Source of the DNA: Amphibalanus amphitrite
Lineage: Eukaryota; Arthropoda; Thecostraca; Balanomorpha; Balanidae
Direction: 5' to 3'
DNA: 64,000 nucleotides
Assembly: GCF_019059575.1 (NCBI RefSeq)
Contig: NW_024881591.1
Span: 992,001 to 1,056,000, forward strand
Shown here: positions 1 through 64,000 of the stretch, in pieces
Layout: every line of letters starts with the position of its first letter
How positions within the stretch are numbered: the stretch's first letter is position 1
Notes under the pieces: generated by a model
The model's database searches: none
Seen by the model: only the letters and a program-made list of their open reading frames with translations
Told to the model about the DNA's origin: nothing
Position numbers and translations under genes: made by a program

Positions 1-313
1 CTTCCTGAAGAATAAAAACAATACACCAGCGAGTTATAGCATTTACCTATTAATTACGCATATTTCTTTTGAAAGTAGAAGCTTAGCTGGTCCAATTATT
101 CTAAATTCTTATATCATTGCAGTGGAGACGAAGTTAGTTCAGTTACGTGAACGTCCATGACAGAATTACTGGTTGATTGATCATTCTTCACTAATTGATT
201 CATGGTTTTTCAAGTATCGTCAGGTAAAATCACTGATCAGCGATTGACGCTCTCCGTTTTCTTGGAGTCCAGCAATATTTGTTTTTACAGTATATGCTGA
301 CTTCCCTTCGCGT

Positions 314-913
314 TTGTTTATCGGCTGGTTTTTATTGCCGTTGGGCGGTGTTGTTGCCAAACCTCGCCGTGAGCTCGGCGGGGGACGCTCGGCTCCCGGC
401 GGACCGGCCCTCCTCTCATTACACACCGAGCCGGCTCCATCGTCAGCGTCGCAGCCGACGAACGACGCAGCCCATTGGCGGCTCCCAGTCGCCGGAAACC
501 ATCAGCGCGCTCGGCCGCCCGCAGTCACTGCCGGGGCCGGGGCCGGGGTCTGGTCCTTGCAGGCCACCTTGTGTCGTTGAGCACGGCTCCAGTTTCACAT
601 TTCCGGCTCATCGGGCGGCCGGTCTTCGAGACTGTCCGCCGCCGGCGCCGCGAGACTGTCCACCCTATCTGCCGTGCCTTCCTCGTGTCAAATAGGTTGG
701 GAGTGCGGCCGGCGCTGGTACGGGCCGGGCGCATTACCGCAGGCACCCGGGCCGCCCGCCGCCGCCGCCCGCGCTCCGGCGCCGCCGCCGCCGCCACTGC
801 CGCCAGTCGAGCGCCCGACAGCGAGTGGGGAGGAGTGGGGAGAGCGCGCGGGGACCCGCTCGGTGAGCCGGTGTGTGCGAGTGCGCCCGGCGTCTGGAGC
901 GCGTGCTGCCGCC
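314..913 (+). promoter_or_regulatory. CpG-rich putative promoter and 5' UTR of the Atrophin-like gene
   Basis: The segment is strongly GC- and CpG-rich, with GCC-type runs around 750-805, and leads directly into the start codon at 914. This fits a CpG-type, TATA-less promoter and a GC-rich 5' UTR. I see no convincing TATA box. The transcription start and any upstream non-coding exon cannot be fixed from sequence alone. Open frames here on both strands look like products of GC richness, not genes. Confidence 0.5.
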
Positions 914-1193
914 ATGGTGTCCCTCGACCAGGGCGGTAAAGTGGACAAGGCGGCCAGTGAGAAGGCCGCCGAGACGGCCGTCAAAAGTGACATCAAGTCG
1001 TGCCCTAACAGTGCCGATGGCGATACCGTGTCCGACGGCCGAACGGACGAACCGGAGGCCGATTTCGACGATTTTGTGATGACAGTGACGGGCAAATCGC
1101 GGCTGGTGCGCGGCCGCGCCTGGAAGAAGTGCGGCACCGAAGAGTACGTGCGCTACAAGTGTTTCGATGATGGAGTGGAGTATCTGCCCGGAG
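914..1193 (+). CDS. Atrophin/RERE (Grunge)-like corepressor, first coding exon
   Basis: Encodes residues 1-93 of a nuclear transcriptional corepressor. The start lies in GCCGCCATGG, a near-ideal Kozak context, and no competing in-frame ATG precedes it. The exon begins with an acidic, low-complexity stretch (about residues 1-52), passes through DFDDFVMTVTGKSRL and RGRAWKKCGTEEYVRYKC, and ends in DDGVEYLPG at a consensus donor (G|GTAAGT) in phase 1. The single leftover G joins AT of the exon at 61888 to give Asp, producing LPGDSVYIESQQ. That is the opening strand of a BAH domain and closely resembles the RERE/Atrophin version (PGDxVYIES). In this family BAH is followed by ELM2, SANT and GATA-type domains, which are not in the window. 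Other BAH proteins (MTA, DNMT1, PBRM1) fit much less well. Exon call is strong; exact orthology less so. Confidence 0.82.
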
Positions 1194-1299
1194 GTAAGTG
1201 GCCTGGCAGTCGCCGGTGGCTGTTGTGTGCTCCGGACTGCCGGAGGTGGCGGCCCTGGCGGGGTCTTCAGTCTCAGTCCGGATGTGGTTGACTGATCGG

Positions 1300-2456
1300 G
1301 GCCATGGCTGAGGTAAAGTGACTGTCAAGGATGCCAGCGAATGCGGAAACTCCCCGCAACGCTGGTTTCTGATCAATGGTTTGGAGTGTGGATTATTACA
1401 CAGCATTTCACTTTTCCGATGGTGATATTTGTCTGGTTTTCGATATCAAAGATCGTCTTTGTCTTTCAGTAGCCTGGACTTTCCTAATATTTAATGGGAG
1501 GTTGCATTTAATTCTTTTCAGATTTTGTTTTGTTTTAAAGTTTGTTCATGACCTCTAAGTTTCCTCTGGCGCTTTTTGTGCATGGTTTATTTAGTCATCC
1601 ATTCGTCACGCCTTATCATCGCTATGTGATACGAGTGGCTACTTATCTCGAGTGCTGTCGACCTCAGGAGAGCCTCACCTTGGCCATTATTGGGTGTCAC
1701 GATTGATACGTGCTTTGTCATCATCCTTCGGTCCGAAACATCATCCTCCGAAAAGTTCCTCACCAGTTAGCACAATTTGACCGCATTCCCATTCAGTGAT
1801 GCCGTCAGTGCGTTGGCTGGCCTCCAAATACCCAATTCATTCGGGCACAATCACCAGCTTTATGACAAAGACCTCCGCCAGCGCGAGCGTTCAGCGCCGG
1901 CGTCGGAAGCTGCTCCTTTTTGCCCGGCGGCGGCCCACGGCACAATCACAGCACCTCCTGCGAGGCTATTACCGCTCGGCACTGCCCTGCCCGCGATGGA
2001 CGGCCACAGATAGACCACGTGCGGTTAGGAACTCGTTGACAGCGCGGAGCATCACCCCTGGCACTGATGTAACTCGACGTGTGACCTGAGCGGTGACGAA
2101 GGCGACTCGATGACTCACTCACCGTTTGGAGTGGTGACTGAGTGATTTAACTCCACTCTGACACCGCGAGTTGACAAGTCCCTCAATGCGCACCAGTTAC
2201 AACCCAATCACAAACACAACACGCCGCTAGGACGCCGTCAGTATGTGTGTCTGTCTGCCGCTCACACCACGCGCCGCGGCCGGCGCCGAACGGCGGCGGC
2301 CGGCTCCCCCTCTCCCCGCTCTCTCCACTCTCTCCCCCTCTGTCGGGGGCTCGGCTGGAGAGAGGGGAGGGCGAACCGTGTCGGCTGGCGCCCTCACGCG
2401 CTGCCAACACCTCCCAGATACCATCGGGGTGTCACACTGGTGCTGCGTCGCCGTCC
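1300..2456. other. Proximal intron sequence without recognisable features
   Basis: Mixed-composition intron directly downstream of exon 1. Open frames here are short and show no domain signature. A GC-rich pyrimidine-biased patch occurs at about 2270-2400. I see nothing else to annotate. Confidence 0.4.
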
Positions 2457-2523
2457 TATAGGCACGCTGCCTGAGAGGCAGCGTGCCTATATGACCCGTG
2501 ACCCGTGACAGGGTCACGGGTCA
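2457..2523. repeat. Two adjacent perfect hairpins
   Basis: The first hairpin has a 16-bp arm at 2457-2472 (TATAGGCACGCTGCCT), a 3-nt GAG loop and its exact complement at 2476-2491. The second follows immediately: 2492-2504 (TGACCCGTGACCC), a 6-nt loop, and the exact complement at 2511-2523. Both are uninterrupted. They sit at the left border of the GGTCA-rich array. They could be the end of a foldback element or cruciform-forming DNA; no product is implied. Confidence 0.85.
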
Positions 2524-2900
2524 GCGGTTAGGGGTCACCGGTCAGAGGTTGTTGGTCAGCGGTTAGAGGTTATTGGTCAGCGGTCACCGGACAAGGGTCA
2601 GCAGTTAGAGGTTATTGGTCACTGGTTGACATTTGCTAGTCAACTTTCAGCGACGGCTGGTTAGAGGACATTGATCAATGATGGATGATAATTGATCAAC
2701 CTCAGCAAACGGCGATCATTGGTCGCCTGTCATGTGTCTTCTCGGTTAGGGTCAACTGTCACTTGTCACTGGTCATCAGTCAGCGATCACTGATGACGAC
2801 AGCACTGCCAACGGTCAACGGTCGCTGGCCAACAGACATGGCCAACGGTCAACGCCAAACGCCCAGCGTTCAGGCTCGCCGTCCCGTGTCTCAGTGACGT
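2511..2900 (+). repeat. Degenerate GGTCA-rich tandem array
   Basis: A loose tandem array built from GGTCA spaced by short variants such as GCGGTTAGAG and GTTATT. Clearest at 2515-2630, decaying towards 2900 where GGTCAACGGTC-like units still recur. It has no open frame of interest. GGTCA is the core of a nuclear-receptor half-site, but here it is mostly a degenerate satellite-like repeat and binding cannot be assumed. Confidence 0.7.
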
Positions 2901-3692
2901 CACAGGGCGGCCCGGAGACGGTCACGCCGCGCTGGGGACGGCGTGACGCGCGACAGGACGCCCGGTTAGGGGCGTCACGGCGGTGACGGCGACGTCAGGA
3001 GAGAGCCGTCCGTCACTCCGAAATAAACCGACATTTTACGTAGCTACCTTGACCTGTCGAGGGTGGTATTTAATTTGACAAGTGCCAATCGATGGAGGGT
3101 ATGGCTGAAATGACAGCAGGCCATCAAATTCACTTTTCAAATATATTTTTACCTATATGTGATGTGCTGTGTAAGCAAAGGGCGCGTTACGCTGAATTGC
3201 ACTGGGGAAGTAGGTATCACGTTACCCTACTAGCAACTCCTAAACCTTGACCGTACACTTTTACTGGCTGTTCCTCTCGACTAATGAGGCGGTAATCAGT
3301 TCAGCCAGTTACACTGATTACCGGCTCGTCAAAGCGAGAAGGCGCTCATAAAACGGCCGCTACGAAGGCAACTCGTTCCAGGCGAGTTTCGAGGACCATG
3401 GAATATTTCTTGAGGTCGGGCGCCATCCCATCTTGAGTGCTCCTCCGAGCACTCACCAGAAAGAAAATAAAAATGCCGGGAATCTTGGGGACTGCTTTCA
3501 TTCCGGCCTGCTTACGAGCGTTGTTTTTATCGCCGAGCGCGCCTGAAATGGAGCTTTAACGGCTGTTTTGACATAATGCCCGGTATGGTTGGCGTCCGGT
3601 CGACGCGCAGCACTACCCGGCCACACGGCCCGTTCCTGGAGACCATTCGAGTCAACTGGCACCGCTAATGCGATCACGGTGTAGCTCGTATT
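2901..3692. other. Intron sequence without recognisable features
   Basis: Mixed-composition DNA with a CpG-rich start (2890-3000). I see no coding potential, RNA gene or clear repeat in it. Confidence 0.35.
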
Positions 3693-4210
3693 CTGTTAAA
3701 GGAAAAGGGCCACCTTCGTGAAATATGAAGATATCGTTGTTTTTCATTTTGACATTATTATTTTTCATTTTCTTTTTAAAACTGGTGCCAGAAGTGCACA
3801 ATTCGCGAAAAAGTATTTAAAAATATTTAACATATTGGTACTATGTTGATACTCTCTACGGCACCTACTGTATGATGGCATAGCGATGACGTCACACTCA
3901 AGCCAATCAGCGTTCAGAAGACAGACTCGTCGGATTGTGTCAGAAAAGCTGATTGGTTAAAGCTGAGCTGGTTGGAGCTGATTGGTAAAAAACCAAAGCC
4001 TCGCCGCGGGTGGCTGTATTGTCGGATAAGAACGCATTCCTGGGATAAGGACGCATTCCCGGGGTATTTTCTTTTAAAATTACCGATAACTACGAATGGA
4101 GGCCGAAATCGGCCGTAAGGAGGAAGACAGATAGGTTTTCGGACACGGGCTACAAGATGGCTATCTCAGTTTCAATCCCCATGTTAAAGGTGGCCCTTTT
4201 CCTTTAACAG
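3693..4210. mobile_element. Non-autonomous DNA transposon (MITE) with 24-bp perfect terminal inverted repeats
   Basis: The left end CTGTTAAAGGAAAAGGGCCA (continuing to 3716) is the exact reverse complement of the right end (4187-4210). The 518-bp interior is partly AT-rich, holds several CCAATCAG-like motifs near 3900-3985 and has no transposase. A TTAA lies inside each end (TTAA then AGGAAAAGGG), so the element may be a TTAA inserter whose flanking CTG/CAG match by chance, or the repeat may really start at CTG. The target-site duplication is therefore undecided. Confidence 0.85.
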
Positions 4211-7200
4211 CATCAGCCCGATCGACCGCCGCCAGCCGGCTGAGGGCGGAGGGGAGGGGAGGGGTGAGGGTGGTCCTACCCCGACACTGGCTCCATGGCC
4301 CGCCGCAGCACGGCCCAATATCACTGCACCGGACGGCTAATAGTCGCCGCGGCGCCAAATTAACGACCGGAAACCGAGCCATCGCGACGCTCCTCCCCTC
4401 TCCCCTCCCTCCGCTGGCCTCTCTCATCCGCTCGCTCCCCCGCGCTGCGCCGAGTTGTGCTGACTGCTTTTTGCCGAGCCGTGTGTCTGTCTCCGTATGC
4501 TGCCGGCGGAGTTGCACGGAATGTTTGCTGTGTTCGGCCGTCGTCAGTGGCTGGGAGGGGAGGTTTGGATGGGGGAGGGGGGGGGGGGCTGGTCCAAGGT
4601 GCAGGAAAGTGTTGAATACCAGCCGCCTGTATTTGGTTTGCTGGCGCCATTGTTGATAACAAAATGATGTGAACGGATGCTTTATGCATGATGCCATTTC
4701 TCATTGCGTAACCTGACCATGAGTCGTTCCCGTTGACGACTTTGTCACGTGCTGGGTGTCCGTTTTTCGTGTCGGCCGTAATCTATACCAGGCTGACGGG
4801 CCTGCTCCCCCCGGCTACTGCAATATCGGGCTCCGCTCGCCACACGCCCAGCGCTGGCCGAGCCGTGAAGTCATAACCCGCACTTGGTGGGGACAAGTGT
4901 GACGTCATCTGGACGAGCCGGGTCGTCAGCTGGCTCCCCTCCCCTCCGCTGCCTCCCCATTGTCCCCTCCGGGCGGCTGCCCTGCCCCACCGACAAAAGC
5001 CTGGCGTCTGACGGGGAGGGGAGGGGAGGGGTGGACGGAATCACTGCTTTGGGCTCATGCCTGACGCCTCCGTGATCTATGACACTCTGTTGGCTGAGGA
5101 AAGGCCGATCGCCCACTGGTGGCAGTTCCTGCTCCTGGAACCACCCGCCACAGTGGGGTCACGACAGGAAAAAAACAAAGAAGAACAAAAAAAAAATTGT
5201 TGAGACCATGACCGATGGTCCGTCCCCTTCGCTGTCTCGTCTCTGACTGTCCTATATCCCGCGCTCCCCTCGTGCCTCCCGCCCCAGCCCGCCCGCTCCG
5301 CTTATCTCTCTCCCTCCCACCGTCCCTCCCTCTCCCTCGCTCTCTCCGGCATCTGTCTGCCCTCGCCCAACGCCTCTTAGCCGGGGGGCCGCTAAGTTGC
5401 CAATCTCCTCAGGATTAGTCGGCGAGCACCGGCCGCTCGGCTGCCCGGGGCGGGGTGGAGAGGGGGAGGGGGAGAGGTGCCGTCGATGGAGCGGAGTTCG
5501 ACCTCTCTGTCGCTCCTCGCCGGCCGCTCAGACGCTGCTACCAGCGGGATAGCGACCGGTCCGCTCGTGGGCGCCGCCATTTTGTCACGCAGCCGGCAAA
5601 CAGTCGGTTTGGGCCATCAATCGCCGGCGCGGCCGCCCTCAGCCTCAGCGCGGCCCTTCCCAGCGGGGAGCGTCCGCTCAGCGGACCGGCCGCCCCGCGA
5701 GGAGTCACTCTCCCCACTGCCTCCACCCCTCCCCACTGCCATCGGAGCCCACACTGCATGGACTGCATCATCAAACTTCCTCACCAATACTTCCCCTCTG
5801 CTCACCGGAGAACACCCCGGGGACACTGTGAACACCTCCCGCTAACCGCTGCAGCCGCTCAGAGAAAGCCGCGCGCGGCGGAAGCGATTTCAGCCGACTG
5901 ATGGGCCCAGATTTCCGGTGGTGGTGGGGTCATTCACTCGGCTGAGGCGGCCGGCCGGTCGGACGGTGGACCCGGCCCGGCGCGGCGTGTCACAGCCGCC
6001 AGCTTCACGGCTAGTTTCCCCGGCTACCATTACCGATATTTAGCCCAGCATGGGTCTTTGAGGCTAATTGTGACTCAATGTGTGGCGTAATGCGCCGCGC
6101 TACAACTTGCTACTGTTTTTCCAATGAGCTTTTATTAGGTGCGGGAGGGTCCAATTTCCTGCTGATTCCGTCCCTCTATCCACTCCTGTCCGGTCCCATC
6201 TGTCCCGTCTGCCCGAGCTATCCCGTCTGTCCGGCTATTCCCGCCTCCCGGTCTGTCCGGCTGTGCGGCGGCCGATCCGGGCGATTATTTATCTGCCACA
6301 CCCGGCGACCGGCGCTGGCCGCTGGTCGCCGCTGGCCGCTGGTCTACCATTGTTCCGGCGCCACCAGCGGCTGGCCGCTGCTGGTAATCGTCCCCGCGTG
6401 CCGCCCCAGCGCACCGGGCCAGGGTGTGCGTCTTACCAGCGCCGCTGACCAAGGTCAGACGCGTTCGACAGGGGCTGGCGAGGGCGGAGGGTGGGCCACG
6501 CCGTGCCGAGATCATGTCCATCGACAGTTTAGTGGACGTAAAGGCAGCTCAGCTACATACATACATGGGGCCAATCCATTTTAAATATAGTATTAAAAGC
6601 TAGCTATGCTATTCGGTTTTTGTTAGTTTGATAAAGTTTCGATGTCTAAGTAAGCCATTTCTGCGTTTTTTTGTTGAGCGTTTTATATGGGCTTTTCCCT
6701 GGACCAACTGGCCAGGCGAGTTAGGCTGAATTGTGGATTTAAAAAACTGAACAGACAGATGGATGTGGGCTGTGGCGGCTTGACTCGAGACGTTTGATGC
6801 GATTTGCTAGTAACGTCATTCGGACAACGGATTATCTGTGAATGAATCACATGCCCGGTACTTACACTAAGATCTTCCGTTGTTTTTCGTTGCCTTACTC
6901 TATCCCTTCCTTCTTGTCTCGTCTGATTATATATCGCCGTAGTGATATGGGTACATATGATAGCAAATATGCCGCCATTTTCTCAGCTCACTGAGCCTGT
7001 AACACGGCTAATTACGTTTACATCCCTCCGCTATTTCCATATTTGCGCAGCCAAATCTTAGGATAACAATAGAAATAACATTGGATGAACGGTATATTCC
7101 CTGGCCGCCTACACTGGACTATGCTCGCTAATGCATATCCAAGTTAGACGCGACGCGAGCAATGAATATCAGGGACAGAATTCGGAGCCGATCCATCGCT

Positions 7201-8299
7201 TTCCGGCCGCCACCGGATGCAGGGGGACTTCGATCGGACTTCCCCAGTATTGGAAATCACTGGATGGACGAGAGGCGAGCTCCTCGGCCTAGCGTCGCGT
7301 CAAGTGGCCTCGAGAGGAGCATTGTCTGAGAGGCTGACCGAGACGCCCAGCGGACAATGTGAAGGATTTAGTTCAGGATTGGGCCAGAGCTTTGATGGGG
7401 ACATGGGTTGGGGAGTGTATTAAAACAGGACATAGGTGATGGTGTAGGATCTGGCAGGTGACTCATGTCATTGTTCAGACTGTCGAGAAAATGGCCCGGG
7501 TCCATATCGTGGTGCGGCGGTCCGTGGCTGGAATCCGTGAGTCGTCTCTGCAAGGAATGGCGAGTCGTGACCGGCGCTTCGTGTGTTAAACCTGCCGAAT
7601 CAGGATGTTTCCATGCGAAGTTTTGATAACATCGATAGATCAGATTAAATGAAGAGTGCTTTGAACTGGAAATAAAACGAATTCGTAATGGATTTAGACA
7701 TATTTGCTGAGATTTGACGGGAATGTACGAATATTCCGTGACTAAGGGTGATTTTTTAACTCCCTGCCCGCGATAATCGCCTTTGGTACACATACTCGGG
7801 CTGAGCGGACACGGGCCGTGTGTCTGTTTGCGCTCGGACGCTTACAAGCCACGTGTTTGGCAGTTTTACTCGGCATGGTGTTCGGTGATGGTCGCTGTCA
7901 CGCTATCTGCCCTGCAGAGTCACACTGCCGCGGTACCGAACACAGATCTGAGCTCGCAACACCGCTGTCCCACTCCTACCCGGAAATCAGTCACTTTTCC
8001 GCGACAACATGCCGCCGAGGTCGTGAGGGAAACCTCGGCTCCATTTCTTTTTGACCGTGGAAAAGTACCTCACTAAATTTGATTATGCTTGGTCAAAGTG
8101 GTGCATTAGAATGTTGGTCGCAGCTGGGTGTTATCCTGTCCGGAGATATACGCTGCGTCACGCTCAGCTGTGTGAGCCTGTTTTAGAGCTATCTTGACCG
8201 ACACGAAAAGCCTGTCGTGTTCAAACAAAAGGCCTTGAGTAATGAGGGAAACGGAACGGCTCATCTACTGAAATCAGCGAGCCAACATACCAGATGGTG
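4211..8299. other. Intron segment with GC-rich island, no gene recognised
   Basis: Contains a G-run at 4569-4588, a pyrimidine-rich stretch at 5220-5360 and a CpG-rich island at about 5400-6000. A cluster of GCTGGCCGCTGG-like inverted and direct repeats lies at 6310-6385. Its open frames are compositional and have no domain signature. The CpG island could be an alternative promoter, but no first exon with a usable coding phase was found. Confidence 0.35.
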
Positions 8300-8700
8300 C
8301 ACTGTAAAAAAAGTTTACCAACTAGTTAGTTATCCGGCCACTTTTCACTAACCATAGGCGTGTAAGCAAAACACGCATTTCATGACTAAGTGTGTTTTCA
8401 ATTACACGCAAAAGGTTGAATAGCGTGTTTTGAAACACACCTCCTAGTTTTCGAATATTTGCCAGGTTACTAAGATAAGCCGTGTAAGCGTGTTTATTGA
8501 CTATCATCGGTGTGTTTTGTTAATAACTACAGACGTGTTAGGTAACACATGTGTTTGTCACACGGCCACTTTTCACTAGCTATATGCGTGTACGCAAAAC
8601 ACACATTTGCGTGTTAGCTAACTAAGCTGTGCGTGTTAATAAACTAAATGCATTTTTGAGAACAGGCGTGTAACTTAACTAATGTGCGTGTTAGTCACCT
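8300..8700. repeat. Subterminal repeat region, 3' end of the P-like element
   Basis: Directly inside the terminal repeat lie about fifteen variants of CGTGTTA/CGTGTAA and their complements, many paired as short palindromes (AAAACACGCA, GTGTGTTTT). One longer module starting GGCCACTTTTCACTA is present twice as a direct repeat (8336 and 8564), about 228 bp apart. P transposase is known to bind subterminal sites, so these are plausible binding sites; that role is inference. Confidence 0.75.
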
Positions 8701-8720
8701 CTTTTCACAGCCGCCCCCCC

Positions 8721-10518
8721 CCCAAAAAAAAACGAATCGAATTAAACTCATCAAACATGTTTATTCAAAACTGCATTCAAGCTCCTTTCAGCAAGCTTAC
8801 GACTGCATACAGTAATATTTCTCTTATTGTACTAAAAATGAACCTAAAAAAGTAATCTTCTGTAGGAAACTGCCGAGCGGCAAAGGCGCTCCGTTCTAAA
8901 GTTACGTTCTAAGCTATATATAGCCTGCAGGAATCCGCACCAGCCATGACACCATACAGGCTCCAAATACCTATTACGAAAACATTGAGAATGCTTCATT
9001 TCTGTCGATATGGGTACACTAAATTGCAACAAAAGGGCAAAAATTCCCTGACCGAACAATGGTGGCTCATGTGACTACAAACATTTTATTTGACAACATG
9101 GGTACAGTGACAGGAATTGCATAAAACAGCACCTCACCGCGTTCACTGGTTGAGTGCCCAACCAAAAATTAGGTACATTTAATTTCTTGTTCAAAGCTTA
9201 ATGCGGTTTTAGTGTGCAACATGCTCATTGTTCAGTCCGTCATATGTACTTACAGACGTCAATTGACAGTCAACAAATGAACAGTGTCTCCAACCTGAGA
9301 CCCTCTAAAGCCTGGTTGGAGGTTCAATTGAAAAGAGAATGAGTGACATAGGTACATAAACCACACTAAAACGCCAGCAATATCTGCACTGATCTTTCCC
9401 ATAATCACTCACCATACCAGTAAGGATGAAAGCCATGTCCAACAATCCATATCATTTCACTGTTTGACTTCTTATTATTCTTATTCTTAACACCACAGCA
9501 GCTCCTTATATACTGCACACACGCAACACTTACACTTTGTATACGCCACCCTTCACAACGCACACGTCCTCTCCCTTCTCTGACTTGGCACAGACTGAAC
9601 CAAGGCCGTATAAGTTAGGTAAGATCGTCCGGGCTCGCTAATGTTACAAATCTGCAACACTACGGTGACGTCACCGGCGCATACGCTCCCTGGCTCCATC
9701 CTGACCCTGATGCGGCGGCTGGAATCGCTGCTAATCGAAAAATTACTTGTGCAATAGCGCTTTTAAATGACTTTAAAAAGGGGGAAAATATGATAACAAA
9801 ATAATTATGAGAATCCCCTGTCCCGACTTGGATCGTACGACCCCGCCACCTAGCGGACAACGCCGTAATTAGGGTTGAGTTGGCGATCTCCAGGTGGCTC
9901 GTCACTCGTCAGCTGTCAGCCGCAGGCAGGCGAGGGCCGGCAGGCGCTTAAGTTATGTTAACGCCAGGTCATGCTCAGGAAAATGCGACATGCTTCATAA
10001 CGGTCATTTATCTCGAAAAAGATGCGGTGCCCTGTGGTGCTATGGCCCACATGACTCGGGACCCGTGAGGCCCCTGTAGTCACCAGCAGCTCCCAAGGCT
10101 GCTACGGACGCGATACCGCAGATACGTACTCCGAAAATTGCTAGACAAAGGACTGCGATGGAGCCTGGAGGAATGCATTGCAAGGACTATGTTTTGGTTT
10201 ATGTTCCTGTGCGTAATCGCGGGGCTATCGGTGTTAGGGTCCCGGGGGCCAAAGCCATGCGGGCAACTGGGGTGTATCTGGATGGTGAATGGTGATGATA
10301 TCGTGTTTTTGTTCGGCCACATGGGCACAATAACGAAAGCATTGATTCACTCCGTCCGAAAGCCTAGGTACCGAACCAATTAAGAACCACCAACAGATGT
10401 ATTCCATGACAGGAAACAAAACGACCCCAACACTGCTCGCGCATGTCTATCCAATATCCATCCAGTGAGGGAGCACATGTGGTCCGTGTCCCCGCACACA
10501 CGGGCACACAGACGATGG
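8721..10518. other. 3' non-coding part of the P-like element
   Basis: Begins just after a C-run/A-run (8713-8730). The DNA is AT-rich to 9650 and more mixed afterwards. No transposase homology, RNA gene or further repeat was recognised. It probably represents the 3' flank and downstream non-coding DNA of the transposon. Confidence 0.4.
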
Positions 10519-10840
10519 GTAACGCAACCACGAGTCGGCACAACGCAATCACGAATGGTTAACGCAACCACGAGTCGGCACAACGCAATCACGAATGGTT
10601 AACGCAACCACGAGTCGGCACAACGCAATCACGAATGGTTAACGCAACCACGAATGGTTAACGCAACCACGGGTCGGCACAACGCAATCACGAATGGTTA
10701 ACGCAACCACGAATGGTTAACGCAACCACGAGTCAGCACAACGCAATCACGAATGGTTAACGCAACCATGAATGGTTCACGCAACCACGAGTCGGCACAA
10801 CGCAATCACGAATGGTTAACGCAACCACGAGTCGGCACAA
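10519..10840 (+). repeat. 40-bp minisatellite inside the P-like element
   Basis: Tandem units built from two related half-units, AACGCAACCACGAGTCGGCAC and AACGCAATCACGAATGGTT. The first copies are almost identical at a 40-bp period. From 10641 onwards the half-units become irregular (extra AACGCAACCACGAATGGTT copies), consistent with unequal exchange. Open frames across it are repeat artefacts. Confidence 0.92.
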
Positions 10841-10878
10841 GGAGCAAGAGGCCAAGCCGGCAGCTCGCGTGATCACGC

Positions 10879-11131
10879 CCTGGGTCCGCGCCTCAGCCGG
10901 GGTAGGCTCACCGTGCCATCGCCGAACTGGATGACCATCGTGGAAGAGTTCGAGGTCATCTTCCGGTTGATGATGGGTGCTACCGTCGACGGTCAGTCCG
11001 GTATCGTGCAGAGGCTGCTGGCGGCACTCCAGGTAAAGCGTCCATCTCTGGACGCCAGGATCGCGAGGAAGCTGGTGACGACGCGGGTCCACCTTCGGAT
11101 CCGCTCACTAAACCAGCGCCAGGACGAAGTC
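10879..11131 (+). repeat. Inverted duplicate of part of transposase exon 6
   Basis: This segment is a nearly identical reverse copy of 12209-12459, which is the coding end of transposase exon 6. On the + strand it encodes the same residues (VPSPNWMTIVEEFEVIFRLM ... SLNQRQDEV) with one visible change (ATVDG instead of DTVDG). The match stops abruptly at GAAGTCG (11131). It lies downstream of, and antisense to, the real exon, so a read-through transcript could fold into a roughly 250-bp duplex with a loop of about 1.1 kb. Confidence 0.9.
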
Positions 11132-11566
11132 GTAAGCACAAGTGATCCGCTCCTCGCGTAGGCCGGCCTGGCTCCCAGTGATGGTGCGCCGGGAGCTGCT
11201 CGCTGCCCGGCTGAACTGTCTGACAGCCTCAGAAGACAGAAAGTGACGGCGCTCTCCACACTGGCGAGTGATGCCGGGGTAAAGATGTCGGCACTGGACG
11301 CCGCCGGCAGACGCAGTGCGTTCTCCACCTGATTCAGCTGCTTCCTGCCGATTTACCTGAAACAAAGTCAAGTGAAATCAATGATCCTTCTTACCTAAGT
11401 GGTGGCCTGAGCTCTGCAATACGTGGACGTATCAATGGCCACAAAATCTATCTAATTAAGGTGCTGTTTAAATAAAGATAGAATTAATAGTGAATAGTGA
11501 TTGTTGAAATGGCGACGGTCGGTGAGCTTAAACTAATGTTAAGTGGGAAACCCCAAAATTTAGTGT

Positions 11567-11784
11567 GTACAGTCTGTCTTAAAAGTACCGCGCAAAGTGG
11601 CGGTGGATCCATCAAGCCTTACCGAAGAAAGGCCTGCTTTAATTTAAAAGTCACCGAACCAATTGACCTGAGGAATGGACGAGAATATCAATTGCTTCGA
11701 TGACTCAAATTAAGCAGGCCCTCCCTCGGTCAGGCTTGATGGATCCACCGTCACTTTGCGCGGTACTTTTAAGACAGACTGTAC
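11567..11784. repeat. Long hairpin (about 80-bp stem, about 60-nt loop)
   Basis: Left arm 11567-11647 and right arm 11707-11784 are complementary with few mismatches; the outer 50 bases are almost perfect. The hairpin sits between transposase exon 6 and its inverted partial copy, and its centre nearly coincides with the centre of that larger inverted repeat (about 11.67 kb). It could be a foldback remnant or a hairpin RNA source. A + strand frame over the left arm has no recognisable domain. Confidence 0.85.
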
Positions 11785-12159
11785 AATATCTTAGCGCGAG
11801 CACCACTTATCGTAACAACACTGCTCGCTGGGAGCACTACTAAACGATTGGTCTAGCGGAAAGGAGGGTCGGTAGACACTTCAACTATTCTGACTCTCCG
11901 GAATTTTACTGATTACCAAAGTCAAGATATAGCATGCAATCCGTCCTGTTTAACGCCAACTCCGATTTCGACTATTTGTCCAATTGAACTGGGCGCAATA
12001 AATAGACACATTCAAGTGCAAAACAAAAATAGGAGAGATAATGCAGACATTACACTCATAGAGCTGGTTACAATGGCTTGATTACCATGACGATTGAAGA
12101 CGATTGAATGATAGCGATAAAAATGTCGAGCAAGTCGAAAAGAAATAAATGCAGCTCAC

Positions 12160-12721
12160 CACTCCGGACGTGCTGGCGGACTTGCTTGGCGGCGCGTCTC
12201 TCGGCTGCGACTTCGTCCTGGCGCTGGTTTAGTGAGCGGATCCGAAGGTGGACCCGCGTCGTCACCAGCTTCCTCGCGATCCTGGCGTCCAGAGATGGAC
12301 GCTTTACCTGGAGTGCCGCCAGCAGCCTCTGCACGATACCGGACTGACCGTCGACGGTATCACCCATCATCAACCGGAAGATGACCTCGAACTCTTCCAC
12401 GATGGTCATCCAGTTCGGCGATGGCACGGTGAGCCTACCCCGGCTGAGGGCGCGGACCCAGCTGGATGGGACTGAGCTGGGCGGAGCTTGGTCTGTAGTC
12501 TGTCCCAGCCCAGCATCCAGGTGGCGGCACTTGGCCGCGACGAAGCCAGCGACAAACGCAAGGGCCTCCCGTTCCAGGCGCTCGTCTCCAGCTGTCGCAG
12601 ATTCCGACTGGAGAGGCGTGACCTCTTCGTGAGATGAAGATGGAGGAGCGGCTACTGCCTGGTAGGCTCCTTCTGCTTCGTTGTCCTCACGTGCCGCCAG
12701 TTCTTGGTCCGGCTCTTCAAA
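12160..12721 (-). CDS. P-element/THAP9-like transposase, exon 6 (C-terminal region)
   Basis: Follows a CTTTTCCAG acceptor and stays open in phase 0 for 187 codons to AGT G|GTGAGC. It contains the conserved C-terminal features of P/THAP9 transposases: EREALAFVAGFVAAKCR (the family's L-x-Y/F-v-A-G-Y/F motif), SWVRALSRGRLTVPSPNWM, an acidic helix (VEEFEVIFRL) and a basic arginine-rich tail (TRVHLRIRSLNQRQDEV). The family normally ends soon after this point. A short exon 7 spliced at an acceptor near 11355 would stop after a few codons, but that is not certain. About 250 bp of this exon (12209-12459) is duplicated in inverted orientation at 10879-11131. Confidence 0.82.
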
Positions 12722-13022
12722 CTGGAAAAGTTGAGAACTGTCAAAGCTGGAAATGGATGCAATGATAGTACGAATGCCAAATCAGCTATATTTGGCAGTT
12801 GGCACTGCATGCCTAGACATTGCCGTTTTTTGTATGCCTGCACGATTATGCATAAAATGAGAATCTCTACTATAAACTTAAAATATTACTTTAAAGCAGT
12901 GCTTAATAATAAGATAGAATCATATGATCCTCTATTTGCAAAATTTCATACGTTCCAAGGGCGTGGAGGATAGTAGACATGTAGCAATTCAGGCAGTGCC
13001 CCCAGCTGGTAGGTCTAAGTAC

Positions 13023-13679
13023 CTGAATGAGCAGGCCCTCCAGGGCCTCGTTGGAGACGCACGGGAGCTGCTGCGGTGCGCGGCTCGTCGACATTAAGTC
13101 GCTGGGTTCCAGCTGCAGTACTGCTCGACCGCTGGAAGCAGCCACCTGTGGAGCCGGCGCCATTAGCAGCACTTTCAGGCGGGAGCGCACTTCTACCGCG
13201 TTGGGCGTGGTATTCGCTCCACCCAGGCTCCGGATCTGCGAAAAGCAGTTCTCTAAGCAATCTTGGTTCAGGTGGCTGGTCAGGACAAACTGCAGCTCGG
13301 GCACAGTACGATGGAGCTCTTCGTACAGCCCACGGAGAGATACTGTGGTTCGTAGCATTCCCTGCTGGAACGGCAGCATGCTCCGATGACCGTTGGGGTG
13401 CTTTGCAGACGTTTTACGAGTGTCGGAGATCAGAGACGTCATCTTGTCCAGGGCCCGGTCCTGGACCGCTTTGATTTCAGCAGTCCTCCCATAGGCGGAC
13501 CGCTCGATTGTGGCGTCGAACTGACTCCGGCTGTTCAAAACGTCAAACCACGCATTGGCCGTCAAGACAGCCTCGGCCTGTGGTTGGCGGCGCGGCAGCA
13601 GCTCCTTGATGGCGGTGCCCACCGTGTGCGAAAAGAGCTGCGTGGCCAGCCGGACCCGCTGGCTCACCTGACCGGTGCC
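13023..13679 (-). CDS. P-element/THAP9-like transposase, exon 5 (catalytic Glu)
   Basis: 219 codons, phase 0 at both ends: acceptor TTTTGCAG|GGC and donor CAG|GTACTT. It begins GTGQVSQRVRLATQLFSHTV, a segment typical of the all-helical insertion of P transposases, and later carries HLNQDCLENCFSQIRSLGG. In Drosophila P transposase and THAP9 the Glu of the matching LEN motif is the third catalytic acidic residue, and it is present here (about residue 622 of the assembled protein). No stop or frameshift is seen. The exon end, EALEGLLIQ, joins FEEPDQELAA of exon 6. Confidence 0.88.
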
Positions 13680-13965
13680 CTGCAAAACAATGTTGACAAC
13701 ATATTATTGCATTTTCACGTTACAAGCAATAATATGTGCTATAAGGTCGTGTTAGTGGAAAGGGAAAACGTGGGTGTTGTGCGTCGTGTTGGTTCGCACC
13801 AGCAAAGTTTATTTTTCACTGATCGTACCACCTCACTTATTTAAAATTTAACAATAAAAAATGCGGTGAGGCTGCTAAGAGGCTGCTGGCGGAACTCCAG
13901 GTGAAGCGTCAATCTATGCAGTACTTCTGCGAGCAAATGCATGTTTTCACTGATCGTTCCACCTT

Positions 13966-14021
13966 CCAACCAACCAACCAACCAACCAACCAAACAAACA
14001 AACAAACAAACAAACAAACAA
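13966..14021 (+). repeat. (CCAA)n-(CAAA)n microsatellite
   Basis: A run of CCAA units passes into CAAA units without interruption, inside the intron between transposase exons 4 and 5. Confidence 0.97.
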
Positions 14022-14437
14022 AAGCAAAGCGGCGAATACTACATCAGTTTTGCCACAGAGGAGTCAAAACACATAGCTGCACAGGGCCGCTGTCTGAAGC
14101 AGCTAAGTTGGCGGTAATGTTCGGTAGTCACAGCGTTCCCTAAAGCAGTTCTTAAATGCTATATTAAAAGCTCGACAATGTGTCAAAGAAACCACGTTTA
14201 GCCCGCAGCAAGACACCAGCTGAGCGACAAACGAAGGAGCGAGACAGCCTGCACGTCGTAAAGCACGAAGCGAGACATCCAAATGACAGTGCAGGGTGGT
14301 GGCCAGTGCAGGGCACCCTCTAGCCGGTCCACTCTGGTAGTTGCAAAACGGTTGGAAGATCTCTGATGAGATCTAGAAGCTTAAAAACATCGATCGAAAT
14401 AGCATTTACCTCGTCTGAAACGTCTGAAAATACTTAC

Positions 14438-14636
14438 CTGAACATGAAGGTTCGTCAACTTGTGGGCGACCCGCAGCTCGGCACGATCCAGCTCGAGCAG
14501 CTCCAGGAAGGTACCTCGACCCAGCAGTGCTCGACCGCCGCGACCATCGGGTATCAGGAGTCCTCCGTCGTCCGCGACCGTGTGCACCCGCATCAGTTTG
14601 ATCAGGTGCGGGGCGTCGGCGAACACCCACACCCTC
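14438..14636 (-). CDS. P-element/THAP9-like transposase, exon 4
   Basis: 199 nt from acceptor TTTATCCAAG to donor CAG|GTAAGT. One base completes an Arg codon from exon 3, then 66 codons. It begins RVWVFADAPHLIKLMRVHTV; the FADAPHLIK stretch is highly characteristic of P/THAP9 transposases, just before the insertion domain. It ends AHKLTNLHVQ in phase 0, matching exon 5. No defect is seen. Confidence 0.9.
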
Positions 14637-14639
14637 CTT

Positions 14640-15861
14640 GGATAAAAGGAATGGACGGGACAAGCAGGATTAGGATCAGGAAAGCTCCTCCAAACGTTAT
14701 TGGGAAGTTGCCTTTACCATCACACTCATGGAGAGGGTAGGGGGAGTGTCAAACGGATCTCTCCCTCGTTTTTTTCACGAATAGCTGGCTCAAAAAGCGG
14801 TTAAAATAAAAAAGTTAATGAAATGGCATGAAAGTGATGTCGCTCGGTTCAGAAAGAGCCAAAACGAATATCTACCAAATTTCATCGAAAAATATTCACC
14901 GGTTTTCAAGACATTGGACTTTTACGTTTGTTTACTTTTTGGGATCTCCGCTGTTCCTAGTGACTTTATTTGAAAGTGCGGCACTTGTTGCGCGCAAAGC
15001 AGCGTATACCATCGCGTGCTACCAAATGTTTTAGTAAAAGATTTGAAATCTTTAGATCTGCGCTGACGTCACACATTCAGAGGGAGCATTCTAATGCATT
15101 AGCCCCTCTGAATCCAAGTGCTGCAACTTTGAAATTAGATATTTTCGATTTGAGGCATTGCTCGATCTTGTGAGTGCTCAAACCGGTAAGTGCAAGCCAG
15201 GGACCCCATTTTGGCTATCTCAACTCAAAACTAATGTTAGAGTGGGATCAGGGATGGTCACTTTAACCGGGTCACGGGCAGCAGGCTCACTTTGTATGCA
15301 ATACGTGTGAGGATTAAGATTACTGTGAGGCTGGATCTGTGGGAATCGGGGACAAGGCCATGCCGCGAAAACATAATTTATGATTCATAAATTCATAGGA
15401 TGATTTTACTACGCCACTGCACTTGCTTGAAACCTGTTAAGATATTGAAAAGCATCAAATGATCAGTCAGGTATCTGGGATCAATCGACAAAATGGCAAT
15501 GAAATCATACATACAAAGATAACAATTTTAAGATCCTTATGAACAAGATTCATTTATGTTTTATACTGATGCGGACACACACGTTAACGACAAGGGTGTC
15601 CATGAATATGTCTGAAAGTTGCCTCCAACAACACTTATCTCAATGCTGTATGGTTCAGTGGGGGTGGTGGAGCGAAACACATCGGTCACCGACAGCATTA
15701 AATGGCTTATTGATCACGAAGCTACTACATTTTCATGCATCATAAAAATAATTTTCGTAATAAACTACGACAATTGTAACTGTTTAACATTGTTATTGCA
15801 GTACAAGCCAAAATTGATTCTGGATCTACAGAGGAGATTCAAGTTGGCACTAATGAAATAC
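14640..15861. other. Transposase intron 3, no further feature supported
   Basis: AT-rich intron between transposase exons 3 and 4. Around 15210-15280 it contains TTGGCTATCTCAA and a GGTCACTTTAACC stretch resembling the right end of the MITE at 3693-4210, but I could not find a matching left end. Confidence 0.4.
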
Positions 15862-16692
15862 CTGGTATCGTCCACGGGGTTGATGATCCACGTCCGGTCG
15901 GCGCAGATGCCGGAGGAGCGCCACATCCCCTCGTTTGCTCCGCCCATGTCGCTGACGACCGCTGTCACCCTCAGACCCAGCGACTCCAGCACGGAGATGA
16001 CGCTGTTCAGCTTCTGATTAGTCATAGGAGAGTCGATCTCGTAGAATAGTGGCTGCTTCCATGCAGCACAGAGTCCACGAACCATCAGAAGCTGCAGTTT
16101 AGATCCTTGAAGGATTTGATCGGCTGATGCGTCGTAGCAGTATCGGCTGCTCAGTGCCATCTCGTCGAAGGACACTACACATAGACGCTCCAAGGCGCCC
16201 ATACCTTGGACTGCTGCCCTCAGTACGGCGAGAGCTGCCTCTATTACTCCGGGCGTCACGCGGAAGCCGCGGATCCAGCGAGACAGGGTCGCAGCGGAAG
16301 GAAGAGGCAGGTGCATCACTTGTTGCACATACTCGTAGGCCTTTCGGCTCCTGCACCGCAGTCCAAGTGCCCGAGAGATGTCCTCTGCTGTCCACTGCAC
16401 TCTGTGACCCGACTGGACAGTCGAGACCTGCTTTTCCGTGACGACTCCCAATCTGAGCAGTTTCTGGAGCTTGTGCGCCTTCCGCTCAGCCACTCGCAGC
16501 TTCCGCAGAAGCATCTGTCTCTCTTGCCGCCACTGCCGCTTCTGTTTCTCCATGCGCAGCTTCAAACGCCGATTTTGCTGGCTCAACTTCTGCACTTCCT
16601 CCAGGGGAGACAGATACTGGACCTCGCCAGCCGGCAAATCCGTAGCTGCAGGAGACCACTCCATCTGGTTCGAAGCATCCAGTGAGATAGAT
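15862..16692 (-). CDS. P-element/THAP9-like transposase, exon 3 (coiled coil and RNase H-like core)
   Basis: 831 nt from acceptor CTTCCCACAG to donor ACCAG|GTATTT, phase 2 on both sides. Residues about 165-215 of the assembled protein (SPLEEVQKLSQQNRRLKLRM and following) form a basic coiled coil, as in P transposase where it mediates multimerisation. The RNase H-like fold follows: CVVSFDEM carries the first catalytic Asp (about residue 312), MVRGLCAAWKQPLFYEID is the conserved central strand, and VTAVVSDMGGAN carries the second catalytic Asp (about residue 384). The spacing fits the family. An alternative acceptor 45 bases upstream would change the frame and is rejected. Confidence 0.9.
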
Positions 16693-16805
16693 CTGTGGGA
16701 AGGAAATAGAGCATTAGTATTTTCTTGCATCTGAAATAAAAAAAATGAACAGCGCGCTTCATTTTCAGGGTGAATTATCATCACGGTTAAGCTGAAAATT
16801 AATAA

Positions 16806-17255
16806 TTGACCCAGCAGGCGGTGGGCCTCCGGGCCACCTTACGAGCGGGGGTGGGACTTTTTTGCCTCCCCCATATCTCCGAAACTACTGGATGGATCTG
16901 CAAAATCAAACAGCGTGCTTTAGCCCTGTCTAATTTTTCGGGGGAAATCCAATTTTATTGACCTTGGGGTTACCGATGATGTCACAGGTCAGGTCAAAAA
17001 TAAAATGTTCAATAAAAATAAACTGTTCACGGGTCTTCTTGGGAATGCAATATAACATCAAGTAAAATGCATTTAATCGAAAATCAGCGATAGGGCGCCA
17101 GTTTCCTAGTGCATATATTGCTATGAGAGGTCACTGATAATACCACCTCAGGTCACAGGTCAGGTCACCAAGAGTCAAAACAATATGAACTCAATTTTAC
17201 TATGGCCATGTAAGAAAATGCCCCCCGGCCCCACTCCCCCTGCCTGGAAGGTTAA
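16806..17255. mobile_element. TTAA G-hairpin element, diverged short copy (copy D), nested in the P-like element
   Basis: Homologous to the left half of the copy at 32803-33982: CCATATCTCCGAAACTACTGG, a TTTTATTGACC stretch, CACAGGTCAGGTCA, and the same order of motifs. Its left end is degraded (TTGACCCAGCAGG instead of TTAACCCGCG) and its right end is a C-rich block followed by TTAA. It contains about seven AGGTCA/TGACCT hexamers in 450 bp. It lies in the transposase intron between exons 2 and 3, so it inserted after the P-like element arrived or travelled with it. Confidence 0.75.
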
Positions 17256-17354
17256 GGAATAGTCTTCTTCAGAGTAATGTAAAGCAATAGAATAAATATA
17301 AGTTCAGAGTTGCACAACTGTGAGCTAATGTCAGCTAGCGTCAGCTAACGTGAA

Positions 17355-17415
17355 CATTACGTCAGCTCGCGCAATTTGATAGCCGCGTGCTGCTATCACC
17401 GGTGAAACAGGGCCC
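17355..17415 (-). repeat. Solo end of the MITE at 17555-17855, in inverted orientation
   Basis: The segment CATTACGTCAGCTCGCGCAA... to ...CACCGGTGAAACAGGGCCC is the reverse complement of 17555-17615 with few changes. It forms an inverted repeat with a 140-bp spacer. It is either a truncated second copy or part of a larger foldback. Confidence 0.82.
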
Positions 17416-17554
17416 AGGTTTAGAGCCTTGCCCACAGTTTCCACTCAAGTGATTCAGAGGTAAGCTTAGTCTGAGTCTGATTGCAACATCATTCTCAAAG
17501 CTAGCATCTGAGTGTATTCAGTCTCTATCAAAACTACTGATTGCTGGAACCCTT

Positions 17555-17855
17555 GGCCCTGTTTCACCGGTGATAGCAGCACGCTACCTACTATCAAATT
17601 GCACGAGCTGACGTAATGTGATGAGGTCACACTAATGACGTTTCGTGCAATCCGTGAGCTTCGTTTGGACCAGAGTTGCTGTCTCGTTGAATTGCGTTTG
17701 ATACATTTGTTTGATCGCATGGCCGTGAAGATGCTAGCAGCAATATTTGATGACATCACACAGATTGACTGAGTCATGCTTTGTTGATGTTTCCATGGAA
17801 ACCCAATTTGACACGTGTAATAGCAGCGTGCTGCTATCACTGGTGAAACAGGGCC
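17555..17855. mobile_element. About 300-bp MITE with GGCCCTGTTTCACC terminal inverted repeats
   Basis: Left end GGCCCTGTTTCACCGGTGAT continues through AGCAGCACGCT. The right end is its complement with one change (CCAGTGAT). Arms are about 30 bp. CTT abuts both ends, so a 3-bp target duplication is possible. The interior has no transposase. It lies in the transposase intron between exons 2 and 3. Confidence 0.82.
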
Positions 17856-17914
17856 CTTGTATTGACAGTTCAAGCACCTAACAAAGAAAATATCAAATTC
17901 AATTATCTCCTCAC

Positions 17915-18028
17915 CTTGATCTATCACTCAGAGATGAGGACGCTCCCTCAGTGTTGATGATGTCCTGCGCAAGGGACTTCATCTGTCGGCGATCACTCCT
18001 TGAAGCCCGAGTGCTTTGTTGCGCCGGT
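17915..18028 (-). CDS. P-element/THAP9-like transposase, exon 2
   Basis: 114 nt between acceptor TGTTTTCACAG and donor TCAAG|GTGAGG, phase 2 in and phase 2 out, fitting both neighbours. Translated in that phase it is open: PAQQSTRASRSDRRQMKSLA then QDIINTEGASSSLSDRS. It is a polar, low-complexity linker between the THAP finger and the coiled coil, as expected at this place. It has no motif of its own, so the call rests on splice sites and phase. Confidence 0.7.
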
Positions 18029-18376
18029 CTGTGAAAACACCATTTACATCAACATTCAAATAGGGCACAACTTCAGTGAGCTGCTTTGAGCATTGGTGAC
18101 TGATGCACAGATTATATTGATATGCAAAATGTTTCAAGTATCATGCAAATATGTCGGTAGCGGTACCTAACTTGGTACCTACCTGCTTACTAGCAACCTA
18201 ATTTACAAATTAATGTGTCATGGTACATATCTGACAAGCGCACACAGTCACAGTGCAAATCCAAAAGCAAATATAAATTTGTTACAATTTCCATCACAAT
18301 AAGAAAGATTCGAATTAGTACATTACCAACTGAATAGTTGGCATTCATATCAAATCCATTAAAATGAAATACATAC

Positions 18377-18670
18377 CCCGAAGACCCAGCACTGCGCAGA
18401 TTCTGTGTTGGAACCGCATCAGTCTTCAGACATGGGCTCACACCTGGCATCAGGGATGCTTTCACAAGGTAGGAAGGATCATAATCTGAATCAAGAAAGT
18501 GGTCTGAGCAAATCCTTGCCTGCAACACATTTATAGGATCCTGCCTCGAACATCTATGCACCCAGGTCGCACATGTGGCTGGATCCTTCGGGAACCGAAA
18601 AAAACGATTTTGTGCAGAACTTGCCAGTCCTTCGGTAACTTCGGCATGTAGCCACCGCACAGTACGACAT
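18377..18670 (-). pseudogene. P-element/THAP9-like transposase, exon 1 (THAP zinc finger) with a homopolymer frameshift
   Basis: The start ATG at 18670 opens MSYCAVATCRSYRRTG, the first half of a C2CH THAP finger (C-x4-C). The second half, RFFRFPKDPATCATWVHRCS and ARICSDHF (the C-x2-H pair), lies in another frame. The frames meet in a run of seven T residues (- strand; plus-strand A run 18598-18604), and one base too many explains the shift. The exon ends SSG|GTATGT in phase 2. THAP fingers bind the element's DNA ends. The break may be a real inactivating mutation or a sequencing error in the homopolymer. Everything else in the exon is intact. Confidence 0.85.
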
Positions 18671-19059
18671 CCTGAATCAAGTCCTGAATCATTCAATCAA
18701 TTTAAGTTTCAATGGTTTCAAACAATCAACTCGAGGGTACAACCAAGGTACAACACAAGCAAGAAACAGGAAATGAACTTGTTTACAACCGTGAGTCCGT
18801 GACCCTCAAAATCGAATTCAAGGCCAAATTTGCGGGGAAGGCCAGCTGAGAAGTGTCCGGTCCGCTGACGTCACGGGTAATGTTAAAGATCCGGGTGCCC
18901 GGCAAATAGGAAAGCTCGGGATGACAGCCCCCTGGACTGAACATGGCGGGCGCAGAGGGGCGCACAAAATGGCGAACTTTTTCAATTAACTAAGGTCTTT
19001 GTAATGCTACAACAAAAAGGGTAGTAAGAAAACTAAGATTGTAAGTTACAACATGCGTT

Positions 19060-19320
19060 TGATTTGTTAATTAACACGTTACTCAGAAAAAAGGCAAAGA
19101 AAGCATAAACAAACATGTTTGTCAAATAACACGGCATGGTTTGCACGGATAATATTTGTCGGCTTACAATGATGTTAGCTTTTCTACGTGGATGAAATGG
19201 ATGTGGTGTAAGGTTGCAAACATATGTGTTATCTGACCCGTTTTTTGCAACAACGTGTGTTTTTATACTAGATTTTGCTTGAAGAATTAACTAACTGGTT
19301 TGTTAGCATTTTTTACAGTG
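19060..19320. repeat. Subterminal repeat region, 5' end of the P-like element
   Basis: Contains TAACACG, CACGTTAC, TAACACGG, ATGTGTTATC and ACGTGTGTTTT variants, the counterpart of the array at 8300-8700, then the terminal repeat ending TTTTTTACAGTG. The density is lower than at the other end, so the two ends are not equivalent. Confidence 0.65.
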
Positions 19321-20945
19321 TGTGGGATCCCAGATCGGGCGGAATGGCGGGCAAAAAGGTCCGAAATTGCAGTCAGGCAGCCTATTGCACTTATGCAGTG
19401 ATCGTATAACTTATTGATCTATCTGTCCCGCGATATGGGTAGAGGCTATCAGCCAAGCATGTGAAAACCGGTGCTATACCAATATGAGCAACCATCATTG
19501 GCAACTAACTGCTGTATCGTTGTTACTGCCCGTGAGCACTGAGCTCACTGGTCCGTATTGTATAGCGGTGTCAGCTCACTCAGCTCGGCCGGCGCTACCG
19601 CTCGGTGTACCGCCGAGCCGCGTGCAACATCGAACCGGACCGCACAGCACTGCAGCGTGCGGCACCAAGGAAAGCCGGCAGTTAATGCCGGTGGCCGCCG
19701 ACCGTAAACTCTGCCGGCTGCAGTCGGCATGCCCGATAACACCTATTACCATCATCGGCCTCGTCATCGTCAGAGTCATAAAGCCAACTCTGGGCTGCAG
19801 TGCAATCTAAACGCCTTCTGAACGGCGTGACGCTTGAAGAAGCGTTAGAGAAGGGCTTAGCTTTTAATTTGATAATTTAATGTCGTTAAAGCCACTGAAG
19901 CTGGCTGTAACCGGATAGTGGCACATGGCTCGTTTCTTGATGTCTGCTTGCTATGGTACCGCTTTAAAATCGGCCCGGCGTGGTGGTATGAGCAACTTGG
20001 GCAACCATCTCAGTGTTTTATAGGAAACACGATGGTACGATCTAAGCTCTGCACGTTGTATATTGCCAACGATTTCTGAGCTTGGATTGCTGATGTTGCA
20101 TCACAAACACATGCAGTACCCACACACAGCGCACAGATTTCGCCGCTGCACGTTTCACAACCGGTGAGTGCATCCTTCTAGCCGAGTGCTGAGTGGCTTT
20201 TAACGAGAGCTCGTGACAACTCCCGCAGTCCAAGTCGGATAAACTTTTCCGCCCGGTTTCACATCAACGCCAGTCAGCCGGGCCGGACTGGCTGAAATGG
20301 CAGACTTGAGACTTCAGAGTGCGTCTCTAGCCTCTATCCAGGAGTCTAGTTGCTAGTTTACTTACTAGGAGTCTGCTTGCTAGTGTTTACGTTTTGGGTT
20401 TCGGTCACGGACGGACACGGCCAGCGCCTTGACCCGCGAACTCTCCATCGGGCCAAACTCTGTCCGCACGCCGCGACCTCAATGTCAGCCGGTTTTTATG
20501 GGGGAGAGGAACTGCCGGAGAGGCAAGGCGGCTCTCTCGGAGAGGAAGTGTCGGAGAGTCGTGGCGGTTTTCTTGGAGATGAAGCTGACCTGCGCCGTCG
20601 ACGAGGATGGTGTTGAAACTCTGAAACTGATGCTGAACTTGCAAGAGATCAGGGAGAGTCTGCAGGTCCTAGTCTGAACATTTTCTAATTTTTATATCTC
20701 CCCAGAAACTCATTTTAGCCCTTACGGATTTCTGACCTTCACCAGCCACCCACGAGTTGAGGAAGAGTCTCCAGTTCACCCCACTGGCCATTGTGGCGCT
20801 CCTATGGCCAAAGTGAAGCGCTGATCCCCGACGTCGTGTCATGTTTTGCCGTACCACAACTGGATCTCACGACGGTGCGCAATGTCTAGAGTGTGGTGCC
20901 GTGAGAGAAGCCCAGTCAACTTTCTCTCTCCCTCTCCCTCTTCCT

Positions 20946-20992
<47 letters not shown>

Positions 20993-22914
20993 ATTTCTTT
21001 ATTTTTACTCAGTTTTATTCCACTCCTTCCTCTCTATAGTGTCTCTTCTTAGGCCTACCTCATTTCACTATGTTGAACAAATCGCCATTTCCTTCCCCTT
21101 TCCTTTATTTTGTTCCTCTCCCACCATTCGCTCCCACTCTCTCCATCTTTCTTCTGGCCGCCGTATCGGCTGCGACGGCGGCGAGGCGCGCCCTATTTGG
21201 GCCCGAAACTTTACCCGCCAAATCTATCGAGCCGGTGTCCGCCTCAGCGAACCGCATCCGAAAAGTTGGCCTCGACCAGAGCCGCCATCAATATAGGGCA
21301 ACTTGTCGGCCGTTAGGAGCACATTGACGGTGCCGAGAACGCCCCCGATGGTCTCTGCGGGGAACAGAAGGTCACTGGCGGCTCACAGCCGGTCAGATTT
21401 AATCAGTGGGTTCTTTAGTGATATAGGTATGCATGTCGTGGGGTAGGTAGAAACCGGCCTGTCATTTGTTTTCGATGAACTATCGACAACAGGATTAGTT
21501 TGTTTGGATGATAAAGTGCCGTTCCTACAGTTATCTCTTGACGCTCTCTAAGTCTTGTTTGTTGGTCGTTAAATCTTATCATCTGGATGATAAAGCAGCT
21601 CATGAGTTTCAGCTACCTACTGTTCTTTAAACTTATGTCTGTAATTTTTCAATTGCTAGAACAAGCCATTATTCACAAACGGTTGAGACATGGCTGCAAG
21701 AGCTCTGTTGTCATCAATATACTTGCAGCATAAACGTCTACCGCTCCTAGCACTCGGTCAATTAATGTCATTACTCACTAAGCATCATTAGCTAATTGCA
21801 AACAAATCAATTTATGTTATTTATCCTAAAAATGTCGTGTTCTGTGTTACTGTGTCCCTGAATCATCCGGTTAGTTGCAACTCTAAAATATATATGCCTG
21901 GAATGATTAAAGTTCATATGGAAAAAAGATCAATCCTATTAGCATAGGTGGCTGATGCCAAATTGTCATTCAGTAGACACTAGACAGTCGGATGTGTTGG
22001 ATGGTGCAACACGTCTACGATAATAGTCCGGAGAATCCGGAGCGGGTTTCTCCGGGCCTGGTCAGGAATAGGACCGGACCCGGACCCTCTCCTGTGCTGC
22101 AGTCGCGTTGAGTGAGCCGGTGTTGTTAATCGGACTGGGTGGCCCGCAGGGGCCGGCGGCCAATCGACATGACTCACCCCTCTCCGCGCCACGGCGGTGA
22201 ATCATGGCTCACTCCTGTTCATCGCAACAGGGCCGCTCGTTTCCGCTTATATCCACCCGCGGCCGTTACATTTGCATTGATCAGCTGTTTGCAGGGGGAA
22301 GTGTCGGCAGTCCAAACACGGCTGTGGCAACAGAATGGCTGCCTCAGTGCGAATATCTACCGCTCAGAATGGAGCAGCGCCAATGGATCGTCGATGTCAT
22401 TTTGTGAAATTGATGGCGGCCGGCCGGTCAGTAATGTCGGTCTCTCGCAGCCATTCTTTCCATGCATCATCGCCGGTGTAATGTGCTAATCCAGAGTTAT
22501 TGATGTCGGCCGTTCCGTGAGCCGGGGATATGAGTTGGCGGCGGCAGCGGGAGGAGGCTGCCGGCGGGGCGGGGCGGACCACCGGTGTATACCGGGGCGT
22601 CACGGTACGGTCCGGCCGGGCCGGTCACGACGGGCGGCCGCCGTGCCGCGCCGGCCCACTTTCCGCCTGTAACCGACCGGTGAGAGCCCGCGGACGGCAG
22701 GCGGTGGTTCGGGGTGGTCCCGACAACGAGACTGCTCCCCGCTGTATCAGCCATCCAACCGAGTGATATATCAATAGCATAAAAACCATACATAAGCCCA
22801 GTTCTGCTGATCACCGATCCAAACAAATCCGTCACACCAATCAGGCCTTTATAAGCTTCACCAGCCAAAAGCGTCACCAGCCACGAAACCTGTAATCGCC
22901 CAACCGAAGCCCAA
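19321..22914. other. Intron segment, no gene recognised
   Basis: Mixed-composition DNA with a pyrimidine microsatellite (20923-20991) and a GC-rich stretch at about 22070-22720. A + strand frame at 20350-20616 begins with a hydrophobic stretch (MLVYLLGVCLLVFTFWVSVT), but no family, splice structure or continuation supports it. I see no RNA gene. Confidence 0.35.
20923..20991 (+). repeat. (CTCTCC)n-(CT)n microsatellite
   Basis: CTCTCC-type units pass into an uninterrupted CT run. Confidence 0.97.
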
Positions 22915-23152
22915 TCAGTCCCACCAGTTCCATAATCCCTGCAATCCCACCGATCCCACCAACTCCACCAACCCCACCAAAATCCTACCAACCCCACCAA
23001 TCCCATGAATCCCACCAAATGCCGCTAAACCCACCACTCCCATCAATCTCACCAGTCCCACCTATCCCACCAATCCCACCAACCTCACCCATCCCACCAG
23101 CCCCACCAATCCGTCCTATCCCACCAATCCCACCAATCCCACCAATCGGCTG
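22915..23152 (+). repeat. 9-bp minisatellite (CCCACCAAT)n
   Basis: More than twenty degenerate units of CCCACCAAT and close variants (CCCACCAAC, CCCATGAAT, CCTACCAAC). The Pro-rich or Gly-rich frames across it are products of the repeat. Confidence 0.93.
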
Positions 23153-23501
23153 CAGTCCGCCGGCCGGGCGGGGATTCACTGCAGCCGTGTCTATCGACCG
23201 CCGCGGGGCAGGCGGGTGGCGACTCCTCGGCTGCCGGGGCTCGCCGAGTAGGCATTGGAGGCGGTGGGATCCGACCCCGCCGTCATCCCGCTCAACAGGG
23301 ATCGCCCGAGGGACAGGGCCGGCAGTTAGATGGTTAGATTAATAAGTTAGGTGGTTAGAGTCACTGGGTAGATAATGAGAAGACTGGTTAGACGGTTATA
23401 ACCACGTCTTCATGACGGCTTTAGTGTCACGAATCATGTTAGATGTTTAGCGCTGAAAAGGTAGATAACCTCGCTGATTAGATGATAAGAAAGCCCAATC
23501 A

Positions 23502-24026
23502 GTGAATGCTTCTATCTCTGGAAACGAAAAGGCAGACAAACTAGCAAAGCAAGCATTGCATCTAGCAGAACCACTTGCAATACAGTACCCGGCAGACGAC
23601 TGCAAGGCCATCCTCGAACTTCACATACAACAACTACGACAAACGACATGGGACGAGACAGGACCAGCACACATGAACTCAATCAAACCCCGATTAGGCT
23701 TCTGGGCGACCTCAAAACAAAACACAAGGCAAAAGGAAGTAATGCTCACCAGACTTAGAACCGGACGCACCAGACTCAACGCACCATGGCTAGAACCACA
23801 ACAATATAACATTTGTGCCTTCTGCAATGTCAACACAGTGCCTACAGTTCAACACATCCTGCTAGAGTGCTCTCACTTCAACCTCCACCGACAACACATC
23901 ATTGCCTTCTGTCGGCAGGAGAACGTAACGTTGAGCTTAGATCAGCTTTTAGGTGACAGACACCCAGAGCTATTAGCACTTCTCTTCAGATATTTACAAG
24001 ACACTAAGCTAACAGGAGCACTCTAA
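23502..24026 (+). CDS. LINE ORF2 3' end: RNase H C-terminus and CCHC zinc knuckle (5'-truncated)
   Basis: 174 codons starting inside an RNase H domain: SISGNEKADKLAKQAL is the last conserved RNase H block, with its Asp. Then an extended linker, ICAFCNVNTVPTVQHILLEC (C-x2-C...H-x4-C, a zinc knuckle common at the C-terminus of I/R1/Jockey-group LINEs) and a short helical tail. The frame closes 5' at a stop near 23475, so reverse transcriptase and endonuclease are missing. This is the usual 5' truncation of a LINE insertion. The start shown is only the first usable codon, not a real initiation site. The reading frame is otherwise intact. Confidence 0.85.
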   Translation: MNASISGNEKADKLAKQALHLAEPLAIQYPADDCKAILELHIQQLRQTTWDETGPAHMNSIKPRLGFWATSKQNTRQKEVMLTRLRTGRTRLNAPWLEPQQYNICAFCNVNTVPTVQHILLECSHFNLHRQHIIAFCRQENVTLSLDQLLGDRHPELLALLFRYLQDTKLTGAL

Positions 24027-24118
24027 AGCACACATAAACGAACAGTTAAGTGCCGTGCCCAACATCTCAACAGTAGACTTAGCGGTAATCACACTCGAGA
24101 ATTCTCCTGGCTCCGCTG

Positions 24119-24332
24119 TGCGCTGGTCCAAGCTTGGTGCCAGTTACGCCGGCTGACACCCAGTACACCACTCAACCGTGCGCTGGTCCAAGCTTGGTGC
24201 TAGATACGCCGGCTGATACTCACTACACCACTCAGCCGGGCGCTAGTCCAAGCTTGGTGCCAGTTACGCCGGCCGACATTCACCACACCACTCAGCCGTG
24301 CGCTGGTCCAAGCTTGGTGCCAGTCGCGCGCA
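24119..24332 (+). repeat. 60-bp tandem repeat in the LINE 3' UTR
   Basis: Three full units and one partial unit with an exact 60-bp period, each containing GGTCCAAGCTTGGTGCCAGT, ACGCCGGCTGAC and ACACCACTCA. It starts about 90 bp after the LINE stop codon, in sense orientation, so it probably belongs to the LINE 3' UTR. Confidence 0.93.
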
Positions 24333-24531
24333 GACAGGAGAGATTCAAAATTAAGAGAGGCCAACTGGTCTTCACCTCTTCAAAGTTGTTAAATGGCCAT
24401 GCAGTCTTGTCCTTCAGACAATAATTATTTAGGCCCATGCACCACCCGGCATTGTAGGGTGAACGCGACACCCGGCGTGAGAGGGGGTGTGGGGATTGCC
24501 TCCTAACCCGCACGAGAAAGAACCCATGGTG

Positions 24532-25431
24532 TAGGGGAGAGTGGGGCAAAGCGGCCACCCGGGGCAAAGCGGCCACCCATCGTTTTAGCCCTTCATAGCT
24601 GGCGTCAGTTTCAATTTATGGTTTCCAATTATACTTCTCTTCACGGTCGTTCGAATGAGCCAGACCGGGTTTCAGGCCCATCACCAATGTTCTGTGAAAC
24701 ACGGAAAAGCATTTCTTGCCAGGTTACCAACTATGTTTACAAAATTTAAATGTTATGTTATTCCATAACCGTGTGGAATTTTTATAAGCGTGCTTGTCCA
24801 TGCATGGCATGGTTATCGTACATGTTATTCTACCAATTTTAATGTTTTTTACCCCACTAATAGCTAAGCTGAAATATTTTTGTCTCGGACGGTATGCGCG
24901 GGGCAAAGTGGCCGGGGCAAAGTGGCCACCCCCCAATTGACCATAAGTTGCTTCCATCTGGATAAAAAACGTTATTTATATTCAAATGTGTCGTCATGCA
25001 TTCATCTTGGCCACTTTTCAGTTGCATGAGTTACCAAATAATGCAATTGAATGTTTATTTTCATGAAAATCCTTTCTTTGTTTACCTACAGGTGGAAGAT
25101 GATAAAGTAAACATCCATCCTCGCTTAACCTTGTCACCATCAAATACCCTAGTCGTACACGAGGCAACTACTTTGTTTCTCATATCGGAACTTGAGAAGA
25201 CGCCGGTGGCCGCTTTGCCCCAGGGTATGGGGCAAAGTGGCCAATATGCATAGGTTTAAAGTTTTGTCAATATCTTTCATATGTGAACGCCTTTGGAAAT
25301 AAAACGCAGTTGAAATAAAAGGCAACTTAATAGGGATCACATTGGTATAGAAAGAATCTTTCCAAGTTTAAAAATCAAGCGTTGGCATCGTGAGAAGCGT
25401 TAGGGTGGCCGCTTTGCCCCACTCTCCCCTA
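24532..25431. mobile_element. TA-flanked foldback DNA element, GGGGAGAGTGGGGCAAAGCGG family, copy 1
   Basis: Left end TAGGGGAGAGTGGGGCAAAG (continuing CGGCCACCC) and right end are exact inverted complements over about 29 bp, with TA on both sides. The terminal GGGGCAAAG(C/T)GGCCA motif recurs inside: right after the left end (24558), as a tandem pair at 24898-24930, and as an inverted pair around 25203-25245. The 900-bp interior has no transposase. The element has the same structure as 45281-46226. Confidence 0.9.
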
Positions 25432-27393
25432 GTTCGTGAAGAGTAGGCCATGTGCCGGCACCATGGCAAAATTAATCCCAAATCGAATTTATTGTCTTGA
25501 TGGAGGACAAAATGGTATCTTAACAACCCTTTAAAGTAACTATAACGTAAAACTAATTCTAACAGTAGGTAAAGTAAGTCCCAGGATCCCACTCACCTCC
25601 CAAGAAACCCACAACGCGTTACCAAGCACTTTAAAGGTCAAAATTTTAGAACTCACACACTTAATTGAAGTAAATGAGCACTTGCAATATCAAAATTCAA
25701 GCAATTCGATATTTTTCTAGCAAACAGATTCTTTACAGGCGGCCGAATGTCCAATGGACAGGGACGCCTTAAAACCTCATTTTCACTCACATGATAAGAA
25801 ATCATGGTTGGAGTTGCTGGTTGGCTTCTATCGCTCTCCGGCTGATCTATAACCAGAACAACGTCCGGCATCTGACTAGCGGCGCCAACTATCTGTCCAG
25901 CCGTTATCCGTCGAAGCAGATCTATTGAAGCAGCTACACGCTCAGCAGCTTTCTGTTCAGCGATTGGCCTCGTACCGGTCCTGTGTGCCTGTTATTTGTT
26001 TGGCCGTTTGTTGTCTGACTGACTGCCGGCCGCCTATAAGGTAGCCACTGCGCTCAAATTAGGCGACTTATGCCCACTTACACGCACGCTATTAATTATT
26101 CATGCGTTGCGGAGACCTCCACACCCCTCATTAAGGCAGGATGCAGCCAACTTCGCCCAGCAGCCATATGACATGAGGGGCTGTTAGGCCTGCACTCAGT
26201 ACCGCCCACAGCAATTAAAATACCATAGAGCTAAGGTCTGATGTCGAATAAATGCAATTTGCACATGCAACCTGTGTTCAGATGCAACATTATTCAGGAT
26301 CATTGATGTAAGCGATTTTCTAACCGAGCTGACTTCTGGGACCCAGAGTACGATTTTGCCATGCCTTCTAATGAAGGGATGTGGGTTGGTTTGTGGTTTA
26401 GGATGACGTCACAGGCTCCATAATGACCCCCAGGATCCGGCGTGTCTCACAATGTCACCGTATTTCAGTCCGAATGCGGACTGCGGTGGCACGGCCCTCT
26501 CGTGAGGTCACGTGCACCGGGCTGGTTTCTGACCTGATTTCCACGTCGGGCTCACACCGGTAGGATGACGCTCAGATCGGGGCGACTCTGACCGCTCCAG
26601 ACGTGTGCCACGTCACGACGTCCACGTCAAGTTAACGTCATGGCTGCGTCACGTCCACGTCATGCCTCGCGTCACCATGTATGTGCATTACGTGGCACAT
26701 TTGTTTAGTGTCTTGCTTCATCGTATATATGATGTTTTACATACCCGATGCAGTCAATATTCGATCCAGCAGTCCAGTTTGCCGGTTTCCAACACACTCT
26801 GTTTCCCCCACATTCGATCCTCACGGGAGGAGGCTGGCGGGCGCGTCTGTCGCAGCTGCCTCACGATGCATGAGGTTGAAGTATGACGGTGTTTGGCCGT
26901 TTGGCCCGCCTCATTGAGCAGAGAGAGGGAGGGTAGGGGAGGGTAATAACGATTACCCAACCAGCCGTCGGCCGTCACTGACCGGACCGTAAAATGGGCC
27001 CGTTTGATCGATTGGAGCTCGGCGGTGGCCCACACGACGCGTTTGTCGAGTAGTTTATTGAGTTTCGCCTCAACAATTCTGTTATGGTGCTCAAATTTAC
27101 CATAACCCGCCATAACATACAACATCAGAGGCTTAGTAATGTTTTGTGTAAATAAATAACTGAATGAGCACAATCACGGCTCTGGCTGACGACAGAGATG
27201 CTCTTCAATCTGAGCCGTCTGACAAATGTGTTGAGCCGAGCCGACTGCTTCCCGGTGATGAACAGTGATTTGGGCGACCGCTCGGTCTCGGCCGTACTCG
27301 GGGCTCGGACGGACCGACGGACACGTTGACCCGTGACCGTTCCCAGAACCGCCCAGACGCCTGCCAGCCCGCCGCCGAGGCGGGTGAGATGGT
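25432..27393. other. Intron segment, no gene recognised
   Basis: Mixed-composition DNA. A stretch at 26570-26690 contains several imperfect ACGTCACGTCCACGTC motifs. No coding domain, RNA gene or element boundary was found. Confidence 0.35.
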
Positions 27394-28591
27394 TTAACCC
27401 GCGCCATGCTGGGGGGGGGGGGGGTGTTTGAACACCCCCTTGTGGCTTTTCGCGAATATCTCAAAAACGGCGGCGCGGAGTGCCGCCGTTTTTGGTACAC
27501 CTTATCATACATCAATTCTACACATGTTGTGAAAATTTCAGACCAAGGTCATTCAAGGTCAGGTCACCAGGTCACTTGAAGTGACCTCACATCATAAAAA
27601 GTTTCAATGTCTGTCATAGCTACACCGAGTGACCGATTGCTTTGAAACTTTCAGCGATTGCTAAGAGCAATAGCATGTACAAAATGTATATCTCAGAATT
27701 TTGATATCGATGACCTAAGGTCAGGTCAATTTTGCGACCTCCCCATTATAAGTCAATGGGAGAAAATTGAAATGCGCCTCTTTTGGACGAAAGACATTAT
27801 AAACACTCCCAAACACTGAATTACAAGTGGTTTAGACACACTGAACATGAAAATGGTGTCCGTGACCCCTGTTTATGCCCTGAGGTCATCTTAGGTCACG
27901 AATGGTATCTAACAGTTTTTCACAAATAACTTTTGATAGAGACATGCTAGAGCGATGAAAACGCCTTAGATGTGTTCAGCTCGACGATACGGATCGACTG
28001 ATATGCAACATGACCATTTCCGGTCAGGTCATGACCTTGACCTGAGGTCAAATTTTCAAGTTGACCTTTCAAGGTCAAGTTATAGTTCATTCGATGCGTC
28101 TTGACAAGAGGAACACGATGCCGGTAAAAGTAAGCTCGTACAATGCTTGGGTCAAAAGTTATTGCAGAAAAACTGTTTCCGAAAAAAATCGGCTATTTTT
28201 GCAGTTTTTGCCCCCTGCAGGCAAAACCGTTGACGTTAGGTCAAATCTGAGAAAATTACTCAGAAAGGGCGTTAATAGGGCTATCGAATGCGCTTTTCCG
28301 CGGCGCTGTAGCTCTATTGGTTCCCGAGTTATGCGTTGGCTTCTTGGAAATTGTCGACATTCGACCTGGAAATCGGCGAAATTTTGCCTTCAATGACCTC
28401 TGGTGACCTGACCTTTGACCTGACCAAAAAATTGACCGAAGTGATTTCCTCATTATTTTTGACGCTCTTTCGAACGCCGCCTTCCGCGTATCGCTACGTG
28501 GCCCAGCAGCCGAGTTAGAAGGGGGGTGTTCAAACACCCCCCCCCCCAGCAGGGCGTGGAAATCCAGGACCCCCAGCAGGGCGCGGGTTAA
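27394..28591. mobile_element. TTAA G-hairpin element, copy A
   Basis: TTAA duplicates bound termini TTAACCCGCGCC(A/C)TGCTGGGGG. Each arm then carries a nested hairpin, GGGGTGTTTGAACACCCC on the left and its counterpart on the right. The right arm alone has an extra copy of CCCTGCTGGGGG offset by 27 bp. A subterminal ATATCTCAAAAACGG is present. The 1.2-kb interior has about 21 AGGTCA/TGACCT hexamers (about 0.6 expected by chance), for example around 27548-27590, 28022-28080 and 28395-28430. No transposase; the short frames inside lack domains. Confidence 0.88.
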
Positions 28592-30638
28592 GGACGAACT
28601 GGGTCTGGCCGGGCTTAATTAAAAGGACAGGCGGTGGGGTTTGAGCTTAACGGATATGATGGGATGGTGACGATAGTGTTAAAGATAGGAATGGGAAAAG
28701 ACAGGCTGCCTATGACTTCTTGCGGCCGGGGTTTGTTGCTCAGAGCGAGGTATATCAGCATTTATGTAATGGTTATGTTTATCACGACATTTATCTCCGA
28801 AGAAGCACGTCTTACTGAAGATGGGAGCAAGGTCATACTCCAGCCGGCTATTACGGTCATGAGAGGGTCATTTCTGGAGCGACGAGGTCCCATTTCAGCC
28901 CTGACGACACACGACAAACCATATAATTCCGTGACCGGTGGTGGTTCGGAGTTCCAGCACTCGTCGTCGCCCCCCCCCCGTTCAATATCGGTGCCGGCAC
29001 CCATTAACTGAAGCCGGATCACGAGTGTTCCGTCTGATGGCTGACGACCGTCTGCCCGTTATATATAACCCCTCCCCTCTGTGGGGGTGCCGGGACGGAG
29101 AGGCTGCCTCGCCGTCTCCGGCGGCATCGCCCCAGCTATTCCGGGATGACGCGCCACTGCAGAAATCGGCTCTGGTCGACGTGTTATGAATTGGCAGCTA
29201 CTGGGGATGTCGCCGACCGGCCGCGTCGCTCGTGATATGTTCAACCCCCCTACTCCCCCCCCCCCCACCGAGCAGAGCAACGACCGCAGTCAAATTGGAA
29301 TATCACCGTGTGAATATCACGTATAGTGGAGCGGGCTGATTCTGTTGGGCGCTTAAATCCAGTTAATAAAGTTTTATTTCATAGCTGTTAAGTTCTCATA
29401 TGCTATTTTTTGAACGCTTATAAACATGTGCGCATACATTTTTCTCTAATTTGTGTTCCCTTAGTGCTTATAACAGCATGAAATACCCAATTTCATTTTG
29501 GAATGTGATATGTGATACTTCGCTATCTTTCAAATAGGTTATCCCATGTCCGTGGGCAAGCGAGATATGTAATTGGGTGGCTTTTTTACACGACCTATTT
29601 TGGTTTTATGCTCCTCGGTATTTACCCTTATGAGTTATGATTATGACCATATCACTTCCAGTAACTAACAGGCACTTATGCCGCCTGACGATTATGGGTA
29701 TGCTCATAACCGTCACTATATAAAACTATTCAGCGCTTCGTGCTGGATCAATGCTGGTCAGTTTGCTTCTTAAGGACCTTCTCCTTCACCTACTGCGATT
29801 GTTCGCCGGTATGCATTGAATATAACTGATATAGCTGAATTGCCTGGCTAATGACGCCCGCTGTGCGACTGCGACCGATAGGCTGGTGGATACCGATTGG
29901 TAGCTGTTTGGGCGGCGCGGTACTTTGTTTGATGGGCTCATTTCCGTCCGCCGGTGTGGGTGCATGCTCGCGTGCCTGGCCGACTCCGCGGCCGGCCGTT
30001 GCATGTCGTTGCCAGTGAATGGTCTTCACACGTCAGTTATAACCCGGCTGGGACGGCCGTTCGCAGACTTTCGAAATCCCAGCCCGAACGAGTTGATTCG
30101 CCAGCATGTAGAACCGCTCAAATCGCTAACATGAATGAGCTTTAACAAACTGCGACCAAGCTGTCAGCGAAATGAGAAAAGAGGCATCCGTTTGACATGC
30201 TTCAGCTTTTTTAGACTGAAAACCACAATCGGAAACCGTTTAAATCCATATTCCAGTTTCCGTTTTTTGTTTGGTAGAGACTGCGGTTTGTGGGCTCGGT
30301 TTCGACACAGATTGCCCCATTGTTCTTACCTCTATAAACACAACGGGCCTGACCGTGATCGCAGTTAACCAAGGATTTTTTCGATGTAGCTCTGCAATCA
30401 CATTGTAGGACGGCATTTCCTCAATGTCGGCGGGATGTTATGCTCCTTTGTGTCTGAAAAGGCTCACCGCGCTCAGTCGTGGCCCCCAAGGTGAGCAGTA
30501 CTAAATAAATAACTAGTCAGTGTCTGCCCTCCCCTCTGGGGCTGCTCCAACCGCTCGCTGCTCTTTTAATCTCCACACACCCCATCGCATTTTTCTTTAT
30601 TCAGTTCTGTAGTTCCCTACAGCATCTCCTTCCCTACA

Positions 30639-30725
<87 letters not shown>

Positions 30726-32802
30726 GATATGCTGGTGTCCTAAAGACTCTCCTGTCTATCCCGTTCTCCTGCACAGTCTCTCGGCAGAGTCCCCGTGCTC
30801 TCTTGGTCCTCCGATGCAGGGCTGCCTGGCTGCTCCGCCTCACAAACGATCATCGTCGACCGTCGACCGACTGGCCGGTCGGCCGGCCGGCCAACAAGGA
30901 AAATCGGGGAGGCTTGCCCGCTTACTGACGCGGAAACCTCTGAACTTTTGTTGTTAAAACAGACATTAAAGCCTCAAAGTGAAGAATCTCGTAAAGCTCA
31001 ACGAAGTAAATGATAATCCTCTCATACTTTTTTGTTAAGTGAAGAACATAATTTTGCAATACAATCAAAAGTAATACGCCATCGTTCAATTGATCAGATT
31101 AATGAATGACGACCCTATCAAGTAATTATTCACTATATCAGAGAAGCGTTGCAGCACTAATTTCAGGAATATTTGGAGATTATGGACAAGATAAAGCATG
31201 TAGAATGGTGATTGATTAATGTGTTGAGCACTGAAGCATAAAAAACAAGAGCATAATACCATCTGAATTGCTGCAGTATTTTGTACCAAGCTGTTGTGCT
31301 TTTCCATCCCATTTTCCTTGTTGGCTAAAATGGCTATGCAATATAACTTATGTACATAGATTGGCGACGCTGTTGAGTATCAGGGTGGTGTGAACTGCCC
31401 ATGAAGGTACATAGAAAGCTACACAATGCTTATTTCCTCAACCGCTTAGTCATCAAACATTAACACCTTTATCAACACTTGATGTGCATTATATCTACAA
31501 TCCAAATATGTACATACATAGGTTAAAGTACCGCGATAACGACAGTCTGTTCGTTGGAGGTTGTCGTCGTGGCTGACCGCCTCCGAGGCACCGCTCGCTG
31601 CAGGCTCGCCGCGCGCCGGCGGCCTTCTGGGTCACAGCTCTGAACAATAGGACGCAGCCGTCTGCGGTGATGTCTTTGATGTGACGGAGCGGCCGGCCGG
31701 AGCGGCGACCAGCGGTGGTGCTGACTCAACTAGATTGAAAGATACACGCTGCTACAACATGAAAGCAGCGTCGTTTTGCGTTTGATGGAGGTTGAGCCGT
31801 GCGGCAGTGTTCTTTAGTAAATTGCTTGGAATTGACGTGAACAGTGAGACCGTCAAATATGAAAAATATTTTCATACATTCCTTTCTGTCCATACATTTA
31901 CGAGCTACATATAATTATGTTTCCAGTTTTGATAAAGTGTATGATGAGGTATGATGAGGTATTCGAAAGGTTGGAGTTAAATAAAGTTCAGATACTTGAC
32001 GGAACATAAAACCTTTTTAATGGCTTTCCTTTTAAATGGCAGCTTTGTATACGCTGGGAAGTCTGCTTTATAGCTATTACATAAATGGAGACCGGGTTTA
32101 ATCCCTTTGTTTTCCTGACGAGTCTACTAAAAGCGTTTGAAGTGGGCTGACCTAACCAACCATGCGCCTTACCTTCAATTAAATACTTGCAATGTTGAAT
32201 GTTCTCTGTAGATGTTTGCTCTTGAATGACGTATATCCTTATTGCAGCAGAATTAAATGCTAACCAATCGTTAAATCTATGTATTTCAACGGGGATTATG
32301 TCATGCTCATTATGCTTTTTCACCCTCAAACAGTTCGTGCACATTAGTTATCCGTAATATGATGTAATCGCTTCATGTAACAAACAATGTCGTTCTGCTT
32401 ACCTGACGAAGGAAAGTGCCAATGAGCACTAATTAAATATTCTGTATTCTTTATTTTCCAATCACTAGGCTTTTCCAGCAGAGCTTATACTGATACCGCG
32501 TGTCAGCTGCTATCACAGCCATCCCCTCCTACGGGGGAGGGGGGGGGGGGGTCGGCCCGACTGCAGTGTTTGCTGACGCGGCACGTTATTCGAGTCCGTC
32601 GGCACACGGCGCGGTCGGGCCGGCTCACGACACTCCCAGCGGACGGTGGTTCCCCATGGTTATCGCCCGCGGTGCTATAACACTCCAGGACAAGGATAAA
32701 AATATGTCGCCTTGCGAGCCGCAGTACATATTGTTACCATGTTACCTGCCTGGAAATTCAATCATCTCGCATGGTTCGTATCTTTATTATGAAATATTTT
32801 GC
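28592..32802. other. Intron segment, no gene recognised
   Basis: Contains C-runs near 28970 and 29255, a long CT microsatellite, a GC-rich patch at 31590-31720 and a G-run at 32528-32550. I saw no conserved coding segment or RNA gene. Confidence 0.35.
30642..30722 (+). repeat. (CT)n microsatellite, about 40 units
   Basis: Uninterrupted CT dinucleotides. Arg-Glu frames on the other strand are artefacts of this repeat. Confidence 0.98.
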
Positions 32803-33982
32803 TTAACCCGCGCCCTGGTGGGGTCTGTTTATAACGCGACCTGGTGGGGGGGGCTATTTTTTGCCCCCCCTCGTATCTCCGAAACTACTGGACGGATCCG
32901 CAAAATTCAAACGGCGTTCGATAGCCCTGTCAAATTTGTCGAGGGAAACCAAATTTTATTGACCTCGGGGTCACCGATGACGTCACAGGTCAGGTCAAAG
33001 ATAAAATGTTTCACCGTTCACGGGGCTTCTAGGGAAAGCGCTATAACACCGAGTAAAACGCATTTTGTCGAAAATCAGCGATAAGACGTCAGTTGTCTAG
33101 TACATATGTTGCTATTAGAGGTCACTGGTCATACCAGGTCAGGTCACCAAAGGTCACCAAGGGTCACCACATGATCCCAACTTTACTAAGGTTGTGCGAT
33201 GCATGTTTTATGGCCAGTTTTTCATTTCCAACCCAATGGTGTTGGTTATAAGACCATCAGGTACGGTTTAGGTCACTTTCTGGTGGAGGTCAGGTCAAGG
33301 TCAGGTCAAAAAAGGTCAAATTTCAAAGTTGATATTTTTGCATAAAAAGGGTATCGATTCGATGCAGCTCGTCACGGGGAGTCTAATGGTGGTCTTTGTT
33401 TTGCACTACGAGGTCTAAAATTGCTAAAAATTGAGTTTGAAAATTTGACGTCATCAATTTTGAACAGTTTTTTCGCTATAACTTCGCCAAAAAAAGAGGT
33501 ATCAATCTAAAATTTGGTATGTGGATGGAAGGCGGTAAGGACTATCACATATATTCCGGTTTTTGCGAAATTCAAAAAACTTTTTGGATTTTTTGACTAT
33601 TATATCCCAAAAATCTATTTTTTGATTTTTGGGGGTCAAAATAAAAAAAATTCAAAAATCTGAGATAGCAGTTTTGTAGCCCTGTCAATTCTACAGCTTT
33701 TATGTCCTAAACATTTTTCTGTATTTGAAAAGCTATAGGCCTGACAGCTCTTCCCGCGAAACCCTTTTTTGGGTCGAAAACGGCAGAACATGACGTCACT
33801 CTGACGTCATTTCCGGCCAACCTATCATAGCTTTTGGAAAAATTTTTGGTCACAATGTGTAAAATTGTAGTCCGGGAGGGTACTGAAAGTTTGGTGACGA
33901 TCGGCGCAGCGGTTCTGGAGATATATTGAAAAGTCTGGAGGGGGGGCAAAAAATAGCCCCCCCCCACCAGGGCGCGGGTTAA
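32803..33982. mobile_element. TTAA G-hairpin element, copy B (best preserved)
   Basis: TTAA on both sides. Termini are CCCGCGCCCTGGTGGGG with a nested hairpin: a G run, CTATTTTTTG, a C run. Here the left arm carries the extra copy of CCTGGTGGGG, offset by 26 bp; the right arm lacks it. Subterminal ATCTCCGAAACTACTGG (left) and ATATCTCCAGAACCGC (right, outward reading) are present. About 12 AGGTCA hexamers cluster at 32985-33330, including TCAAGGTCA. It is homologous in its left half to copy D at 16806-17255. No transposase. Confidence 0.9.
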
Positions 33983-34794
33983 TTATTGATATTGATAAGT
34001 TAGATAAAATATTTCATCCTTAATGAGATATTTGTATGTAACCACCAGTAATCTTGTTGATGCGATGCAGCTCTGTTATAACTCCATCACATGGTCCCAT
34101 TAAAGCTTCATCACATAATTTGCGGCGATCCCATCTGCGCGCCCACGTCTTTCGTCGGCCCCGCTGCCACCCGCAGAGCTTCGGGAGCGCCCGCACAGTT
34201 TCGGCAACGGCCGGCCGCAGCGACCTAATTAAACGCGCCCGCCCTGCCGGCCTTTTTATTGCGTGTGTTTGTGAGCATGTGCCTCGGATGTTGATTGTGA
34301 CTGTAACATTGGCTTTGTTGGAGCGCGCTGACGCCTGGGATGCGGCCGCTCTTGTGTCACAGTGAGTTAGTGGGTTGTGCCTGACAATATGAACAGGTGA
34401 GTGACAGGTCTGGCACATATGCACTAGTGTAAGCCTGTTCGGGATTAACAGTTCAAGCCTGTTGGTGATTTGTTAATGCTATCATGGCACTTCACTTCAC
34501 ATTGAATAATATTTTACGGTTATTTTACTAATTGCACAACTTTTTTTGTTTCTTCATACCCGACCAATCTTCAAGATACAAGCGGCACGTCGACGCTCCT
34601 CCTCCTCTCTTTCCCTCCTCCTCTGCTTGTTTCTCGCCCTGGATCACGGCCGAGCTACACTGCGGGCCTTTCCACACGCCCGCAGACCACGTGACGGCGT
34701 GTTGCGACAGCGGCGTCGATCACGTGGGCCGCGGGCATAGAAAGAAGGTCTTTTCCCAACGTGCCGCCCGGCTGCATGGTCAGAGGAGAGAGGA

Positions 34795-34837
<43 letters not shown>

Positions 34838-35952
34838 AGCGAGAGAGGAGTGTGAGCGATTGTTTTGTTCCCCGGATCACCACACAGCTGTCAGGTGTGT
34901 CACAATCGGTCAGGTCTGTCTGTGTGTCTGTCTGTCTGTATAGGTGTATTTCTGTCTGTCTATCTGTCACTGCTTCTGACGCGGCTGTTACCTATAGTCG
35001 CCACGGGATTCAGGGACCTTGGGCCACTTATTTCTGGGAATGACTGCTGTGTATAGCGGTGAGGCGAGTCAATGGTTACTGTCCGTCTCTTCTGGAGCGT
35101 AATAATTGTACATGCAATGCCAACTTCTCTAATAATTCATTCATCACATTGCTAAATATGGGTGCAAAACTTTAATGAAGCAGTTTTGTACCTCTAGATA
35201 GTTGGAAAGTTCATGTTTTCGACATGAGCATTGAGCAATGTCCCTGTTGAACCAATACTGATTGAGAGGTTGGGTCTACATACGGTCATTCATAACCACT
35301 CCGTTTCCAGCGAGTTTCTTCAATGCAGTTGTTGGATGAATGAGATAAGGCGCCTGGGTGGTCATGGGATTTAATGTATGCAAAAGATGCTTGTTGGATA
35401 GTGAAAATTCATTGGTCTATTAGCCTGTTTTAGCTTGGCATCATGCTGTGAGGCATGCAAGAGAAGAAAGCGAGTTGAACGGTACCTACCGATGCGACAT
35501 GAGCACTGACACGTTACGGACAGAACTGCACCGATCCTGTGTCACAGCACTTCACCCCGATCCCGTCCACGGCTCTATAGCAGTGCCGAACAAGGCTCTC
35601 CCTGTCCCCGACCTGCCCTCGCCGGGCTCCTGCCGCGCCCTCGGCCAGTATCGATTGGTGCCGTTTGGTGGTCTAGTTCGTACCACTTGGGTGGACCTGG
35701 TGACCTCTGTGGTCAGGTGGCCATCGGCCATCCCTGTCTCACTCCGACGTCGCTCAGACTCATAAATGTCTCCCAGCAAGTTTATCTATACAGTTATCGA
35801 ATAAAATGATGGTGGTATCTGCCCGTCTCCATGAAATCATTTTCGTATGATCCCAGTTGTTCTTGACCATTTTGGTAGGTATTCATGTTATATAAAATAT
35901 TACGTAATGATGTAACATCTAAAACATCTCTTTAATGACGGATTGTGTAACA
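33983..35952. other. Intron segment, no gene recognised
   Basis: Contains an AG microsatellite (34799-34834), a CTGT-rich stretch (34915-34968) and otherwise mixed-composition DNA with no supported gene. Confidence 0.35.
34799..34834 (+). repeat. (AG)n microsatellite
   Basis: Uninterrupted AG run of about 18 units, followed by GGGGAGCGAGAGAGG. Confidence 0.96.
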
Positions 35953-36875
35953 TTAACCCTCGCCCGCACATGGGGGGGGGGGTGGTTGCCACCCCCCCCC
36001 CCCCAGGCAGTCTTTCTGCTCTGCACTCAACATTTTTAGAGCTAGAAGGCTGATTTTTCGTATAGCTGCTCGTCTATCCTTTCTTGATGTTCACTGAAAA
36101 TTTCAAGTTTCTGTGATTTTTGGTTTAGGAGATATGACCTTGTTTTTCAGGTCATGTCATGACCCAAATGGCCAATTCTCAACATCTTGCGTTTGCCATG
36201 GGCCTTGAAAGCTTTTGACACCCTGATTTCGGCCTTTTTTGCCAGTCTTACCTCCCACCTATCATGGAACATGTTGTTCGACGATGTACAGGGGTCAAGG
36301 TCAGGGTCAAGGTCAACCTAGGTCATCTAAGATAATTGCGTTTTAGGCAAGCTGAATTTACTTTTTGTGAATTTTTTTGACTGCATTTTTGGTAAAAGCT
36401 TCTCAGATCATGATTTCATGTGATATGGAACCAAAAACAATCGGTGCACACATCAATATACACACAGACACACACAGACATACAAACACATATAATTGAC
36501 CTTGACCTAACTTGACCTGAAATGACCTCAGCAGCAAAATTCTGGTCGGATAGTGTGACAAAGAGGTTCTAGCTGGCTTGGCACCAGAAAACAGCATCGT
36601 CATCGGTATTTGATAAGCAGCGCACTTGATATCCAACGGTGACCCAAAACAGCAACATTTTTTAGTTTGACCTGACCTGGAAGGTCAATGACTGACCTGA
36701 GAAGGTAAAACTGGGTATCATTGGATTCGTCTCTTCCCAAAGAATCTTTTTGGTCTTTACTGCTAAGCTCTATCTCCAACAGGAACGAAATGCCGCGGGG
36801 GGGGGGGGGGTGGCAACCACCCCCCCCCCATGTGCGTTCTAGGATGGGAAAATGGCATGTGCGGGCGAGGGTTAA
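35953..36875. mobile_element. TTAA G-hairpin element, copy C
   Basis: TTAA on both sides. Termini are CCCTCGCCCGCACATGGGGG with a nested hairpin whose stem is a G run plus TGG and whose loop is TTG. The right arm carries an extra CGCACATG offset by 27 bp; the left does not. It contains AGGAGATATGACC, the inverse of the shared ATATCTCC motif, and about 13 AGGTCA/TGACCT hexamers in 0.92 kb, densest at 36290-36330, 36498-36530 and 36665-36705. The interior is unrelated by eye to copies A and B, so the architecture is shared more than the sequence. Confidence 0.87.
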
Positions 36876-37529
36876 CAGCCTATTCAGCGTCATTCTTTAC
36901 TGGATCAGCTTCAGTGACTCTCATTAGCTCCAGCACTGCCACCGTTTGGTCTGGTAGTTTAATAATTTGAGTGAGAGCCGACGAGCGGGATGTTCAGAGC
37001 GCCTTTGTGTTGGCGCGTCGGCCGGCTCGGGTGGAGATTCAGCTGCCATTTGGGGCCGGACGCTCCGGAAGTTTCAGCGCCTGTTTGGCCGCTGGCTGGC
37101 CGACGAATCGGCCACTGTGTCTCGAGGCCAAACGAGTGTTCGGTCATGACCCTATCTGGGGAAAATGTCAGCACACGGCAGGGAGAGAGCGAGAGCATGA
37201 GAGAAAAAGAGATCACTCTGCAGAGTCTCCTGAGTCGCCGGCTGGACAGAGCCACCAGCTTGACTCGTTGACTCAGCTTTGATCGTCAGTCTCTTTTATA
37301 AGTCTATTGATGCGATAGGTTATGATCATTCTTTCAGCACGTCTGATTTGTTGCTCGATCTTTGCGACCGATGGCTATCATCGACGTATATGGAGTTCAG
37401 TGAATGACAATCATTCAATTTATCTGATTCATCTGACCCGATAGACTGGCTTGACTGGCTTCAACTTCACCCAGCCATCCGCCCAATTTGACTGGCTCCT
37501 TGGTCCTCTGACTCTTCACACTGTGCTGA
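36876..37529. other. Intron segment, no gene recognised
   Basis: Mixed-composition DNA following copy C. No coding domain, RNA gene or element boundary was found. Confidence 0.3.
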
Positions 37530-37790
37530 CTCTGACTCAACCCGAGTCTTCTGATGTCGGGCATCCGCCGAGTACTATGTCCGACTCAGTCCAGCTGCGC
37601 TGACTCCGACTCGACCCGAGTTTTCCGACTCTGCTGTCGGGCAGACGCACCGAGTCCTCTGTTCGACTCAGTCCAGCTGTGCTGACTCCGCCCGACTCAC
37701 AGACTTGCCGAGTCCTGTGTCCAACTCAGTCAAACGGTGTTGACTCCGCCCGACTCACAGACTCGCCGAGTCCTCTGTCGGAGTCTGCAG
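37530..37790 (+). repeat. Degenerate minisatellite (CCGAGTCCTCTGT...GACTCAGTCCAGCTG)
   Basis: Repeated blocks of CCGAGTC(C/T)TCTG, CGACTCAGTCCAGCTG and TGACTCCGCCCGACTCACAGA occur at about 55-90 bp spacing with indels. GACTC/GAGTC are the core words. Confidence 0.75.
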
Positions 37791-38101
37791 CGCCGGCTGA
37801 GTAATGTGCCGTCGCTGGGCCGGGCCCGCCTCTGCCGCACAGCCCTGCGATGGTGATTAATTGCTCTTCACGGATAATGGGCTGCGGCGCGGCCGGCCGG
37901 AGAGGTCGAACGCCCCCGAACACCGGCCGACGGACGGTACACGGTGGCCGAACACAAAGGAACTACCTACCGGTGGACAAACTGCTACAGCGGGCTCCCC
38001 TTGGAGTGACACTTGACAGGGGAGACCTGCCGTGGGCGAGGTCAGGTCATGTAGTCGATCAGTGGGACATGTTGGGTTAGGAGTGATGGTATGTCAGGTC
38101 A

Positions 38102-39094
38102 CTAATACCCCGGTCACACATACACGACGCACGGCCCGCGCACCAAAAATTCATTCATTCTGGCCAGTGCGTCGTCCTGCGCTATGCATTCGTTACTCGT
38201 TCGTCGAGCGCGCTGGGCGAACGGAATCATGCGTCGTCATTCGTCGCGTGCGTCGACAATTTTTGTGCATGCTCAAAAATGTGCGTTGAGCTCGACGCAC
38301 GAAGGCGGACGCCAGACACACGCGGAGCGCGTTGGACCAGCGCCAGATACACGCGGAATATACGCTAGGTAATCGTTGTATGCTCGTCGCTTGATGCATC
38401 GCGTACACCCAGCGCAGACATAGCGTGCCTCTAACGCATGTCTAACGGATTCGCATTGACTATAAAGACGTGGTAAACCAGAACTGAGCGAGTCTGTAGC
38501 GCGCACAGCTTTCCTCTGGCGTATGTCTAATTGTAACCATAACAAGGTCCTACCTCCTCATTGCTCATTCTACCCTCATGGGCGACTCTCCTGCGTTATT
38601 GCTGCATAGTGCATGGGTTCCTCTTCAATTCCTCCTGCTCTTGATATCAGAATTTATAAGTAAGATTTTAATCATACATTATTTGTCATTGTCATTGTTT
38701 ATCTCAGGAGCTGTTGAACCATCTGAAAACATGAGGATGTGCCCTCCTTGAGGCCCTACTCTGATATGACAGCAGGCAAGACGGGCTACTGCACCGCTGC
38801 CAAAAGCAGTTCGCTGGCTGTGCGGTGAATGCGCGGTGCACGCGCAGTCCATGCGTCCCGTGCGCTAGCAAGCCGCTGTGCATCCGTTGTGTGTGCGCCC
38901 TTTATGCGCTTTGCATTCGCTGTGCAAGTGCCCGGCGCGCTGGCAACGCGTTCGTAGCGCGTTGTGCATACGTTGTCAACTTGCCATTTCCTGCGAACTC
39001 CTGACAAAAGTTGGTCACACAACAACGCACGACGACGCACTGGTCTTTTTGCAATGCGCCGGCCGTACGTCATGCATGTGTGACCGGGCCTTAA
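38102..39094. mobile_element. TTAA-type foldback MITE with CCCGGTCACACAT termini
   Basis: Left end CCCCGGTCACACATACACGA is complementary to the right end (reverse complement GGCCCGGTCACACATGCATGACG). The right end abuts TTAA; the left duplicate is eroded (TAATA). The interior is saturated with GCGT/ACGC words (TGCGTCGT, GTGCGC, GCGCGTTG) and their complements, so it can self-pair extensively. No transposase. Same general type as 41918-42433. Confidence 0.82.
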
Positions 39095-41804
39095 CATTGT
39101 GGGATCGAACTTGAGAGAGTATGTATGTTAAGCCTTTCGTTTTCCCTCATTATTCACTAAATGCGACTGAAGGGCAGATGTTGCAGTCTGCTATGTCGAC
39201 CACTTGGCTGTCTGACTAGACGTCGAGACAATTCTATCCAGGACCGTGGTGCTGCCGCAGCCAATTTTCAGCTCTTTTCCAAATCTGAGCTGCGGCTTTA
39301 GCCCACTTCAGCCGGGCTGCGCCCGCGGCGCCGAGTTTGGCTGGAAGTTTGATGGGAGTTTATTGAGGCTAAACCTGTTCGGTATGTTTATACTCAATAA
39401 ACAGTGTCAGCGAGGTATGCGCCGTTAATTATAAAGCCTAGTCGACGTTAATCTATGGCATGGTGTTAGACGATCACAGGATCAGCACTTAATGACTACG
39501 TCAACTCCTATCGCCAGCCAGACGTGTAGCTATACCAGCCAATGACAGCGCAAATCAGTTACCTACTGAAAGACTTGCCCGTGTGTGTTACTTCAAAGGA
39601 CGGGTGGTGCTTGGCAGCGTTCTACCGGTGTTCGGGGTCATTGACATAACTGCACGTAATTAGCCGGCCTCTGTGCCTGCGCTTCTGTTTTCCCTACCTC
39701 ATCCATCCGCTCCTGCCCTCTATCCCTCCCTCCTTCAGGCGCCCCCTCTTCCTCACGGGTCTCAGTCGTGACAGCATGCGGCGCGGCGGGTAGATGTTAT
39801 CGCACGGCCGGCCGGCCCTCCACAGAGGCAGCCGTGCCGCTGCCACTGCTGCCGGGATCCCCTCCCCTCCCCTCCACTACTGGCGGGGAGGGGTGGGGAT
39901 CCCCGCTGGGTGCCGGGAAGAGACCCGCAGGACGGCGGCGTGGACTGTAGGCTCATGGGTTCATTGGGGAGGTCCGTGGGGCTCCGCCGAGCCATTGCGC
40001 GCTGCGTTTTACGTGAGCCCCATCAGCGGTCCTGCGACTGTCTCGATCCTTCTGTGGACCTGGGCTGGGTCTGTCCGGTCTCCCCGGTCTATGTTTCTCT
40101 CCAAATGCCGGTTTGGCCTCACTACTCCTCCCTTCCGTGCTGGTGAGCTCTGTAATCGCGTGCCTCGCGGAGCACATGTTCCCTGCACCGGGGCCAGCTG
40201 CCCGACCGCAGTCAGCCAAGGTCGTCTGCCGATCGCCACCAGCTCCAAAGATAACTCCGCTAACTGCGCTAACAGCACTCAATTTCGCACTCCAACGACA
40301 GCTCAACTCCAAAGAAAACTGCGCTGCAATTAATCTTTATCTGCTTCGTTTCACATTATTATCCCGTCACTACCTAAGGAGTCGTTTTTCTTGGGTGAGG
40401 AACATGGGCTCACAACCTTGAAGTTATCCTCGCAATCACATTGTTTTTTTAGGTTTCCCATGTAATGGGCTAATGGTTGGTGGATGTTCTGGTAATATGG
40501 GAATAGTGTGAGATGCCCTGAATTTATGAGCGCTGATGCTATTCGTCCACTTTCTTACGTTCGATTGTCGGAGCAGTTAGGTAAATTATATTTGCTTTTA
40601 TTACTGGAGCGCTTTTTACTGCCGCCAACTAACAGTGAGGTTATGTCAAGACACACCAAGTTATTGGTAAGAGAGCGATTTCAATGGTGCGGTTACATTG
40701 ACGCAATATATTGGGCTGCTCTGAAAACCACACCAATCCTCCCAATTACCCTCACGGCATAGTTTACAGCACTCGAACCTGGCATTCGCCGTCACCGAAC
40801 CGGGCTGTAAAAAGCCGATGTTTTACTGCAGTAACCCAGTCGGAGTTTTAGCTCGGTAAAACAGCCGTCACAGGCAGTCGAGGCGGAGGGTCGCCTTTCG
40901 TGAGTCTATGGCGGACGGTTTGGTGAGCCTCCAATCAACATGGTAGGTCACAACGGCAGCTGAATGGCACAGGCCACGGTTTCGCTATTATAGGATACAA
41001 GCCCGTGGCTAAGGTCATGCATAGGTCATACATAAAACTTCGATCACAAATGTCATAGAGGTCACTGGGTCGGATACCTAGTTCTTATAGGTCCTCCACC
41101 TTTGGGTTCAAGGTCGCTTGTCAGCGCGACCTCACAGCGCGAGCTCACACGGATATGTTGGTAACAACCAGTTTGGCGACACAAGTCAGTTTTTATCGAT
41201 GCCTTTTCAGAAAACCACTCGTTCAATATTGTTGGAAGACCTTTCTCATTTCTTTTTTTCAACTGTTTTTGTAGAACTCGTAAATCGTATTTATCCCAAC
41301 AGTGATGAAATTGGCATCAAATTAATGTGATACCTACTGATCGCGTTTTAATGATGCTGCGAAATCATATTGGCTCGTCAGCTATTTTTGGCAATATTTC
41401 ACGTTCGAAGCATAATTCTTGTCGTCCCTGTTCGTTAAGTTTCCATGCTCATTAAACACCTCATCTATATTTAACCAGATCATGTATCACTTGTTATACC
41501 CACCAAAAAACGTTTCGTCATTAAGTTATTTTTAGCATAACTCTGACCGCCGCACTCTCATCAAAGTATCCACACCGTTAGGCAATGACATTGATCACTA
41601 AACTAAGCAAGACTGAATTACAGGAGCTTCCTCCCTTCCGAGCCCAGTCCCCTCTCTCCATGTGACGCCCTCTCTCCCCTCTGCCTGTCTGCCCCTCTGC
41701 TCTACCCGTGGCGTCGGCCGGATCGATTACAGATTTACCGCCCGCGTCCTAATCGGCACAGGGGTAGTGCGTTTATTGTCAGCCGCCGGCGACGCGCGGA
41801 CAAT
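39095..41804. other. Intron segment, no gene recognised
   Basis: GC-rich between about 39760 and 40260, with an inverted GGGGAGGGGT/CCCCTCCCC pair around 39855-39905. AT-richer afterwards. No supported gene. Confidence 0.35.
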
Positions 41805-41893
41805 GCTCGGGTGGCGCTCGGGCAGCGCTCGGGCAGCGCTCGGGCAGCGTTCGGGCAGCGCTCGGGTGGCGCTCGGGCACTGCTCGGGCAGCT
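41805..41893 (+). repeat. 11-bp minisatellite (GCTCGGGCAGC)n
   Basis: About eight units of GCTCGGGCAGC with single-base variants, ending 24 bp before the TTAA MITE. Confidence 0.93.
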
Positions 41894-41917
41894 CGTAGTG
41901 CCGACCAAAGCACCACA

Positions 41918-42433
41918 TTAAAGCCCTTGTTACACTGCCGAATTTTGGTACACGAATGTGCACGAATATGCAAGTCATCCTATGTCGCGGATCGATTCGG
42001 GATCTTTCTTCCACGGTCTTGGCATTTCGCAGACCAGTCGTTGTCCACCGCGCGACTTTTACGGTTCGTCACGACCGCCACGAATATTTCATGAAAAATG
42101 AAAATTTCGTGGCCGTTCGCCGAACTTATAATAAACGAACATGATCGCCAAACAGTCGCCGAGTCGCCGCAGACATGTCGCTGCGTACGCCGACTTGTTG
42201 CCAAGGTATCGCCGACTATTCGCCACAGATTCGCCATTCATTCGCGATGTTCGCCGAATCATGGATCAGCTTCGACCTGCGCACGATTAGGGGGGCCCCC
42301 CACCCGTTTTCTTCAAATCGGGCTCTGTCGGCGAACTGTTCGCCTCTGTCGGTGAACTGTTCGCCGATTTCCTGCACGACGTGATTCGGCGACAGGGTCG
42401 TGGCCAAAATTCGGCAGTGTAACACGGCCTTAA
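41918..42433. mobile_element. TTAA-flanked MITE with GTTACACTGCCGAATTTTGG termini
   Basis: Intact TTAA on both sides. Left terminus AGCCCTTGTTACACTGCCG and right terminus (reverse complement) GGCCGTGTTACACTGCCG match over about 28 bp. The interior is rich in TTCGCCG/CGGCGAA words in both orientations. 516 bp, no transposase. TTAA duplication is typical of piggyBac and Kolobok relatives; the superfamily is not decided here. Confidence 0.88.
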
Positions 42434-45280
42434 CCGGCAACGTCGAACGAAGTGCTTCGCAAATGGGAATGCAGCTGTAAACAATTGGCAAAGACATGTG
42501 GCGAAGACATGCCCCTAAAATGTCTGATATTCGATGTAAATGCAGCAAATGGAAGAACACTAAATTTAAAGCTTCTGTCAGCTAGTCATATGTATGTGAA
42601 GTAAATCACTGCGAATGCCGCGGTGCAAAAAAAAAAGTTGGGCTGAGCTCAAGCTCATACCAAAGTGTAGTTTTGTGTTCCTCTTTTACATTGTCCTATT
42701 ACTCATTTAAATATTTCACTGTATGCTTTTTAGCTCAGCTCTATGCCATTAAAGTCATTGCAGCCTTACCAACTTTGCAACTGTGAGCTAAAGCCAAAAA
42801 CTGCAACAAAGTCAGCGTATCTTTTCAGTTATATGCGGCCGTAAAGTTAGCAACTATTCAAAAGTATAGTGGTGGTGTAAGGCATAGACCCTCCTGCCGT
42901 ATCCCGCAGTGCACAATGTAGACGGCGATCAATGACCTGTTGTCCACCCGTCTTACCCCTCCCCACCTCACTCTCAGACCGTGACCCGCTGCCTTGCCAC
43001 CCTCCCCTCAATCCGTCACGGTGAGGTGCGTGTCCGGGCCGATTTCAGCCAGTGGAGCGGTGGACAAAGCCGGTCAGAAGGACGCCCGCTGTAAACACGA
43101 TCGCATGCCACCAGAACTGCCCGGTAAATACGGACAACACCACCGCTGGTGTACGGAAACCAAGGCATTAATGAGCCGTGATGTATGTGGTGCGGTGGGT
43201 GATGTTTTCATCGACTGGTGGATAACATGTCATTTGGATTAATTATGTTAAACTGCTATCATTTTCTAGGCCATAACAATGGTCAGGATTTGTGCGAGCT
43301 TAGTTGGAGAAGTGCTTATTAAATCACACCACGGCAGCGTGTGTTGTACAGTCGTGTAGTTTGGTAGCGAAGTAGTCATGCATCACTGTTCTGATGCTAG
43401 TGTCTGGTCCTTGACCTATGTGGCCGCGGAATAAGAGGTGCAGCTCGGTTCGAGGCGGCCTGGCGAAATTCCGCCGCACACCTGCACGCCACCATTGTTA
43501 TGAAGGCCACCAGGGCGTCACGTTAGCCGCACGTCACGGTGCTGTGACACGGAAACTATTCATTGCTCCTCTCATTGGGACCAAAGACGGTAGCCGGTGA
43601 ATGTTTTCAATGTGATCCGCCCGACCACATTAAACTCTTTCACAGCTCTGCACCAGTTTCGCAAGCTGTCTTGAATCTCAAATAACAAAGCTGCCGTTAG
43701 GCAAAAAGTCACGGCCTCATTCGGCCGTTGTTCTGGTCTTGTAACAACTGGCGAGAAGGGTTTGACTAACGTCCGATGCCTGGCTATAAGAATGTCTGTG
43801 CTAATGCCGTGTGAATCGGCTAATCACAAGGAGAGGATCGTCTAAATTCGAATAGCTTTTTTGTTACCTTTGTTACCTTAAGCTTTTTGTTATCGCAATT
43901 GATATTGCATCTTATACTGAGGCCTTGAAGAATATTCCGATGTTAAGAACAAACTATCGATGTAGTCTATTGAGCGTCCTTAGCACCAAGGGTCTTTATC
44001 GTTTCCTGCAATATCAAGTAGGTATCAAATTGCAGAGAATCAAACCATACGCTGTAATCTTTCCCTGTTTGGATTACCTGCAGCACTGGCGGCTTCCCTG
44101 CTCACGCCACCACACTCGTCACCAACCATGCAGCGTGCAGTTGTTCTCAGAAGGCAGTGACGTCACGCATCGAGGTGTGTGACGTCACTGTGTATAGAGC
44201 GACAGGGCATACTGGCAGCACATCTGCCTAGCGGGGCTCCGTTGCTAGCTATAGCATTGCTGCCTAGAACTTATTTGGATGTAGGTGGCGGAAAGCACTT
44301 ATCACAACCAACAGAACCTAAGTCAGTTTCACCTCCGGCCAAAATTGAAATAAACTTACCCAATATCAGCGAACGCAGCTCGTTGGGCGGGTTTGCGAAT
44401 TGGGTGAGACTCGGGCTGCTCCATTTGAGCTCAGCAAGACCCGCTCATCCGGTAAGATCCTGCTCCCATCCCTCTGCGCGTCTTGTCGGCCACGAGCGCT
44501 CCAGGTCCGTTCCAATCCGGGACTTTGCATAACACGATTACTATGGGCCGCTGCGGTGTAAATCTTAATGATGAACGAGGCGGTACAAGTGTCCCGAGCG
44601 ACGATCCGCTCACCATTTTCAGCGCCCAAACAGGGGCTGCGAGCTGACGTGGGGGGGGGGGAGGGATGGGGAGCGGGGGCTGCGCTGGGGAGACAGAGAG
44701 AACGGATTTCAGAGGGGCGATGAAAAACGGAGAAAACAGGATGAGAGATTGGCGGCATTGGCACTGAACTGAGCCTGACGCGCGAGAATGATTGGTAGCT
44801 AATGCGGGGCTGATCGAAATGAAGCGAATAACGCGCTGTTGAACGGACTGGATTATCACTGTTTGTTTGCCCGTTGGGTTAAATCGGTAAGGGAAGCTAA
44901 TAACACTTTTCAGTTGGAAGAACAAGAGATTAAAATCGTAGTTTTACTTCTAATTGACTTCTAATTCTAATTCTTATAATTCTAATTCTTCTAATTCTTT
45001 AAATAAATTCTAATTCTTCTTCTAATTCTAATTCTTCGAATAATAAATTGACTTTTAGGCACTTTAATGTTATCTTCCTCACGTTCCATAGAGGGCCACC
45101 TAAATACAAAGCGCATACAATAATTATTTTTTCTTAAAATATGTTTGAAGCCTTTACTTTATATATTTCGTCCCTCACTTAGTTTCACCAACTCACGCCC
45201 CATTGTTCAGGCGCTATTCTCACCTGCTATCCCGTCTCGCCCGCATACATCAAGCGTACCAATGTAGCAGACAGATCTCT
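42434..45280. other. Intron segment, no gene recognised
   Basis: Mostly unremarkable. It holds two CRE-like TGACGTCA sites close together (44159 and 44180), a G-run at 44651-44661 and a CTAATT microsatellite. Confidence 0.35.
44945..45045 (+). repeat. (CTAATT)n-type microsatellite
   Basis: TTCTAATTCTAATT units with TTCTTCTAATT variants. Confidence 0.9.
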
Positions 45281-46226
45281 TAGGGGAAAGTGGGGTAAGA
45301 CGGGCACCTTAACTTTGGAGCCATTTTTCGGCCGGTTAGAAACATCATAGAAACGGGAAACTGGGTGAAAACCTTTTTCAGACATTTTACTTTCATTTGC
45401 CAGAAGATGAGACTTAGACCTGATTCAACAAATAAACTGCAGCTATTTTTGCAAAACCTTGCAAAAACCCGTCTTACCCCACCCCATGGGGTAAGACGGT
45501 CACATGGGTAGGGCAAGACGGCCAGCTTCTTTCACCGATCAGCGCAGCTCGCAACAAATGCCCGAGATTAGCCGCATTTATACAGTCGCTCGTTGGTCTC
45601 AAGTGCTTCGGAAATGGCAGTATACGAGATTCGTGCAGAAGGCGTATGCTCCTATATAGGCCCTAGTTCAGAAGCCATGTAGAACCGTTTTTCACATTCA
45701 TTATTCGAGAATAAACTGTGCCGAAGGAATATTGCTAACATGTCTGTGAGTATCGGAATCGAACATATTCTTATTAGAAATGCTTCTTTTTTCCTACAGC
45801 AACAAAAATATTTTCACCATTACAGACCCATTGGGTTCATAGTTGCCCGTCTTACCCCAAACTCAATGTCAGAAGTTCAGCACGATTTTTCGCTGTGGAC
45901 AATTTGATGCAGACAAAGCAAATCCGCCGTAAATGAACACTGTTGGCATATGAGTGTACCACAAGTGATTGCGAGTTTTTAACTCTATAGTGCTGTACAC
46001 AAAAGCTTGCACAATACATTATGGATGTTTTCAATGAAATGAGTGTTTTAAAGAAATCAAAATAAAAGATTATCGACTGAACACAAATTCACCAGACTTG
46101 AATGGTGGTGTGTAGTGGGAAAGGCAATTCTGGTCCTAACTTTTCTTGCTCGTAGCGCTATTGGTTTGGTCTGCAGAAGGGGTGCCCGTCTTACCTACCC
46201 TGACCGTCTTACCCCACTTTCCCCTA
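45281..46226. mobile_element. TA-flanked foldback DNA element, GGGGAAAGTGGGGTAAGACGG family, copy 2
   Basis: Left end TAGGGGAAAGTGGGGTAAGA and right end are exact inverted complements over about 23 bp, with TA on both sides. The terminal GGGGTAAGACGG motif recurs inside, as an inverted pair at 45470-45500, at 45847-45857, and as an extra copy next to the right end (46187). It is not alignable by eye with copy 1 beyond the ends, but shares GGGGARAGTGGGGYAARRCGG, the TA duplication and the internal-repeat design. No transposase. Confidence 0.88.
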
Positions 46227-48461
46227 CAAACCGCCTCCCTCCCCCTCCCACCCCCCACCGGCGGGCGCGGAATGCAGTGGCGCGGCGGCGGCGAGGTCGG
46301 TGCGGCGCAATGGCCGCCGGCGGCGCCGCGCCGCGCCGTGTTTGTGTTCGTTCCGAGTGCTGCCAACCACGCCGCTTTCCGGCAGCGGCCGCGCTGGCCT
46401 CTCGCTGGTGTCTGCTGCCTGCCGAGCAGCAGCGGCGACCTTACTGCGGTGCTGACGTCACGGCTGAGCGAGAAAGGACCCAGACTGCAGACATTACCTC
46501 GGCCCTGAGTTCTGAGAACGCGGGAAACAATAAAAGCCGCCGTTCATCCACATTTGTTTGATTATTTGCTTATTCGAATTCACTGTTGATGTAAATTCAC
46601 TTCGACGTTCCATATCTGGAAATTTCAGCACCAGTTCGCTTTCCTTTGAGTGTCGGTGGGATGACCGTAGTTCTCTCGGTCTCACGATGTGGACAGCTCC
46701 AGTGTTATTTGGGGTTGTATTTGGTCGTTGTCTCAGCTGCAGCAAAGCTGAGGCCACTGACCGTTTTAAGCTGCCAGATATAACGTCCGTGACGTTGACA
46801 GTGATTGGAGAACATAACGCTTATATTTGGCCTGCCTTCCTCCAACTTTCACCAGCTCCAAAGTTTCCGACAACCTCATGTGGGGTGAACTATTCAACCT
46901 AAATTTTCAAACTTGATCTCAGTGTTGCTATTAGGGCATGACAGAATCAATCAGTCTACTACGCCGCCTTTCAGAGAAATGAACGCTGTAAGTTGGATAC
47001 TTAGGTGTAGAGTTCAGCTGATACCCAACGTTGGTGGGAAATACGTCACTAGTCTGATCAGCACAGCGAGTGAGGGCAGCTCCGTTACGTAATTATGACA
47101 TTAGTTTGAAATTAGGTAACCCACAAATGTAACAGATGATAAACGGCGGATGGGATCTGATTATGCAGACGCTGTCGAGTAGAGGTGAGACCCGTCACCC
47201 GCTGGCAGAGACTGTTTATCATCCTATGGCGCTGAGCCCGCAGGCTCAACAGAGCCGTTTACCTAGCGTCAGATAACAGTCACCGTCGTATCACTGCACG
47301 GGCGCTAGATAGTCCCTACATCTACAGCTGGTGGCCTTCACTGAATTAGCGTGGGCAACGATCTCAATTCTTGCATGGCGTTCACGATATGAATGAAAAG
47401 TTTTCACATAATAAAACTCAATCAAAGTCGTCAATTTGTGCGCAAAGTCGCCATTACATCCTTCCAGCATCCAGCGGCCCCGGCTGCTCGCGACTGAGGG
47501 GCGGCGGCGCGCACATCGCTCTATTTTCTCCCCGTTTTTCCTCGCCCGCTGTGCCGTTTTTCGTCGGTTCCTTTCTCCGCCACTCGGTCGTGTGACGTCA
47601 CTGTCACACGACGGTCAGCTGTTGTCTGCGGAGTTGTATGTATGTAAGTTCAGCTATAGTTCTTCGTGCCCGAGTTCAGTGTCTGGTCCGCGCAAATCGG
47701 CCAGCTGACGGGGAACAGCGACTCGCTGGAACCCGGGGCGTGACAGATAACTGTCCTGACACCTCAGTTTTCTATGTGACGGTCTTTGTGGTGCCTGGCG
47801 ACAATGTGAAGTGTCATGTGAAACATTTAGTTACGGTGATGCTTTCTTATGTGATCATCATGATAAACTCTCAGCCTTGTCTTTGTTTTGGCGGTGCGCG
47901 CACTGTGAACTTCAAATGTGATTCCAACTTTCTATCGGCATGTACCTATTTCCACAAAAACGTCTTTCATCCCTTACAACTTTTCAGCTAAAGTATCTAG
48001 GCCACAGCATGCCTAAATGGATGTTGATCCGGCGTCTCGTTGCACCACGTTTGCCTCCGCTGCGTTTGACGAGTTGGAGTATCGGTGCCGATCCTTTCAG
48101 CGGCTCACAGACGGTCTGATGTATGTTCAGAGGCGGTGACAGGTCAGTTAGTCGGATGAGCCGCTGGCATGGCTCGCTCGGCTGCCAGAGACGCCTGCCA
48201 AGGTCGCTCTGACTGGCTGCGGTCGTCACTGAGTGGCGCGGGGACCGGCCCGGACCGGCCCGGGCTCTCCCCGCGACCCATCGCCGGTACCGACACACGC
48301 CCGTGGGTTGTATGGTTTCGCTGGGACTGGTGCCGGTCCCTCTGACATCGGATGTCGCTGGTAATACGGCGCTGTTTGTCATGGGGTGACGACACAGGTA
48401 CAGTCATCCATCGGCATTTTCTCCTTAATGAGCTGTCTCGCTGACTGATCTAATGAAGTCA
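46227..48461. other. Intron segment, no gene recognised
   Basis: GC-rich just after the TA element (46230-46460), otherwise mixed. It contains a 10-bp perfect hairpin around a CRE-like site at 47587-47612. No supported gene. Confidence 0.35.
47587..47612. repeat. Perfect 10-bp hairpin containing a CRE-like site
   Basis: GTCGTGTGAC, loop GTCACT, GTCACACGAC. The TGACGTCA core lies across the left arm and the loop. Confidence 0.85.
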
Positions 48462-49670
48462 TCACTCTGCAATGAATGATGACATATTAAAGAACAAAAT
48501 GTCCTTGGCGCGGCGAGGGCAGGCGAGCACGCTATGGGGGCCACGGCAGAGGCGGCACTCGTGCCGGAACAGGCACGGGGACCGGCGGCACCCGGCGGCG
48601 CGATTGTAGCCGAGGCAGAGCGCGCGAAAAGAGCCAGACGCGGCGGCCGGCCGGCTAGAGCCGCCCCGACCCTCGCCGCTTACACCGGCTGCAGACCCGG
48701 CCCGAGAACCGGCGATTCCGCGAGCGATTGCGGTGAGCCAAATGGGAGACGTGGCCGCCGTGGAGCCCCATGGGTGAGCTTCCGGGCAGAGGCCCCGTGC
48801 GCGCCGAAAGGCCTCATCGAAATCGCGCCACGCGAATCCAAGGCCGGGCGCCTGCAGCGAGGACACTTGTTGCATGTGGCGCAACAGACCGGAGGCGTCA
48901 GCGGGGTGGGCAGCCAAGTACACGGCCGCGTATCGAAGAAACGCGGTGGCCCAGGCGCCGAAATGCGGGATTGGGCGGCGCTGTACCGAGGGACGGAGAC
49001 GGCCGTCGATAAGGCAAAACAGCCCTGGTTCTGCCGGGGGGATAGAGTCGTTGAGGAGAGTGTTTAGGTCAATGAATTGATGGGACACGATGAGGGCCGC
49101 CACCGCGGGGGATACGGCAGCGCGGGCCGCTAGGTCGTCACCTGCGGCATTTTCCACCGGTGCCGGCGGACGGCCGGCGACGGGCAACTGCGCCGCTGGC
49201 AGGTGCGCAGGTGGAGCAGGGTCGGCAGCCGGCGTGTAGGCGTGGTCGGCGGACGTCAGATGGGCAGCTGGCCCATCCTGGAGACGCTGTGCCGGACCGC
49301 GCTGCACGGCGACCGTCGCCGGCGGTGATGGCTCGCTGGCAGGTAGAGCGGCGGCGACGGCGGCCCGGACCATGTCGCCCACCATTGTTTGAAGAGCGGC
49401 GGGGTCGATGACCGCGGCGTCAGGGGGCGAGGCGGCGGCGGCCGACGTTGTAGCAGCATGGCCCCGCCCTGGATTGGGCGGAGTGGTGGCCATCACTGCG
49501 GCCTGTCGCCTCGCCGCAGCAGCGGGCGTGCGGCGGCTCGTGGCACCAGCGCCAGACGCGGCCGCGGCCGCCGCGGAGCGTCTCGTAGTGGCGCGTCGCG
49601 GCGCGTCCGTCCGTGGCGCTGGCAGGGGGCGTGCCGGGGCACGGCCCGCCGACGACTTGGCCCGTGGCAT
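48462..49670 (-). CDS. Gag-like protein with C-terminal CCCH and CCHC zinc motifs
   Basis: 402 codons from MPRAKSSAG. Residues 1-130 are an Ala/Pro/Arg-rich disordered region. The middle has conserved-looking hydrophobic segments (AALIVSHQFIDLNTLL; HFGAWATAFLRYAAVYLAAH; LGFAWRDFDEAFRRARG) typical of an all-helical capsid-like domain. Near the end LCLGYNRAAGCRRSPCLFRH gives C-x8-C-x4-C-x3-H, directly followed by CRLCRGPHSVLAC (C-x2-C-x3-H-x4-C). Paired fingers of this kind occur in gag-like ORFs of metazoan retroelements and would bind the RNA genome. The frame is intact over 1.2 kb, which suggests a recent insertion or selection. No protease or polymerase follows. Confidence 0.7.
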   Translation of the reverse strand: MPRAKSSAGRAPARPLPAPRTDAPRRATTRRSAAAAAASGAGATSRRTPAAAARRQAAVMATTPPNPGRGHAATTSAAAASPPDAAVIDPAALQTMVGDMVRAAVAAALPASEPSPPATVAVQRGPAQRLQDGPAAHLTSADHAYTPAADPAPPAHLPAAQLPVAGRPPAPVENAAGDDLAARAAVSPAVAALIVSHQFIDLNTLLNDSIPPAEPGLFCLIDGRLRPSVQRRPIPHFGAWATAFLRYAAVYLAAHPADASGLLRHMQQVSSLQAPGLGFAWRDFDEAFRRARGLCPEAHPWGSTAATSPIWLTAIARGIAGSRAGSAAGVSGEGRGGSSRPAAASGSFRALCLGYNRAAGCRRSPCLFRHECRLCRGPHSVLACPRRAKDILFFNMSSFIAE

Positions 49671-49791
49671 AGCAGCTCCGAACGCATGAAAATAGACGAC
49701 GATGTTAGCGGGAATGTGTATTTAAACGGCCAGCCGGTTAGGAGGGGGGGGGGGACACACACGACACAGCACGGGAGCGACCCGGTACACG

Positions 49792-50394
49792 CTAAATCCC
49801 GGAGGAGGCGTCCATAGCCTCCTGTAGCACGCTCTCCAGGGTGCGCCACCCGGCCGCGGACGGATGAACCCCATCCGACGCCAGAAAGTCAGGTGGCGGC
49901 ACAAAGTGGAGCAGGAGCACCGGCGGTTGGCGGAAAAGGCGGCGCAACAGTTTGTTGGCCACCCAGCGCCGCCGCCGGAAAATTCGCGCCGACACGCCGC
50001 TGGATGGAAAGCCTGTGCGCGGAGGGATGGGCAGCACATAGACGCGAACGACTCCGGCTGCCAGGAGCCCGAGCGTCAGTTCCTGGAGGTTGGCGAGCCA
50101 CCGCTGAACGCGGCAGTCCCTTCTGGCGAGGTCATTTCCGCCCGCCACGAGCGTGACCACGCGAGGACGGGCACGAACTGCGGCCCGGATGGCCCAGCGC
50201 CTGAAGCCGTCGTCATTGACGCAGCCTCCGCGAACACCGGCCGCCGCCACGGCAAGGTGGGGCGAACAGCGGCGGGGGAGGTGGACAGCATAGCTGTCCC
50301 CTACGACGAGCATGCCTGCAATGAGAAAAACAAAATTACGTAAGCCCTGGACGCTCCCAGAGTGGGACGCGGACGAAACCGATATAGCATACAC
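49792..50394 (-). CDS. SGNH/GDSL-like hydrolase of a retroelement
   Basis: 200 codons with all SGNH blocks: VVGDSY (Ser nucleophile, residue 34), GVRGGC (block II Gly, about 57), LVAGGND (block III, Asn87) and DGVHPSAAGW (block V, Asp174 and His177). Length from block I to V fits a minimal SGNH fold. The real start may be the Met at residue 28 (50313): just upstream is a good acceptor (TTTTGTTTTTCTCATTGCAG) at 50316, so residues 1-27 may be intronic and the 58-bp array may supply the 5' exon. It lies 121 bp upstream of the gag-like ORF on the same strand, so one transcript could carry both. Substrate is unknown. Confidence 0.75.
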   Translation of the reverse strand: MYAISVSSASHSGSVQGLRNFVFLIAGMLVVGDSYAVHLPRRCSPHLAVAAAGVRGGCVNDDGFRRWAIRAAVRARPRVVTLVAGGNDLARRDCRVQRWLANLQELTLGLLAAGVVRVYVLPIPPRTGFPSSGVSARIFRRRRWVANKLLRRLFRQPPVLLLHFVPPPDFLASDGVHPSAAGWRTLESVLQEAMDASSGI

Positions 50395-50864
50395 GGTTGC
50401 GTATACGTCCAGCCAATCTGTGACCGACTAGCGCTGCAGCTCAGGCATACCCCGTTGCGTACACGTCAGGCCAATCTGTGACCGACTAACGCTGCCTCTC
50501 AGGCATATACGGTTGCGTACACGTCAGGCCAATCTGTGACCGACTAACGCTGCCTCTCAGGCATCCACGATTGCGTACACGTCTGGCCAAATTGTGACCG
50601 ACTAACGCTGCGTCCCACAGAGTGGCATACGGCCAGCAGTGAGCTGACTCCAGCCCATACACCGTTGCGTACACGTCAGGCCAATCTGTGACCGACTAAC
50701 GCTGCCTCCCAGGCATATACGGTTGCGTACACGTCAGGCCAATCTGTGACCGACTAACGCTGCCTCTCAGGCATACACGATTGCGTACCGTCTGGCCAAA
50801 TTGTGACCGACTAACGCTGCTTCCCACAGAGTGGCATACAGCCAGCAGTGACCTGACTCCAGCC
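50387..50864 (-). repeat. 58-bp monomer array with 210-bp higher-order structure
   Basis: Monomers begin (G/C)CAT at 50387, 50445, 50503, 50561, 50655, 50713 and 50771. Six spacings are 58, 58, 58, 94, 58 and 58 bp. The longer monomers carry a 36-bp extension (CACAGAGTGGCATAC...GACTCCAGCCC), so the last two triplets form a 210-bp higher-order unit. The conserved core is GGCCAATCTGTGACCGACTA, with an inverted-CCAAT-like word. It sits directly upstream of the SGNH ORF, as promoter monomers do in some retroelements. Confidence 0.93.
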
Positions 50865-53299
50865 CAGATGGCCCGCTGCAGACCCGGTGCAAGACGACCC
50901 CCAATCAGCTGCGGACCTGCGGTCCGGTCGCCGGGCCAAAGGCCGCTAGGCCACGGTCACGGTCAGCTGACGACACGGCGGGTGAATCACCCGGGCCGCC
51001 TCACGGCGCGGATGACGGTTACGTAATGACACGCCCGCGCCTGCGCCGCTGGCGGCCACGTGGCTACCAGCAGTTGCTGTCGCTGCCGCCGCGGCGCCAC
51101 CAGCGCTGGAGGTGTCCACACCTACCGCTGACGTCACGATCACGCGATCGCTGGGTAGAGGTCACACGATTGCTGCTCGGACCCGCCAAGATGGCGTCAG
51201 GGTGGCTTGGCCTTGGGTGCACAGAGACATTAGGTCATGCGCGTGGACAGGGCGATGAATACAACAAGATACGAGGCTAGCAGTCTGGTGGCAGCATAAG
51301 ACGTAACTCCCTGAATTGCGGCACGAGCGTAACTGCGTATACGGTCGCCGGCGCAAACGCGCTATGGCCGACGACGCGATCGCGGGCCGCGGCGCGCCCC
51401 TGCGGCCGTAGGGGACACCACAGTTGTCGGTGGTGCAGGAACCTGCGGCAAGGGCCCTAGAGGCAATGATAGAAAAAAAATATAAAACAGCCAGCGACTG
51501 GTACTTTGGTCTGGCAGTTCCTAACTGAGAGCCGGCTGCCAGTGCCGCGAGCCCACTGGGCGAACATAAACATACGACACCACGGCCCAGCCAGGCCATC
51601 TCGGCGTAATGCACCCACCACGTGGGGAGAACTCACCAGATGTGGTCCAACTACAATCGGAACGCTGAACAATGTGTAGGATCGGTGTTCGCGGCACGGC
51701 GTGGGCGCACAGACTGAGCCAATAGTGTTGGAGCCACACGGCAGGTGTCGCTGCAGTGGCGCCCGCGGACAGAGAAAGTTTTTGCCGCACGACCCCGTAG
51801 GTGTCGCTCGTCAAATGCATTTATTTGCACTAAACCGGGATTATTTCCGATTCCTCACAGCTCAAACATCACTCGATATCTCTGCCGGTCTTTGTTTTAG
51901 CTGAGGATTACCAGGACGATTCTCGGCTCTTACATAACTTGGTGCTGTGTTAGCCGGCCGTGTCCAAATAATAAACACGGCGATTTCTGCTGCGGTGGTC
52001 TCTCGGCTCGCCAAACCGGCCGTATACGAGATAAACGGCAGTGTTTTTTCCCAACACCGCTGCCAAAACTGAGTGGTCGCTTTGCGGAAAATGGTCGCTT
52101 CATTGTACGCCGCAGGATAATTGTGGTATAGTTGTGGTTACGTCGAGATATGCCGCCATTTTTCTGCTAAAACAATTAGTTAAAACGAACCGTACATAGT
52201 ACATATGTAGCATTTTTTATTGTGTAGTCGTGCGAGGCTACCAAATAACTCGGTGCGATGTTCCATTTGATGCATTCACATAAATGATGGTAAATAAGGC
52301 ATATGATAACTATAACGATAGCATTGCATCTGCTCACCTTGCATCTTTGATTGCATCTTTGATATGCGATGCTTATATTTCCACGGCTAGTCGTCACCTT
52401 CCTATGACGTTGTTCCGAAGAATTGCTGACATCGTGATCATATCATTCTGATTATACAAGGCTATACGATTCGGTGCAACACTAACGAGCTTATCGCTTT
52501 CCTAATCGGAAACACCGACGGCTGGATTTATTCAGTGACCGGTGCCTCGTTCGCGAGCAGTTTTGTCTCGTCCGTTACCTATTCTTTCTCCGATCTCTGA
52601 CCTCTAATGACCGCTGGCCGCCGGCCGGTCGGGGTCATCATTGGTCGGCGCTCGCCACTCGGGCTCCGCTCAGCTGATTGAGAGCCCACTGAACCTGCTC
52701 AGCCCTCCCCTCCCGTCCCCAGCACCGATCGATACACGGGGAGGGGGGGGGGGGAGGGGGCGCCGCCACCGCCTATCATTGCGTGCTGCCGCGGCAAAGA
52801 GGGCGACCGATATGGACGCGGCGCATGCAACGGACGCGCGCCCGGCGGAAACTCTATGCGGCTGTAAATGCAGTGAGCGCCGACACGACTGGTGACGTCA
52901 CGGGTCTGGGCTGCAGCGGGTCCGAGAGACACAGGGAAGAGAGGGTCCGCCGCGGAGGCAGCGCCGCAGAAATGGCTGCTTGGGTTTCTGTAGATGTCCG
53001 TGGCAGTCTAGTCAAGTGGGGTGGCTTTGCAGCTGTCCGAGAGACAATGTGGGAGGATCGGAAGGCACAAAGGAAAGAGGAAGAGGTAGGTATATGGCGG
53101 AGGACCGCGTAGAGGATGTCTCTCACTGGTAGGAAATACGAATCAGGAAAACATAGGCAAAATGGGTGAATAAACAGCGCAAAAATCTGTTTATTGGAAA
53201 CGTAAACGATTTTACAAATAACCCCGAGCGCTAGTTTTTCTTTCGAAAGGACATATGAGCATTGCCCAATGTCCTTCTCTTTGCCTGCCCTGTCCGCGT

Positions 53300-53402
53300 C
53301 CTTGTGTTCATGTGTCCGCTATGTGTCCGGCTGTGTCCACCTTGTATCCGCGCTGTGACCGCAGTGTATCCACCGTGTAACCGCACTGTGTCCGGACACC
53401 GG
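53300..53402 (+). repeat. Degenerate 12-bp repeat (GTGTCCGCNCT)n
   Basis: About eight variants of TGTGTCCGC, TGTATCCAC and TGTGACCGC at about 12-bp spacing. Confidence 0.75.
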
Positions 53403-53642
53403 TCTCGCGGTTCGACCGGGTTGTCGCGCTGAGCGGTGGCAGTGCTGATAACGAGACGGAACCGCATCGTTCGGTAATGGAGGGGACAGCGCGCGCCGCC
53501 GAGCGCCGCTCTTGGCTGACCGATGGTCACCCGGTAATGAGAGCCGCTCCCGTCGGCGTCGACACGGTACAGAGCAGCCCGCAAACCGGGAAACGACGAG
53601 AGAAAACAACGGCCAAATGGCGGGGCGAATGGGGAATGAGCT

Positions 53643-53676
53643 CGTCTTTCTAGCTTCGTCTGAAGCTAGAAAGACG
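53643..53676. repeat. Perfect 15-bp hairpin
   Basis: CGTCTTTCTAGCTTC, loop GTCT, then the exact complement. No element boundary or T-run follows, so it is not an obvious terminator or MITE end. Confidence 0.88.
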
Positions 53677-55875
53677 TGTCACGTGAGTTAAATAATGGCA
53701 CGAAATTATGGCATGAGTGTTGAGTGCGAAACACTTCAGTTTGAACACAAGAACCTCTCTGTTATACCTAATGCATTTTTTTTCGGTGATAACTGCAGGT
53801 TAATGTCAGGTAACTGCTCCATATCGGTTGCACATTGTTATCCCGTTCAATTCACGATGAAACCGTAGACTGAACAAACACCGATGTTATTGTTTGAATG
53901 TGTGGAATGTTGAATAATCCGAGTAACTATAATGTTTGGCCGGTATTATCAGTCTTCCTTCAACTAGACACGTTCCAATGCTCTCGTGGTATCCGGCGAC
54001 AGGCTCTCATAAAGTTCAATGCTCTTTATATGCTCTTTATTCTAAAGGAAATAAGCTCTGTCATGTTTTTTTCGACTTTTATCCGGCTTCAGTCGAGTGT
54101 TTGCTTTCTGTGCTTCTTTCTTTTTAGTTATTGAACTTTCAGAGTCGTGAAGCTACTTTTAATAACTTTTATTTACATTGCAACTTTATCGGGACAGCAT
54201 CTACTGCCGCAAAGCCAATTCTTTAAAGTTGTTTAAGAGCTGTCGCCTTCTTGACGGTGCAATTGAAACAATAAAACTTGAAAGCAGGAAACGCGGAAAC
54301 ACCATTTCAATTAACCTAGATATTTCTTTTTCTTTTAATTAGGTATTATACCATTTAATTTGGACAGGAAATTCGATAGCGTTGCAGAAATAATTGTTGT
54401 CAGAGGCGATTGCGTGAAGAGCAATCAGCGTTCAAATGACGGTGTTTGTGGACCGACTGTCGCTATTGGCAACCGACGCCAGAACTCGGGGAAGCATGCC
54501 AGGCTTGGCTCCCAACAAAACAAAACAGACTGTTCAGCGTGAAACGTTGTGGACGTACCTAATCACATGAGGCCAAGAGGCAAGAGTTGATCAAATGTGA
54601 GGTTTTGATTATATAGAATGTTTTGTCACTGTATCAACGTTATCGGCCTTCGTCGTTTTTTTCCCTTCAATATTGCATGGTCTCTCTCAGTTGTTTCTCA
54701 CCCCTCCTCTTAGTTTCTTGCTGCCTTTCGTCATATGTATGCATCATCTCTCGTTTTCCCACCTTCGCTCGTATTTCTCCGCGTCCCTCCCTATCGTCGC
54801 CGTGTTTCTCCCCAGTCTGTCCGGTCTGGGGCGGCCGGCCGACCGGCGCGGCGGTATTCGACCCACGAGCACCGCCGCTCGAAGGTCAGCTGGGGGGGGG
54901 GTGGGTGGGGGTGTAGGGTGAGGGAGGGAGGGGTGACACAGAGGGCTGACCGGCAGCAGACGGCCACAAGGAGTCCAACTTGACCGACGAGCACTGCCGG
55001 TTTCACGGCACTGCGCTGAGAGTTGTGGGGTATTCTATCTAGGGGACAGTTCAGTTAATTGATCAGCAATTATTCCCGCATGACCTCAGTCTACGTGTCT
55101 ACCACACTGCTCATTTATATGGCTATCAAATTTGTGATTATGTGCTAATGTTTACTCTGCTTAGAAACCAGCCCGTACCTTATCTGAATCAGCATATGAC
55201 TAGAGCGAGATCAAATTCCCTTAGCGATACAAAGACCGCCTCAGCATCAGTTTTGTATCGAGGGCAGTTGTTTATTTGGACGAATGTCCGGCTATTCAGC
55301 TCCAGAGGGCCTGTTTTCGTCAGCGCTTCAGGACTTGCTGTGATCATTTTATTTCCCTCAACCCATCGAACGAAATGCACCATATCCATTACCGACTGCT
55401 GCTGAGGAAGCTCACTGGGTCTAATATTATCGCCATACTTGTGTAGGATATTGCGTTAACGTTTATTTATGCAATTTGCAATGCATGTGATTCCTCTGAA
55501 AATGATGTGGCTTATGTAAAAGAGTTACACTTTGTGTATTTTACCTACATGCAGATCTGTATGGATCTGGACGACTACCGTCTACCACGCCTCAACAGGC
55601 CCCGGGCCTGCCTCTGACATTGCGAAATCACCGGACGATCTGAGCTGCACTTTGACGCAGCATTTCTGAGTAGCTCACTCGCCAGAACTTACTGTCGTAG
55701 CTTCGCCCCATCGGCCTAAGATATTACCCGTTTTGGTGGCGCTCATGCATTCGAAAGAGATTCAGTGCTTATGCCGAACTTGTTTCTGACCTTCGGTATA
55801 TCTGGCCGAAATCTGAGCGCATCCGTCTGACATCTGTGTCGAACAGAACGGGTTCGGAGCGATGGGTGGCGGTGC

Positions 55876-56075
55876 GGCCCAGCAGCCCTTCTACTGTCAC
55901 CTAGCTGTAAATCTGCTGTCACCCAGCAGCCCCTCTGCCGTCACCCAGCAGCCCCCAACCATGACCCAGCATCCCTTCTAATGTGACCCACCAGCCCGTC
56001 TTCTGTGACCCAGCCTAATTAGCCCCTCTGCTGTGACCTGTCACCCAGCCCAGCAGCCGCTGTGACCCAGCTCCA
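55876..56075 (+). repeat. Degenerate minisatellite (CAGCAGCCCCTCTGCTGTGACC)n
   Basis: About eight units of CCCAGCAGCCC(C/T)TCTGC and GTCACC/GTGACC with indels. Confidence 0.85.
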
Positions 56076-56654
56076 CCACCCACCTTGTTCTATCGACACG
56101 GTCCGTGTGCGTGTGTTGTGCGCAGGCGCGGCCGGCTGACCCGTGCCCGACCCTTGACCCGCGGCGCCGCGAGCTGCGCTTGTTTTTGTCGCCGAGCGAG
56201 TTGGAGTGCTAATTGCTCGTACATCAGCTGGCTGGGAGGCAGAGGAACGGGTGCCGACAGGACCGAGGGGCGAGCCGCGCGGTCACGCAGATGTGCACAC
56301 GCTTACAGGAAGGGTTTTGGGACGATACCTGACACACACGCCCCTGGAACATGTCGCGTGTGACATGCGACGTGCACCCGTCAGGATCATTTGCAAGGAA
56401 CTTTAGTGCAGGGAAGCATGACAAGAGGACACATGATGATGGACATGGCGATATCTGATGGCAGGAAACAGTTGGATGCCTAATGGCAGAACATATCAGC
56501 TTCAGGAAAGCCTTATTGTGAAGCATGGGCTATGGGTCGCTGTAATAGAGGGGCGTGACTGGAGGACACGAAACGACGGGGCACGTCACGGCAAAATATA
56601 ACAACAGGTCGTCTTTAAAGTGTCCCAATTGCTTAACATACTAGGATGCAACAA

Positions 56655-56710
56655 TGTCAGTCCGCGTCAGTCTGCGTCAGTCTACGTCACTCTGTATCAG
56701 TCGCCGTCTC
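56655..56710 (+). repeat. 10-bp minisatellite (GTCAGTCTGC)n
   Basis: Five to six units: GTCAGTCCGC, GTCAGTCTGC, GTCAGTCTAC, GTCACTCTGT, ATCAGTCGCC. Confidence 0.85.
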
Positions 56711-59072
56711 CGTCACAGGCCACCCGGTATATCAGCGGGTGACGCCGCCGATCCCGACCGAGTGGGTAATGGGCTCCGGGTATTGTCTGCGTCACGGGTG
56801 GGCGGCCGGCCAGATTTGGTCGGCCGCAGAGGGTCCACCCTCGTCACAGGCCGTCTGCCTCTGCAGCGAGCGGCGTCAGAGATCAGACGGTGTGTCCGTC
56901 AGTCTGATGTCGTCAGCGGTGGTGGCTGAATGTGGACCCTGCAGTATTTACTCGGGTATCAACGACTGTGTAAATATTGGACACGCGGTTACGATTGATC
57001 GGGCTTGTTTTACGATTTTTTTTTATTTATTTATTTCCGGTACTGAATCGCAAAGCTGATATGGTTTTGTTGCTGTTTCTTAATCCTAGCCGTGTAGCTT
57101 CATTTCTGGCTGAATAAATGCCTGTTAATGGGTGATTGACCGAGCATGTCAAGCTAATACGCTGACCCATCGCGGGCTGATTTGTGTGTTGTTTATGATC
57201 CATCGGGGCAGCTCGATGGTCGCTGTGGTTCTCTGGTGTCCACCGCAAATCAGCGGATCTATCGGTGTTGGGCGGTTTCCAGAGGGCCCAACAGACGCTC
57301 AGCGCAATAGCCGCTCCCGCAGGTAATTGCCGGGTGGCCTTTTGTTGTCGGCCCGGCCCTCTGTGAGTGGCCCGGCGGCGCCGGCGACGGCCGCAGGGGC
57401 GGCAGAAGCAGCCGTGGCGACGGCGGCGACCCCCCCCCCCCTCCGCTGGACCGCGGGGGGCGGAACGCGGCACCGTCCGCCAGCAGAGGCGGTGCCAGGC
57501 AGGGCGCAGAGGCAGCGAAGGCGGCGTCAGTAGTGCCTTTATAGGGACGGCGGAGGTGGAATTATTTGAGCTCGGACTGTCGGCGGGGGACGGCATTAGC
57601 GATGCTGATATTGCCGCCATTGGCGTGGTGGTGATTTAGAATAACAGAACCTCCCGGTGATACACATGGTCGTAGCTAGACGGTACTATTATCTCAGATA
57701 ATACCGCTGTTAGCACCATAGTGTCAACAGAGGCGGTGTCAGCAAACAGCGCCGGTGGGGTGCTCGCGAGTCCTCGCACGAGCCCCCCACCACCAGCTGG
57801 AAACCAGCGCGCTGATCCCACGAGCCGTCTGTCTCCAGCTGCGAATGAAATACGTCACAGGCCCGGCGCCTGTTCCCGTAACAAGGACTGCATATCTGGT
57901 CAGAGGCGGCGCCAGGAGCCGGGCTAGGGGAGATCCGACAGCCTCTCCCCCACATGCCGACTCGAGTCACCATCGCGGGTCCTACCCACGCCGTCCGCCC
58001 GACTCCGGTGGCGACCCGGGCGGCCTGCGAGCGCCGCGTATCGCTGCGTCCGATCGACCATTTGCGTCAACGGAGGCCGCTGTTCGGCATAAGGCCAGCC
58101 GTCTCAACAAATGCGGCTGTCATGTAGCGCTGCGGCGGCTTATCGAGTGCCCGGTCACGAGTCTGTCCGGCCCCAGCTGTTATAGTTTGTCCTTGTCTGT
58201 TAGCAGGTCGGCTGACGCGCGTGACACCCGAGGTCCAACATTTTCCGGTGGTGCGCCAGTGAGCGTCCGTTCCAGTCGTCGCCTCCGACATTCTCACACG
58301 ATCCTGTCCTCGTCGTTCTGGCGTCTTCCAATGACCTCACTCGGCGAGGAACTTCTCTCGATTGTGACATCAATCAGCTCTCGGAAACGAAATCTCCCGC
58401 CGGGGAGCGCCGCACATTGGATTGTATATTTCTGCCGCGGCGGCGCGCGGCCCTGGCCGGCCGGCCGCGCGGCGTCGGCTGGGGCGGCGGGGAGGGGCCG
58501 GGGAGCGCCGAGGGAGGGACGGAGGGAGGGAGGGAGGTAGGGAGTCGGCCTCTGCTCCACCTGTCAGCCGCGGCCCGTCGTGTCCGCGTTAAACGGCTCT
58601 GGACTCTGGAGGGCCACTGACCGCGTGGTTCAATGTCGGTTTTGGGGATAGTTCAGGGTGTGAGTTTGACCAGAGTTCAGTGGTTTGACCACAAAGGCAG
58701 CAAGGATTCAACTGCGGGGATTGGGTATGCCTAACGTGGGAGGAATGTGGGAGACCCATCAAAGGTGACTGGGGAGGATATACCCTAGGGGACGCTGAGC
58801 ACGGATAGGGGAGGCTATGTGGGACAGCCGATACAACCCAGGGACGGCCCACGGGCGGCTGATGTTGCCAATCTGTGCGCGGCCTGTCGCCACCCCTGGC
58901 AGCTATCCTGCGGTGATGGGTGGCCCGGCCGCGCCGGTCGGGCCGCAGTGGAATGTGCGGCACGCCGGCCGACGCCGCGGCATCGGACACGGTCCGGCCA
59001 CACTCCACAGTGACCTTGTCTGTCCTCCCTGTTCGCTGCGTTCCTGTTTCCCGTCCTTTCCACTCCTCCATG

Positions 59073-59100
59073 GAGCGGGGTGGCTGCAGCCACCCCGCTC
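59073..59100. repeat. Perfect 28-bp palindrome
   Basis: GAGCGGGGTGGCTG followed directly by its complement CAGCCACCCCGCTC; no loop. Located in a polypyrimidine-rich region (58990-59270). Confidence 0.93.
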
Positions 59101-59474
59101 TCTTCAGCCCTTTCGTCCTTTCCACCTTATCTTTCCCCGTTCCCTTGCATCCTGTCAAAGCTACGTTTCGCTTTGTTCGTTGTCCGCTGTCCCTTCGATG
59201 CATCTCTTCTGGCTCCTTTTCTCTTCTCACTCTGTTCACCCTCTGCCCGATCGTCTCTTGTTATCCTTCATCCTCGCTCGGAAGCTCAACAGCATCGTTT
59301 TGAAACTGAATCTTCTTGTCTTTTCATTTGGGCTCAACTGTTTGCCATCTTGCCAAACTTATGTTCGCTCGCCGTAAAGTGCGGCTGCGGGCAGCCGGGT
59401 AGCAGCTGGCAGGACCGCGGTCGCAGCCGGCCGTGCTGTCCCAACGTGGCGAGCAGAATCTATCGGTGGAACGG

Positions 59475-59550
59475 CAGTAGCCCAGCGGAACAGCGGACCA
59501 GCAGACCAGCGGACCAGCGTACCAGCGCCTCAGTGGCCCAGCGGCCCTCC
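59475..59550 (+). repeat. 10-bp minisatellite (CCAGCGGACC)n
   Basis: About seven units of (C)CAGCGGA(A/C) with variants CCAGCAGA and CCAGCGTA. Confidence 0.85.
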
Positions 59551-59723
59551 CAGTTTATGGGGACGTCTTCTGTCCGCGCCACTGGCGTCCGTCCACGATG
59601 AAATATAGCTGTTATGCTCGGCCGCAAAACAGATGTGAGCTGTGTTAAACCACCAGATGGATGGGCCTGACATCCGCAGCCGAATTCGGCTATCACTTCA
59701 TAATTATCGATGGGACTGGGCGG

Positions 59724-59748
59724 AGATTACAGATTACAGATTACAGAT
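59724..59748 (-). repeat. LINE 3' tail repeat (AGATTAC)n
   Basis: Three AGATTAC units plus AGAT (on the - strand, GTAATCT repeats). CR1/L2-group LINEs end in such short tandem repeats instead of poly(A). It lies 126 bp downstream of the LINE stop codon on the - strand, which fixes the 3' end of that copy. Confidence 0.8.
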
Positions 59749-59874
59749 ATATTCAGACAAGGTCCTCTCAATAGTGAGGCTTTTCACATGTCCACGTCAT
59801 GATAGTGTGATACAAAACGAGGAACAGTGTGCAGCACGCATAATTCTCACACACGCACCCATACATGCTATTGC

Positions 59875-60594
59875 TCATGTCTGTTGCTTAGACAGCAGCA
59901 CCTTTCGGATGTTCGCCCGGTACGACAATGTCCCTGGTTCTACTCCAAGTTCGTTCATACGAGTCACACCTCGGTAGCACAATCTACGTCTTCCCGACTC
60001 CGTTCGAATGAAGGGGAGGGTGAGGTAGCTGGCCTGCCTAGTGTTGTGCCGGTGCCGCTGGCTAGCCCGCTGCCCCAGCGTACCTTTGAGGTACTCCGGC
60101 TGCTCCGACACAAAGATACGCTCGACAGCACTCACTGTGTGGTATGTTACCAAATCCTTGGCAGTCAACCACTTCAGCTGCTTGATGACAGCCGCCACGC
60201 TATCACGTCGTCGCCGACCGGACACAACGCGTGCACAAAAGTTTATAACTTTTTGCAGCCGTCCTAACTGCACCTCACCACACGAGCCGTACACCGACAG
60301 ACAGTACCGTAGCACAGATACAACCAGGGCTTCAACTATCGGCTTCAGTGCTGACCGCGGTATAACGTGACGAGCGTGCAGTAGCGCTGTCAGCATCCCG
60401 GTACATTTCCGCGCCACACCGTCTACATGGGACACAAAGCTGAGATGACGGTCGATCGTCACTCCTAGATTTTTAACAGTTTCTGACTCTGTAATGGTGG
60501 TAGAGCAGAAAGTCAGCGTGACAGGCGGCAAATTGCGAAGCATCGCTGGGGTACCGATCACAAGCATCTGTGTTTTCGCAGCATTAAGTCTCAT
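59875..60594 (-). CDS. LINE (CR1/jockey-like) reverse transcriptase C-terminus, 5'-truncated
   Basis: 239 codons matching the thumb and C-terminal part of a non-LTR reverse transcriptase: LNAAKTQMLVIGT, VKNLGVTIDRHLSF, VSVLRYCLSVYGS, LGRLQKVINFCARVVSG and a final RRRLCYRGVTRMNEL, in the order usual for CR1/jockey-group ORF2. The catalytic palm (YADD) and endonuclease are missing: homology starts at the first shown codon, beside a duplicated word (TTAAGTCTCA twice at 60584-60605), consistent with 5' truncation. The frame is fully open, so the insertion is probably young. The 3' tail is the AGATTAC repeat at 59724. Start shown is not a genuine initiation site. Confidence 0.85.
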   Translation of the reverse strand: MRLNAAKTQMLVIGTPAMLRNLPPVTLTFCSTTITESETVKNLGVTIDRHLSFVSHVDGVARKCTGMLTALLHARHVIPRSALKPIVEALVVSVLRYCLSVYGSCGEVQLGRLQKVINFCARVVSGRRRRDSVAAVIKQLKWLTAKDLVTYHTVSAVERIFVSEQPEYLKGTLGQRASQRHRHNTRQASYLTLPFIRTESGRRRLCYRGVTRMNELGVEPGTLSYRANIRKVLLSKQQT

Positions 60595-60605
60595 TAAGTC
60601 TCATA

Positions 60606-61887
60606 AGATTGGCTGTTTTCTCGAGCTGTTCGGCCATGGTCGTATGATCGATCGAGATGAAACTAATAACTTGTTGAAAGGTTCGTTGTTGAATATAAAG
60701 TCCACTTAATTAACATAAACAACGCTCCTAAAGTAATTAAAAATGAGCTATTGTTTCCAAATAAATCTAGCCATCAAAATCTGACAACGCGCCTGAAAGC
60801 CGCTCGGCTGAAAACAACTAGTTCTTCCTCTATCACCACGTGTGGTAAGGAGCGGTCGTCGCCGTTATCGATCAGCTGGCAGCGACATTAATTGACGCAA
60901 ATTCCTCCTGGTGCAGCCATCATCCAGTGTCACACTTGCATGGCCACTGGCAGCTCAATAACCGCACCCGAAGCCGGGCCGGGACAGACTGCAGTCATTG
61001 TGTCTAATGCATTGATCGCAGCCGATCGGCCCGGGCGTGGGGCGAGGAAATGGCTGCTCCGTCGGCGAGTTACAGGCAGGACGATGTGCGCCAGCGCCCA
61101 TCGGCGACCATTGGACGCTCTCCGGAGGCATTACCTGCGGCTGTCACCAATTACTGATAGGACGACCCTCGGGCGCGCCTCTGCTGGAGGTGACTTTCTG
61201 ACCGGCCCCGGTGTGACCCGGCGTGACGGACGGCGGCCGCGCGCTCTCTCGGTTTCTCCCCAGATGGTGTCCTGCTCACGCGAAGTGCCGTCCGTCCGTC
61301 CGTGGCTGGTGGATGCCACCGGGCCTCGTGCGTCGCTACGGCCGACACGGTTCGCGCCTGTAGTCGCGTCAGCCGGCCTCGGTAAACAGAGGACAGTGCG
61401 ACCTCGATCGCTCGAGTCACCATCAATCTGCGCGGCGTCCGAGCGACGGACGCGTGAGCCGCGCCCTCTCCCAGGTTTCACCTTGGGAGCGACGGAAGCC
61501 GGCCGTCGCGTCTCCGCCGCCCGCCGCCCGCGGGCCGGCCGGCCGGGCGACTCGGACCGACGTACCGAGCTGTACCGCTGCCGGCCCCGGCGACGTATAG
61601 CTAGCCACGGAGGCGGCGCGGCGCTCTGCAGAGCTGCTTTAATTAAAGCCTGACGTGTGGCGGCTGCCAGCCGGGACGGCGCCGCGCTTCGTCGACCTAT
61701 ATGCCGACAATCTGTCCCACACGACAGGGGCGGAGCATAGTTCGACCGGAGGGCCGCCCTCTCGACCCGCTGGACCTCTGTTCCCGCGCCATTCGACCTG
61801 TTATTCGACCGTTTTGACCTGTGTTTCCAACTCGTTTGACCCATGTTTTTCATGTCAAACTAACCTACCCTTTTCTGTCCGTTTCAG
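60606..61887. other. GC-rich distal intron upstream of exon 2
   Basis: AT-rich to about 60890, then CpG-rich 60950-61720. The long frames on both strands (60892-61653 + and 61131-61853 -) overlap each other and have Arg/Pro/Ala-rich composition without domains, so I treat them as compositional. Could be a regulatory CpG island. Confidence 0.35.
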
Positions 61888-61958
61888 ATTCCGTCTACAT
61901 CGAAAGCCAGCAGAAGGATCAGCCGTACTTTATCTGCACGATCCAGGACTTCAGAAGG
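61888..61958 (+). CDS. Atrophin/RERE (Grunge)-like corepressor, second coding exon (BAH domain)
   Basis: A 71-nt exon bounded by a TTTCTGTCCGTTTCAG acceptor and a GTAAGT donor. Its first two bases complete the Asp codon begun in exon 1. The other 69 bases encode 23 residues (SVYIESQQKDQPYFICTIQD then FRR) and end in phase 0. The PYFICTIQDF segment is a hallmark of the Atrophin/RERE BAH domain, which in that family continues with a short linker to a WYYR-type strand. No such continuation is recognisable between 61959 and 64000, so exon 3 probably lies beyond the window. There are no stop codons and the splice sites are strong, so I see no sign of pseudogenisation. Confidence 0.85.
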
Positions 61959-64000
61959 GTAAGTCCTGAGTTTATCTGTGGGATTCAGGATTCAGCTGGG
62001 TGAGTCCGGACCCGGAGCGCTCGTGTACCGGGCCGTGTGGCGGATCGTGATCGGCGGCGGCCGCGGTGAAAGCCGAGCTGGCGGTCGTGCCGTGCCGGCC
62101 GCTCGATGTCGAGAGGCCGTCCGATCGGTCGCCGAGTGGTTGTGTGGCGTGTCAAAACACCAGCCGGGCGTCGATTAACCGCGCTGATCCGACCGGACCC
62201 GGCCGGCCTGCGCGCCTGGCTCAGAGGCGGCGCCGAGTTTATTTTCAATGGCACTGGGACTGATCGCTTCATGAGAAGCAGGGCTGCACCAAGGCAGTGT
62301 GCCAGTGGCTCTGCTCGTTGGAAAGTCTATTGGATGACTTGCTATTTGATATGAATCTCGGGCAGCTGAAAGTTCACTGCTGTATTGCACCTGCGGCCGC
62401 TGGTGGCCTTTTGTCGTCCGCGGGGACTCTGTTGGGAGGGGGCCGGGTCTCGCGTGCAGCCGGGGGGTCCGGCGGCGGCGGCGTCATCAGCCGCCGGCGG
62501 TGTGCGGCGGCACGCAGCCGGTGGTGACGTCTGGTGGCTGGCCTGGGACCTGGGAGCAGCAGGATGCCGGGCCAAAGGTCACCCGCAGTGGGGTGAACTG
62601 ATGGGACGCCCACACCTGACCTAACACATGTCACTGCTCAACATAGGGAAGGAAAGGTCAAGGAACAACAGCAGTTCAACAGCAGGCTAATTTGATTATT
62701 TTATTTTGTCGGCAGAGGCATAATGTTTGCTTTGTTTGACGTTTTTTTTTTGCTAGGTCTTTTTATTATGAAGGCTTTCAAGACAACAACGAATATATAT
62801 TATGAAGGCTTTTCAAGGCCTCCTAACTTTCCGTGCACCATACTTGCCTCTCTCTGTAATCATTCCATCCATTCGGCTGTGAAACTGCCACTGCACTTTG
62901 CGTTTCCTCCTCGTAACCGGTCCCGTTTACAGAGGCTGGATGGCGTGGCCGGGAGAAGCGGAGGGATGGGTCCCACTGAACGGCGGAAGGGGACCGCCGG
63001 AGGGAGCGCTTAGCGAGGGGAGGCGAGAGGAGGGGAGGGGTGCCTGTCACGTGTCTGCGGAGCGTCAGCGAGCGAGGAATGGGGCAAACAGAACGGCGGC
63101 CCGGGGGGAGAGAGTGGGCATGTTTGTGAAGACCGATAACTAATCGGAACCAATCATGGTGCCGGTGAAAAGCTGCCAGCCAAGCGTTGCTCAAACGAAT
63201 ATAGCGTGAGCTCGTCGTCATGGCGACCGAATTGAATGACTCGAGCCGTGTTATCGAACACTGCCTGTGACAGGCCGCCGCCGCCGGCCAAACCCCGGGA
63301 GCAAATCGATCAAATAATTGCCTCTCTTTCAGAAACTGATCAAAAGAAGATGGGATGTTTTAGCGGAGGCTGAGCGGAGCTCATTCGATTGTTAGTTACG
63401 GTTACTGGGATGAAGCATTATTTGATGAGATAATAGTGTTTGTTAGGATATTTGTTTGCATCACAATGCTCATCATATTCCTGTGATTTTTTAGAGATTA
63501 GCAGGTCTTTTGCACGCGTATTAGGTTACGCCTGAAATAAAAAAAACGTATAAAATAGTCAGTACGTGCGTGCCATTACCGGGTTTAGTTATGGGTGTTA
63601 TTGTGACGTCCCGGACGTGTGCTTTTTACTTCATTGCCGTCTTGCACACGCGCCCATTGGCAGCCCACACTCCCATGCTGAAAAATGTAATTCCCAAAGA
63701 GATAAGGAAAACGTATCTACGCTGCTATCTTACCACTTTTTCACTCCCATGAACATGTGCATCATCATTGCAATGATGCGAAGAATTGATGCGATTTTAT
63801 GTCGACATATGTAAATACGCTGTAGAACGTATAACGGCGACGCCTAATAAATATCCTTCGTTTCCTCCAGACCACATTAATTGTTTTCATCCGATTTAGT
63901 CACCAATTTCGCTTATTTTCATCCTGATTTGTCCGGACGATTCCACTCCATTTCCTTTTCTTGCAGTATTTGTATTTGGTCACCCGCTTCCACTCTGCGA
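61959..64000 (+). other. Start of the second coding intron
   Basis: Begins GTAAGT. It has a GC-rich block at 61980-62600, then mixed DNA. No continuation of the BAH domain was found in any frame. The last 35 bases follow a TTTCTTGCAG-like acceptor (63956-63965), but the downstream codons match nothing I know of in Atrophin, so an exon there is not claimed. Confidence 0.5.

Follow-up and report, generated by a model that had tools for sequence, protein, structure and literature searches.

The window, a stretch of 64,000 nucleotides of the Amphibalanus amphitrite genome, contains three intact elements (A, B, and C), each with TTAA at both termini (Table 1). Inverted repeats link the two ends of each copy, and a block composed of a G run, a core, and a C run is present at every end. 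The first bases after TTAA are CCCT in C and CCCG in A and B. In a window search at an E value of 1, none of the three matched the transposases of C33 or C527, two autonomous relatives described below. All show the features of MITEs: they are short, lack a transposase gene, have terminal inverted repeats, and occur in many copies (mean length, 1158 bp in 22 copies). A, B, and C are very probably short, gene-less, non-autonomous (MITE-type) elements of the known piggyBac group.

Table 1 Positions of the elements and of their terminal features in the window.
Feature	Position	Strand	Description
Element A	27394..28591	+	1198 bp, non-autonomous, TGCTGG family; short end left, long end right
A short end	27394..27439	+	TTAA 27394-27397, 13-nt tip 27398-27410, G run 27411-27424
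A short end, inner block		+	core TGTTTGAACA 27425-27434, C run 27435-27439
A long end	28521..28591	-	TTAA 28588-28591, tip 28575-28587, inner motif copy 28548-28553
A long end, inner block		-	G run 28537-28547, core 28527-28536, C run 28521-28526
AGGTCA/TGACCT-holding repeats of A	27550..28430		from repeat listing
Element B	32803..33982	-	1180 bp, non-autonomous, TGGTGG family; long end left, short end right
B long end	32803..32870	+	TTAA 32803-32806, tip 32807-32819, inner motif 32840-32845
B long end, inner block		+	G run 32846-32853, core CTATTTTTTG 32854-32863, C run 32864-32870
B short end	33940..33982	-	TTAA 33979-33982, tip 33966-33978
B short end, inner block		-	G run 33957-33965, core 33947-33956, C run 33940-33946
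Element C	35953..36875	+	923 bp, non-autonomous, GCACAT family; short end left, long end right
C short end	35953..36004	+	TTAA 35953-35956, 15-nt tip 35957-35971, G run 35972-35982
C short end, inner block		+	core TGGTTGCCA 35983-35991, C run 35992-36004
C long end	36797..36875	-	TTAA 36872-36875, tip 36857-36871, inner motif 36830-36835
C long end, inner block		-	G run 36820-36829, core 36811-36819, C run 36797-36810
Decayed fourth copy, B-related	16847..17205	-	80% over 361 bp; with AGGTCA cluster

When up to two mismatches were allowed, the tip pattern TTAACCCKCGCCC matched only the six element ends in the window, five exactly and one, the left end of A (CCCGCGCCA), with a single mismatch. 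Since six matches at this threshold were also reached in 3 of 100 shuffles, the genome-wide count is the better test. The genome (807.6 Mb) contained 49,273 exact matches (24,583 + 24,690), compared with 22 (14 + 8) for the reversed pattern, and the tip followed by N6-GGGG was found 19,516 times, compared with 0 for its reverse. An earlier note on this DNA had described A, B, and C as TTAA-bounded copies with a common terminal layout, and these results confirm that description to the exact coordinates.

Within a copy, one end differs from the other. At the short ends of A, B, and C, the tip passes directly into the G run, whereas the long ends have 26–27 extra nucleotides and a second copy of the tip motif ahead of the G-run/core/C-run block; in the long end of A, this forms a direct repeat of the motif 27 apart. 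One short and one long end were found in all 17 complete copies first paired, in which TTAA at both sides follows from the construction of the search. Of 25 elements, 23 could be parsed and two could not: the shift was 27 nt in 15 and 26–28 nt in 20 of the 23, with a range of 23–30. Irregular cases were one shift of 23 and locus L047, which reads 34. A block accompanied 74 tips in a set of 277,114 bases; its G run started 13–20 nt from the tip in 39 and 36–59 nt from it in 35, with none between. The inner motif agreed with the tip motif of its own family at 4.58 of 6 letters and with the tips of other families at 2.07, and 0 of 5000 permutations gave a value as high (12 merged families). Fifteen unmerged types, with A counted outside its own family and two closely similar types kept separate, gave the same result (4.53 own, 2.07 other). 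The earlier note had both ends of a copy pairing; they are inverted repeats with the block, but one is short and the other long.

Pairing within the block was examined in all 74 tips, which have 45 distinct cores; this analysis supersedes one of 31 cores that included 13 picked by eye. Mirror pairs 1–3 of the core were Watson-Crick in 0.80, 0.58, and 0.58 of the 45 cores, against 0.44, 0.28, and 0.27 expected from shuffling, and for each pair 0 of 5000 shuffles were as good. After similar cores were collapsed (33 cores), the values were 0.82, 0.55, and 0.67, with 0, 3, and 0 of 5000 shuffles as good. Pair 4 was weak (164 of 5000 shuffles as good, and 208 after collapsing). In the window, 4 of 5 mirror positions pair in A and 3 of 4 in C, but only positions 1 and 3 of 5 in the B core. 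The pairing said to be kept in each copy is therefore weak in B; across types, mirror pairing of the core covaries beyond the G and C runs. That the block is a chance pairing of G and C homopolymers is hardly credible. Although 10 of the 18 G or C runs of at least 8 in the window lie outside A, B, and C, the part that covaries is the core, which is not a homopolymer and in which pairs 2 and 3 each show all four Watson-Crick types, and the tip with N6-GGGG was never found in reverse. This explanation, which the earlier note had held against itself, was rejected.

The terminal layout is kept while the letters of the sites differ from family to family, and the lengths of the G and C arms vary among copies. 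Fourteen of 23 elements have an identical core at both ends. The cores differ between the ends in both autonomous elements, and in C527 the tip motifs differ as well. As single-stranded DNA, each of the six ends of A, B, and C has a stronger fold than most of its shuffles (z of -1.6 to -3.4), most weakly in B, where 11 of 200 shuffles fold as well at each end. This folding and the G or C runs of 8–14 in the ends would suit extruded hairpins, cruciforms, or G-quadruplex/triplex signals whose foldback shape is itself recognised. We consider this improbable because shape alone would not need the same core letters at both ends, as seen in 14 of 23 copies, and because the B core hardly pairs. Moreover, in piggyBac and piggyBat a dimer of the C-terminal zinc domain recognises the palindrome in the form of bent duplex DNA (PMC7351741 and PMC11707139). 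The idea that structure rather than sequence is maintained holds for the architecture and for the covarying core, but the G-run/core/C-run block is best read as a protein-binding dyad in duplex DNA and not as a working hairpin.

Autonomous elements with such ends were found in C33 and C527. Their transposases matched PF13843 (E values of 1e-59 and 2.4e-69, respectively) and have a DDE_Tnp_1_7 domain with three catalytic Asp residues, which in the alignments correspond to D268, D346, and D447 of Trichoplusia ni piggyBac (6x67), the best solved match of both (1.3e-56 and 2.2e-78). The alignments reach the last Cys of 6x67, and from their sequences both transposases appear to end in a cross-brace zinc domain like that of piggyBac. 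In both autonomous elements with both ends found (2/2), the short end lies 5′ and the long end 3′ of the frame; in piggyBac, LE is the 5′ end. The long end of C33 begins with CCCG. A is homologous to C33 (67% over 631 bp) and colinear with both of its flanks, C is homologous to C527 (71% over 127 bp), and B aligns with DNA next to the C702 frame at 77% over 710 bp; all three are diverged homologies. The end on the other side of the C702 frame was not found. MITEs of the CGTTGG type, which likely descend from C702, match it up to ~155 bp short of their long end. No autonomous element with the exact motif and core of A, B, or C was found. Two other piggyBacs of the same genome (L029 and L030) match piggyBat better than piggyBac, and no G-run block was found inside them.

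The earlier note had pointed to a piggyBac- or Kolobok-type transposase sharing these ends as something to look for, and C33 and C527 provide piggyBac-type partners. Its statement that no named family has such a design did not hold, given the piggyBac end architecture and these transposases. It had also raised the possibility that the three types come from unrelated families. They would then be TTAA elements, e.g., of Kolobok type, whose CCC tips and G/C runs arose by convergence. In favour of this, the single match printed for several pairs of types covers only the terminal 60–200 bp at ~70–80% identity. However, that terminal homology itself, the common short/long layout, the common AGGTCA arrays, and the autonomous relatives with PF13843 transposases make convergence very unlikely; A, B, and C are different families with terminal homology and layout in common.

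The joined flanks of two elements align across the joint with element-free paralogues, without extra bases there. The joint itself is CCAA in one paralogous site and TTGA in the other, and the L028 alignments have a 2-nt gap 5–9 nt beyond it. Genome-wide, 661 strict head-to-head tip junctions share one TTAA, 3.5 times the 189 expected for an even spread (M²/4T, with 49,273 tips over ~3.2 million TTAA, from a density of 3.98 per kb in 222.5 kb). Insertion into terminal TTAA does not seem to be favoured over nearby TTAA: facing tips 1–30 bp apart numbered 73, and a per-TTAA rate equal to that of the junctions would predict 79. Regional clustering suffices as an explanation. Against dismissing self-targeting, four of ten loci chosen later for rare motifs (L047, L048, L050, and L051) held five such junctions. 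Part of the 73 facing-tip pairs is one composite repeated, and independent events are fewer.

The layout, its statistics, the autonomous partners, the transposase homology, and the TTAA junctions can be brought together in one account, to which we give a probability of about 0.92. A piggyBac-type transposase would be supplied in trans to the MITEs by autonomous relatives. Its core DNA-binding domain would bind the family-specific tip motif, and a dimer of its C-terminal zinc domain would bind the dyad-symmetric G-run/core/C-run block. The second motif, ~27 bp inward on the long end, could seat a second transposase dimer in phase, and the productive synapse would comprise one short end, one long end, and two dimers. 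Excision would occur at TTAA, followed by joining into another TTAA. The tip motif and core would differ between families because every lineage would have a transposase specific for its own combination of the two.

Unexpectedly, the elements are also rich in AGGTCA (16.6 per kb within 21 elements vs. 2.1 outside), which is packed into the non-coding part of all 11 representatives tested. Of the 99 AGGTCA/TGACCT hexamers in the window, 47 lie in A (21), B (13), and C (13). When the hexamers were masked before alignment, 118 of 205 AGGTCA (58%) were kept between diverged families, compared with 656 of 1892 (35%) for 40 control hexamers; this figure derives from nine pairs of sequences that are not independent, two of which gave 0/0 and 0/10. 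Unmasked BLAST alignments gave 239 of 328, against 25% of the others, a value biased by repeats that steer the alignment and by pairs counted both ways, and we prefer the weaker masked figure. AGGTCA is a nuclear-receptor half-site. Direct repeats for nuclear receptors follow the DR1–DR5 spacing rule; here the starts of neighbouring hexamers on the same strand most often lie 5 apart (29 cases in 9 representatives), so that they overlap and do not have a DR1–DR5 spacing, which weakens the nuclear-receptor reading. Tentatively, the arrays may be a selected cis-element of the whole group, bound by a host DNA-binding protein or the transposase and aiding the spread of some 25,000 copies, with the dozen or more families forming a natural code of tip and dyad core for transposase specificity; we think this possible but doubtful. 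If so, a few hundred thousand transposon-borne hexamers, by extrapolation, would make up a mobile receptor-binding landscape. The two-dimer model of piggyBac leaves these arrays unexplained. In the literature searched by title and abstract opening, we found no report of G-run piggyBac ends or of AGGTCA arrays in them.

The asymmetric ends, palindromic repeat, duplicated motif, and short end 5′ of the gene place these elements with the piggyBac of T. ni. According to PMC7351741, that element (6x67, 6x68) likewise has TTAA, a motif duplicated in one end, a palindromic internal repeat in both, and a DDD transposase with a C-terminal zinc domain, the last being predicted for the barnacle proteins. 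Its palindromic 19-bp repeat is placed asymmetrically in LE35 and RE63, and RE has the duplicated motif and a 17-bp insertion; these lengths imply a difference of 28 nt (63-35), where the barnacle elements usually have 27. Transposition of T. ni piggyBac fell to about half when RE was lengthened by 5 bp or when the second motif of RE was randomised (PMC7351741). Unlike T. ni piggyBac, the barnacle repeats have long G and C runs as arms, the core and motif exist in many versions, and the window copies are gene-less with AGGTCA arrays; two of the three begin with CCCG, and the piggyBac tip hallmark is CC[C/T]T (PMC2872659). The piggyBat of Myotis lucifugus (9c0f) also combines a repeated motif and an imperfect palindrome with a C-terminal zinc domain as reader, but its palindrome is present three times on LE and missing from RE, and the zinc domain is folded differently (PMC11707139). 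The piggyBac-like CMITEs of Acropora are similarly TTAA MITE families with differing ends and common internal features; their tips are CC[C/T]T, and the available text mentions neither G-run palindromes nor AGGTCA arrays (PMC2872659). The LE/RE asymmetry of piggyBac was "puzzling" to the authors of its structures; their explanation, a two-dimer model, rests on these and a few end variants (PMC7351741). The barnacle genome is a natural test of piggyBac end recognition, its paired tip motifs and cores offer material for learning transposase specificity, and its many families, with an offset near 27 nt while both recognition sequences have changed, lend independent natural support to the two-dimer model.

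The three gene-less TTAA-bounded elements of the window, A, B and C, which belong to three families, all had TTAA at their boundaries, inverted tips TTAACCCKCGCC, and a block of G run, core and C run at both ends, confirming what the earlier note had observed. In the 807.55-Mb genome, the tip pattern TTAACCCKCGCCC matched 24,583 + 24,690 times (reversed-pattern control, 14 + 8), and followed by N6-GGGG it matched 9,764 + 9,752 times (reversed pattern, 0 + 0). If each copy has two tips and the average length of 22 copies (1158 bp), such elements make up roughly 3.5% of the genome.

We collected every tip with a G-run/core/C-run block behind it within 277,114 bases (74 tips). The G run began 13–20 nt from the tip in 39 (short ends) and 36–59 nt in 35 (long ends), with none in between. 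Pairing in 20 loci of contig C1 and the window gave 17 complete elements, leaving 18 tips unpaired, and all 17 had one short and one long end. The offset between the G runs of the two ends was measured in 25 elements (these 17 and eight picked by eye from the list, two of them autonomous), of which 23 were parsed; L014 and L018 were not. The shift was 27 nt in 15, 26 in four, 28 in one, 30 in two, in both of which a C interrupts the G run, and 23 in one (L009), whose ends carry different cores and which may be mispaired. Ten extra stretches, selected for previously unseen motifs, yielded five further pairs with shifts of 27 (L044 and L049, computed), 28 (L043, ends read by eye), 27 (L042, from motif position only, the inner block having no clean G run), and 34 (L047, whose long end is irregular); the remaining five stretches were cut, interrupted, or unpaired.

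At the long end, an element's tip motif recurs as the six letters just ahead of the G run, which match their own tip at 4.58/6 and those of other families at 2.07/6 (12 merged families; 0/5000 permutations). The core varies among families, and both ends carry an identical core in 14/23 elements. Among 45 distinct cores, mirror pairs 1–3 were Watson-Crick in 0.80, 0.58, and 0.58, compared with 0.44, 0.28, and 0.27 for reshuffled halves (0/5000 shuffles as good); pair 4 was weak (164/5000). Covariation of these mirror pairs thus places a genuine symmetry in the core and not in the homopolymers, yet an imperfect one, the core of B being nearly asymmetric.

The transposase profile PF13843 hit at least 116 places in the genome, of which eight, followed by two more contigs, were examined. 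Two of the eight, C527 and C33, belong to elements whose ends follow this design, the short end lying 5′ and the long end 3′ of the gene in both; two additional places, C257 and C431, score the same as C33. At C702, a 683-aa frame has a short end (39481) on its 5′ side, and the two presumably form one element; a search for the second end found none. At C778, the search for ends gave none assignable to the gene. The C33 and C527 proteins share 37% identity and are each 21–26% identical to six other frames. Among solved structures, piggyBac 6x67 is the best match for both (1.3e-56 and 2.2e-78, respectively), in alignments that take in all three catalytic Asp residues as well as the cysteines at the C-terminus. 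In tblastn, neither transposase matched the window at E 1.

Coordinates of autonomous elements, composites, and other features.
Feature	Location	Size	Remarks
C527 autonomous element	290214-294184	3971 bp	short end left, long end right
C527 transposase frame	291546-293567	674 aa	
C33 autonomous element	447032-451754	4723 bp	long end TTAACCCGCGCCCTGGTG left, short end right
C33 transposase frame	minus strand	666 aa	
Single-TTAA facing tips	L009 6077; L026 1856, 3049; L037 1399; L047 791; L048 17; L050 295, 1679; L051 19		
Single-TTAA facing tips	L009 1399		left side doubtful
L037+L034 composite	C527:289270-294184		long ends on both outsides
Spacer between element pairs	L014 2240-2262; L022 1097-1119	~18-21 bp	
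Inverted-repeat segments	window 3696-4207, 11579-11772		unrelated tips AGGAAAAGGGCC and AAGTACCGCGCA

A was colinear with the C33 element on both sides of the gene: the long-end flank gave 67% over 631 bp, and the region near the short end 71% over 213 bp. The part of C702 lying between the frame and the short end was matched by B (77% over 710 bp) and also by the CGTTGG type (91% over 467 bp, 82% over 606 bp); the latter values suggest that the CGTTGG type is an internal-deletion derivative. The match of C to C527 was confined to the terminal 127 bp (71%). Judged from these matches, A, B, and C tend towards three separate transposase lineages, most firmly for A.

For the empty-site check, we joined the two flanks of each of 22 elements, aligned them to the retrieved sequence, and inspected three alignments (two elements). 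Two element-free paralogues matched the joined flanks of L028 along their full 204 nt (96.6% and 94.2%), and an element copy matched those of L017 over 197/204 nt (97.0%). The joint had four bases and no extra, the paralogues reading CCAA and TTGA there; the L028 alignments had a 2-nt gap 5–9 nt past the joint.

Facing tips on one TTAA (GGGTTAACCC) occurred in 661 strict cases genome-wide. In the L037+L034 composite, a 948-bp gene-less copy and an autonomous copy meet head to head on a single TTAA. L014 and L022 share a nearly identical spacer between two different element pairs, as if a single composite had moved or been copied. The window holds two more TTAA-bounded inverted-repeat segments.

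Three of the six other loci (L029, L031, and L033) have TTAACCCATTA tips flanking the gene on both sides, and L030 has one such tip. These four loci form a second piggyBac group, for which the family search gives runs of places with equal or near-equal scores; the two proteins compared with structures matched piggyBat better.

One feature, the AGGTCA arrays, falls outside the piggyBac explanation. Among listed 6-mers common to all or nearly all of 11 representatives (partly dependent, with two close pairs at 94% and 90%), AGGTCA had the highest total (170; next, 78); each representative holds 3–24 copies, where a first-order Markov model predicts 0.17–0.75. Its density was 16.6 per kb within 21 elements vs 2.1 per kb in the 198 kb outside, where 254 of 399 sites were clustered, many close to further tips or blocks. 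The arrays lie in the non-coding part of the representatives; likewise, the non-coding parts of C33 and C527 hold 32 and 13 copies, and their transposase frames one in 1997 bp and none in 2021 bp. Five other piggyBac loci had 0–1.5 per kb. Between diverged families, AGGTCA was kept better than controls (58% vs 35%, masked alignment). The plain alternative to a function is shared ancestry plus slippage of a GGTCA unit, as the commonest spacing of 5 nt would fit. If the arrays have a role, mobilisation is a better guess than expression because gene-less copies retain the hexamer.

Taken together, we read A, B, and C as MITEs of the piggyBac type, drawn from several families that have kept one asymmetric arrangement of probable binding sites (probability about 0.92), a confidence slightly lowered because the tips of A and B are without the fourth letter of the quoted piggyBac tip hallmark and the C702 link is presumptive. 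This replaces the earlier explanation of a design without a named family. The kind of element is ordinary; what is unusual is how clearly many families display the layout rule. According to PMC7351741, the piggyBac ends are LE35 and RE63, of which RE contains an insertion of 17 bp and a second copy of a motif; a palindromic 19-bp repeat is bound by a dimer of the C-terminal domain, the core domain contacts bp 7–16, and adding 5 bp to RE or randomising its second motif leaves about half the activity. In piggyBat, an unrelated palindrome is read by a different zinc domain (PMC11707139). The barnacle elements agree with the piggyBac scheme, their G/C arms and many core versions being the new feature.
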